Origin: Daphnia carinata
Taxonomy: Eukaryota > Arthropoda > Branchiopoda > Diplostraca > Daphniidae
Direction of reading: 5' to 3'
Assembly: GCF_022539665.2 (NCBI RefSeq)
Contig: NC_081331.1
Coordinates: 14,318,999 to 14,382,998 of the forward strand
DNA length: 64,000 bases
Each line of letters starts with the position of its first letter. Position 1 is the stretch's first letter. A model generated the notes under the pieces. The model searched no databases and was not told the origin of the DNA. It saw only the letters and a program-made list of their open reading frames with translations. The translations under genes were made by a program, and so were the position numbers. Below are positions 1-64,000 of this stretch, in pieces.

Positions 1-3000
1 AAAATCCTCATCCACTCTTCCGGTGACTTTGGTTGGGCTCTGCACATCAAATCCATTTTTTTTTAGAAAATTTAGATGGAAAGAAAAATTGCAAATGAAA
101 CTGACGTTAATACACGGAGATCGGCCATGTTGGCGGCTGAAAGGCAAGATGGCGGATGACGAGCTAATTCTTCGGCCAGCTGTTCCAGAGCCCAAATTTT
201 GGAGAACAGGAAGCCGTTGGTGCATAGCAAAAGGATCAAAGAAACCAACACCACGTAAAACACCGCACTGCAACCGCCAGATGGCGACGTTGATGAAGAC
301 GGTGGGTTCGGTGAGGACGATGATGAGGAAATCGCCGTCTTGTTTAGACGTCCAGCACCGACACTAGCGCCACTTCCAGCCCCCGATTGTTTGACGCTGC
401 CTGAAGATCGAGGGGATTCTATCAATCCTCGTTTTTCCAGGCCGTTGTCCATCATCCCGTCCTTGCGTCTCCTGTTGGCTCTCGAGTGGAGTCGTTTCTT
501 CACCGATGCGTTTCCGCCCATCGGTCCGACGACTCCCGCAGATCCCGTGCCAGAAGACGAAGGCAATTCGGCCCGCCTTTCGATTCTGACATCTTCAGCA
601 TCTCTCGACGATTGCATCGACAACAAATTCCGTTTCATTTGACTAAAATTCTCTTCTAAAGCGGCCCAGGCGTTCTTTTCGATGAAAGCTAAAACAAATT
701 TCAATTAGTTAAAGAATTTGAAAAATGAATTGGGCGTTATTTACTTTTGACGATGCCCCAGACGGATTTTTTGTATTTGATTTGCGAGTAGATGACGAGA
801 CGGGACTTTCGATATCCGGAACGCATCAGACACCAATGGCAACAAACGGCAAACGTTTCAGCATACGGAATTCCGCTATTTGAAGCTTCCACGTCAATCG
901 CATAGAAATCACCGGCTCGGCTTACATCCAACAAAGTCTAAAAATATAAACAAAAATTTTTAATTAAAAAGATCGATTTTGTGTTATTCTAATTTTTTAT
1001 CGCTCACCTGACTTTCAACTGCGCGCGTACTTTTAACGCCAATGTTGTTGTTTAATGGAATTGTAAATGCAACAGTGCGGAATTTTTCCGCTGGATTTGT
1101 TTCAGCTTCTTGCCACGGGCTCACCTGCAAATCTATTTAAAACTCCATTTAATTCAATTATTTTAAAACAAATAAAATCATATGCAAAAACCTGTGCATT
1201 TGCGTGTTGTCGTGATGAAATCAATGTAAAATGTGGAATTGGTAAAGAGGAGAGTGAACAACTCGTCGACACTCATTGGCATGACCATGTTAACCATTTC
1301 ACGGCCTTCATGGAGGACGGGACATTGAACGGCCTCGTCATTCATGTAGCGATCATCTTCCGATTCGGACGTCTCGCTGTAACGCGGAGGCACGTCGGCG
1401 TCGCCTGCATTTCCGCCACCTCCAGCAGACGGTATGTCCTTCATGATGATGACACTTGGCCCACCTCCAACAGCTGATACGCTGCTACCACCGTCACCTC
1501 CCGCACTGCTACTGATGCCCAGTGATTCTCTCCAATCTGACCCCGTCGTGTCACTTGGCAGCTAATTATTCAGAAAAATAAACATAGACCGTCATTCAGA
1601 CAATTATTTCGTTTTTTAAGGAAATTTAATTTTCAGCTGTTTAAAAAGAAGTTGGGACAACTTCCAATAAAACTCGTGGAGGGAACTAAGAAAACGGGAA
1701 ATGCGAGAAAATGACGTCATCTCCCGGTGCTTCTATTCTAATCTTGTCCCGACACTGAACATTTCTAGCGTTTGGCATGACTTGCATCCAACTTATAAAA
1801 AAGAAACCACTTGGAGCTCGTTGGCTTGATTGGATCTAAAATGGGTTCGATAGGCCGAGCTACAGAGTCAGAAATAAATAGCAGAGGGGAAACGGTGTAA
1901 TAGATAAGCGACATTTTGACTAGAAAGAATTGAATGAAAGCTTCATGAAGAAGAATGAATGGCATCGTAGAAGAGCGCTTCGCCATCCATTGAAATGAGA
2001 TAGAACAATTCGTCCAGAGCAGTTGCCGCCACCGTCTAATAGCCATCACATAAAAAAATAAACAACAACAACAAAATTCCTTTGAAACGCGGGATACCTG
2101 AATTTGCGGAGGTGGTTCTACTACTGTCACATGTGAAACAGGATCATCAACGGCAATGACGACAGCAGCCGTGCATAAATGATCATGTTCTTCTGCTGTA
2201 CTTTCGCTTGCGTTACTACTATTGCTATCCACGCGTTCTTCTTCTACTTCCGTGTATACACCCACTGATAACGGCAACACAAGTTGATGCGACAACACCT
2301 CGTCGCCCGTCATCTTTCACGTTTTATTGTGATGATCTATGCGTTACTGCTCGTTCGCGGCACTGGACTCGATACTCGGCGTGTCTCGCTACTATATACT
2401 ACGCCAACATCGTAAAAGAACAGACACAGAAGTAAAAAAAAATAAAAGGAGGATGTGGCTTACTCAGGTCCGTCCTTGAGAACCCGATTCGGATTGTTCT
2501 TCTTCTCCCTACTCTATTCACGCTCCTCCTTACCGAGTCCTTATTCCCGCCATTCCCTTTTCATCGTCAATTTGCATAGTTTAGAAGCATGTCGAGAGTC
2601 ACGGCAGTGAAGGACAATTTTTCAATAACACCCCAACGTAGAGAGAGGCCATCAACAATTCCAATGCGTGATGATCGACTGATTCATTATTTAAATCAAC
2701 AATCTCGTAGGACGGGCGCAAGCGTTTTGAATGTTGAATTTGTTGATTCTCTTCCCCCGCCCCCTACACCCACCACAATCGGATACACGCAATGTCCACT
2801 CGGTGCACGCGTACTCGAACAGCTGATCGAAATCGCCGCAGGAAACACGTGACGTCACTTAAAAAACATTTCGAAAACAAAAAACAGCGTTTTCTCAAGC
2901 TTCCAATTTGAGATGACCGACCAACCTATTAAGCGTGGGTAGAAATTTCAGGGCCGTTTCTTGCGTCGAAATATCTTAATCGCCATCTTTTTTCAAACGA

Positions 3001-6000
3001 AACCGAGAACGAGTTGGGTCGATTATCGGCAATACCCTTTAATATGATTTAAGAGGGCGTTTTCAATTGAGAGCAGAGCCTTCCTAAATTGAGGAAAACG
3101 TCGAGGGCCATCTTCTTTCGTCATAGTCGTTCAAACATTCCACAGATCCTAATTTTCTATGTCTCTTACTTGCCGAAGTCGTCGCTTCAGAAAGGGATGG
3201 TCTTCCAAAAACAGGAAAAAAATAAAAGCCAACCCATCCGTGCCCTACCGGGAAACAGTAACAACCACCAGCATTAGCAATTTCAAGCTCAAACGGTTTC
3301 AGTTGGTTTGCTCGTGTGCACGCGTGCCGGACGGTGCTGTTTCTTTTTTTTTGTTTTGCTAGCCAAACTTTTCTTCTTTCGTTTTTCGGCAAAGGTGTTG
3401 ATTCCAGCCAACGCCATCTAACGGTCAGAAATGGCTTGTCATCTGTTGCTGGGGTTCGGCGACACACAGAAAGCGAGAAGTACCAACGCCATCTAACGAT
3501 TTAGAAAGTGCAATGCTTCAAAGGCCATCTGTTGCTGGGACTTGAAAGCGAGAGTAACAGGCAGGCCAAACCAGATGGACGGACAGACGGACAAACATGC
3601 ATCGAGAGAGTGAGAATCAGGACCCACCTGAAGACGTCGGCTGTAGTGATGATGACGATTGCGGATGACGTTATGACTGATGGGATGGACGACGTTGCCA
3701 CTGTCGTCGTCGTTGGACGTTTGGGCCGAATGCAATGACGGACTCGGTGAGCTCAGTTGCTGCAAAGAAATGGACGGTTGGACTTGATTGACTTCAGAGA
3801 GAGGAGACGCCTCGCCGGCAGAAGCGCTGACGCCGCAGACGATGGATGTAGATGTTCCAGCCTCGTCGTTGCTGCTGAAACCCAGTTCCGTTCCGTACAC
3901 AGAGTGGACAAATTTCCACAATTCCTGATTGCCCAGTGGCTGCAAATGTTTTTGGGTTTTCAGGTTTGTTTCGTATTTTCCGAAAGAGGAGAAACAGAGC
4001 CAACGACGATGACGACCACGAACGAACGATGGCGTGTGAAAAAAACATAAAATAAACCAACGAACCGAGACGGAAGCGTCGTAACCAATCAGAGATAAAC
4101 GAGAGTGAGAGAAAGAAAATCATCAACGATTGTGGAGGGGGGAAAGAAGGAAGTAAAATAGAAAGCAGAATTTAAAAAACACTCGACTTTCGACTCGAAC
4201 CCCTACGTAACTATGTGTTATCTTATCCTTTCTTCATTTTTTTTTTTCCCATCGTCATTGGATTTTTAACGAGGCAATTTTATCTGCGTTTCCAGAGCCC
4301 TCCGCTGTTAGCTGCACTGGCCTCAAAAACTAGCCAATAGATGGTAGTAACTGTATCGGTTGGCGAACGCTTTGTGACTTTCTTTTTTTGTTGGTGCTGA
4401 TGCACCATCAATTGAGGCAAAGGGAAGCATCAAAGAGTTACAGGGATCTAGTGGTCGTAGCCTATGTATAATGCAAGTAAAAAGAAATCAATACAAACCT
4501 GATCAAGAAGAGCTTGCTGCCAAGTTCTGAAGAGGACGACGTACGTCTTGTCGCGGGCACCGAAGGAACAGAAGAAATGCTTGTCCGTCTCCGTACAAAT
4601 TTGGATGGCGTTGGGGATCACCAGGGCCGTCTTCTCCTTTGTCAGCGAAGACACTTCCTTCCAACGAAGTTGAACCTAGGTTGTTTAAAACCAAACAAAG
4701 AGGAGAAAAAATGAATCAGATTAATGGGAATCAATAAATCACGATTGATTTTTCTTTCTTTTATTATTCATGTTGGAAAATCTAAAAAATATTTTACCAG
4801 CGTCTCCCAGCGAAAAATATTGGCGTAGAAACAGAGATAATTTTGTGTGACGTAAATGCGACCCTGCAATAAAATGTCGCGTTGCAGTGCGCACGAATAA
4901 TCGACAATCAATCGCTCGTCCACGGGCAAATCTTTGAAAATTCGTTTGAAATCCTCGCAACGTGAACGGTACGTTGGATTTAACATTTGGTACCAGGCAG
5001 ACTTTTTCCTTCCACCACTACGGCCCTGCTAAACAAAACAAATCAATTAGAAATGAAAAGAAGAAAGATCAAAAATGGGTTATACCTTGCTGCCATTGGT
5101 ACTTTCCGGACCACTTGGCGTATTTCTTGGTAAATGTTCAAAGGATCGCATCGATCCAGCACTTCCCGATTCACCGCCTTCTACGGATATTTGATCTAGT
5201 GAAACATCAACTGCTCCCGTTCCAATAGCGGATGCTTTTTCCAGACTAGCTTCTCTACTAGACGACTCATTGTGTCGCGTTGGCGACGGGCTGGATGGAC
5301 TACGGGACCTGGACGGCCTCTGATGGCCACCAAGGATGGGCGACGGGGGTGAAACTAAAGGATTCAGTTCATGATCAGCTACGGAACCATTGCAGGAGCT
5401 GCTGTTCAAGGGGGACGAGGATGAAAAAACTGCAACCGCCGGCCCGGTTGTGGTCGCTTCCGTCGCTTCCGAAGACGAAGAATTGCTGTTGGATGAGGAT
5501 GACGTCGATAGTGTTGTTGCCTCCACTGCGGACCCTGCCAAATTGGGCGACGAGGCGAGCAGGGTGGATGTGGCGATGCCAGAGGTGGATGTTGCGGTCG
5601 TCGATAATTGACCCGACGACGTCGTCGTGGCCGTAAAGAGGCAAGGGTACGAGAGTGCGGGAGCCAAGCGTTCCGGTGACACGAGATGAGAAGATCCTCC
5701 TCCATGGTCCAATCCGGCCGCCATGTTTCCATTCGGAATTTCAGCCGAATTTCCTTTTCCAATTGAATATTTCAGAACTTAATAGTTCTTATTAAATAAT
5801 AACTACAAATACCTTCGGATAAACAGATGGTTGGTGGCAGTGTTTCACTCCGGCGGATACGATTCCGGATTGACGTCGTCGATTGTTCTTCGCTGCTTTC
5901 TAGACTGTCAAAAACATTTTCAAAAAGAAACGTCAAATATGCGAATGAAATGGAGAGACGACATCATCAGTCAGATCCACAACTTGTTCTGATACTTTTT

Positions 6001-6875
6001 ATCATACTTCCTAAACTTTTTCTTAGTCGTTTCCTGGTTACAAATCGATATAGACGTCCTACACATGCCATACGAGCGCATAGCTGTCAATGCATGACTT
6101 GTATGTCTTCCTTCGCCTTTTCCCCTCTTAAGACACAAAGGTAAAATGCCATCCGTCAATTGTTACTAAAGTAACTTTTGAAACCGTTACCTTGAAATCA
6201 AAAGTTGTTTTTATCGCACAACACTTAACATATCGGCTCTGATTTCATTGGCTGCTGCCTAAAAGTCCGCAATCAATCCAAAAGCTGCGGCTTTTCGATT
6301 CCCCCCTCCCCCTTTCCACCAGCAGCAGCAACTCAACAACACCGGACCAACTTAACTGACACGTACGAATCAATGCCCATGAGCTGAGCCGCGCAGTGAG
6401 CTAGCTAAGGCTACACAAGACGCACAGATCAATAAACAGTCGTGAACAGCATTACCACCGATTGGCAAACGTACAGCGGAACTAGAAAGCGCAAGCGCCA
6501 TGGTTTACGATAGTGTACGCTCAACTATTGACCAGCAGATGGCAGTGACTAGTGATCCAAAACATTGGTCTCTTTACTTTTCCTTTTCAGTGTGTTTGTA
6601 TGTTTACTCTTTGTCTTTCACATCCTGCCACACGAAAGGGGGAAATGCTGTGTCAATTACCTTAGAGGTTCGGGGGAGATGCTGTCAAAGCTGGAATCTG
6701 CTGTTGAAGAACGGCCTAGGGACTTGCTCGAGCTCTGACGAGAAATCAGCACAGAAGAGTGAGCATTGTTGATGCTGCTGTTGAAATCGTTAGGTTCTGA
6801 TAGCTGCTTTATGAGTCTGACCGTCCCAGGTGGGGATTCATCATTTTCGATGATAAGGCTCTTTTCAAGAGACAT
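1..6875 (-). CDS. GRAMD1/Aster-type GRAM and VASt sterol transfer protein, 3' end outside window
   Basis: GRAMD1/Aster proteins are ER-anchored and move cholesterol from the plasma membrane to the ER (family knowledge). Frame and phase give exons 6661-6875 (ATG at 6875), 5813-5904, 5086-5753, 4798-5028, 4499-4675, 3628-3939, 1192-1561, 1008-1132, 745-937, 116-688 and a last one entering the left edge at 1-37. About 325 Ser-rich residues come first. The GRAM domain then spans exons 4-5 (RSRCEDF, LQGRIYV, CFYANIF, RWKEV). A VASt domain follows in exons 7-9 (SVDELFTLLF, DLQVSPW, EKFRTVAFTI, YAIDVEA). Exon 10 carries VKTFIEKNAW, a basic stretch and a hydrophobic anchor (AVFYVVLVSLILLL). All phases agree. 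The C-terminus is missing only because of the window edge. This domain order is specific to GRAMD1/Aster; which vertebrate paralog is closest cannot be told. Confidence 0.9.
2098..2313 (-). other. Probable alternative first coding exon of the GRAMD1-type gene
   Basis: A 72-codon open stretch starts with ATG at 2313 (MTGDEVLSHQLV), is acidic (VEEERVDSNSSNASES), and ends in CAG followed by GTATCC, a usable donor, in phase 0. The next exon of the GRAMD1-type gene (from 1561) begins in phase 0, so splicing gives an intact frame. The product would keep the VASt domain and membrane anchor but lack the GRAM domain. It could instead be a skipped internal exon, because an AG lies just before the ATG, though the tract before it is not pyrimidine rich. 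Confidence 0.5.
2589..2852 (+). CDS. Possible small protein of 87 residues, unknown
   Basis: An ATG-initiated frame of 87 codons with balanced composition (MSRVTAVKDNF..., PPPPTPTTIGYTQ, ending LIEIAAGNT). It starts about 275 bp from the divergent alternative first exon of the GRAMD1-type gene and lies inside that gene's intron on the opposite strand. No family is recognised and there is no signal peptide or membrane segment. Codon-like composition is the only support, so chance is a real alternative. Confidence 0.25.
   Translation: MSRVTAVKDNFSITPQRRERPSTIPMRDDRLIHYLNQQSRRTGASVLNVEFVDSLPPPPTPTTIGYTQCPLGARVLEQLIEIAAGNT
3409..3557. repeat. Imperfect 75-bp tandem duplication in an intron
   Basis: CAACGCCATCTAACG occurs at 3409 and 3484, and GAAAGCGAG at 3469 and 3544, both 75 bp apart. 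CATCTGTTGCTGGG occurs at 3440 and 3526, an 86-bp offset that implies a small indel between copies. It lies in an intron of the GRAMD1-type gene. Confidence 0.7.
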
Positions 6876-8038
6876 GTTTTAGAGTACACAAAAAACTCAA
6901 TATCACAAATAAATAAAAAAGAAAGTCGACGACGTAGTGATGTCCGGAAGTTACGTCCTGCCTGTCAAGCAGATCCAAGGTATTGAGACTTAGTAGTAAT
7001 ACAGCTGAGATTGAGCGGGGGTGAATTGGAATATCCTTTCCCTCACGACTCTCAACTAGAATAGGGGAATCACAATAACAATAGGAGATTACATAGGGTG
7101 AGATTCATGGAGATACTGAACTTTGGGGAACAACAAAATCACAAGTGGACGGCCCGCCGACACGTCAAACCGGCCATATTCCTTCTTTCACTTCTGCTGC
7201 TATGAAGGCAAAAAGCAAAACAGCCACTTAGTAATCGATACTTTTGGGCAACGAAGCTATCGATTGTGGGAAAATTAACGACTTGAAAATTGAAAAACTG
7301 AATATTTCGCTAAAAACTAATTGGCGTTACTAATGCAACAGGAATAAACAATCACTAACTTTCACACGACTTCAGTGTTCCAATGCAGTACTGTGAAAGT
7401 AAAACTTTGGTAAGAAAAACCAGCTCACTTGATTGCAGCCACGAGCTATTAAGAGTTCCTTGACGTCGCAAATCTCAAGGACAGAAATATTCACATGGGG
7501 GTTGACTGCAGGTGCAATTTTGGTGGTCAAACTAATTTGAGATATGATGAGATATCCTGATAAGAAACTGTTTTCTTCTACAGCTCATCATTTCAGATTT
7601 CCCCGGATTCAAACAACGCTTTCAGTTCGTCGTTTATATCAATAAATAGCAACGGCTCTGCAATTTACGATTTAGTTATCTATGTCGAACGTCCCGGAAT
7701 GAACTGGTAAACTATGATTCACCTACGACTATCTTGTCCAGTCGGCAATTATAAACATTCGTCAACGAAACAATTAAATGCTATGATCATGTCTACGACC
7801 GGATGTAACTGTTCCTGAGTAGACGTGACAGACTGATGACAATTGAACCGACTAACATGCTGAAAATACTGGATGAAGCAATTCTTCAAATTTGACTATG
7901 TTGGCTCTTTTTCAGCCATTCTCTGCCATGTGTAAGAATAATTCATTCAGGGTACCGTGATAAACGGACGCATGTCATACACAGTTCTAAATAGTGATTA
8001 ACGAATAAAGGAGAAAAAAACTTGTTTTACCAACGGAA
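6876..8038. other. Intergenic region upstream of the GRAMD1-type gene
   Basis: No frame with coding character is seen on either strand. Near 7240-7270 there are two ATCGAT-containing stretches (AATCGATAC and TATCGATT) close to the DRE core known from fly promoters. That is suggestive only. The stretch probably holds the promoter of the minus-strand gene to its left. Confidence 0.4.
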
Positions 8039-8044
8039 TTTATT
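8039..8044 (-). terminator. Polyadenylation signal AATAAA for the small membrane protein gene
   Basis: TTTATT on the plus strand reads AATAAA on the minus strand, about 80 bp after the stop codon of the gene at 8122-8466. Confidence 0.5.
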
Positions 8045-8121
8045 TCATCTTAAGCTGCTTTTTATTTTACGAAAACCAGGACAATTTTGGAAAGAGAAGA
8101 GCCATCTTTTTCGAGATTTTC

Positions 8122-8466
8122 TTAGATTTCATTGTGTGGAATGGGTTCGGCCGAAAGTTTGAATTCTTGGTTCTTTTTTTGATTCGGATTTTCGGAATCA
8201 CTTATCGATAAGCTGATATCTTGATTCGATCTCTCCTGAGCAGGATTTTGCTTCACATTCTGTGCAGGCAAGATTTGCGGGGCCAGGGTCAGTTGTTGGC
8301 ATTGTTGTCTTTCGTTGTCATTTACTTGACCGATGATGATCATCCCAATGAAAGCTCCCAAAATAAGAACTGCTGCCGCTACGCAAATCGCCATATGTTT
8401 TGACATGATGAAATCCGACGCTTTGTTCCAGAAATTTTCCAGCTTGCTCGTGGGTGCTAGATCCAT
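8122..8466 (-). CDS. Small single-pass membrane protein, unknown function
   Basis: The frame from the ATG at 8466 encodes 114 residues. Residues 1-22 are polar (MDLAPTSKLENFW). Then comes one clear membrane helix at about residues 25-47 (AICVAAAVLILGAF, IGMIIIG), and a Gln/Asn/Ser-rich tail to the stop. There is no cleavable signal peptide ahead of the helix, so a signal-anchor topology is likely. The frame continues upstream for 20 codons without ATG to a TGA. An AG after a short pyrimidine stretch near 8495 leaves open an upstream exon. A polyadenylation signal follows at the expected distance. No family is recognised and it is apparently intronless. Confidence 0.5.
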   Translation of the reverse strand: MDLAPTSKLENFWNKASDFIMSKHMAICVAAAVLILGAFIGMIIIGQVNDNERQQCQQLTLAPQILPAQNVKQNPAQERSNQDISLSISDSENPNQKKNQEFKLSAEPIPHNEI

Positions 8467-8978
8467 CGTAAGAAAGCTATCTAATGTTGCTGCGATGTAA
8501 GAGTCAGTGAACAAAGGAATGCTGTATCACGCTCAGCAGACGATTACAACGGATAAGCACTAGCTTGGCAAACGTTCAACAACGTTTTTCTCAATACAAT
8601 TTCGAGAAAGGAACGACTTAAAATTTTGGCCTCTTGTTCACATACTAGCATGTATCCAATACGAAACAAGTAATTACAAGTAACGAATAACAAATGGATT
8701 TCTATCTTCATGTTTTGACCTTCATAGCCTATCAGAACAAAGTCATGTATAGCATCGTCTTACCTCGTATTTCATATTGTCAAAACTTGGTGGCGCCTAT
8801 TTTTACTGTCGTCAATTGTGCAAGACTGGAACAGGGCTGGATCGAAAGACTTACCATCACTTCATTGTCCACAAAATAGGGCTATAATAACATTTCTTTT
8901 TAACAAGAGCAAGATTTGAATCGTCATCGAAGGTTAGATGTTCATGTTATTTACATGGAGCGTGTGATACTTCACATT
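8467..8978. other. Short intergenic stretch
   Basis: This contains the probable promoter of the small membrane protein gene and the 3' untranslated region of the Wdr24 gene. I see no further coding frame or RNA gene. Confidence 0.35.
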
Positions 8979-11900
8979 TTAATCAAATTCACAAACATGA
9001 CCACATCCAGTTGGACAATCCGTATTCCGGGCAAACCACTCGCGAATGTGAAGTAAGTGACCACCGTGCGAACAACCTATCCCAGGGCGATTCAACGTTT
9101 TCGTTGAAATTTGTTGTCTTTTGTAAAGTAATGCCTCATTTAATAATACCTCGACACCAGACGTAGAGGCCTCGAACAACTAAATGACAAAGCGAACACG
9201 TGTTGGTGATGGTTTTGCAGGAATCACAGAGCCAACCACGTCGCTGCAAGGCCCGACTGCACATATTGCAATGAGTTGGGTAGACATCGAACCGGAGTTG
9301 CACACTTTCACATTGCGACAATTTCACGACTAAAGCCGCCGTGTTCCATAAGCGACACCTACTAAGGCACTGGTATTGGAATAAAAGAAATGAATTCATT
9401 CACCAACATAAAATTTAGGTATAACTTACATCAATATAGGCGAGGATCCAATGCTCCACAGCCGATTCTTTTAACAAATGACGAATTCGATCTCCTAAAA
9501 CTAAAATGAGCGTCACGGCAGTCTGGACATCACCTTCTTCGGCCATGTGGTAGACCATCTCGACGGCATTGGATACGCCACTCCAACATGTCGTACCGTG
9601 ACTACTGGACGAGCCCGGCAGACATAAAAGGGCTGAGGTGGCATCCTCTACTTTAACCATTTGAGCTTCAATGCGAGTTCCGGCAAAGCAGTGACTGGCA
9701 ATATGTTCTGGAGGAGGAGATCGATCTTTAATTTCATGACGAGGTTGAAAGGCTTCGCTGGGTAAAATCCAATCCATCTGACTAGATTGCTGTTGTTGCA
9801 GCTGTTGTTGGTCTGTCTCCCCGCTAATTTTGTTCCCTTGCACAGAATCAGACGTGCCACCAAAGTCGTTCAACACGTCCGCCTCGGCATCTCCGAAGAA
9901 AAAGTCACTTGTGTTAAAGTGGGATCCAGTAGCGATGTGCGACAACATTATCTATTCAATCGAAACAGGTTGTTCAATATTCTATCTGAAGAAATACGGA
10001 CTTGTTCACCTGTGAATCAATATCTTCCACCTCAGATTCGGCTTCTTCGCTGACTCCTCCAGAAGTGTCAGACACGCCTTTTTCATTACTATTAGACGTC
10101 GGTGCACTATTGCTATTGTTGGATCCACTTCCATTGACTAACGGTTCGTTTTGTTGGGACTGAGTTGGAAAAGTCACATTTCCCGACTGATGTCTCGTGC
10201 CAGGGCGCGAAGACGTGTCTTTGCTGGAATCTCCTGGCTCTGACTCTTCCTTAACTGGCACTGGCCGACTGGATCCGACTGATGCTGAAGTTGAAGCAAA
10301 TTCCAAACCAGAAAAGCCAAACAGAAGTTTAATCACACGCCAAATGGTGGCCACTTGAAGTCGGCCGGCATTTGCGGCCACTACTGCATTATGGTCGCAA
10401 ATTTCACCAAGGGATTTCCCCGTCGTTGTCTGCAGCCAGTAATTGCGAGCGCAATCCCGAAAGACTTGCGCAGGGGTCGGTTTATCGTTCTCAAATACAT
10501 ATATGGAACACCGAACGGCTGGATAGTCTTCTGATTCCGATTTTGATTTCCTCGATCTACACACGCAAATCATGTAAAGTTTACTTCATCCAATAAAACA
10601 TTTACTCAACTTACAGAGTTGGATGTTTATTCTTCTTGGAATTCCTATCTACGGAGGCTAAAGTCAGACTTCCCTTGGAATTATAAGTGACGCAGATGGG
10701 ATTCGCTTTCTCCATTGGTCTTTCCGCATCTGCAATTACGTGTTGGATGAGATAGGAATCCTTGAGATAAAAAAAAAAAACAGGTTGAATTCAAATTTTT
10801 AAGAAATTTTGATTTAAAAAACCAACTTTGCTAGTGGATAACAGAACGTCCGGTGAGCCTCTCCAAGCAATTCCAGTCGTAATGTCTTTATGGTCGTTGA
10901 AGGAAGCGTGCGGGATATAAGGTCGTCGCACATCCCACACGTGAATCGCACTGTCAATCACGAGGGCGCAACTGGCGATGTGATGCATCCTTTGTGGGCG
11001 CCATTTAATACGACCCACAGATGCCATAGTCGTCACCGTGTACTCCAACACCGGTCGGTAACCCAAATCCCATACCTATTTGTGAATTATTCGTAGACAG
11101 GCATGAGAAGAAAATAGAAATGTTTTTGTTTTTTTAACAGACCTTGACGGCACGATCTCTGCCTGCTGTAGCTAGCCACGTTTTGTTTTCTGGATGCCAA
11201 TCACAAGCAAAAACAGGACCACTATGAGCGGTAAACTGTTTTTCGCATCGATCTTGGCGACGTAGATCCCACAACTGGACTGTACCGTTCTCCGAAACAG
11301 CGGCGAAACTGAAGCACTGGTGTGGGTTGAATTGGACATCACGTACACTTTCAGCGTTACTAGACGTTTGGCAAGAGACGAAGAAAAGAGATTATTTAAT
11401 GTAAAGTCAAGCTGTTGAGGAACCTATTAACCTGATAAATGTCATGGCAGCTACTTTCATTCGAATGTCAAAGTACTTCATTGTGCCATCCTGAGAGCCA
11501 GATAGCAACATGTTTTGTTCTGATCCATGAAATGTCACCTAATCTTTCCCACAAACCAATATTTAAAAACCACACACTATAGTTTTAAATCTGTCTAAGA
11601 TGTTTGTAAATCTGTGAGGAACCTTATTAACAGTTCTTTTGTGATCATTATAAATTGTTTCCTGTTTCAGTTTGATAGATTTCTGAATATTCCATAGAAC
11701 AACTGCTCCATTAGTGGCTGCCGTGGCTAACCATTGTTCTACAATACACAGAGTTGACAGAATTTCATATGAATCGTAAAATTAAGTAAGCTAACTTACC
11801 ATCCACAGGGTTCCAGGAGGCATCATTACAAGAAAAATTTAAATTTGAATTCTTTCCTGTTCGGATGTTGTCTCTTTCTACAAAACCTGTATCTTTTATT

Positions 11901-12086
11901 TCACACACTTTGAATACTGTAAATAAGAAAACAGAGGTATACAAACGTAAGGTTAGAAAATGTTTAACGCCCTTAAAAACTGACAAGATTACCATTTCTG
12001 CCGGTAACTACCACTTTATTGCAGTCTCGGCTGAGGGCGAGGGTATTGATGGGTCCCTCTTGCATCAATGTCATGTGTTGCATCAT
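8979..12086 (-). CDS. Wdr24: Wdr24, GATOR2 complex subunit
   Basis: WDR24 is a core subunit of GATOR2, which relieves GATOR1 inhibition of Rag GTPases and so promotes mTORC1 at the lysosome. Eleven exons join in frame: 11993-12086, 11800-11916, 11623-11738, 11432-11538, 11143-11359, 10827-11075, 10615-10760, 10010-10556, 9430-9951, 9150-9369, 8979-9076. They encode about 810 residues, near the usual family length (about 790). The N-terminal half is WD40 repeats ([39 protein letters not shown]). Then follows a low-complexity linker and an alpha-solenoid part ([17 protein letters not shown]). At the C-terminus is the cysteine/histidine-rich zinc RING typical of WDR24 ([40 protein letters not shown]). 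All expected zinc ligands are present. Confidence 0.95.
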
Positions 12087-12697
12087 TGTGTCAATGCAAC
12101 CCAAGTGTTACTACACAAGTAAATTGCATTAAAAGCTCTTGAGATCGTATGAAATTTTGTTGTCGGAGGGAACTACGGTAGGACAAAGGGAATAGAGAAA
12201 TTGACAACATCAAAACATCAACAATCATGACGTCGTCTGTCAATTAACAGCATTGCCGCTTCTATTCCACGTAACGGATCGCGTAATTCGAAGGAATAAA
12301 TCATAAATTTATTTTTTGCTACTATCAGTGTGGCATAATTTTTGCTTTCATTTAAAAAAAAATGAATAAAGAAAAAGTTTTATTTTGTTCGAGAACACAA
12401 AACGGTGAAAGAACTAGCACAAATATAAAATGTGATGTGTCAATAATCCATTGGCAATGCGATGGAAGCAAATGAGTTAATTTCTTTTTGGTAGAGGTGA
12501 TTAGTGAGTTAAATTAAAATTCATAAAAATGAGAATGTCTTTGGGATGAGTTGCCTCGTGCGTGCTGAGATTCAGCCAAATTCATCAACTCAGAGAGTTG
12601 ATTTCGCACTGTTTGACTAGTGTCTCTGCATATATTTGCATTTAAAACCCACAAGTTCTGGGATTTTACGACTACGTAATTTTCGGTAGACGTGCTT
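12087..12697. other. Spacer between Ptpmeg 3' end and Wdr24 start
   Basis: This holds the 3' untranslated region of Ptpmeg (minus) and the presumed promoter of Wdr24 (minus). No other coding frame is supported. An open frame overlapping 12514-12759 is a shifted reading of the last Ptpmeg exon and its flank. Confidence 0.35.
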
Positions 12698-15600
12698 TTA
12701 AACTTGGGAGCTCTCGATGATGCATTCGCAAACATACTGGAACTGAATCTAGTTAACAAAACAGATTATTTTTATAATTCAAAGTTTCAACGTAATGATT
12801 TCTTACTGATGTTTGCAGCATCATCGGTCTCTGATCGCGCATCAGTTTCACCAAATGAATTGGATTGACAGCGCAATCGGCTTGCATCAATCGCATGGCA
12901 GAATCCAAGAGGATAAAAGCTCCTGTACGGCCGATTCCGGCTGAACAATGAACCAAAACGACCGGTCCTTCTTCGCAATCACTGCCGCTGTATGTTTGGA
13001 CATGACGGACGTAATCGAGAAATTGACAGGCCAGAACCGGAGCTCCGTGATCCGGCCATTCTAGATATTGCAAATGCGAGATGACTCGCATTTCTCCAGT
13101 CCGTTCGTCTGTGACGAGGAATTCTCGATGAACGAACGGGCCTAAATGGTCCAACTTGGCTTGGCAAATAATCACAAGTTGACCTGCTCGTACAATTTCG
13201 TCCATTTCTGGCCAATAACTAAATAAAACAAATTGATTTTAGAAGCTATGGAATGTGATGGGATGACAATTACCGATGACATTTAATGCGGCCACGCTCC
13301 GCTTCCTGTGTCACCATGGCTATGGTACGGATTCCTTCATGTTGCCACACAAGTGACCAAAAATCTTCAACAGTGTGCGGAAGAGGTCCTTGTGTTGCTA
13401 CGTAACGGAGGGTTTTATTACCACCTGGCATCGGAATATTAATGTAACTAGCGTTGATGTAATTTTCATCTTGATTATGACAAGAGGAGAGCACAACTCG
13501 GTTACAATCATCTGTAGAAAAAAAGCACAAGTTAGCCAATAATTAAGGGGGAAAAAAATTAAAACTTACATGGAAAAATATCTCCATATCGATTCTTCTG
13601 TATATTCTCGTCGCGACGAGCTATACTGGACGACAGTTCGGGCCTGGAACGAGGTAACAGATCAAAATGTGATAGGATACGACCAGTACGAAGTCCATCT
13701 ATTATGGCTGCCACGCTTTCTTTGGGAGACATTTCTGGTGGCTCCAAAACATATTGAACGGGAGGATCTTCCTCTTGTTCTGTCCAGCGATAGCCAGTAC
13801 GTCGAAGGGATAACGTCAATGAGGACTGTCTTGCTGCTCTAAATAGCTCCATCAGTTCTGCTTGAGTCAGGCATTCAACAGGATGACCCTCGACGGCCAC
13901 CAACTCGTCACCAACATGCATGGGTGGGTAGCTCATGTCTGCCGAGCTATTGGGCAAGAGGCGTGATAGGCGGGCACTGGCTCGTTCTTTTTCAAAACGC
14001 AAATTGAAACCAAAAACGCCAGAGGCATCTGCTTTCAATCGGACATCAAACTGATCAGTCGAATGACGTGAACAAGAGACTGATGGGGACGCATCCGATA
14101 GATAGAGCGGTAGACGGATGTCGGGTTGCGAATCTTCATCTGCATATTCGAAACTTTGCATGCCATTTGGAATGAAAGCTGCAGCAGAAATGGGCGATGG
14201 GCTGTCATTTTCCAAGGAAGGAATTGCTTCTTTAATGCCACTTTTGCAATCATCGTCATCTAAGCTTCCAGGTAAACTACTGGACCAAGCTGGACGTGGC
14301 GGTGTACCCTCAGTAGTTGATTGGATTTTATGAAGATGGTCATATCGACGGTAAGTAATAGAACGACGATCAACTGCCACCCTGGCTGAAGGCTCTCGTA
14401 CATTGTAGCACGATTGTACGGTGAACAGTTTGCGAAAGACCGGCCAGACGCCTTTCGTGATTTGTTTTGGGTCCACTTGTCGACAACCCAAACGGAAAAA
14501 AGAATGCTGCTCGATGCAGTTCTTCCATAGCCGTTTAGCTGCTCGTTTGGTGGGTAACAAGAAACCCACAACTGTATCGTACTCTTCAAACTGCAAAACA
14601 GAATTCCTTCTTTCATTTTCTATTAGAAAAAAAATATTAAACTTAATTACTTTTTCATGCTGTAACTGAACGAAGAAGCGTTTTTTCTTGTAGAACAGCC
14701 GCAAAATTTTACACCACGCAAATGAATTGATTCGTACATTATTGCTAGATCGATATATCGACAAATTACGTCCCGATATACCCAACAAGATTGATTTTCC
14801 TTTAGCATCCTAAAGCACAACGAACCATGCAAGAAATAAGATGTTACAATGGATTTACCAAATTATTTTCCAACTTACTTTGACAGGGTGCAGATCAACC
14901 CCGTATAGTTCGACTCTTCTAACGTGATCCAAAAAGTTGGTTTGGGCTTTTTCAATAGACTGTTCTCTGAAACAGAATAAGAAAGTAATATCAACAATTA
15001 ACTTGTTAAGACATCTACAGAAGGTACTTCAACAGTCCTCGAAGCTCCAAGATAACCGAGGTGTTCTCTTTTACAACAGTAGGAACACTCCCTATATTAG
15101 AAATGTTAGTCAAATCATCAGCTTCTGAGCTGATTGGGCCATAGGTAGCTGTAAATCAGAAAGCAAATATTTAACCAAACACTGAATATTATTCTTCATT
15201 TTTTCAATTTATACCTTGAAGATAGTAACTTGTTAAAAGGCAGCAAGTTTGAGGGCTGGTAGGCAAGGAACCATTAACCACTTTTTTCCAAGTCTGCAGG
15301 AAAAAGAGCCATCGGGTCTGCTCATCAAGTAACTGGCTGGGATTTTCAACATAATATTTGACTTCAAAGTTGAGATGAACTTGACCAGTAGAGCCTATCA
15401 TAGAACACACATTTGTTTTGAACAGAAGCAAACGGTAAAGCAAATATCTATTTATCTCACATTTAAATTGATGAGATAGAGATTTCTCAAATTCTAACCA
15501 ACAACAGCCTAAATGAACCCCAGGAAAGGAGAGTCCAAAATATTGGGGTTCTCGAAGGCTGAAACGCTGGATCACCTGATCCATTAAAGACTTTCCATCA

Positions 15601-15800
15601 TCCTTTCCCTACAAGTCAAACAGAAACAAATTAACACAAATCTTGAAGTTCTGCATGAAAATTATGGAATGGGCGGAAAGACTTGCATTGCACCGAAAAA
15701 GGAGAGCTGTTTGATCAAGTAAATGTACGACGCAATGCAGATTTTTTTGCGATCGCCTTGTGCGTTTTTGGTTAGATTTATCTCTCCGATGCTGATTCAT
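12698..15800 (-). CDS. Ptpmeg: Ptpmeg, FERM-PDZ protein tyrosine phosphatase (PTPN3/PTPN4 family)
   Basis: A cytosolic, membrane-cortex tyrosine phosphatase. The protein of about 840 residues starts at ATG 15800 and is spread over ten exons. These include 15687-15800, 15461-15608, 15215-15394, about 13569-14592, 13274-13511, 12807-13218 and 12698-12748. Order seen: FERM F1 (VVHLLDQTALLF), F2 (TRWLFFLQTWKK), F3 (VELYGVDLHPV, FAWCKILRLFYKKKRFFVQL), FERM-adjacent region, PDZ (FGFNLRFEKE, HVGDELVAVEG), then the phosphatase domain. Catalytic features are intact: NRYGDIFPYD, the WPD loop (EWPDHGAP), the P-loop VHCSAGIGRTG, and a Q-loop completed across the last splice (MLQTS/IQFQYV). The linker between FERM and PDZ is shorter than in vertebrate PTPN4. 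The first intron appears to use a GC donor. Confidence 0.93.
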
Positions 15801-16864
15801 TTTGTTGCTTACTTCAACCCTACTGCACCTCAAACTTTCGTGACATCAGGATATCCATTGCACGTAAACAATGACTCCAGCTGTCCAGCGTCAATATCGA
15901 TCCGTGACAGTCGTCTGCTCCAAAAAATTGGGTTCAAATCGATTCCACAACCTCGATATTTACCGATTTCGATGCAACTTTTACAGCTCGTCAAAACCAA
16001 AGTTTATTTGTCCAGGGCGCATAAATAATAGCCCAACAATCACCTACTTATAACCCTCAGTTCCATTAACTTGTGGTTTGTCAGCTATCATGGGAGGTGT
16101 TTGGCACACTGAAATGTTGTCTGCACACCTTCCCGGCAACGCCCGTCCTAATCTGTCTAATGTTTGGCGGCAATGACTTTGACGATCATGACATGTTTCA
16201 ATGAATGCCATTCCTACTTAACGGGATATTGTTGAAATTCGAAAATTCAATCAAGCTGTATCACCAACAAATAAAATCAAACCCTACGTGATCCAGGTAC
16301 ACCTGTGTTCATCTCCGTCTGCTATTGCAATAATATTAACCGTGGACAAAATCCCTGATGTTTCTTTTAATTTGCTTGTTTCAATCCACTCAATTTTGAA
16401 ACAATCAATCACATAAACTGACTTTCAAAAGGATCTTCGCTTTTCCGTTCATTTAACTTTTGCAGTCACTACGCCGTTACGTGAAACGAATACCATGTAG
16501 ACAGGCTTGTTTCTAATATAGTTGATCAATGTTTCAACAATGAATTTAACTTTCACCCACGAAATTCGGGAAAAATTAACATGGTTATTTGAAAGAAGTC
16601 GAAGAACAAATCTTGTTGTCGAATTCTGATTGGGCCACATGTATACTAACGTGTCCCGCCTGCGGCACTGAGCTGTTACCTGTTGTTTTTCTACCATACC
16701 CTTCCGAGAAAGACGAAGAAAACTCGTCTGGTCTGTGATAGCCTTGGCAGTGAGGGCTCGTCGTTTGGCGGCGTCGAACCATCGAGTGTAAAACCATAAT
16801 TTCATTAAAAGTTGTTCCCTTCGTTCACCTGTCACTCGAGGAGCAGACAAACTACAAAATCAAA
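15801..16864. promoter_or_regulatory. Divergent intergenic region between Ptpmeg and PDIA4
   Basis: About 1.06 kb separates the divergent start codons of Ptpmeg (minus) and PDIA4 (plus), so both promoters must lie here unless there are distant 5' exons. A minus-strand open stretch at 16449-16850 exists but has no recognisable content. The PDIA4 side holds an ERSE-II-like site. Confidence 0.5.
16629..16639 (+). promoter_or_regulatory. ERSE-II-like unfolded protein response element upstream of PDIA4
   Basis: ATTGGGCCACA matches the published ERSE-II consensus ATTGGNCCACG at all but the last defined base. It lies 226 bp upstream of the PDIA4 start codon. An ACGTG core follows at about 16649. 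PDIA4/ERp72 is a standard unfolded protein response target in animals, which makes the position meaningful, but one site with one mismatch can occur by chance. Confidence 0.35.
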
Positions 16865-19391
16865 ATGTTAACTAGAAGAGATTGGCCGATCTTTATCCTG
16901 CTGTCTTCGCTGTTTTGCATATCTTTTGCTGCAGAACAAGCTGAATTCATACCAAACGACGGTGGTAAGTCTCAATATTTAAAAGTTGGCTTTTCAAGGT
17001 TGGGAATGTCATAAAAAAGATAAACGTGTTGACTAACCTAGAGAAAGTGCACAGTGCCCTTTCAGCTTTCCCCTCTTCGCACTGACGAGGACAAAAAAAA
17101 GCAGGAAAAGAAGTCAAGGTCCAATGGTCATGACTGTACATGCAGCATTTCACTGGGTTATTTAACTATTTTTTTCCTCATCCAAGCCCATTCCTGAAAT
17201 GCAACACAAATCAAATTTGATGTCAATAACATACTAACGATATTATCGCGTTGACAGATATACAAGTGGTGGATGGAAGAGGTGGAAACTACAAATTCAT
17301 TGAAGAAGATGAAGTGATAATCCTGACGAGGGAAAATTTCCACTATTTCATCATGTCAAGGCCCACGGTCCTCGTCGAATTCTATGCTCCATGGTAATTG
17401 GATTATGGCTGAACGATTACCTAAGTTTCACGTCTCCTTGTTACGGCAACAGGTGTGGACATTGCAAGGATTTGGTTCCAGAATATTCGAAAGCTGCGGA
17501 GACACTCAAGAAAGAAAATATTCCATTAGCCAAAGTTGATGCAACGAAAGAGGGTGAACTGGCAGTGGAATTTATGATCAGCGGTATACCATGTCAGGAA
17601 TGATTGGATTTATCACATTCTTAACTTACTTTGTCCCTGTTAGGTTATCCAAGCTTAATCTTATTCCGTGATGGCAAGAAAATCGACCAATACCAAGGAG
17701 AACGCAATGCGTTCGGTACAACCACAAACTTTGATTCACTAATACCCAAGGATTAATCAAAGTAATTTTTTAAAACAGCAATTATTGACTACATGAGGGA
17801 GAAAACTGATCCCAACTGGAAACCTCCATTGCCTCCCGTTATTGAACTCACGTCAGAAAATTTCGAAAAAACCGTTACCGATTCCAAGCTGATTCTCGTC
17901 CAATTTTACGCTCCTTATTGCAGCCATTGCAAACAGGTACATAATCACTTTAAATTGAATAGTGGAAACGCAAATTCACCTTAAATTATCAGATGCAACC
18001 AGAATACGAAGCAGCTGCTAGATCCTTGTTGGAATACGGCATTCCTCTGGCTAAGGTAGATGGTACAAGCGAGAAGGCTTTGACCGATAGTTTCCAAATC
18101 ACTGGCTACCCACAAATGCGTGTCTTCCGAAAAGGACGTGTGTTCGAGTACAAAGGACCGAGAGAACATCGAGGTATCGTTGATCACATGAAGGAACTTG
18201 CACGTCCAGCCTCCAAGCTCGTTAATTCATTGGGTGAACTTAAAAGTGAGATGGATCGCACTGAAGCCACTGTTGTAGGCTTCTTTTCTTCTAAATCGCC
18301 TCTTTATGAAGAGTACATGGCAGCATCTGAAGAATTAAGAGGTTAGTATGATTAATGTATGTTAATGCGAAATTCTAACAATAAATATTGGTTCACAGGT
18401 ATTTTAACATGTCTACATACCTTCGAGAAAGATGTTGCATCCCATTACAAAGTTATTCCTGATTCGATCGTCGTCTATCAGCCAGAAATTTTTCATTCTG
18501 AATACGAGAAATCATCACATGAATTTCTTCAATTAAAAGCCAGGGGTAATGCCAAAGACATTGTGAATTTCGTCAAAGAGAAAAGCGTGCCATTAGTGGG
18601 TCAACGTACAAAACGCAATGAGGCGTTTCAAATATTCCACCAAACCATTGATTGTCGTCTATTACGATGTTAATTTCGACCATCAATATGTCAAGGATAC
18701 GCAGTTCATTCGTAAAAAGGTCCTGGAAGTGGCAAAAATATTTCAAAATAGTAATGCAAAATTTGCCATCAGCAACGAAGATGAGTACCTTGATGAACTG
18801 CGAAGTCTCAACTTAGCTGACGTTAACGAAGATATTAAAGTGGCAGCATTCGATGGCCAGAAATTCAGGATGGAACCTATGGACGAATTTGATCCACAAG
18901 AAGTTAAAAAATTTATTGACTCATTATCAAGTGGCAAAGGCAAACCGTATTACAAATCCCAGCCAGTGCCAAAAGTCCAAGAGGGTCCCGTCCTGAACGT
19001 CGTTGCCAACTCATTCGCCGAAGAAGTTCTTCAGCCCAAAAAAGACGTTCTCATTGAATTTTATGCTCCTTGGTGCGGCCACTGCAAAGCCCTGGAACCT
19101 GAATACAAGAAATTGGCCAAAAAGATGAAGAAAGCCAATCCAAATTTAATTGTGGCAAAAATGGACGCGACGGCCAATGATCTCCATCCTATATTCGGCC
19201 AGATAAAAGGCTATCCTACCATCTTCTTCTTGCCAGTTGCTCATAAACAAGAGCCGGTTCCATATACAGGAGGGGATTTTACTTATAAATCGTTAAAAAC
19301 GTTTGTCGATCAGCAGTCCAGCGTCATTCTAACTGACGAAGAAAGAATGGGTTTACCTTCGATAGAAAAACGCGAAGTTGATGAGCTATGA
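16865..19391 (+). CDS. PDIA4: PDIA4/ERp72 protein disulfide isomerase, with an apparent one-base frame break
   Basis: An ER lumen thiol-disulfide oxidoreductase and isomerase. Exons are 16865-16964, 17258-17393, 17453-17583, 17644-17715, 17779-17936, 17993-18341 and 18399-19391. There is a signal peptide (residues 1-22), an acidic stretch, and three catalytic thioredoxin domains. Their active sites are CGHC (about residues 80-83), CSHC (about 194-197) and CGHC (about 541-544). Two non-catalytic domains lie between the second and third. The C-terminus is VDEL, an ER retention signal. In the last exon the frame breaks at the A-run 18610-18613: upstream reads LVGQRT, downstream reads [11 protein letters not shown] one base out. 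Without one A the product is exactly 645 residues, the usual vertebrate length. I infer a sequencing or assembly insertion, or a null allele. Confidence 0.93.
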
Positions 19392-19488
19392 ATCTAATTG
19401 ATTATTGTTATCTCTTGCCTTGTATGTTTGTTGTTATTAATCTTAAGATGTAAACGAATGTGTGAACGACCAATCGAAAATTGTTACG

Positions 19489-19494
19489 AATAAA
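19489..19494 (+). terminator. PDIA4 polyadenylation signal AATAAA
   Basis: AATAAA lies about 100 bp after the PDIA4 stop codon, followed by a T/A-rich stretch. Confidence 0.55.
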
Positions 19495-19790
19495 AATAAT
19501 AACAAGACAGAATCTCTGCAAAGGCCAGTTTGAATAGTACTTACAGAATCGCATAATCCTGACTGCCAAGAGCTCCTGGCGTCGTACATACACCTTGAGT
19601 CGCTTGTTAATTTCAATTCCTTCTTCTTTTAAATGGATTCCAGATGATAATGATCCGCTGATGCGAAAAATATAAAACAAATAGAAAAAGACTTATATTT
19701 ACCGCGTCAGTTCAATATTCAGAATGATTGTATCTTGCTTAACGATAAAAGATGACAACTTACATTAAAGATGACGAGATTCCATAACAT

Positions 19791-21081
19791 TTAACTGCCC
19801 AATTGAAATAACTCATTAGATGGCCAATTTTCTCGTAGGATACTTCGATAAGGCCGGCTGGTTCTTCTTGCTTTTAGATAGCTTTCTAGCAAATGAACGG
19901 GAAAGCCTGCTATGATAACTTGATTTCCTCCAAAATGCGATTCATATAATCTTGTATGGTTTATATTCCATGTAACGGCTGAAATCTGTTAGCAATTTGG
20001 TCCATGAAATTGAACCGTATTGTCCTCCCACTTGGCAAATGATGGATCTTTTTTTTATATTGCAAATCTCATAAGAATTTTGCTTAGCCCTCCCTCACTC
20101 TTAATTCACGTACACAGAGGAATTTTTTTTAGTATCTCATGGTTAATGTTTACCATGATTCTGTTTCTCTTCAGGTTTCGACAATCCGATAGCAGGCGAT
20201 TCGATTTTGTGCCGAAACAAGTGGTCCTGCAGGGTATTATAAAGCTGTAATTTGGCTGGCAAAAGATCGGCTTTCATACGATCAGATACTTCTTGTACTT
20301 CAGAATTCGACAAAGAAGTTCTTTCGATTCTCTGGAGTTCCTTATCTACCAAAGTTTTTGAATATAGCTGCTGCTGATCTTTTAGGCATGACGCCTTGCT
20401 CTTATTTACTTTAGCCTTAAGATCAGCCAGTTGACGCTGGAGATTATTTGCACGACTAATGGCATGGCCACTTGTCAAAGTCAGAGCTTGAATCAAGTTT
20501 GTTTGCTTTGAAGTCCGTCGTTTTTCAGCATGTAGATGTCGCCGCAGATCTGCAATGATTGCTTCTAGATTACTTTGCTTATTGCTGTAGACATTATGTA
20601 GGTCTGACAAGGTTCTAATAAACATTATTTGTTCTCTGGCAGATTTTTCTTTTTCGAGTTTGAGTTCTTCACTTAATTCTGCGAATGAGACTTCTAATTC
20701 CAGGAACTTGTTCTCAACAGCTTTTACTGTTTTTGATTTTTCAGTATTAATTGTGTCATGATCAGCTAGGATATTTCCTTCCATTTTTTCTGTCTTTTGC
20801 ATCAGCTGTAAAATTAACAAGATAAAAATTGGCAACTGAGCTACGAAATAAACAACTGTAATACCTTATACTGAGTTAAATTGTTCTCAGAACAGAAAAG
20901 ACTAATCTCTGGTTTCACATCCTTATGTAGGGGTCGAACCAACACAGAATGAGATTCTAATAAGCTGATGAATCCAGATGGAGAGGAGATGTAAAATCCT
21001 AAGGACCACAGTTCGGAAAATATTGAACAAATGGAAATGCATGCTAAAAAGAATATCTGGACAGTTGTCAACCAGTTGCAT
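19791..21081 (-). CDS. Unrecognised protein with hydrophobic N-terminal segment and long coiled coil
   Basis: Exons at 20865-21081 and 20154-20805 join in phase 0 (TQYK/LMQKTEK). The first carries a hydrophobic segment (TVQIFFLACISICSIF), a likely signal peptide or anchor. The second is a charged, heptad-rich coiled coil (VENKFLELEVSFAELSEEL). A third exon from an acceptor at about 19985 continues in frame (AVTWNINHTRLYESHF) to a stop at 19791. No ATG precedes the first exon in frame; an AG at 21082 suggests an earlier exon upstream. A second, overlapping open frame (GHLMSYFNWAVKCYG) with a good donor at 19544 hints at an alternative 3' end reaching PDIA4. The family is unknown. The SLLE-rich part vaguely recalls the N-terminal region of prolyl 4-hydroxylase alpha, but no catalytic domain follows. 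Confidence 0.5.
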
Positions 21082-21484
21082 CTGGGAATAGATTGATACT
21101 ATTCATAAAATTAAAAAAATTTAACAAACTTCATAAGATGCTTCTCCTACAAGAAATAAATTTCATGTTTCAATTACATTATTTTCGAATTTAAATGTTT
21201 ATACTTTAACATATTTAAGAATAGAATATAATTTGGATGTCTTGACCATGCTTGTGTCACTAGCAGGTTAAGACACAGGCCATACAGGAATTAGTCACTA
21301 ATATTTTAATCTTTTGACATGCAGACTCTAAGTTTAAAAAAACTGTTAAATTTAGGATAACGTACCGTCATGGAACAACAGATTTCATATCTTCCAGTGA
21401 AATTGGAATTAAGAATAAATGAACACCTGAAAGACGATAACCGTTGGAAGGAACAAAGAATTGCAGCCTGAACAAAATACAAAA

Positions 21485-22129
21485 CCTATTCTGAACGTTG
21501 CCAAATTTAATAAATCGACCATGGGATAATGGTGAAACCGTATCTCCAATGAAGCCTGTTTTCAAGGGGTGGGCGTGGCCTAACTGAGGAGACTTATAGC
21601 CAACGCCACCATTACTTAGGAATCGCCAACCACTGAATGGCAAAGGAGGAGATATACTAGTGTCGCGTTAGCGAAACATCTGCAAGTGCAATGGTCTAGT
21701 GGACAGAGCATTCCATTATTACACGGGAGTCTCGAGTTCGAATCCAGTATAAAATTTTCTTTTTTCTCCTTTCCTAATGTAAAATGGCTAAAGTTTTGTT
21801 GATTTTTATTTTGTTAAGAAGCGACAAGTATAAATAAGATTTTTTTCCACTTTTTCCACATTCTATTAATGGGACATGTCCCCTTGTTTGGACTTAGAAA
21901 ATTTTTCAAGTAGGCGCAGCCTTTACTTTGTACTTCAATATCGGCCACTAAGCGTCTCTCACTATAGGTAACCTAGACCCCAAATAGCCTTCAGCCGAGA
22001 TAGGCTGTTATAACGAAGAGTTGTTTCACCATCCTTTTACACCATGAATCGACTGACCTATTCTGAACGTTGCCAAATTTAATAAATCGACTGACTTATT
22101 CTGAACGTTGCCAAATTTAATAAATCGAC
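21485..22129. repeat. Three copies of a 35-bp sequence
   Basis: The unit beginning CTATTCTGAACGTTGCC and ending AATAAATCGAC occurs at about 21485-21519, 22057-22091 and 22095-22129. The last two copies are only 3 bp apart. Near identity indicates recent copying. They flank the tRNA-derived element at 21685-21765 on both sides. Confidence 0.8.
21685..21765 (+). repeat. tRNA-derived element (degenerate tRNA or SINE head)
   Basis: An A-box-like TGGTCTAGTGG at 21692-21702 and a B-box AGTTCGAATCC at 21735-21745 stand about 43 bp apart, as in a tRNA gene. A T6 run at 21760-21765 could end pol III transcription. The T-stem and anticodon stem do not pair well and no complete cloverleaf forms, so this is not called a functional tRNA. 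It most resembles the head of a SINE or a decayed Glu/Asp-like tRNA. Confidence 0.5.
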
Positions 22130-22440
22130 TGAGATGCGACAATGGTCAGCTAGCAGCCGCCCCACATCAAAGTTGATGAATGAATGCGAAACCACTGACC
22201 AATGAAACTTATTTAATAATTAAATAAAGAAAGAATTGCCATGTCACTGTTTAGTCAGATTTTTTTTGACGAAAAACTGCAGAATTTCTTTTAATTAAAA
22301 AGTGGAAGTTGGAATTTACTTGTGGCTGCCAACAACATTTAATGGCGTTTTTAGGCAGTCATCCAACTCATAGACTATTTGAAGCATAGGTAGGGAAGAA
22401 TGAATCAATTAATGCGATTTTTGAGAGCTGATTCGAGATG

Positions 22441-24493
22441 TTATGTCATTAACGATAACGCAAACGCTTCATCCTCTGGGTACAGTGTCATCAATTCAAT
22501 ATTGGGGATGTAGCGACGACCGTCATACCGCTTAAAATATATCCCAATATTCGGGTGGTCAACGATGTTTGATCCGGTGGTCAGGAGATTTAATGTTTCT
22601 TGAAATCGTTTTAGAAAATTAAAAAATGTGCCCGATATTATAGGACATTTGCAATAATAAAATTTAATAAAAGATGGAATTAATCGCTGTAATCGTTTCA
22701 TTTTAATGTCAAATAGTAATTACCTTCAGGAACAAGGGAAGAATCACCGCCGTCGAAGAGAACGTTATAGCGTGTTCTATTTTTACCATTATTTGTCCAC
22801 CAGATGATGACGCAAAATACAGGAGATGTGTTAGTGCTGCTTTTGTATGCCATAACAAGGCCCACAGCATATTTAATGCAAGGCAATCGAAACTGGACAT
22901 TTCTCTGATGACAAAAAGTGGGAAAAAGCATGCTAAATCATTTATCTAGGTAAAAAATAGAATGGGAACTACCTTCCTCACGATAGCCTGTTCTTTCGCT
23001 TTGATGACACAATTTTCCATTAGACGATTGCAGCGAACGTTGTCAATCTAACATTATAAAAGTAAAGAGTCACACTGTCACCGCGTGCTTTATGTGCTTA
23101 GCCAACTATACCCTCTGAAGAATTTGAATGGCGTCGTCCAGTGGCATGTCCAGATCTATGCACAGGTGGGCGTAGAAAGCGGCCTTCTGGATTTGTTTGG
23201 AAGAGACGGCGTATGCTAATCGAGAAAAGCTCAGTTCGTTCTGTCTCCTAAGACGAGATAACGTTCTGAAGTCTTCTCTCCTACTAGCTCTTATACTGTG
23301 CATTCTGATGAAACGCATGTATTCCACCATACGCAGCAAAAAATTCTCAGCTGAAATCAATGGGTACGTTGCCGGGTTATGATGTCGCATCACCCCACCA
23401 TTCGGGGCATCAATCAAACAATTATTTTCATCAGTTCCTTGATTTAAACTAACGAGGAAAACCGAGAACAAAATTAGATTTTAAAATGCAGAACTAATAA
23501 ATTTATGAAATTTACTTTGAGTTTTCACGCCACCTGAGAAGAAATCTATGTGAATGAAAATCGGGCCTTGTGGTAACAGCTATAACAGGCTCGCAATCAA
23601 TTCCCATCCTTAAAGCCACCTCTCGATAAATTATGCAAAGTGTCATAGGAAAACCTGCTTTTGATTCAAGAACCTTTAATAAATATTTTATTATTAATGT
23701 TCTGAACATACGAAATGAAATCTGAGATCACCTTGTCAATGAACACATTCTCTAATGTGTGATTTGACTGCATTACTTTAAATCTCATTTCCTCATATAA
23801 GACTTCATTTATGCAGTGAAGGACTTTTTCAGCTGTGCCTGTAGTGATATTTAGTGGGTCTGCAATGTTATGCCTGTCCACAAGAAGTTCTTTGACCTGA
23901 TTGCTGATTTCACTTAGTCTTTGTTTAACATTGGATAAACTAATTGGGTTTGCTTCTTCTGCTTGTGCCCATTGACAAATTAGAACAGCACCCTCCAAGA
24001 GGGATGTCTTGGATTCAGGTAAGCCCATCAGCTCTCCCAGCTTCTTTTCTATCTTCTGGTACCTTAAAGATTTCAGTACTTTACGGGCATAGAATCGGGA
24101 GGTCATATTTTCATTCCTGATTTTTAAAAAATAAATAAGTTATTGTTATTATTAATATAATTTGTTGTGAGATGAACTTCCTGGTTACTCACAATCTATC
24201 ACTGAATACATGATTTTGTAACACATTTTCAATTCCTTTTAGTGATGGATATTTATCACAATTGAAATTTTGTGCGTCTGTGATTGATGGCTCACCTACT
24301 GGGAAACACTTAGATGATAGGCTTAATAGCATATCCTTTACTTTTACTTCCAACTTCCATAAATTGTTACAGTATTTAATAATTCTGTGGAATCGATGGC
24401 ATGTTAGCATTATGTTATGCAAGTCTCGTATGTCGTAATTGATGTGAATACACAGCACAGAACTTCATCGGAAAAAGAAAGAATATTGGCCAT
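22441..24493 (-). CDS. FBXO21: FBXO21, F-box protein with YccV-like domain
   Basis: A substrate-receptor subunit of SCF ubiquitin ligases. Exons: 24193-24493, 23732-24116, 23516-23673, 23112-23448, 22973-23047, 22724-22904, 22441-22598, all phase-consistent, giving about 530 residues. An N-terminal F-box (ILSFSDEVLC, HNIMLTCHRFHRII) is followed by the transglutaminase-like/SirB1 part (KVLKSLRYQKI, GFPMTLCIIYREVALRMG, HSHRFLLRW). A C-terminal YccV-like domain comes last (RYNVLFDGGDSS, NIGIYFKRYDGRRYIPN). The ATG at 24493 reads into the F-box as MANILSFSDEVLCC. It must then shift frame within the TGTG-containing stretch at about 24459-24467 to reach the conserved remainder. Either two bases are extra or the real start lies in an unseen exon. 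Confidence 0.88.
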
Positions 24494-26259
24494 TGCTTTA
24501 ATGTCCCTTTTCAAGGTCCACACAACACGATGGCATAAATTAGTTTACCAGTTCGTTTACAGTTTACAATATCTGTGTTTTAACTTGTCTTTCCCTTTTG
24601 ATTGTCAGAATTTTGATTTGGCAGTCGTCTGATAGCAATTAAGTTGCCAGATCGGTAATCCTAACAAAGTTTGCACATGGTGTATAGTATACGCTAACAC
24701 ACTATCATTCAAATTCTTCGTTTAAACTAAAGTGTCTCATCTCTCATGGCTTTAATATTTTACCACGTATTTTACGATTTCATAATTAACCATTTTTGTT
24801 TGTTGCGTCAGTTGGATCTGAATACACTTATGCTAGAAAACGTGTGTAACTGAACCATTATTATCGAAATATACCGATCAACACTATATATAAGTGTAAT
24901 CTACAGACAGAAAATTACAAGTTTGCAATTCTTTTCAGCCGCCATCTTGCCCTTCTACCTGATGTTCAGTGTTTAGAAATAGCAACAACTCTACGTCATT
25001 TGCAAAATATCATAAAAGTGGAGGATTTAACGTCATCCTATTTGTTTGATCCTCGCGTAGATTCAAAACTTTAACGTGGCAATCTAAATTCATTTAATTC
25101 TGCATGGCGAATTTGGATGCATTACGAACAAAGATCGCGAATTTTCAGGCCTTTTTGCTCATAGAAGATGTGGCATTGTTATTTTCTTGGAGCAATGGGC
25201 CTTGAAATCAACCTGCCGAATAATATTCATTTTGGCCAACTACCAGATTGTCGCTTATTGCAGTGTGTTCGAGTTTTAAGTCAAGAAAAGATGAGTTGAC
25301 GTTTTGAATCGTTTTCTTTTTCTGAGCAAGGATATCGCGAGATGCCACGACCGTCGTTTGCCGGCTCAGCAGTGCCCGACGTCTCATCAGCAAGTCGCGA
25401 GGGGCCAATTTGGCAACTAGATTTCTGTTTGTTTTTGTTTCTTTTTTTCATATTTCTCTTTACCTTTTTTTTTTCTTTACATGATGTTTGTTGTATGCCT
25501 TATTTATTTTGTAAGTTGGCCGTGAAAGTCACTTTTGAATTACTATATAGGTGGGATGGGCGGTCACGAGGATCAGAGGAACTGGTGAAACACTTAGGAA
25601 AGCTATTGTTGTAAAAAAAGAACTGCTTGTTTAGCCATATAAATTTTAATGTTTGAAAAATATCCGCAAATAGAATTCAAAATAGGAAGAAACTGGATTT
25701 GAAACAATTTTCTAGATCGATTATTTACGTCTAAACACTGAATGATGACCAAAAAGAGTTATCACGATCAAAGCTTTGTTGTTTCTATCGAACTTGAGGT
25801 GGGCAATACTTAACAAAGAATGTTCTCGCAAAAGACGAGGAGCACGAGTTATATGCAATGACGCCTGAGACAAGAAAAAAAAAAGAGTTAGAAAATGTGT
25901 GTGTAGAGAAGGAGGCGAACGTTTTGCCCCTTTTGCTGATGTAGGCTATACTAACCCATTGTCATCGTTGGCAGAAGTATATGACTATGGCAAACGGACA
26001 CGGTTTTTCGTCCTGGCGGCCAGTTAGCATCCGCTCGTAGCTCAGTTGTTATCAGTCCACCTGGTCGTCGTCATCCTGCCAGTGGCTTTTGATCAACTTT
26101 AGAATTGTGCTAACCGTACCGTATAATTAACACTTACACATTTGACGAGATCGATTAAAAACCTGGTCTCATCTACGTCTTCCCAATAGAATTTCGACAT
26201 TCTTTGTCTAATCACCCGAGTTTAAAGACACTTGGAAAGGAACACTAAACTCTTCAACT
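24494..26259. other. Intergenic region between FBXO21 and the troponin C gene
   Basis: These divergent genes are 1.77 kb apart, so the region should hold both promoters. A 65-codon minus-strand stretch near 25208-25408 has no recognisable content and no ATG at its start. No RNA gene or repeat array is seen. Confidence 0.35.
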
Positions 26260-27847
26260 ATGGTAAGCGATTAAAACTATTGTTCAAAATGCCTCAATAT
26301 TTTGATTTGCATGCTAATACATTTTTTTTACCCAATTTGACATGGATTGGACTATCACAATGATATGATAAGTCTAGTGTAGTTTTCACATAGAGACTAA
26401 CAAAGAATCTATTGTCAGCCACTCAATCAATTGCGTCATTTGATCTCCTCATAATACATATGTAACAAAATCCTTATTAGGCGCTGCTTACTCATCGAAC
26501 GTTGACGAGATAGACGTATAGATCTATACCTTTAATGTGTGTTGTATTGCCAAGTCACGCGGTCGTTGTATTGCAGTCACAGCTGAATTCGAACGGACAA
26601 GAAAAAATAAACAGACGACAGACTCATTTGCTGTCGTCTGTCGTCTGCTTTCTTGGTCAGTTAACCTTTTCTTTGGTTTCACTTGTCGGCCATCCCTCCT
26701 CAACCATTGGCTGTTGGAACCTTGGAAACGATTTACTAGCTTGGTCGAAATTCCAACGTTTGCGGGACGTTACGGGTGGTATAGTATTGTGGTAGTAGAA
26801 CCTATATTTACACAACCTACGTAGACGGACACAAAAAAGGAAGGCGATCAGAGGGCGACCAAATAAGTTTTGAATTACTGCTGGCGTGTCATTTGGCAAA
26901 GTCAAACAATACTCGTTTAGCTTGTCAATGTTTCTATTGTTATATGCATCTTCTGCATACCCCGTGTTTGTTTCTGTCGTCATTTCTATGAATAGGTGCA
27001 TGTCCTTCATCAACCCTCGTATCACTACAGCACCATAGTGCCAATAATGTATTTACCTGTATAAGGAAATGAAGAAGCAGGATCCATTAATTATTTGTTT
27101 GAATATTCTTTGTTATCGCTAATGGAAAATGACGGTCACGTTCGTCTTCTCAGGATCCCGAAGAAGAGAGAAAACACAGTAAGTCAATTTCGAAATCAAA
27201 TGCCATCGATAAAAATTCAAATATCTCATTGACATTTAGTGATGCTGAAGGCTTTCCAGACGTTCGATTCGGACAAGAAAGGCTACATCGAATCCAGTAA
27301 AGTGAGCACAATTCTGCAGATGATGAATTTGAATTTCGACAAGGAAGAGCTGGCCAGGTCCCTCATCGAACACGATCCGAAAAGTATTAATCTACTTATA
27401 TCATTTCGTCCGATCCATAAAAATCTTCTCGTGTTCTCCAACAGATTCAGGCAAGATCAATTTCGACGGATTCGCTGCAATTGCTTCCGACATTCTGGAT
27501 GAAGAGGATGATGAAGCCATGCAAAAGGAACTGAGGGACGCTTTCCGATTGTACGATAAAGAAGGTAAACAATCATCATCTTCTAGTGTTACACCTGTCT
27601 ATAATGTAAGATTGCAGGAAACGGCTACATCACAACTCAAACGCTAAAAGACATTCTTGCTCAAATTGACGACAAACTGACGAGTGACGATTTGGATGGA
27701 ATGATTGAAGAAATCGACATTGACGGAACGGGCAGAATTGACGTTGAAGGTTGGATTGATAAACATTCCATCTATTCTTTCTTAATTTCAGTCAGGTATG
27801 TTGGATTATATTTATTCGTAGGTTTCGTGAACATGATGTGCAGCTAG
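26260..27847 (+). CDS. Troponin-C-like EF-hand protein with degenerate calcium loops
   Basis: Troponin C is the calcium sensor of the thin filament in striated muscle. Six exons, 26260-26262 (only the ATG), 27154-27178, 27240-27383, 27445-27564, 27618-27749 and 27822-27847, encode 149 residues. This is the family length, and the start-codon-only first exon is a common troponin C structure. Four EF-hand loops are at residues 19-30 ([12 protein letters not shown]), 55-66 ([12 protein letters not shown]), 95-106 ([12 protein letters not shown]) and 131-142 ([12 protein letters not shown]). The middle ([15 protein letters not shown]) is strongly troponin-C-like. None of the four has Glu at loop position 12: they carry Lys, Gly, Thr and Gly. 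In typical insect troponin C at least loops II and IV keep it. It is therefore a divergent paralog, possibly with weak or no calcium response. Confidence 0.88.
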
Positions 27848-29008
27848 CGTGTCATCACGCCGTCATCTAGAATAAACCAGCAGGTGTTTTTATAAATAAA
27901 GTTTTGATCAATTGACAGAAACTAATAATTATTTTGTTTGAACAGTTGAAGCTATGTTTACTATCTGGTGCTGCTGAGCGTGGAAATGTTTGATGTGTAA
28001 TCGTGGGAGGCGGTCAAACAAATCAAGATGCTTAAAATCATTCATTCACCTACCAACTAACATTATCATATTCTCTGCTGCATCTATCACAAAGACCGTT
28101 GTCAACAAATAATGGGGAAAATTTCAAATCATTTCAGATTCTTATCAATTGTACAACAATCGGAGAATGTGCTGCTGTGTAGTTGGCAATGTTAAAAATA
28201 ATTTCACGTTCCGCATCATTGATTTGTCGTTTGGTTATATGGATCGATTTAGGCTATCAATCGAGTGTATAACGCCAAGTGTGCCAACATGGGTAGATTC
28301 AAACAAAAAACAATTATAAAATACACGCTGCTGATGTGCAGCACGCTTGTGCAATAACCCCGTCTTCATTTGTTTTTCATTCCCTATAACCAAGCCATTT
28401 ACTTTCGCCGTGACCTTCACTCCTTTCTTAAATTAGATAAAAGCAAGACGAGGTTTCGTTTGCCGTCCACTTTAATTGGATTACATACTGCCGGATATAG
28501 TGTTACCGTTCAGGGTGACGAAACACGTCATCAGCAAATGGAATTATTGTTTGCCTAGTTCGATAAAGTATATCCTGTATGCACCGGGTCTCAGCATAGC
28601 TTAGTAGTCACGACTGCTGGCTCGGTTTGTCGGGTAAAACCAGGTAAAACACGTTTTATGTAGTTTGGGTTTGGCATGTCATGTATAAGGAAATATTGGG
28701 AAAGTGGGGCCATTTTGTTTGGTTGTTCTCTTTACTTATTCAGTTAAACCAGAAATGAACAACTGTGATGAATACGTGAAACGTGTGTCTTCTTTCTTTT
28801 TCCAAAAGCTGTTGAAATGACGTGGGAAATATGATGCACAAGTACAAAGGACATAATCAACACAGCAAAAGACGATTGTGATGAATCAATGAAACACATT
28901 TAGTATTAAGACATTTGCTGCATTAAAGGGACGAGCATGACAAAAACACAATGAACTGGTAATATATATAAATTTAAATAGGTATATATAATCAGCTGTT
29001 CCGTGTTC
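27848..29008. other. Convergent 3' spacer
   Basis: This spacer lies between the 3' ends of the troponin-C-like gene (plus) and the four-pass membrane protein gene (minus). It is AT-rich and I see nothing in it beyond their untranslated regions. Confidence 0.35.
27895..27900 (+). terminator. Polyadenylation signal of the troponin-C-like gene
   Basis: AATAAA lies 48 bp after the stop codon. A second AATAAA is at 27871-27876. Confidence 0.5.
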
Positions 29009-29014
29009 TTTATT
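29009..29014 (-). terminator. Polyadenylation signal of the four-pass membrane protein gene
   Basis: TTTATT on the plus strand reads AATAAA on the minus strand, about 38 bp after the stop codon at 29052. Confidence 0.5.
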
Positions 29015-29051
29015 TTTCAAATGGCAGCATACGTTAAGTCGTTTTTCAAAG

Positions 29052-29918
29052 TTATTCCTTGTTGAAGATGCTGGGCAGGGTGGGCAGAGTGACTGATTCA
29101 GGTAGCATTGAAACTTTGAGTTTAATGGCTAACCAAAAGTTGGCCGCTGCCAATGCGAACCAAACGAAAAATTGAAACCAACCGGTGGCCATGGCAACTT
29201 CCAGTGCTGAATTGCTATCGATAATAGCACCTGTGCTAGTCATGGCGGCTGCTCGAAGGGCTTGACTGATTGCCTCATCATCGTCTTCGTGCTGACTGAC
29301 GATCTTCAATCCATGATCCAGCGCCGAGTAGAAAAATCCGCAATCGAGTCGTTCAAACAGTTCGTGTATTTGCATCGATGAAATGCCCAGCCATGGCGAC
29401 AAGCCTTGCGAGGTGACGTAACTGCGCAACCCACTGCATGTGTAATCGTGTCCGTGCGTGAGAATGCAAGCAACGATCAGGGCCAGCAGCGTCATTAACA
29501 CGGACAAGACGACCAACAAACGGACCATCATCTCCCAGAAATCTGATTTGACATCTGATTCTTCTGCCCTCCAGCAATGCTTGCAAAAGAGATGCCTCAG
29601 GTGATAACTGATGCACATCATGCCGATGAATATGAAAAAAACGGGCGTGAATGTCGTGTAATTGCAGACGGACAAATCGGAGCCGGTCATGACCCAAGAG
29701 CTGTTTTTAACGGGGATCTTTGGCTGACGTCCGTTGTGTTGGTTGACTACATCCGGCTGGTAAATGTCTGCGTAGAGAATGCATCCATCGATGGTGCCTT
29801 TCCAATAATCAGTCACCACACCTGAACTAACGCTGACCATGATGGCAAGGCAGACGGTTAACGAATACGCCACCGCAAATAATCGATGCACAATAGAACT
29901 TAACTCTTCCGATGACAT
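29052..29918 (-). CDS. Intronless four-pass membrane protein, possibly TMEM179-like
   Basis: One frame of 288 residues with ATG at 29918. Four hydrophobic segments lie at about residues 13-35 (LFAVAYSLTVCLAIMV), 88-106 (FTPVFFIFIGMMCIS), 129-152 (LLVVLSVLMTLLALIV) and 246-268 (FFVWFALAAANFWL). A cysteine-containing loop lies between the first two (DGCILYADIY, NSSW, VCNYTT) with possible N-glycosylation sites. A longer loop (CSGLRSYV, FERLDCGFF) lies between the third and fourth. The topology and loop cysteines recall TMEM179, but I cannot confirm the family. The lack of introns stands out among the intron-rich neighbours and could reflect retroposition. Confidence 0.8.
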   Translation of the reverse strand: MSSEELSSIVHRLFAVAYSLTVCLAIMVSVSSGVVTDYWKGTIDGCILYADIYQPDVVNQHNGRQPKIPVKNSSWVMTGSDLSVCNYTTFTPVFFIFIGMMCISYHLRHLFCKHCWRAEESDVKSDFWEMMVRLLVVLSVLMTLLALIVACILTHGHDYTCSGLRSYVTSQGLSPWLGISSMQIHELFERLDCGFFYSALDHGLKIVSQHEDDDEAISQALRAAAMTSTGAIIDSNSALEVAMATGWFQFFVWFALAAANFWLAIKLKVSMLPESVTLPTLPSIFNKE

Positions 29919-32766
29919 GTTTTGTCTCTTTGTAATTCAATTACCAACACAACGATCAACGTTCAAAATCACGTGATTATGTGGTGCAAATGATAGGAGA
30001 CAATCGCAATGAAAAAAAAAAAAAGACCACAGTGAAAGGCAATAGGAAAAAATGGGCTGCGTCCGCACTTGACGTACCTCTTCACTTGACTATTGAAAAA
30101 AAGGTAGTCGAAGCAATAATCGGCTGCAACGGACGAGAGAGCGCGTGACGTGAAAACCGCCCGTGTCCCGAACTCGTCTGTTTGTGCGCAGGATCAGCCT
30201 CTTGCTGGAGAAAGCTGCTTTTCTTCAATACGTGTAAGACGGGCAGGAATACAAAAACAAAATGATGTGTGACGCCATAGACAAACAGCATCTACGTTGT
30301 GTGTACCTGCTTTTGAAAAAAGTTGGCTGTTCATGTCGAATGGTTGGCCCTTTTTTTCTGCGGAAACTGGGAGAATGGTTGATTGCAACCGGTTCATTTC
30401 TAAATAGACCCGTTTTTTTTTTTTTTGTTTTCTCATCGTCCGTCCGTCTTCTTTTGGTCATATTATGGCTTGCATACGCAGTTTGTCAAGTGTTGTAGAA
30501 TCTGGTACGACGTACTCGTTTTGGCTGTTCGATTTTACACGACAAACGAGATCGCACCAGTTTACATCATATAGGCCATACGAATCATCAGCATGTGATT
30601 CAAATTTGACATTTGTGTCAAAACTACTACGTGCACAAGTAAGCTCAAAGAATGCCTATAGTTCTAGAGTTGCATAAACCTTTGGGAAAAAAAAACTTGA
30701 AAGTTTTCCTTTCAACCTGATCTTTCAAAAAACTATGTGCAACCTTGGTTTTTGTTTCCATGTACTAAATCACATGCTGCTGTGCATCAATTTGTATGCG
30801 GCATAATAAACGAAGAAAGAAATGCCAGTCCATTCACGTCAGAAGCAACGAGTCTTATGGCAAGTCACGTTGTTGTTTGCCAGTCCATACGATAGAAAAC
30901 ATTGGCTGCATTCTCAATGAGGCGTAGCCGATCTTGCCTTATGTTATTATTAACGATTGGGCATCAGGATAATCGTTCAAATGCATCTCCAGCTTCGGTA
31001 AGATTCCTGACGTTTTGCAATGGCCCAATATGGCGGACGGTTGAAAGGTTTCTAAGCTGCGTGTTACTCGGGCTTTATGCTACACATTGACACACCTACA
31101 CGTATAACATTTGCAATTCGATACTTTGTCCTAGACGGTGTGCTGTATAAGTCAACTGACAGACAAGAAAATAAGCAAAACAACTCACGAGGACTAGTTA
31201 GTTTTTATTGTTCTCTGTGATGACAATGTTCACATGAAAAAAAAGAGATGGCGGGGTTGAGAAGAAATAAACAATGTACAGCCAGCAGCAGATCATCAGT
31301 CCAGCGAGCGCTATTACATATAAATGACCATCGTTTTTAGTCGTCTTTTTAACATGATAGTGTAACACACAAAGTTCATTATTTTAAGTCTCTAAAAGTT
31401 TAGGCACACACAGCCAAACGGCTCCAACGTGAAACGCCGTGTCACTTTGTAAGGCCGTTAGATTGTCATTTCAATATATTACTCATTAGTTGAGGGAATC
31501 AAAATCCAATAGAAATTGCAATCATTGTCCCTCTGTTACCAAATGGCTTTAGCAAATCATCCAACACACCTCATTAGGGTCGCTTAGAGTCTAACAAAGT
31601 CAATTTTCGATTGAGATTAGTTTAAGTAGAATGTGATGGGTGTCACAGTCATAAACAATGTTAAAAATAATTATGTTTTGCCTTGTTTTGTACAATTGAT
31701 TGGCTGTTGGCATACATAGATGGTTATCTTTCAGATTTTAAGTGATGACATTTTGCGAAAAGGCTTTTTATCGTCGGTGATGCGTTAAGTGAGAAAACAT
31801 CGACCCATATGAGGTACGACGACACTGAACAAAAGCCAGTCAGCAGAACAAGTTGGATAAAAACAAATGTAAGAATAGCACAACAACCGAAGCAAACAGC
31901 AGCGAAAACAAAAAAAAATTTGATAAATGTGAACGCGTTTGCTTTGGCAGGCGAAGGCAGTCGAATCATGAGTGAAAATACAATGATGGAGATGGTTAAC
32001 AGAAGGGGTCACAGGATTAATAATTAAACAATGATTATAGCAAATGGAAAATATCTTTAAACTTATTCATCGTGGACGATATTTTGCAACATCGAACAGG
32101 GTGACATCTTTTGGTTTGTTAACGAACGACGTCTATCACTTCAATCAAGTGATAGCCTTCAGTTGCCAAATGAAAAGCTCCCGAATAGCGACCCAAATTT
32201 TTAAAAAGTTTTGAGAAAGACGGTGAAGGAGTTGAATAAATTTTGTTCGTTAATCTGTTTGAGCATTACTGCAAAAAAATAAAAATAAAAAGCTAAGTAA
32301 TCCTCACGTCTTGTGCTTTCATTCATTGCGATCAAGTGACCGCAATTGCATCCATTAACGCAAGTACGCGCCACACAATCTTAATTGGTATAAGCTAGCC
32401 GATGATTCATGACAACTATTATAAACACACACCACACAATTCAAAGATTAGACGAAAGTTTGGACGAATTACTTAGCCCTACAGTGTAAAAGATATACAT
32501 AGGCTGTACGGTCGTCTTAACAATGCACATCCCAACAAACAAGTCAAATCGTGAAACAATGGGTAATGGATAACCAAAAGAATAGAAATTAGATGGACAC
32601 GTCATTTTTTCCCCGTCTTACTGTCGAGATTTCTTGTCTCAAAATAGCAGCAGAGCTCTATTCATAGTCCTATACATTGTGTACAGTCCTATTGTGTGTT
32701 GATCAATTCAGTTAGCACTCGAGTTTTTCACAATTTCCCGTAGACGAGCACAATTTTTGATGTCTT
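29919..32766. other. Intergenic region between the four-pass protein gene and the integrin 3' end
   Basis: A 2.85-kb AT-rich stretch, presumably holding the promoter of the four-pass protein gene (minus, near 30 kb) and the integrin 3' untranslated region (minus, near 32.7 kb). Short open stretches on both strands are low complexity (Phe/Lys-rich) and unconvincing. Confidence 0.35.
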
Positions 32767-35700
32767 TTAAAGAGCTTCGTCCCTCTGTAAATGTCCGTTC
32801 TCCGATTTGAGTGGCTCCTGCTCGCATTCATCTTTATCCGGTCGACTCCGCTTAAAGAAGCCCATCTATTAGACGGGGGCAAAAACGAAGGGTAAAATGA
32901 TATTAACAAAAGCGTTTTAATCTTTGTACAGACAAGGTTTCTTATCGTCATGCTTAGTTTGCACTTATCAGTATTCGTAAAGATAGTCGAGTTTAAATAA
33001 CAATCCACATATGACTGCGTGGCGCAATGGTAGCGCGTCTGACTCCAGATCAGAAGGTTGCGTGTTCGAATCACGTCGTGGTCAAGTATTACTTTTATAA
33101 ACTAAATTTATCGTTTTTGCAAAATAAAAGATCGTACGGATCGCAATAACAGATTTACGTTATTTGTTTATATGCTAAATTTAATTCTAACACCGAACGA
33201 ACTTGGAAGAAATAAAAAATGTAATTTTACCTTCCAAAGAACAAAGATGAGAAGCAGGAGGAGCAAAACTCCGGCCACTGCAGCCAGTACAATAATCCAC
33301 CACGGGATGGCTCTGGCCTCTCGTTCCCGATCCAGCTGATCGAGGGTAGTAGTCACAGTGGCTGAGCGCAGGGGAAGGTAATCGGGATCGATGCCGTACG
33401 GCAGTTCGTTGATATCCACCACCATTTTCGACGAAATAACTAAATCTTCCCAGTCAATCTGTTCAATTCAATCAGAAACATATAAATCGATTCAGACTTC
33501 ACATTAATAAAACTCAGCTTTTACCTCGGAGATGGTTTGCGCCCATATTCTGGCGCGCAATTTGAACACAACGTGGTTGTTGCTGGTAATGGGACCAGCT
33601 GAGCATTTAATGACGGTACACTGAGTCGCTCCGCAGTTCAATTCTCTTTCTAATTCCTTGGGTTGGTTTTGTCGTCGGTTGCGAACGCGGTTTTTCTTAA
33701 TGTTGCTGTGTTGCCAATTCATCGGCACTTGGCGTCTCCTCCTTCCCTGAGTAGATTCTTGATCCAATTCTTCATCGTAATCGTAATCCTCTTCTTCGTC
33801 AAAAATTTGTCCAGGAATAACTTGTACAGGAGCACCAGCGCCACTATTGTGAGTGCTAATGGTGGATACAACAGACCCATCGGGACCATAACGGGTCACA
33901 GTTGACGTCCTATTCCACGATGAAGAAGTCGAACTTGTTTTCGGTTTTCCGTCAACAGATGTCGTTGATGACGAAGATGAAGAAATAACATTAGCGCCAG
34001 CACCAGAGCCGCTGCTGCTGGAAGAATACGTCGTTTTGCTTGATTTACTAATGCCACTTCCAGATCCAGATGAACTACTAGATGAACTACTAGAAGAATA
34101 AGAAGATGAGCTGCTACTGGACGAAGAGCTTCTTTGGCTACCAGAGCCACTCGCGCTGGATGAACTGCTCAATCTCTCGCTTTCCAGTTTAAGGGCCAAT
34201 GGATTAAACTGTTCCATCAATTGACAACTGGCAGGTCCATCGACAAATGGCCTGTCGACCAGGTAGAGCAAATCTTTGCCCGATAGCGTTTTTGTGGGCC
34301 ACAGGATGTAGACGTTCGCCTTAAGGATGTCCGACGGTCCTCGGTTGCCCAGCTCGTAAATGTGAATCACTTGCGGACCGACTTGATTCTCGTGACTCTT
34401 TACCTGAACTGAAGAGCTCGCAAAGGCCGATAAATTAAATCGAACCACTTCCGGATCGGAAATCCTGCTCAAATTCAATTAAAATAAATGAATTAATTCA
34501 AAATAATTAAATTCAAAATTTACCCTCTGATGGATAGGTCCGTTTCGACTCGGATAGGCAACGAAATTTCAGCTCGATTATCAAACAGCTGACTGGGATC
34601 TTCCGGATTGGTGCTGTTCACCTCCAGGATGAATTCCAGGGATGATTTGGCTTTCTGGCCAACAGCGATGGCAGCAGCCGCGTTTTCACGAGCCAATCGG
34701 GCGCTTGGTTGAAGGACAATTGTAAAGACGGACGTGCGGAATGCCGCCAGCGGATTGCCAATTTCACATCGCAAGACAGGCTGGCCCGATTCATCCGACG
34801 GCGATGAGCACAAAACAGGAGGGGCACCTTCCTCCACTCGATCAACTCGAACAAATTTCACCTCATCTGGCAACGTCAGGTAGACGGCAGCTTCAAAAGC
34901 GTCTTCGGCAGCGTTCAACACAGTCACTTCGATTTCCAATTTCTTGTCAGAGCCCAAAATGTATTTGTCCATGTTCCCCTTGTACGTGACTTGCATGTCT
35001 GGTATGCAAATATTGTCGGGACCGCAATTCTTTTGAATGACGATCACGTCCGTTTTGGACGGCGCTTCCGCACCCAAGACGGGCGGCAACGAACGTCTCG
35101 TTCGTTGACCTCCAGTTCTCCTCGAATCGGCAGACACTTCTCGCAGACTATAACGAACCTCAGACTCGATGGGAGTCAGTTTGTCCCGGATTAAGGGCCG
35201 GACGTACACCATGTAGGTACGACACGCCCTCTGGCCTTTAACCAGCTGATAGGTCTCATTCAAAGATGATTTGTTCTCTTCTGAAAGGAAATGTAAGCGA
35301 GGATTCTTGGGCGATTTAGAATCAAGAATGAGCTGGACCATCACTTCTTCTCGATTATTAACTCCTCGGCCGCTAAATTCAAAGCAAAGCGTCAACGGGA
35401 CGCAAGCGACGGCAGTTCCCTCCAAAAGCGAGCAATTCTTATTCTCTAAATCAATTTGCTTCGACTCGACATCGTAGCTGATATCGACTGTGTTGAGGTA
35501 GACGACTGGACGTGAACGTAGAAAAATAACGCGATCAGAATTGTATGCACCGGCCAGGATATCGGGATATTCGTTTCCATCCAAATCCATCCCGCCGGCC
35601 AGTGAGAAGCCGAATGTGCTCAGTTCGGACGAAACTTCTTCAGCGTACACCACTTGAGTGGCCTTCGTACGGATGCCTTTACTTGATCCGTGATAAATGT

Positions 35701-38700
35701 AGACTGCACCTCTTTCCTCAGGTCCGTCATAAGGCGCTCCGACGGCAATGTCGTTGAATCCATCCAAATTGATGTCGCCCAAAGAGGAAACGGCCAATCC
35801 GAATCTGGCTTTGGACACTTCACCACCGTCGAGGACGTCGCTACGCCGGAACGAGTGTCGCAATCGGGTGGCCTGATAATAAACGTGTACTCGTCCCATT
35901 TCGTATTTGCCTTCAGTGTTGGCATAATTCGAGTACAGAGGAGCACCGACAATGACGTCCTGAAGTCCGTCGTTGTTGACATCCGTCACGGCCACGCAAT
36001 AGCCAAAATAAGCGCCTAGTTGTTGGCCCGTAATATTGGCGATATTGGTCAAATTCGAAGACAACAAGACGACCTATTATAAACAAAGTCGTTAGTTTCT
36101 TTGTAGAGTTTGAAATACAATGAATTCACCTTTCCAGTTAAATTAGCACCGCGGGGCATACCGACAGCGACGTCTGTTCGACCATCGTCATCTAAATCTC
36201 CAACAGCTGAAGAATAGCCAAGGTAACTGTCATCTTCCGCTGCTGATCCCTCTGTCGTTGATAGAACGTCCAGTCGCGAAAAAAGGCCTTGAGAAAACAG
36301 TTGACCTGCAAATCAAAGTGTCAAAAATTAGATATTGAAATCAGAGGAAAATTTTAAGGAATCCCAAAACTAACACCTAGAAAAACATTCATTGTAAACA
36401 AAATTGAGATGAAAAGCGAGAGAAAACGTCAGCGAATAGAAAAGCCAATAAAAATTCATTATTTCTAGACAATGAAAGAACCAGAGATGGAGAAATGGAT
36501 AACTAAAAATAATAGGAAAATTTCACCGTCCAACAAGCTACCACACACCAATTTTGCAGGAATTCCACAATTTCTGTAAGGACCCATCATTATTCAATAT
36601 CAATTGATAACCAATTAAAAAGCCATCATTTTTTAAAAGCCAGAGTTCAGAACAAGGTAAATATCCTATTGCGAATTAGGTTGAAGCAAGCAAATCAATT
36701 TAAAGCTGAAGCATCGAGTATAGTTATATACCAGGGATGGATGAATAATCTGCTGTGGATTGCAAAAAGGTAAAACCAGGAATGGAGTCATGTGGAATAA
36801 TGGGAGTTCCGAGTGATCATAATGTTATACAAAATCACAACCAAACAAGCATCATCAATGAAAACAGCATTAAGAAAACAAAATGTGGCGTCCAGTAAAT
36901 TAAGCTGAAAAGATCGTCTTCAATAAGGGGATTGTTAATGGGACCCTGAAAAACCATTTCAGGTTGGGTTGACATCTGTCAACTAAATTTGTTCTAATGG
37001 ATCTTGAATAACACGAAAAATCCAGGACAAAGACACACCACCAACAAAACCGAGGAAATTTGAATCCCACGTAAAGGTACCTCATCTAAAATAGCCATTG
37101 GGTTAGAATCACGTTGTAGTTGTTATGATTGATCCGTGTTTTAAAATTGCGATTTGGATAGGTTGCGTACGGAGTTTGTTCGTCAATGTTTTACCTGTGA
37201 CAAATGTACGAAAGACAGGTGATCTGACGGCCGGATTTGTGGTATTGATCGAGTACAGCTGACCTGTGTGTGATATGGACATGATGGTAACACGGTGAAA
37301 GGTCATTTCATTTCTTCTTTTTTAAGTGCACAGAAACATTCAAATGGTTTTGTTTTTTTTTGTGTGGGAATTTTCAATGAGGGATCACTGACTAATTGAT
37401 TCAACGCCAAAGTAAGCTGGATGGGAGGAACAAGACATTTGTGGCAAAGGGGTAAAGGTGTGACTTCCTGTGCCGTCAAAAGCTTAAAGACGATAAAACA
37501 CTCTCTACCAAGACTGGGGTGATATTGTCGTGAGAATTAGAACCAGCCTTCGGCAAGTGGCCATTCAAACATGTTCGTCACACAGCATTCAAAGGGCGTG
37601 ACGAGCATTTGCACAAGGCTCTACATATTGGCAAGTTAAATAACGACAGGTACAAACACGGTGAGCTCAGTGGGTCCGTTCGTCATCCTTTGTCGACAGG
37701 GAAAAGGGTAACATTGGCTTGAGAAATTGAAGGGATCTAGAATAATCTTTTACAATTCAATCTACATTTGTATGTACTCTAATCGATGGTTTTCATTTTA
37801 ACTCTAAAATAGTCTACGATGACCTAAAGGGTGACTATGAAATGAACTTACCCTGCCAGTACCAGCTGCCGACGGCGCCGATGAACACACGAAGGCCGTC
37901 CTATCGAATTAAGAGAATTGAAGGATTTAAACAAATGAAAGCTACCAAAAAAGAAGATTCGGTACAACAATTTTTAAGAGATGCAAATGCAGAGACGAGC
38001 CGATAACTACAGTTGGTAAGAATTCCTTTTACAAATGGGCGGTTGTTTCTTCGTAAAGGATAACAACGTCATAGTTTTCTTGTCGAACGACATTGAAACA
38101 AAGGGGTGGATGAACAAAAGAAATCGTGTACTTTGTTCGGTACTTTCTACTCTTGAGATATGCGTCAACAGGCAACAAGATCGATGAGAAAAATTTCTCT
38201 ATTCAAATTCCGTCAAATTCTTCAAAAAAAATAATCAATCATTTGAAATGAGTTATCTTACCGGTGAAATGGTGGCTCCGAGACCGGCTTGACACGACCC
38301 TTGACGATGATAACCCCAAGAAGCTAACGAGACAAATACATTTATATACGTAGACATGAATCAAACAAAGAAGAAAAACTTACAGGTTCTGCATGGCGAA
38401 TATTCGGAGAATTCGCGGAACGATTCACGGGCGACGAAGCAGGTACCGACTGGTTCGCGACGCTTGTAGCTGTTTGAAAACCAGACGTAACGAGGGGCGC
38501 ACGCCTGTCGTGCAAATTTGTTAAAAAGAAACGTTTCCTTCTTTAAAATAAAAGAGACTCACCAAAACTGGACCATTAGGTCCCGAACTTCGAACAGTTG
38601 CACCAAACCACTGATCTGATTTTTGATCAATTTGTTGACCCGATCCATTATTGTTGCCTACAATCAAATGGGGAAATCAGTTATAAAAGAATATCTACAA

Positions 38701-41700
38701 TGAATTAATATCTTCACCTGTAACGTCAAACGGAATGGGTTGACATTGGTCTGGAATTTCAGTACTGCAACGGAAAACGGATCCACCACGTGAGACGCCC
38801 GGCTGTTCCGTCTGTGCAGTTGGAGCTCCAACCAACAACCTAAATCCAATCGACACTGTGAGATACTGAGAACATTCTGGACTTGTTTAGACAAGATTCT
38901 GCATTGAAAACCTTTGTTTCTTTTCCCTCGTTTTTTGTGTGTCCTTGGAAAATTTAAATTAGTCACCATAAACGACGCAAAACAAGAGAAGGGGTAAGGA
39001 AAATCATCAAAACATGTTTCCCAACTAAAAAGTCCTTGAACGTTTCTCTCCTTGGGGAATCAAATAGGCTGATTTAAATATTGAAATTTCAACAGCTTCA
39101 TTGCTGCAATGTGGCAAGAAATGCAATGTCATCCTGATAGACAACGACGAATAACATTATGGTAATTTTTTTAAACAAAATGTAATAGAAAAATGTAATT
39201 CTATAATTGCAGCAAAAAAAGGAACGGAAAATCACTTGATAAAAGACAATAAAACACAACTGCAATTTTCAAAATGGACTAAAACTCATTCAGAGCTGAT
39301 GAAATGATTGGAATAACACAGGTAGTCGAGAACTCTAATTAGTATTTCTTTTTTCACTTGGATTGTCTCCGGATGCGGTCTCGCTTCCCTTTTTTATTCG
39401 TGAGCTATGAATTTCTGCGGTTTTACTTGGTCCCGGTCTAAGCAACGCCAGTCAATGTGACCGCCCAATCGTTTTTACACTTTTTTTTTAAATCAAGAAA
39501 TACAATGTGGGTAGAGTTGTCTCGTTCATACGTTGCTCTGCACGATGGCCACGTTTCCATTTCACCGTGATTAGAAGAACATAACGGCGCTTATTGGTAG
39601 CACCTTATTAAGGGTTGCATTGACGTCATTGCGGTTAGAATCGGACAACAGATGGCGTTCAACGTAAAGGGCGAAGGATAGCCAAATCGAGTTCGATTTA
39701 CCATTACACCACCACACCTATTGTTCTCTGCTGCTACCACGCTTATTTTTCATTATGTTAGCATAGTTTTCGTGAAAAGAATGGACATCGCAACCTCGTG
39801 AACGGAAAAATTGGGTGCGGCTGGCACAGCCACGAGGCCCAACCCGAAAACAATTGGCCCACCTAAGAGAATCTAACCTACATGGCTCGTTTCCAAATGA
39901 AGTAAACACACTTTATTATTTATTTATTTAAAAAATATACACATATATTGTATAGTTGTAAGGGGAAAGGCTTCGTTCGTGTAGAAGGGCTGTCAATCTA
40001 AGGATTTGCGGGAAACCCATAGATGGCTCTGGCTCCTTACAAACTAGAGGACATCTAATCCCATCATGACCGGGCTACGTCCTCTTTCAAAAAATGATTA
40101 GACACTAGATAACTTAAATTTTTTTCATTGACATGTAACTATACGTTGATTTTTTCCATGGAAACAAGTTTCACTTCGAAATCAAGTCTAAAATATCTGA
40201 CATGTCAAGTAGCTTCGGTCGTGAGTAGCTTCCAATTCGTTCAAAGCCATTCCCATTTGCATGGTGATTTCTATCATAGACACGCACGACTTATCAACTG
40301 AATAACTGTCTTAATGTAAACATGTGACTCGCATGAGAAACGAAGGCATCGTCTTTCACGTTTGTTGACTTTCATCATCTATGTGAAAGTCAACTTGATC
40401 CAGTTGTTTCGTTCGTTCATCAAAATAATACCAACAAGACGAGCAATGCAAGACAGACGAAATTTGTTTTTTCTGAAGTCAATGAGCAAATAGCCACAAC
40501 GTGATCTGATGGAGTTCTACAACAAACTCAATAGAATAGGAAAGAAAAAAATAAACCCAAAAACAGATTAGTTGGAAAAAGAACAAGTTGGGCGTGGATG
40601 TTAAGACGAATGTCATCTCGGCACGAACGAGACCGGGTGGGACGATATCACACAACACAATCAGTTACCTTCGAAAAACAACGAAAGCTCCCCTCTCTCC
40701 GCCCATCCAAAAAGAGAATAAAATAAACGCATATGTCTCGAAACTGTGAAAGTGATAAATACGTGAGTTGGAAGTCCACCACTGGTAATCGAAAAACAAA
40801 ATCTAATGGCCATCGTTTGGTACGGTGCCCTAGACTAGGATCTCAATATACGCCCTTGTTAGTTCTCCACACTTTGCTTTGACGTGAACATTTATCTCAA
40901 CATTTCCATCTGAGAGGGAGACAGCCATTTTCTTTTCTATACGTCCAGATGAAATCTTTGTAAAGCAACAGTTGATCAAAAGAATCAATCTAATATTATA
41001 GTACAAAAATGGTAGGCAAACGTTTCATGACATTTGAGACAGGTGACGTCTGATTGGCACGTGACATGTTGCCACATTTCAATAAACGTTCGAATGACAT
41101 TCGTTTTACCCCCAACAGAGAAGCAAAAGAAAAATGTGCAATATTTGCATAAACCCTTCTAAGAAGTAAAATTGAAATAAAAATGTTTTTTGTTCGATAA
41201 ACAAATACTGTCGATAGAATGTAATATGTGAATAACATGACCTTTGACGTGACCCATCAACATTCCCACGCCCTTTTTATTCCTTTTTCTTTGTTTTTTT
41301 GAATATCCTAATTTCCTTCACCCCTTCATTAATTTCAACCTCTACCTGATTCTTTAAGCCAACAGCGTCCATGGGCCGTTGGTTCAATTAAAAAATATGC
41401 CTCAGGCAAAGAACGTCGGACGAGATGAGAAAAAATGGCCAAGTGCCATCAGCGTCATCGTTTGAAGTGAAAAATCGTTACGTCGAGTAGCAACAAAGCA
41501 CCGCTCGACCACCGCCCCACAAAAAGAAAAAAATAATTATAATAAATAAATAAATAAACAAACGGGCCGGCGCCTCGGTCACGTCGTTTGTCGCGCTCCG
41601 CCTCCACACGGCGCGCCGTTGCCGATGTGTTTCTTTTTTCCCACACATCTTTTTCGAGTTTGGACGAGCTACACACACGCAAAGCTAAAACTCTTCTTTG

Positions 41701-44013
41701 AAATTATAACAAAGGGGAAAAAAAAGGCTTTTAACGAAATAAACAAAGTGGAAATGAAAAATGGCATTTGTTCCTTTTGACCGGCCATCGTGTGAAATCG
41801 GTGAGCACATTGTCTGGCGTCAATTACGAATAAATAACACAGGCACTCTGTTGACTCATCTTTCGGTCCATTCACGTCCGCCTTCCAGTTTCGATTCCGC
41901 CTTGATCATTCGTGTTTACCAGACCAGAAATTTTGGTTATTTGCAGAGGTTCAATGACTGGGTCACAGCGCCACTTGGCAACATGGCATGGCAGACGGTG
42001 AGACGCAAATATGTCGTGAATAAGCGAACACGGACGGGAGAAAGTTGCATGATTCATTGGAATGGACTAAATAACAGAAGGGGATGTATCTACGCCCTTT
42101 TGAACAATAGATGAACATTAAGAGATGGACGGCGCTCACGCGGGACTAACGCGTTTCATGTGCTAATATTCTTTTATTTGAGCGAATCAAATGTTCTTAA
42201 TTTTTCTCAATATTTTACTTCCAGTTTAAATGCGCCACCTTCCCGTTTCTCGGACTTTTGTGAATACCCGCCCTTAGCGTCCATGTTTGATTCATCTCTC
42301 TTCGTTTACTTGGCAACGCCACACCTTTTTTTTTCTCATTTTTTTAAACCCCGTGTGTCGGTCACATAGAGGAAAAGCGAGGCGCGTGATGTGAAATGAA
42401 ATCAAACGTTTAGACAATCGACTATTTTTTTTTTTTTTTGTTGCCTTTCAAAGCGAAAAACGTAAGGACCACGCCCTGCCACTCAAAGGCCCGTCTGCTA
42501 TGCAAATGACGTTCACGCGCGCACCTCATCATCATCGCTATTCCATGTCGGCTGCATTCGGGTCACGAAAAAAAAAGAGGACAGACGTAATGCGATAAAA
42601 TCACGAAGAGGACAATGAAACAAAGATCCAATCAAGCCATTCATTACGTCAAAGGACCAGTGGCAATTGAGGAAGGAAAAAAAAAACAAAAAACAAAAGA
42701 CCAACGCAAAGCGCTCCTGGATATTTTTCTTAAAATCACCTGCTGTTAGCCAACAGATTTCCAGATAGGTCATTGCGTGAAAAAAGAACAAAGGAGAGGA
42801 TGATTCGGATAAAGGGATGAACAAAAAAAGTGCATTCACGATCATTTCGAAAAAAAAAAAAAGGCCGAGAAGGAATGATGTATTTTTGTTTAACTATTTA
42901 ACCCATGCCTTTATTGATGTTGAAAACTGACAAAAAGGGCAAATTTCCCCCTACAACTGAGAAACGAAACCATATTTGAAGGGAACTGGCACTTGAGTAG
43001 AATAAATAATCAGTTGTTGAGAATGTCTTATCATCATGATCGACTCTAACGTTGGCAAGTCGAAGGAAACCCGAATTCTGTTGTTATTTTTATCTCTTTC
43101 TCCTCTTTGCCCACTACACAAAAGAGTGGTGGAACATCATAAAAACGGTGCATAGGCTATATATTATTACGTTTCTATGAATTATAGCTCGTCGTTTTCT
43201 CGACAACAATTCGTTTTTTTAAACGAAAAGAATAGGCTCTCAAATCAATTTTCCTATTCCATTTCAATGTGGGGGGAAAATATTTCCTAAAAATAATGAA
43301 GGACCACCCTGCAGTCCCTGATTTTGATCTCCATTCCCTGGAACAAACGCCGTTTTCCCTTTTGAATGAAAGCGCAGCCAAACGAAAAGGCAGTTTCAAT
43401 GCAATTGCTTACCAAATGAATTGAATCAAATCGCTATGGACAAACTCTTGCCGAATGTTTTTGAAAGCATTTGAACGAAACTGATTTTTTTTTAAATGCC
43501 TGGCTTTACAAAGAGAATTTCAATTTGACTAACATCCCTGCTTGTTTTGTTTTCAGTGTAGGACGCGGTGTAGGGTGGCCAACATGTGACGACCATCACG
43601 TTGCATTTCAAACTCTTCGCCCACACATCTCCAGAAAAAAAAAAAAAAAAAACCGTTTGTCCAGCAAGACATTTGACTTGCATGTCCAGTCCTCGGGTCA
43701 GTTTTCCCTTTTTTCCAGTCCCTCCCCCCCATCTTAACCTACACTTTTACCCCTATAAAAAGAGAGACGGAGATGGGCCAAACATCTGGTTGTGTTGGAT
43801 GACTTTCATTTGAACATGCATCTTTTTTTAAAACTACCATTTGCATGAGGAAACGTGGGCGAGACATAAAATGTCGTCTCTTTTCAACTAGAAACTCTCG
43901 GCTGAATATCATTAACAGTTCAAAGTTTGTTTGTTTGTTTTTTTCTATTTCCCAAGCTACAAAGTTCATGGTGGCCCATGTCTTTTAAATGCAGTTGAAT
44001 GAAATGGAAATCG

Positions 44014-44052
<39 letters not shown>

Positions 44053-44865
44053 CAAAACCATGGGAAAAACCAGGGGGAGGGGCACGTTAGGCTAAATATA
44101 TACGCAACACTGTCCTTTATTTTCGTATGCAGAATTCAATTTTTTTGTATGAAACTATTTCAAAGTTATGAGCGACCCATGTTCCGATTTTTCAAAAGAA
44201 ATGACAAATTTGAAGAAAAGAGACAGGCACGTGTAGCCTTCAACTATTCAAATAGATCACAAGCAAAAAAACTGGAAAGACAAAAGAAATCATTTCGACG
44301 ATAACATTTTTCCCCATTTGCATTCTTGGTCGGTCACACCAAAAAAATGTTTAGGTATCAAGAAAAAGAGAAACAGATAGCGAGAAAACGAACTTTCTGT
44401 CTCGACTTTTGAGCTTGTGCTGCTGCAGACGAGCAACGAACGCGGCTGAAAAAAAAGTTATTTTTAAAACAGCGAGCGAGAGTCAAACGACGTGGCAAGA
44501 GAGGGGGAGAGAAAGGCAAACGAAGCCGTGAATGAAACTGTCAGTTACCAACTGACGAAACTTCTGTGGCTGCCTTTTTCCTCACTCCACCGAATTGAAC
44601 TCGGTTCATTGTTCATTCCTGTGTGCCGTTATTCGCCCTAACGCATTCGAATAGCAATCGGACAAAAGAACAAACAAACAAAAAAAGGCAATTACCAGTT
44701 GACTCCTCGATCCTTGTGCAAGTCAACACTGAATCCGAAATAGGATCCGGCTGGTCCGCGATGAGTTAGCGCACTGGGGATGTCCACGTTGAAAGCCAAC
44801 ACGGAGGACAGTGCCAAAAAAAGGAGAGCAAATGACGTCACCGTCATCTCCGTTTGCTCCTTCAT
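32767..44865 (-). CDS. Integrin alpha subunit, PS2 (inflated) type
   Basis: A cell-adhesion receptor that pairs with an integrin beta chain at the plasma membrane. Twelve exons join in frame: 44696-44865, 38718-38839, 38563-38657, 38384-38504, 38262-38323, 37852-37900, 37195-37263, 36130-36305, 34524-36073, 33525-34464, 33231-33458, 32767-32865, for 1226 residues. Seen in order: signal peptide (FALLFLALSSVLA); FG-GAP propeller blades (GSYFGFSVDL, DDSYLGYSSAVGD, GAYFGYCVAV) with calcium loops DLDDDGRTD, DVNNDGLQD, DINLDGFND and DLDGNEYPD; CAPRYVWF; IGAVGSWYWQ. Then come the thigh/calf domains, a Ser-rich stretch, a furin-type site (GRRRRQV), one membrane helix, and the cytoplasmic MGFFKRSRP motif. 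The sequence resembles the RGD-binding alphaV/alphaPS2 clade. The 23-residue cassette exon in the propeller supports alphaPS2. Confidence 0.95.
33013..33084 (+). tRNA. tRNA-Trp (anticodon CCA)
   Basis: 72 bp with a complete cloverleaf: acceptor stem GACTGCG pairing with CGTGGTC (two G-U wobbles), D-arm TGGCGCAATGGTAGCG, anticodon loop GACTCCAGATC with CCA, T-arm GCGTGTTCGAATCACGT, discriminator A. It is intronless. It lies on the plus strand inside the last intron of the minus-strand integrin gene, between the membrane-helix exon and the cytoplasmic-tail exon. Confidence 0.93.
37195..37263 (-). other. Cassette exon of the integrin alpha gene (23 codons)
   Basis: A 69-bp exon flanked by AG and GT, phase 1 at both ends, encoding QLYSINTTNPAVRSPV and a few more residues. 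The exons on both sides (37852-37900 and 36130-36305) also meet in phase 1. The next exon starts with a similar GQLFSQ, so skipping keeps the frame and the WYWQGQL motif. It sits in the propeller where fly alphaPS2 has its regulated 25-residue exon (C versus m8 forms, known biology). Confidence 0.75.
38840..44695 (-). other. First intron of the integrin gene, 5.9 kb
   Basis: The intron separates the signal-peptide exon from the rest of the propeller and is far longer than other introns here. It is AT-rich with homopolymer runs. A plus-strand ATG frame of 117 codons at 41761-42114 has no recognisable content. Large first introns often hold enhancers, but I see no specific site. Confidence 0.6.
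44014..44048. repeat. 35-bp poly-A run
   Basis: An uninterrupted run of A, in the integrin first intron. It has no clear element upstream of it, so it is either a simple repeat or the tail of a decayed retroposed sequence. Confidence 0.8.
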
Positions 44866-47800
44866 TTTGCTTTGATCTTTCTTTTTCTTTGACGATCAAT
44901 TCAAATTTCAAAACACAAACGAGGCGTGGTGGACGAACGAACGAATCAACAGTTTTTCAGCAGGTCGAAATGGAGGACACGCACGGCACGAGAAAGAAGA
45001 ACGACAGACAACACGACCATATTTGGCAATGACCAAAGAAGAAATCCAAACCGCACGCTTCTTCACAGTTGAATGTTGATTTTTTTTTTTTTTTTTTTTT
45101 TAAATTATGGTACGGGGATCTTTACACTTGCAACTAATTACCCGTTCAATATGCGTCAATTGAAAATCACAATAATCCCGATTGCGGTTACAATCCACTG
45201 ATTGTGTTTCGATTGCCGTGCGAGCGCGGACAGGTCAGCGACGATGGCAACTCGACTGGTCGTCAGCTGGGCCACAACTGGCCTTCCTTTCTTTTCGGAC
45301 TTGAGTTTCCTCTCTCAGCTGTTTATTTCCACAAGCTCCTCCCCCATTTCAGAACGTTTCGCCTTCTAGCGCCAGAGGGGGTGGAGCACTTGGGCAAAGA
45401 GACGTACATTTTCCTTCTTCTTCTTCGTCTTCTCTTTCGATCGTGTTTTCATCCTTTCGGTGGGTACATGTGTGAAGACTGAACAGAACAGAGAATAAGG
45501 GAAAAACCTTGGAAAAAAGAAAAAAATGAGAGAGAAAGAAACAAAAGTATCGGCCCTCAGGGCCACTACATTACATTCCCAAAAGTGAAAAGAAATAAAA
45601 AAATAAATAAAAAACAAGACGCTATTGCCTCATTTCGAACGACGTGGCCATCCCGACAACATTTTTTTCTGCTTTCCCTCCCTATACCTCCGTGTACCTT
45701 TCTAGCGCACAAGAAAAACAAGAGATGAAACGCAAACTTGGAAGATGGATGGTGCGTGCATAGAATACGAGTGCCCTATTCAATCCACATAGATGGCACT
45801 GAACAACGGCAGCAACCAGACGACGTCTTTTGCACCTGATGGTGTTCTGCAGAGTGCAGCATGGGCCTGATTTGGTCAAGCTGCGAAAGCCTTACGTGCG
45901 CAGCATAGGACGAAGCCGTGGCACATGACTTTACATGGTCATGCGACTCGACTTGCTGCTGGTACATCAACAGTTGGCTGCAACAAGACCAATCCAAGAA
46001 AGGCAATACTCGGCAAAAGAAATAACATTCCACGTCAGTCTGAAGACTGTGCGGTTCTTAATCCTGCTAAACAGCTACACCTTCAAGTATTCGACAAAAA
46101 GGCCTCTCGCGTTGGCATTCTGTCTTGTGCTTCTGTTGCAGTAGGCAACGCAAAACAAAAGACAGACGGCCAATGAACGCAGGGATAAACGGACAAATCT
46201 TTTCCTTTTCTTGTTCGTTTTTCCATTTCTCGTTTCTTTTCAAACCGATGCCTTAAAAGGATAGAATAGTGCCGCCATTTGTCAAAGTGGAGGGCCGCGC
46301 CGGACAATGGCAACCTTGGAGCAGACGACACCAGATCGTCATATTTGCGCAAACTTTGTTTTATTTTTATTTTTTTTTTATTTAGTCGTGGCAAACTGCC
46401 CGCATTATCTCGATGACAAACGGGGAAAAAGAGAAAAACAAAAGGCATGTATATATACATATATATAACCTGCATGACGAGTTTCCGGTCATGATGCAAA
46501 AAAATGAGAAGGAACACAAAATAGAAAGCCCCTCCCCAAGAGCGTCGTCCACCCCTTTCTTTCCTGTAACAAGAAAATAGAACCGGAACTGTGAATACAC
46601 AAGTGACTGTTGAATGATGAATGCAGTATGACGTCATAGATACGGCGAACTCGGCCATCTGAATTTACTTAACTTTCTAAATCTTTTTATTTATTTATGT
46701 TTTCATCTCTCCCTCTCGAGCATGTTTGGACGTGTAAATTACACGTATTGTCATCACATCGCGTCTTCGTGCTCGCCCAATTGTGCCATCAGTGAATGAC
46801 TCTCGATCGGCTAGATATTATGCGTAAATGTTTGGGTTGGCTTTGCACGCTCACGTCGTCTGCTACGATGACCAAGTGTCCAATTTGGTTTTTCCTTTCT
46901 TCCGCGAAATGGATGAGTCATTTTTTCTGTTTAAAAAATAGACGTTGAAATGATGCAATCTGAACCGACATGAATAGTTGAATTGTTAAATACGTTCTTC
47001 GTCATTTCTTTTCAGCTACGCAACACAACAAAAAACCGCCAATCGAAAGAAAAGCGTTACGTCAAATAAGTGAAAGAATGACGTCACATACATCGGCATT
47101 TCGCCAAACAACCCCGTTGAATTACGAAACGCCCTTCGTAAAATCCCAAACAAGTGTAAAGTGGTTGCATAGAATCACAAAGGACTGGCCTAGAAAATGT
47201 ATAGAAAAGCCTTGTTTTTGAGGAAGAGAAATCAACATTAACGCCCGCTATGTAGATATCGAAAAAATGGGCGGATCAGCTGAAATAATTCTCATTTTCT
47301 CACCCTACATACACCTGCTGTACAGGTGATGGATCTTGAGCTGAATGAGCGGCCCTACAACAATATGGCGAGGGGGGAATCAACGGATATTGAAATCACA
47401 TGCCATTTCATTTCAAGGCAAAAAGACTTCCAAAGAAAAGGAGATGATTATTCTGTTGATTCATTCGTTGAACGAGCCATGTTTTAAATTTATACAGACT
47501 CATAGTTCATATAAATATAGGAATGATGTTATTGGATGTCTGCATTTCCTCTCATTTTCTCCTATGTGGCATCTCCCAGCAACTAAAGCAGCAAGCCACA
47601 AGAGGAAGAAAAAATGATGAGCGTACAGTATATATAATCAATACATCATCATGCGAGCCAGTCAAGTGATGCATCACATTCTTGTGATGTACATCGTCGT
47701 AGCTACATAACCTATAAATGACAGCTGCCTTTTTTGGGAGGTTATTTTATTTTTTTTTGTGGATTACATGCAGACATGTAGCCTATACGTATACATAGGC

Positions 47801-50800
47801 GTTTGCTTTCGGCGCTCTGACATCAACATTTTTGAGGGTGATGCAACATGAAAGATGAGGCAGCTTATACATACGGCAACTGCTGCCTCATTTTTTCCCC
47901 TTTCGTTATTAAAGCGATTTAAATGTGATGCTTTTTTTTAAGGTTTCTCACATTTTTTTTTGGCGGTAAACTAAATCCCAACCTGAATGTAATTTGCGTT
48001 ATCCCGACACAGCTACACGATATCGAGACAGTGTAATTGAATTATTGGCGTAATCAGTTTTCATGGCGTTAGAAAAAAAACAACAACAGAAATTGGAATT
48101 TGGCCATGTTATTGGTTCAATTTGATATGGTGATTAGAATATGGCTTACAACAACAGCAGCTGCCGCTGATTACATGCGCTGTTAAGGAAAAACCTAATT
48201 AGATATTAAACCTGCAAGCCACTTTTCTTTTTATCCCTCCCTTTTCGTGTTATAATTACACGTGTCTTGTAATTATAGCAACTTGCCGTCTTAACGTCAT
48301 CCACGTGAATGCAAGTCAAACAAATGTTTTGTACAAATTCTTAACCATAATTGCGGCTTAATGTGAATGAGCGCTCTTTGCCAAATTCAAACGATCCGAT
48401 TTAATAGATCATGAATTAAACTTTAAACCAAAGCGATGAATGCATGCAATATAAGATGCAAAATTGAACTCTATTTGAAAGACAGGTTTGAAAAATAAAA
48501 AGGAATAGTCTGTTTTTACAGCTGCCTTTTTATGGTCGGCTAGCAAGACTTTTGGCTTCACGCCCTTTTTATTCTACACTATACATGTGCGAGCAAACTG
48601 GCAAATTGCAAATAAAAATATGAAAGAAAAAAAAACGACAGGGAAAGACGTCACGAACGAGCGACAAAGAGGCAACAACTCTTGCCCCTCGATAGAGCTC
48701 TATTTATGGTGTGCCAGTCGTTTGATTGCCTTTCCTCTTTTCGTCTATAAATAGAGTTTTAAAAAGGCGTTGATGGGCTCATTGCTTTTTCCTGTATAGA
48801 GTCATTGTGCTCCATTCTGCACACCCTTTATTGTGTCCACAATTTTAACCGTTCACATTTAAATCTGTTTCTATGCGCACGTCTATTGAATAGCATTCAG
48901 ATGACGGTACGCGCTGGCGCTGAATGGTCTATTGCAAAAAAACCTATAATTGCTATAATATGCACTGAAGCATCAGCATCGTCATGCATCATCCTTATGA
49001 AAAAACTAACATGACGCAGCTCTAGGGCGTTTTCCTTTTTTTTTTTAATAAACTCTGTGCCGTGTCTGTAGAGCCTATACAGCATATATCTAAACGAGCT
49101 TGTATAACTCAATTCGAATTTTTTTTTTTTTTTAAAGCTTTTCCGTAAGTGAATCTGTTCTATCCACGTAGAGACAATAGACGAGTAGACTGGCCTCGAG
49201 CGGCAGACTGCGTGCGTGTATCGACTACACCCAATTACGAAGTGGCGGACCTCGCTCAACCTGTATACAATAAATAATCCATCACAATTCAATGTGGCAG
49301 CGCATCAACGTCAGCTCGTGAAAATAATTGGAAGACGATGAAATAAAAATAATAAGTCTGTTTTTTTCCAGCGGTGGAATACAAAAAAAGAAATAAAAAA
49401 TAACGATTCGATGAGAAAACGGGAGAAAAACGAAAAAAAGGCGGCCAATTTGAATAATGATGGGCGGTATAGAACAAATGCCCGTAGCCTACATGTGTGA
49501 TGCAGGTCTTGAAGGGCGTGGATGATGGGTCTTTTTCCTTCCAATATATCCTACATCCATTCATTTAAAATGAGCATATGCTGCGATGTAGATGTGGGCT
49601 TGATCTACACACTACGATTGAATTTTATTAATTGATTTCAGCAGCATTTTCCGCTGCATGGTTTATAGCAGTCGCATTTCTTGATCATTTCAACATTTGC
49701 GGCATACTTTTCAACAGCTTTTGTTCAGCCAGCTGAATTTCAATGGCCGTTTTTATCGCACGTTATAGGTCCCATTGGGGGTCTATAGCTCTTTCTATTT
49801 TAACGATCGGCATGTTGTCCATTTGACACCTGATCTCTCCCCTACCTTCAGGCAGGGTCAACCTTTTATTTTCATGTAGCGACTTTATCATGCAAGTGCA
49901 ACGACCCTGCCCTATACAAACATATGGATCTCTTGACACAGACCCTAATAAAAGGCAGCAGCCATCGGCTATGCGAAGAGCTTTGAGGGTACAGATAGTG
50001 CGAGGTGGACGATAGTGTGACATATAAATTAGCACTGCGTTATTATTTGATATGTGAAATGGTTTGACGGTGAAGAGGTCTATTCGTGTATTAAATTGCA
50101 ATAATGTTTCAAATGCTACACCATTGCAGCATATTTTTTAAAAATGAGTTCATATAGAAATCGTTTGCCTCGGAGTAATCAATGAATTTTGTTCTGATGG
50201 ATAGAAATAGTTAGAATCGTGTCATGGGCAGGTGATTTCATATGGCTTCTTAAACTCATATGATGGCTTATCTTTTTCATATACACAAAGGCTTCTAATA
50301 AAAGCGGACTGAAAATAAAACCCCCGTCACATGAGTGGATGCATAAATATACAAGGCCCGTGTGAACAGTTTCATCGAATAATAAAGGCGTTGGTGCGAA
50401 TCACCTCACGAGTCAGCCGCTCACGCGATCTAATAGAAGAGAGAAATCACAGCTTACCAAATTCAGCATCAAAAGGCGACGAGTTGCAATGATACATTAG
50501 AGACAGTGGATTGAATGACACGTAATCACAAAGCGACACGCGTGCAACCCGCTTCTTAGAAGCAGAGAAGCTCGTACGTATGTGTTTTAGCTATTATATA
50601 GGCGGCGGTTGTTTTGTTTATTTATTAATTATTATTATTCAACAAAGAAAAAATAAACAAAACAACTATGTGTGTATATAGGACGGGACACGGGAGTAGA
50701 TGCGGAAAGAGGCGTAACGCGTGAAAAGAGGAGGTTCGTTGCGGTGTGGAAAAGTGGGTCCCTCTGTCTCCGGCATCCGAGGAAAATGGGGTTTTTTAAA

Positions 50801-51840
50801 GAAAAAAGCTGTGAAGACCAGCCAATGTTTATAGGAACCTGTTTCCTGTCATGTGTTGGCACCCCACACAGCAGCCGTTCATTTTTGGAAGCGCTTCCAG
50901 TTTTCCCTTAGCCTATTTCATCCAGCAGCACAGAGAGAGGAAGAGCAGAGTCCTTGGCTGCTGTTGGCTCATCATCATCAACAACCAAACACACAAGAGG
51001 GGCCTATAGACAAAAGCACTTGCCGTCGTGTCTGTAAAGTGCTTCTGGTCTCTTTTATCTTTTTTTTCGGCTTTTAAAAAAACGGCAGCAGCACCCTAGA
51101 ATGGGAAACATGAAAATAAATTCGGATGTGTGAAGGGGGATATGATATGGCCTCTTTTTCCTACCCCTCACATCCCCCCCCCTTTTCGTCGATTGGCGTC
51201 GTCCTCAGACGCATGTCTGGCTGAAATACATTTCAATAGGAAAAAGGAAGGCCTCTTGCGGTATGGCCTTCTAAATTAAAGAACCCTATTCAAAGTACTA
51301 CCTTTAATTGCCTTCTATTTAATACACCGTATAGGCCAAACATTTGGTATAGCGCAGGTTAAGCGTAAGCGCTAATTGAATACATCCGTCTTTTTTTTTG
51401 TGTGTACCAACTCCGACTCGGAGTGTGCAATGCACAAACATTTTCGCAATTCCTCATGATGATATCCTCACTGGTGTACACACAAAACTGCCATCCGTCA
51501 GACGTAGTTGTAGAGACATCAGCACATTTTCATTCTATTTTTCGACTGTCTTCCCTCTTTTCTCATTTTTGACGTTTTTGACGTGCCAGGGGTAACAGAC
51601 AATTTCCAGCTGCATTTTTCCTTTCTCTATATGGGCCTCTATGCCATTAGCCTATATTTCCAACACGTACATGAGGGCTGAGTATTTTTCTCCAACCGAA
51701 AGTCATCATCCACTTCCGGCCGACTGCCTGTCCATATCCATGTGCCCTCATCGCAGAGAAAGTCGACATATACGAGAGGCACACAGAGCGATATAGGGTG
51801 TTAATTTGTGTCAGCCGCACTGCGATACTTGTACAGCCCA

Positions 51841-51860
51841 ATAATAATAATAATAATAAT
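51841..51860. repeat. ATA/TAA microsatellite
   Basis: About seven trinucleotide units in a row. It has no gene context. Confidence 0.85.
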
Positions 51861-53487
51861 GCGACGAACCGTGACCGGTGGTCCCTTCTCTACATCCAGC
51901 GCATCCGCAGCTGACACAATAATGACATACAAATATTTATTATATGGGCCGACTGTAGTGATACAAGTGCACATCGTACAGGATATAGCTGACACATATT
52001 TTATCGTGTCCCTTTCCGTCGCTGTGTACGTACGTAACTCCAGCCATTTCGTTCCAGCCACGTAATCTTCTTCCAGACAATAAACTGCCCTGCTCTGTCT
52101 AGACTCTTGCTTCACTATATATCCATCGAGTCCATTAGTTAACATTCACCTAATGCCCCTTAAAACAGCCGATACGGTCAAGTGTTTTGCTAAGCTCAGG
52201 CCTCATTTTCATATACCTAATCCGTGAGGCAAAAAAAAAAATATTCAAATGTATTTAAATTTGCTCCGTTTCAGTTATACCTGTTTAAAACAAACCAAGA
52301 CTAACAATTCTGAGAAATGTATGGGTTTGTTTTCGTCCGAGCAGTTTACCTTTCGTCCAACGCGTCTCTATGGGTGATTTGCGTTGTTCCAGGTCCCCAT
52401 TTTTTCTTTACGTCCCTTGTTGCTGTCTGACAGTTGACAGCGGTAAATACGGGTTTGTTTCGTTGTTCTCAACGGTCACGTTTCAAAAATGCTTTTTAAA
52501 TATGGGCATTGCCTATATGACCTCAGACTTACAGCGTATTGCTGTACTGTACGTAACTGCACGTGTGCGCATATTGAAATGTTTTAAAGGATAAGAGAGA
52601 ATTATGGGAAAACAAACCAATAACCCACACAAATACATCAACCTTCTCAATGACAAAAAAAAAGGGAGAGGGCAGGCAAAACAAACGGTGTGCAAGAACA
52701 AAAAATGTGCATGTAAATCTCAACTCGGGTGGTCCCTGCTGTTTAAAGTGACGGCTTCAAACAGAGCTCGTTTGTCTTGTTTTCAGTTTGTTTTCTTCCA
52801 AGTAAACGTGAACAGCTACTTAATGACATGTCCTTTTAAGGACTTTAGAAGATCTGTGTTGTTGGCCAATTGTAGTAACTGTTTTAAATGAAATCTTTAA
52901 ATCCAGTTCAAATAAATGATTTGAATTGCTATTGTACCTCATCAACACATTGGTACATTTCACCTTTCAAATTCACGAAAATAAAAGTAAAATCTTGTTG
53001 TGGTACCACATTATCAAAGCATCTAGCGGAGGCATCGCAAACTACCAAACAATTTTTGTAGACCTTAAAAGTTGGTCTAATTTTGTCGGGTTTAAAAATG
53101 TCTATCGGCCCTACTTTTATATTTTTAATTACTCAAAAACCATAAATCATACGTAAAAACAAAGTTCATTTTCGTGTTTCTGTTAAATTTTGAATCGAAA
53201 TCATGTATAATCTTCTAGATTTAACGATATTGTTTTTAAATAGAAAAAGTCGGGCTTATTTTGGTACAGCGCTTTATACTGACTTTTTCAGTTTGGGTCA
53301 AATTTGGCTTCAAATACATGAAATCTATTCAGAAATGAATGCTGATCACGGCAATAAAGTTTGGTTTTCAACGGGTCGTATAGTTTTTTAAATAACGTAA
53401 AAAACAAAAATAAAGTTGCGATCTAGCATCATTTTTTGCCCATCCGATTGCCGTCTTTCGACGAAAACTATATGCGGTGCATTTCCA

Positions 53488-54400
53488 GGTTCCGTTGCAA
53501 TCTGTATCATGTAATTAGATTAACGACAAACCTAACTCGGTTGGATTTCCTTTGAAACACTACTTATTTGACTTTGATAAATTTCAATTAGAATGATGAC
53601 TATTTTGTTGAATTTCACGCTTATCTTCCCCGTTAAGTATGCATTCCTCGATAATTTTACGTGCCTATTATGTTTGCTTCGATTTCATTAACTGTTGCGC
53701 GTACACTGTCGGCGTATCAGGATGCCGCATTGCATACTGTTTGGCTTCGTGTTGTTGATGTAAAACTGGGTCGGCCTTTAATTCCCATACATATAACACA
53801 CCATCAATTACCTAATACCTCATTTTTCTCCTAGATTGGAGATCTCCAACCATAACAGACTTTTGTTGGTGGGCGTGTGGTCGTTCTTTTTACAGTTGGT
53901 CCAGCAATCAGAGAAAGGGGTTGTCCGCAGTTAAGTTAGATAGTTCAATTCGTAGATTTGACATTTCCGTTTAATTGTAGAAAGCAAAAACATTTCTAAT
54001 GATATTTGCAATGATAGGCAAGGGAATAATCGATTGGAGAGGACGAAAACAACTAGTTGATTCCTCATCAAGGGTGTGATTACTAAAAAAGAAGGATAAA
54101 TTCATTTTCATTACGTTTCCGCAAACTCTTCCATTCACTTGTGTTACAAGGTTCGTAAAACGCGTTGATATTTCAATTTGTAATAAATGCTGTTTGTGGT
54201 TGATTAAAATACGTAGTTAGCCGTCATTTGCTGATAATCTCATTCATTGCAACGTAGCGTTTTGTTTGTCTGTTCCGCTTGCAAACAGCCTTAATTTCTT
54301 TAAACATTCACCTTGTCCGTTTTTAAAGATATCGTCTACGTTGCAGTTTGTAAGATGTTTATTGCGCCGGCTCAATTCGAGTGCATTCGGTCCTATGAAT
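53488..54400. repeat. Duplicated 3' flank, copy 1
   Basis: This flank, immediately after the stop of the kinase-ankyrin gene, is collinear with 60825-61715 over about 0.9 kb. Shared stretches include CACTACTTATTTGACTTT, CTCGATAATTTTACG, TTGGCTTCGTGTTGTTGAT and GTGGTCGTTCTTTTT. Substitutions and small indels are scattered throughout. No coding frame is seen in either copy. Confidence 0.75.
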
Positions 54401-54407
54401 AATCTCC

Positions 54408-57400
54408 TTAGCGTAAGTCGACGCCGAGTTTGATCAAGAGTTCAATCGCTTGAAATGATTGTGGGCTTGAATTGTGTCGACACAAAAGCTGAAGGGCATT
54501 CTTTCCATCGTTGTTCTTTGCGGCCTTGTCGATTTCGAGTTCGATCAATAGTTTAATTGCATCGATTAAGTGTTGGCTTGAATTGTATTCACACAAAATA
54601 TGAAGCGCATTTGATCCATCGTTGGTTTTCGCGTTTTTGTCGATGCCGAGTTCGATTAAGAGTTTAATGGCAACGATTAGGTGTGGGCTTGAATTGTTTC
54701 GACACAAAAAATGAAGCGCATTCCATCCATCTTTGTCCTTTGCATTTATGTCGATGCCGAGTTGTATTAAAGATTCGATCTTATCCCTTATATCGCTTCG
54801 ATATACGAAAGTATCGAACATCCATTGTGGTAATATGCTATAATCTGTTGTTCGACACTGATCTGCACACAACCGATGCAGGTTTTTTTCTTCTTCGGTA
54901 AGCTAATTGGAAAACATTTGTTAGAGAACACAAATTTCATTTACGAAGAAGGTCTTAAACTTGAGTGACTTCATTACTTTGTTTTTTATGTCTCCAAGTT
55001 GATTAACAACTTCTTCAGATGTAATTCGTTTTTCAGGTGTGCTCGTCAGCATTTGTTCTATTAAGGTACGTGCTAAATGTTTCTGGTGAATTCCTATTTC
55101 TCAAAAGTTTTAGACATTTAACTAGTATGGTTATGTTGTATGATCTGCCTCAGAGGTAACTTACCACTCATATTGACTGATTTCGTGATGTTTTTCGCAA
55201 TTTCTAAAGCATTTTCGCCGTAGATATGTTTTCCTTTCAAGAGAATATAACCGAAGACGAGGCCTTCTGCGTATACATCGCTCTTGATGGAGCCTTTAGC
55301 TTTTTCAATTTGTAGGTCTCTGCCCATAATTTCCATCACTTCTGGAGAGAACCAAATTTTAGTCCCTTTGACTCCACTCATTGTGAATGTTCCTCGTTCA
55401 CTCACTTCTCGTGACAATCCAAAATCAGCCCACTTGATCATCAGCTCTTCACCTTGGTCAGTATGTTTCACAGAAATGAGAATGTTTTCCGGTTTAATGT
55501 CCCGATGGATTAGTTTCTTCGAATGAATGTATTTGAGACCAGTTGCTAACTGGTAGAAAACCTCGAAATTGTTTGGTAATGCAGGTCCTTTATATTTCGG
55601 GTTATCTTTCCCATTTAGGAACACCTGATCCAATGATGCGTCGCACAATTCCAAAGCAAAGTAACTGAATAACAGTAATCGTATGGAAATTCTCTTTTTA
55701 ATTCAAAGTTATCACGTAATTATCTTACTCGAAGTCGGCATTGCTTGTGAAGTGGACCAATTTAACAATATTGGGATGGTCTAACTGCTTCAGAATTTTT
55801 AACTCGTTGTCATGGTTTTGAGCTCCACTCCTCAGAATTCGCTTGACTGCTATACTTTGGCCTTTATAAGTACCTCGATACACATGACCATATGTGCCGC
55901 TCCCTAAAAAATCGTTGCGAGCGAATTGGATGCCATCTACGTTTACGGGAATAGTCGATCCATTGATATCCTCCGCGTTTAAGTCGACGCCGAGTTCGAT
56001 CAAGAGTTCAATCGCTTGAAATGATTGTGGGCTTGAATGGCATTCGTACAAAAGATGAAGGGCATTCTTTCCATCGTTGTTCTTTGCGGCCTTGTCGATG
56101 CCGAGTTCGATCAAGAGTTTAATCGCATCGATTAAGTGTGAGCTTGAGTTGTATCGACACAAAATATGAAGCGCATTTGATCCATCATTGGTTTTTGCGT
56201 TTTTGTCGATACTAAGTTCGATCAAGAGTTTAATTGCATCTACAAAGTGTGAGCTTGAATGGTATCGACACAAAATATGGAGCGCATTCCATCCAAAGAT
56301 GTTCTCTGCGTTTATGTCGACGCCGATTTGCATTAAAATTTTGATGCTATCTCTAATATGTGTTGGACAGTTATCTGCACATAGCTGATGCAGGTGTTTT
56401 TCTCCTTCGATAAGCTAAATGGAAAACCCTTGTTAGAAAAATCTAATTTCATTGACGAAGAAGGTGTTAAACTTGTGTTACTTGATTACTTTAGTTTTGA
56501 TGGATTGAAGTTGATCAACAACTTCTTCAGATGTAATTCTTGTATCAGGTGTGTAGGTCAGCATTTTTTCTATTAAGTTACGTGCTAAATGCTTTTGGTG
56601 AATTTCTATTTTTAAAAAGTTTTATACATTTAATTATTATACTTATGTTATATGATCTGCCTCAAGAGATAACTTACCACTCATATTGACTCGATTGTTC
56701 TGCTTCATGTTCACCACAATATCATATTCATTTTCACCGTAGATATGTCTTCCATTCAAGAGAATATAACCGAAGACGAGGCCTTCTTTGAATACGTCGC
56801 TTTTGATAGAGCCTTTAGTTTTTTCAATGCGTAGGTCTCTGCCCATAATTTCCATCTCTTCGGGAGAGAACCAAGGTAGAGTCCCTTTGACTCCACTCAT
56901 TGTGAATGTTCCCCTTTCACTCACTTCTCGTGCAAATACAAAATCAGCCCACTTGATAGTTGCTTCTTCACCTTGGTCAGTATGTTTCACAGAAATGAGA
57001 ATGTTTGTCGGGTTAATGTCCCGATGAATTACACGCTGTGAATGAATGTATCTGAGACCAGTGGCTAATTGGGAGAAAACCTCGAAATCATTCGGTAATG
57101 CAGGTCCTTTGTATTTCCGAAGATCGTCCTCACTTAGGAACACCTGATCCAATGATGCGCCGCACAATTCCAAAGCAAGGTAACTGAATAACAGAAATCA
57201 TATTGAAATTTTCTTTTAAATTCAAAGTTATTACGTAATAATCTTACGTGAAGTCGACATCGCTTGTGAAGTGGACCAATTTAACAATATTGGGATGGCG
57301 TAACTGCTGCAGAAATTTTAACTCGTTGCCAGCTATTGGATCTCTGCCATCCTTTTCCTTCATAATTCTTTTGACTGCTATACTTTTACCTTTATATTTA

Positions 57401-57492
57401 CCACGATACACTGATCCGTAGCCACCGCGACCCAAAAGATCATTGCGATCAAATTGGATGCCACCTACATTTACGGCAGTAGTCGATGACAT
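54408..57492 (-). CDS. Pseudokinase-ankyrin-kinase-ankyrin fusion protein, IRE1/RNase L-like kinase domains
   Basis: Seven exons, 57248-57492, 56678-57183, 56490-56605, 55729-56414, 55165-55664, 54978-55093 and 54408-54902, join with consistent phases into 887 residues from the ATG at 57492. Kinase 1 (about residues 1-289) has GRGGYGSV and AVKRI (K41), but HRDINPTN (135-142) has Asn for the catalytic-loop Lys. Its DFG is DFV (162-164), so a pseudokinase is predicted. ANK block 1 (three 37-residue repeats) runs without a stop into kinase 2 (about 445-723: GSGTYGHV, AVKRI, HRDIKPEN, DFG, FSPEVME), which looks active. ANK block 2 (three repeats) ends at GVDLR. IALEL/FALELCDASL-type and SGVKGT-W-SPE motifs point to the IRE1/RNase L kinase family. 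No KEN nuclease domain is present. The exon pattern is repeated in both halves, indicating tandem duplication and fusion. Confidence 0.85.
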
Positions 57493-60400
57493 TTTGAACT
57501 TAATTGCACCTGAGACTATAGCGAGACAAAAACTTGTACGAGCTGCTATTGAACAATACGACTTAAAACTGAAGAACCCCCACCTGTAACCCGAAATTAC
57601 ATTGAATTTATCAGCCAGTTTATCTGTATGTAAAACACAAAATATAATTGACGACGAGTCCAATGCAGATATTGATGTGTTATCGCGTCGTCTACCTGTT
57701 GATCCGTGTGAAATATCAGCAATGTTTTTTCATTTGCTCCTTAAAATTACTTCAAATCTTTTTTACGGGACTTTTTTCTCGTTGACGATTGCTAGTCAAA
57801 TGATTTGCATCGAATTATTAATTCGCTCAGTATGTCTTTCCAATCGTTTCTTTTAACGGTTTCTGCGTAGGCTACGGAAGTCAGACATTTTATCATAGAG
57901 CTTTACTAATTGCGCTCTGCACTATTCGCTTTCGACAGGTACACCTTATAGAATTATTTTTTCGTTATCTATAGCCTGAAGCTTTCCCCCCTTCTTTTCA
58001 TTTTATTTAAATTTACTGTGACTATAGGCTACATAATTTTATGATGACCGCAGTACGTTTATTCAATTATATTTGTTGGTGCTGTAGGTGACGCCAATCG
58101 GAAGGTAAAACAACTTGAAATTACAGCTGTTTCCGGTGAACCCGTTGAAAATATTTTTGCTTAATGCCGCGTGCGAATTGTACCATCGGCTCGGCACAAG
58201 TGAGTCTCAGTTCCCTGCCTCGTTTGTTGCGATGCAAATAAAACTAACACTGATTACCTTAGACGCAACTGTTGAAGATGGAGGACAACTAGCGCGAGCA
58301 GATTAATGAAAGATATCATTAAAGGTGAGTTACCGGTGAAGTCGCTAGTAATATAACTCTTCTTTCAAACGGCATTCAATTCGTCTTTTCGGCCGCATTC
58401 GAATTGAGTACAAATTGCGCATGACGTAAGCCAGGTACAGCAGTGCCATCTCAGCCCAAATCGTTTGCCCAGTAAATGCTTAATTCAATACTCGCATTTT
58501 CCCAGCTTATTTGCCATGACGAACATTATCACCAAATCCTAAATGTCAGAGAGTGATTTATCTAACTTTTCCCATCTCACGGGTAGAGGGGATGTGTTTA
58601 GTTGAAGCAAACAAACTCGACTTTGCCTCGAGATAAGACGCGTTGGTTCTTTAATTTTAATGCACGTTTCGCAATTTTTATTGACAAGTTGTTTACCTCG
58701 ACTCAAGTTCAGCCAGATAATAAGATTTCTGTTTGGTATCTACTTGTGTTCTGTACATTTGTTTGTTTCGTTTCAAGATAAGCTCGGGCGTATCAGCCAG
58801 TTGTTATTCTCTTGGTAGGATTGCTCACTGTCTATTGCACCACAGTTTGAGTCATAATTGCATTTCAAATAAATGTAATTTGGCTTATTTCTTCAACTCA
58901 GCAAGCAAGGAAAAGACGAACAAATTTCCATGGTCATTTCCTTCGTTTGTTACAGCAACAGCTGAAGTGGCGAGAAAATGAATATGTTTCCCGAAATTAG
59001 CGTTAGATTTAGAGTATAACGTGTTATTTTCATCAAGTTCCAAGCGACTTTTTTTGTGTGCATATTTGAAGCAAAAATATATCGATTCAAAATTCATCGC
59101 TGGTTACGAATATCATGTTTATTTTCACATTGGCCTTATAGTTTTTGAATTAACCGTAAAAAAAAATCGGCCAAAAAGAAAATATGGAAAACCTTCTTAT
59201 TAACTTAACTTTAACGCTGATTTTTTTAGTTTTTTTGTCATTAAATTTCGTCATTCAAAGAAATATGACTTCACCGTTTTTAACGTTATTTTTAATTCGA
59301 AAACTATGTGTATATCGATTCAAATTCATCGCTGATTACGAATATCATGTTTATTTTCACATTGGCCTTATAGTTTTTGAATTAACCGTAAAAAAAAAAA
59401 TTTGCCAAAATTGAAAAAGTAAGAAGGCTTTAGCCTTCTCAATTTCCTAAAATTTTTTCAAAACAGATTTAATTAAAAATGTTATATCCGATTAGAATTG
59501 ATCGCTGATTACGAAATCATGTTATATTTTTATATCGCTTTTAGTTTTTGAATTAACCATAAAAAAAGAAAGTCGGGCTTATTTAGTCGGGCTTAAAATT
59601 TTTTAACAGACTTAACTAGAAACGTGACCGTTAGATGGCGATAGCAGTAAAACAGAAAAAAAGGCCAATATTTTTATTTTTATTTTGGGTAAAACGGATT
59701 GCCATATTAGTCTTTGCTTCTTTGCAAAGGGAAAAGGTTCGTTGTCACCTTTTCTTTTTCTTTGCAGTTTGTAGAAGCAGATTGGTTCATTTGTCATACA
59801 GCCACTGACTTAAATTTGTTTAGGTAATATTGGAGTATTGACACAAAAGCAAAATTTTACATTTCTGTCGTAAAAACAGTTGCATCTAAGCAATCACCTG
59901 CAAATAATTTGTTAGCCTCTAGAATTGAGTTGAATGTTTATAATGCCGTTCCTTTTCACTAAACATTGATTTTAATAAGTTTATTTTGTTTTTGCATAGT
60001 TTGGTGCTGAATGTAATGAATCCTGGTGATGAAACTGGAAAACTTGGTTTTAAAACTCCAAGAGATTGAACCTGGCCAACGGTTTAAATGTTGGAAACCA
60101 TCACACCAAAAGCTGATTGGCCATCAGTGGTTGACTGCTTACACATCAGCTTACGATGAATAACAAACCAGCTCATTGGTGACCATGTTGCACTACTTCT
60201 CAAATGTGTGTGGTGTCTAGCAGATTGCTGTCATTCGACAAAGACTATGTGGAGCATTTCCAGGTTAGTTTTCGTATTGGGGTTTTACATTTACAAAGTT
60301 TTAGAGCTGTGCTGCGCATTAGATTGTATGAAGTATCAAATTACCTTTTTTGATTTGTGTGTGTTTTCCTTGGAATTTTACAAACAAATTGTTTAAGTGA

Positions 60401-60824
60401 AGGCTTATTCAATGGTGACAAAGCACAGATCTATCATCTATAGAGTCCTTTTCATTACCCTCCACAATCAAGCACGTCTAGCAGTTAATACTCACTTGAC
60501 GCTGGCAACGATTTGCTTTAGTTGATATTTCAAGAGACAATAAATTAGGCTACTCAAATGGTGTTGTGCGGAATCTGTGGTTTTCAATAAGGGGGGCGAG
60601 TGAAACGTTTCATTATGGAACTCAATTTTTATCTATTTACACTTCCATCTTAACTTCATAGCAAAGCGCGCAACACTAATTAATGGCTGTCTTTTCAAAG
60701 CTTGTCAAAAATATGGTTTGAGCTTTTTTTGAAATTTCATTCCACATTCATACAGTATTAACATTTTGACGGCACTTCTCAAGCCGCTTGATCGGTTTGC
60801 CACGAAATGAGGAGCGCTTTCCAT
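57493..60824. other. AT-rich spacer upstream of the fusion gene
   Basis: This holds the presumed promoter of the fusion gene. The frame of its first exon stays open upstream to 57663 without another ATG. A short plus-strand frame at 58115-58306 and others nearby have no recognisable content. Repeats at 59.1-59.6 kb are listed separately. Confidence 0.4.
59078..59575. repeat. Three diverged copies of an about 75-bp sequence
   Basis: A unit with ATTCATCGCTG, TACGAATATCATG, TTTTCACATTGG and TTTTTGAATTAACC occurs at about 59092-59165, 59324-59400 and, more diverged, 59498-59571. Spacing is about 232 and 174 bp. The first two are nearly identical. No inverted ends or coding frame are seen, so the origin is unclear. 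Confidence 0.7.
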
Positions 60825-61715
60825 CCTTCGTTGCACTCTGTATTATGTAAATAGATTAAGAACAAAGTTGAGTCGGTTTCCTTTGAGACACTACTTATTT
60901 GACTTTCGCAAATTTCAATTAGAATTGTGGCTATGTGTTTGTTGTTGAAATTTCACGCTCATCCTCCCTGTTAAGGCTGCATTCCTCGATAATTTTACGC
61001 CCCTAATATGTTTGCTTCGACTTCATTAACTATTGCGAGTAACTGTTCGCGTTTCAGAATGCCACATTACATACCGTTTGGCTTCGTGTTGTTGATATAG
61101 AAATGGATCGCCCTTTAGTTCCCATATGCATAACACCAGTCTCACCAAATGACTCATGTTTCTCCTAAACTAGCGGTCTCCAACCATAACAGAGCTGTGT
61201 TGGTGGACGTGTGGTCGTTCTTTTTGCAGTTGGCTGAGCAAACGGAGAAAGCGGTTTTCCGCAGACAAGTTAGACAGTTTAATGCTTATGTTTGACGATT
61301 CCGTTTAATTGTGCAAAGCAAGATATTTCTTAGCATGGTTGCAATGATAGGCAAGGTAATGATCGATAGGAGAGGACGAAAGCAACTAGTTTTTTCCTTA
61401 TCAAGGACATAATTACTAAAAAAAGGGATCAGTATTAAACACGTCCATTCACTTAATTTCCTTTATCCGGATTTAAAATCACATAATTATGGTTTCAAGA
61501 GTTTAATTTATTTAAATGCGTTGAAAGTTCGACACAATGATGTAGTTAGCATTCCATCCGAGAATATCATTTATTGCAACGTAGCGCGTTTTGTGACTTT
61601 CCAAACAACCTTGATATCCTTGTAAATACCATAAATAATATCTTCGAAAATTCACCTCATCCGGATTTAAAGATTTCGTACAGGTTGCAGTTTCTAAGAT
61701 TTGGATTGCGCTGAC
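60825..61715. repeat. Duplicated 3' flank, copy 2
   Basis: Collinear with 53488-54400, and placed just after the 3' end of the long ankyrin array. Both ankyrin genes thus share a 3' flank, showing they arose by duplication of a segment larger than the coding region. Confidence 0.75.
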
Positions 61716-64000
61716 TCAGATCGTATGCATTCCATCCAAAGAAGGGGAGGTTTTTGCGTTTTTGTCAATACCGAGTTCGATCAAGAGTTTAATGGCATCG
61801 ATTAAGTGTGGGCTTGAACTGTATTCACACAAAAGATGAAGCGCATTCCATCCATCGTTGGTTTTTGCGTTTTTGTCGATGCCGAGTTCGATCAAGAGTT
61901 TAATCGCATCGATTAAATGTGGGCTTGAATTGAAAGAACACAAATGATGAAGCGCATTCCATCCATCGTTGGTTTTTGCGTTTTTGTCGATGCCGAGTTC
62001 GATCAAGAGTTTAATCGCATCGATTAAATGTGGGCTTGAATTGTTAGAACACAAATGATGAAGCGCATTCCATCCTTCGTTGGTTTTTGCGTTTTTGTCG
62101 ATGCCGAGATCGATCAAGAGTTTAATCGCATCGGTTAAATGTGGGCTTGAATTGTTATAACACAAATCATGAAGCGCATTCGCTCCTTCGTTGGTTTTTG
62201 CGTTTTTGTCGATGCCGAGTTCGATCAAGAGTTTAATCGCATCGATTAAATGTGGGCTTGAATTGTTATAACACAAATCATGAAGCGCATTCGCTCCTTC
62301 GTTGGTTTTTGCGTTTTTGTCGATGCCGAGATCGATCAAGAGTTTAATCGCATCGATTAAATGTGGGGTTGAACTGTTATGACACAAACAATGAAGCGCA
62401 TTCCACCCATCTTTCGTTTTTGCGTTTATGTCTATGTCGAGTTCGACCAAAAGTTTAATCGCATCGGTTAATTTTGGGCTTGAATTGTTAGAACACAAAA
62501 GATGAAGCGCACTCAATCCATCGTTGTTCTTTGCGTCCTTGTCTATGCCGCGTTCGATCAAGAGCTCAATCGTATCGGTTAAGTGTGGGCTTGAATTGTT
62601 TCGACACAAAAGATGAAGCACATTGGATCCAGCGTTGGTTTTTGCGTTTATGTCGATGCCGAGTTTGATCAAGAGTTTAATCGCATCGATTAAGTGTGGG
62701 CTGGAATTGTTAGAACACAAAACATGAAGCGCATTCCCTCCTGTTGTTCTTTGCGTCCTTGTCGATGCCGAGTTCGATCAAGAGTTTAATCGCATCCATT
62801 AGGTGTGGGCTGGAATTGTTAGAACACAAAATATGAAGTGCATTCCCTTCATTGTTACTCTTTGCGTATTTGTTGATGCCAAGATTAATCAAGTGTTTAA
62901 TCGCATCAGTTAAACGTGGGCTTGAATTGTTTTGACACAAAAGATGAAGCGCATTCGATCCCTTGTTGATTTTTGCGTTTTTGTCGATGCCGAGTTCGAT
63001 CAAGAGTTTAATCGCTTCGATTAAATGTGGGCTTGAATTGTTATAACACAAAATATGAAGCGCATTCCATCCAGCGTTGGTTTTTGCGTTTTTGTCGATG
63101 CCGTACCAGATCAAAAATCTAATCGCATCTATTAAATGTGGGCTTGAATTGTTAGAACACAAAATATGAAACGCATTCCATCCATCATTCGTTTTTGCGT
63201 TTATATCGATGCCAAGTTTGATCAAGAATGTAATCGCATCGATTAAATGTGGGCTCGAATTGTATCGACACAAAAAATAAAGCGCATTTCCTCCATAGTT
63301 ATTCGTTACCTTTTTATCGAAGCCGATTTCGATCAAGAGTTTAATCGTATCGATTAAATGTGGGTTTGAATTGTCAGAACACAAAAGATGAAGCACATTC
63401 CATCCATCGTTCGTTTTTGCGTTTTTGTCGATGCTAAGTTTGGTCAAGAATGTAATCGCATTGATTAAGTGTGGCCTGGAAGCTGAATTGTCAGAACACA
63501 AAAGATGAAGCACATTCCATTCATCGTTGGTTTTTGCTTCCTTGTCGATGCCAAGTTCGGTCAAGAGTAATCGCATCGATTAAATGTGGGCTTGAATTGT
63601 TCGACACAAATAGATGAAGCGCATTCGATCCATGATGAAGCGCATTCGATCCATCGTTGTTCTTGACGTTTTTGTCGAAGCCGAGTTCGAGCAAGAGTTT
63701 AATCGCATCGATTAAATGTGGGCTTGAATTGTAATAACACAAAAGATGAAGCGCATTCCACTTCTTTTTATCCTTTGCGTCCGTGTCGATGCCGAGTTTG
63801 ACCAAGAGTTTAATTGCATCGATTAAGTATGGGCTTGAATTGTTCGACACAAATAATGAAGCGCATTCCATCCATCGTTGTCCTTTGCGTTTTTATCGAA
63901 GCCGAGTTCGATCAAGAGTTTAATCGCATCGATTAAATGTAGACTTGAATTGTATCGACACAAAAGATGAAACGCATTCGCTCCATCGTTGGTTTTTGCG
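61716..64000 (-). pseudogene. Long ankyrin-repeat gene, frame-broken, 5' part outside window
   Basis: About 20 consecutive 37-residue ankyrin repeats (core DGWNALHLLC, SSPHLIDAIKLLIELGID, KNAKT) are closely related to the ankyrin blocks of the fusion gene at 54408-57492. Open frames cover 61716-62720, 62710-63576 and 63521-63871, with continuation off the right edge. The frame shifts at about 61741-61750, 62731-62740, 63566-63569, 63600-63612 and 63841-63850, each time against the repeat consensus by one to a few bases. There is also a 21-bp in-frame duplication at 63613-63654. Whether a kinase domain lies upstream cannot be seen. It is either a decaying paralog or an intact gene with assembly indels; similar indels in PDIA4 and FBXO21 make the second plausible. 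Confidence 0.65.
61755..64000. repeat. 111-bp tandem repeat array coding for ankyrin repeats
   Basis: The word GCGCATTCC recurs every 111 bp (for example 61841 and 61952), giving about 20 units to the right edge. Neighbouring units are nearly identical at the DNA level in the left part (61.8-62.4 kb) and more diverged to the right. This is consistent with recent unit amplification or gene conversion. Confidence 0.9.

Follow-up and report, generated by a model that had tools for sequence, protein, structure and literature searches.

A predicted tandem kinase-ankyrin gene of Daphnia carinata within a large family of IRE1-type kinase-ankyrin genes

In JAKs, FERM and SH2 domains are followed by a pseudokinase and then by a tyrosine kinase, and regulation of the active kinase by its impaired partner is known in these proteins. 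The kinase domains of IRE1 are also known to pair. RNase L, which is kin to IRE1, is laid out as ankyrin repeats, one pseudokinase, and a nuclease, and it is activated by the pairing of its pseudokinase domains (accessible text of PMC3710099 and PMC4730318). In plants, TKPs such as WTK1/Yr15 and RPG1 carry a kinase and a degenerate kinase in tandem. According to the accessible text of PMC6170490, plant TKPs originated repeatedly via duplication or fusion, the 92 TKPs of that study carry no further conserved domain, a decoy role is suggested for them, and their likeness to JAKs is remarked upon.

Here, we describe a locus in the window, by which we mean the whole 64,000-nucleotide stretch of D. 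carinata DNA that was analysed. We found that seven predicted exons on the minus strand, from 57492 to 54408, join into a single open frame of 887 residues (2664 coding bases with the stop) (Table 1). All six introns have GT-AG borders, the exons start in phases 0, 2, 1, 0, 2, 1, and 0, and the 887 codons contain no stop or frameshift. The domain order along the protein is kinase 1, ankyrin repeats, kinase 2, and ankyrin repeats. Consistently with this, a Pfam scan of the 887 residues found two Pkinase stretches (whole-protein E value, 9e-84) and ankyrin families. The halves of the gene are duplicates whose exons pair one to one, as do their introns, and over kinase exon b they differ by a dS of 0.24 and a dN of 0.14. 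These results bear out a first-pass annotation of this DNA, which had described seven exons of matching phase, an uninterrupted 887-residue protein, and two halves alike in exon structure. It had also assigned three ankyrin repeats to each kinase. We found that both sets are present, but three full units and one partial unit lie downstream of each kinase, and a structure model of exon 4 has four helix pairs. Compared with the rest of the kinase-ankyrin family, the gene is frameshifted at its stop (54408); just past the stop, in another frame, is a C-terminal segment resembling the one found in several single genes (the WNALDLSRRNKNLTNCNVDEIF type).

Table 1 Features of the fused gene, its flanks, and a further ankyrin array in the window
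Feature	Position	Strand	Basis
5' flank; piecewise homology (70-89% identity) to the region 5' of many related single genes; the fused gene's presumed promoter	57493..58600	-	Flank comparison
Exon 1: start codon, then N-lobe of kinase 1 (MSSTTAVNVGGIQF...), in which the glycine loop and VAVK are intact	57248..57492	-	Gene model; alignment of related N-lobe exons
Exon 2: kinase 1 C-lobe, with HRDINPTN and DFV (degenerate)	56678..57183	-	Gene model; motif comparison
Exon 3: end of kinase 1	56490..56605	-	Gene model
Exon 4: ankyrin domain 1, continuing in the same frame into the N-lobe of kinase 2; junction near 55958 (residue 442)	55729..56414	-	Gene model, alignment, structure model
Exon 5: kinase 2 C-lobe, with HRDIKPEN and DFG intact; holds Met at residue 593	55165..55664	-	Gene model, motif comparison
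Exon 6: end of kinase 2	54978..55093	-	Gene model
Exon 7: ankyrin domain 2 and stop; family C-terminal segment out of frame beyond the stop	54408..54902	-	Gene model, comparison with family
3' flank; piecewise homology to 3' flanks of related single genes	53400..54407	-	Flank comparison
Ankyrin array of a second family member, broken up among several frames, beside which no kinase was seen; truncated where contig C1 ends	61716..63999	-	Ankyrin matches

We aligned 10 related N-lobe exons and found that 9 start with M(S/P)STT, while the tenth piece starts inside that stretch. At the start of kinase 2, the window reads ...AEDINGSTIPVNVDGIQF, which is ankyrin sequence, in frame, where a start codon would be. 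The comparison of AEDINGSTIPVNVDGIQF with M(S/P)STT thus indicates that the start codon of kinase 2 was replaced in frame. The first methionine after the junction is residue 593, beyond the catalytic (HRD) loop, and comparison of the window junction with the related exons revealed no intergenic sequence between ankyrin domain 1 and kinase 2. The 5' flank common to many single genes sits solely before kinase 1, and the 3' flank sits solely after ankyrin domain 2. Because kinase 2 lacks a start codon of its own and its first methionine lies past the catalytic loop, the reading of the window sequence as one gene with the layout kinase 1-ankyrin-kinase 2-ankyrin appears well supported, barring a wrong assembly. 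The first-pass annotation had likewise called one gene, and it had named a stop or a collapsed intergenic region between the halves as evidence that would speak against this. We found 0 Ns in the window and an in-frame junction. Exon 4 as a whole has a single genome match at high identity, which is the window itself. The annotation had also proposed structure prediction. In the structure predicted for exon 4 (alignment of 21 rows, 2 of them spanning both domains; mean pLDDT, 83.9; pTM, 0.71), four ankyrin helix pairs and a short linker are predicted to be followed by strands and a helix ordered as in a kinase N-lobe; pLDDT is 64 to 70 across residues 191 to 228. A fold search of the PDB with this model returned ankyrin-type matches and added little. 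Many of these are presumably designed ankyrin proteins bound to other molecules. A microhomology word at the junction was dropped as evidence, given that kinase starts are homologous anyway.

Kinase 1 has HRDINPTN for HRDIKPEN and DFV for DFG, a pair of changes that L021 alone shares among the 45 rows from this genome. The motifs of kinase 2 are intact. The earlier description of the first domain as a pseudokinase thus fits the two changed motifs, but the VAVK lysine, the HRD aspartate, and the DFG aspartate are all present. Because these three key catalytic residues are kept, kinase 1 may be active. Judged by motif, kinase 1 appears to be mildly degenerate and a weak case of a pseudokinase; the first kinases of the tandem genes on C6 and C8, described below, appear to be the strong case.

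We found that the best PDB sequence relative of both kinases is IRE1 (E value of 2e-35 for kinase 2 and 4e-32 for kinase 1), which occupies the best 16 PDB rows for each; RNase L is not in the best 60. Pfam found no KEN nuclease (PF06479) in the 887 residues, and FERM and SH2 were not among its matches. The start codon lies directly 5' of the kinase in exon 1, and no luminal sensor or transmembrane domain was found in the protein by Pfam. Both window kinases are of the IRE1 type and lack the KEN nuclease. Genome-wide, a KEN search returned one clear locus, C1:1475609-1476044 (two pieces), and a weak partial match at C3:11879450. We rejected descent from an RNase L-like gene with a nuclease, as there was no KEN near the kinase-ankyrin family. 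A viral source was also set aside: the kinase 2 exon found no relative when run against viral contigs, in a scan that reaches close relatives only.

The locus resembles both IRE1 and RNase L in part. IRE1 is the nearest solved structure by sequence to both kinases, but the window protein has no KEN nuclease and has ankyrin repeats and two kinases. Like RNase L, as laid out in the accessible text of PMC4730318, it combines a pseudokinase with ankyrin repeats in one chain; unlike RNase L, with its ankyrin repeats, one pseudokinase, and nuclease, it starts with a kinase, has two kinases, and has no nuclease.

Related kinases are numerous in this genome. We found at least 186 matches to kinase 2 and at least 150 to a C6 kinase exon. 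Both counts are lower bounds for which the best candidates only were scored; some weaker matches among them may be other kinases, and the 186 count exons of one gene apart. The kinase 2 search was used to cut out 30 loci, of which 2 are the window itself and 28 are L010 to L038 without L023. In all 28 (3.5-kb pieces), one three-exon IRE1-type kinase is followed by ankyrin repeats, and no ankyrin repeats were found in the ~1.2 kb before the kinase, a stretch that in L021 includes a 100-N gap. When 15 of those genes were read over longer stretches (14 loci), each proved to be a single kinase-ankyrin gene, with ~5 to >30 repeat units that mostly lie within one exon. Their ankyrin arrays are not always whole: breaks or frame changes occur in L043, L044, and L052, stops occur in the array of L046 (two genes), and L022 likewise has a frame change. 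In exon b, the HRD aspartate is absent from the single genes L025, L026, L028, L032, and L034, which are thus further pseudokinases outside the tandem genes; L026 also lacks the DFG glycine. By layout and sequence, the window gene belongs to this large IRE1-type kinase-ankyrin family.

We also found that kinase exons on C6 and C8 are often paired. In L054 (C6), a degenerate kinase, whose N-lobe also lacks the usual glycine loop, is followed by ankyrin repeats, an open frame directly into an intact kinase, and ankyrin repeats. In L055 (C6, G000:C6:9462100-9467600), whose frame is broken, ankyrin repeats separate three kinases in a row. A stop closes the ankyrin stretch ahead of the third kinase, with an ATG only a few bases further on, and no ankyrin match follows that kinase among the matches listed. 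The first-kinase subfamily has 23 copies (22 on C6 and 1 on C8) with 78 to 100% identity to L054, including one split into two matches, one with a stop, and one partial copy; a 47-residue fragment and a 64% match on C8 fall outside this count. In 22 of the 23 copies, a second kinase exon lies 1.4 to 1.6 kb downstream on the same strand, and the kinase-to-kinase spacing in the window is 1.5 kb. We then used the ankyrin-to-kinase junction of L054 (234 residues) as the query and kept matches that began no later than residue 20 and reached at least residue 219. Thirty-three places read from ankyrin repeats to the N-lobe of a kinase with no stop between; of these, 29 lie on C6, 2 on C8, and 1 on C7, and one is the window's own. 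Because some of the C6 copies are nearly identical, the 33 places represent fewer independent genes and may include assembly redundancy, and junctions far from the C6 type may escape this query. Other places, L055 among them, match the junction in part or with stops. The first-pass annotation had named no described animal family with this domain order. That the window gene is a solitary case is not supported, since the multi-copy C6/C8 subfamily has the same layout.

Of the 23 first-kinase copies, we sampled 7 and found that all lack the DFG aspartate (NFG) and have HGD or HGN for HRD. The partners of these first kinases, which are second or third kinases, have DFG in 8 of 8 cases and the full HRDxKxxN in 6 of 8; the loop is damaged in the second kinase of L055 (HRDIQPSS) and in L061 (HREIKPTN). 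On C7, the HRD and DFG motifs are both intact in the upstream member of the kinase pair. Because two of the eight partners are damaged and the upstream C7 kinase is not degenerate, an inactive-active order is not a rule.

The relationships of these kinases were examined in a tree of 169 columns of exon b and 46 rows, 45 from this genome plus human IRE1, which has a very long branch. Both window kinases fall among the single genes (98/85). The seven C6/C8 first kinases form one group (100/100), and the eight partners form another, weakly supported one (87/55). AU tests, which gene conversion could blur, rejected the grouping of kinase 1 with the C6/C8 first kinases (P = 3.2e-6) and of kinase 2 with the C6/C8 partners (P = 4.0e-4). 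A shared origin of the window gene and the C6/C8 tandem genes was thus rejected, though the two have similar numbers of ankyrin units ahead of the second kinase. Therefore, the tandem layout arose at least two times; the C7 junction may be a third origin. A clade of kinase 1, kinase 2, and L021 is absent from the best tree but was not rejected (AU P = 0.13).

Median omega is 0.45 for the C6/C8 first kinases (0.34 to 0.74; 21 pairs), 0.51 for their partners (0.24 to 0.68; 28 pairs), and 0.43 for 23 single genes (pairs with a dS up to 0.02 left out). Constraint is moderate, and active kinases are no more constrained than inactive ones. For kinase 1, omega is 0.60 against kinase 2 and 0.78 against L021, i.e., weaker constraint than the family median.

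L021, on C3, starts at its 100-N gap, just where the kinase begins, and is 96 to 100% identical to window kinase 1 over the first 700 bases. After this, it is 77 to 92% identical to the first half of the window gene and 77 to 85% identical to the second. It is then closer to the ankyrin repeats of the second half for 200 bases (87 to 97%). Over the following 100 bases, the first half is the closer one (95%), and from there into the 3' flank L021 follows the second half (95 to 99%). The frameshift that ends the window gene is also present in L021, and no kinase 2 was found in the ~0.8 kb beyond its ankyrin repeats. This mosaic fits exchange between the halves of the fused gene or conversion between loci, and the order of events could be either.

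Our preferred reading, which we hold with slightly better than even confidence, is that the window gene is a fused pair of family members in which an impaired kinase 1 serves as the tethered regulator or bait of an intact kinase 2 in a cytosolic sensor and that the C6/C8 layout arose separately. According to this model, two kinase-ankyrin genes fused with the loss of the 3' end of the first and of the promoter and start codon of the second. The protein would be a cytosolic sensor whose ankyrin domains bind a partner; the ankyrin arrays, whose length differs from one family member to another, are the likely surface for this binding. Fusion in tandem would make the kinase dimer of IRE1 and RNase L covalent within one chain. 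Kinase 1 would hold kinase 2, scaffold it, or act as bait for it, and binding of the partner would free kinase 2 to phosphorylate itself and its targets.

The first-pass annotation had likened the gene to JAKs and plant TKPs. With regard to tandem layout, this is fair and is bolstered by the multi-copy C6/C8 subfamily. Common descent is not supported: the kinases are of the IRE1 type, and Pfam found no FERM or SH2 domain. Like JAKs, the window gene has a pseudokinase ahead of a kinase in one chain; unlike them, it has ankyrin repeats between and after the kinases. By motif, it also resembles plant TKPs in joining a kinase to a degenerate kinase, but its kinases each carry ankyrin repeats and are of the IRE1 type, the degenerate kinase comes first, and the genome is that of an animal. 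The window gene and the C6/C8 genes thus appear to be like plant disease-resistance TKPs in layout, not in descent. An immune function of the kinase-ankyrin family is a guess that we base on family expansion, turnover, and analogy. A bolder proposal, about which we are rather doubtful, is that these genes could be a crustacean counterpart of plant TKP immune receptors that evolved at least twice independently, in which a fast-duplicating set of cytosolic kinases derived from IRE1 lost the nuclease, gained variable ankyrin arrays for recognition, and in certain lineages fused two modules, with a pseudokinase that gates an active kinase or acts as its bait.

The fused gene could also be real DNA and yet be functionless as a tandem kinase, a by-product, now in decay, of unequal crossing-over within a family of fast turnover. 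The family is large and recombining, and L021 is a mosaic of both halves. Frame breaks or stops occur in the upstream ankyrin array, L055, L021, L022, L025, and L026, the C-terminal segment is out of frame after 54408, and the omega values of 0.60 to 0.78 for kinase 1 against kinase 2 and L021 point the same way. Against such decay stand 887 codons without a stop or frameshift, six of six canonical introns, and intact kinase 2 motifs, as well as the retention of the layout by a second, multi-copy subfamily of separate origin, whose median omegas are 0.45 and 0.51. We consider a mere by-product unlikely, though by no means negligible.

It is much less probable that the assembler collapsed two single genes into one. 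The family offers near-identical repeats, including several near-identical C6 copies, the window ends at the contig end within an ankyrin array, and related L021 starts at a 100-N gap at the start of its kinase. However, the window contains no N, its junction keeps the frame, and there are 32 further stop-free places that run from ankyrin repeats to a kinase. Moreover, the window junction has no second high-identity copy, which argues that it was not copied from another assembled place. We find it scarcely credible that the locus holds two overlapping genes, with kinase 2 made from its own internal start or by trans-splicing. A separate start is conceivable in the C6 copy L054, where a methionine lies just before kinase 2, and L055 has a stop ahead of its third kinase; in the window, kinase 2 has neither a methionine before the catalytic loop nor the family 5' flank.

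Among the top-ranked matches in the open-licence PMC literature, we found no paper on the kinase-ankyrin family or on the kinase-ankyrin-kinase-ankyrin layout in animals; a prior description of the layout outside that literature is possible. The accessible text of PMC4528696 and PMC4833078 does not mention either. That of PMC3710099 reports a Daphnia expansion of another HEPN family, and that of PMC4551569 describes a Daphnia magna gene that has three ankyrin repeats, responds to Pasteuria, and may or may not belong to the kinase-ankyrin family. If the window gene is real and expressed, then the pseudokinase-kinase tandem is not confined to plants and JAKs but arose repeatedly elsewhere, from a nuclease-free kinase of the IRE1 type and inside a family expanding in the manner of immune receptor genes. 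The window gene and the C6/C8 subfamily would be a natural replicate for why tandem pseudokinase-kinase proteins recur, and they point to a large kinase family with ligands and targets open to test.

Several minor observations were made. The broken ankyrin array at 61716 to 63999 could reflect either decay or poor sequence at the contig end. On C7, kinase-ankyrin genes at G000:C7:4936883-4942369 and C7:2453155-2453955 have very long open frames (1987, 917, and 705 residues), and the second of these loci may be another ankyrin-to-kinase fusion. Exact 25-base TTAGG matches number 5277 in the genome, as would be in keeping with an arthropod. TTAGG repeats lie inside contigs at G000:C4:4795789-4796405, ~0.1 Mb from the C4 kinase-ankyrin cluster, and at C3:13204672, within the C3 cluster; these sites perhaps mark subtelomeric clusters or scaffold joins. 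Elsewhere in the window, we noted ordinary animal genes, namely a tyrosine phosphatase with FERM and PDZ pieces (12753 to 14809, minus strand), a thioredoxin-fold protein (18597 to 19391, plus strand), and an integrin alpha (34520 to 36073, minus strand).
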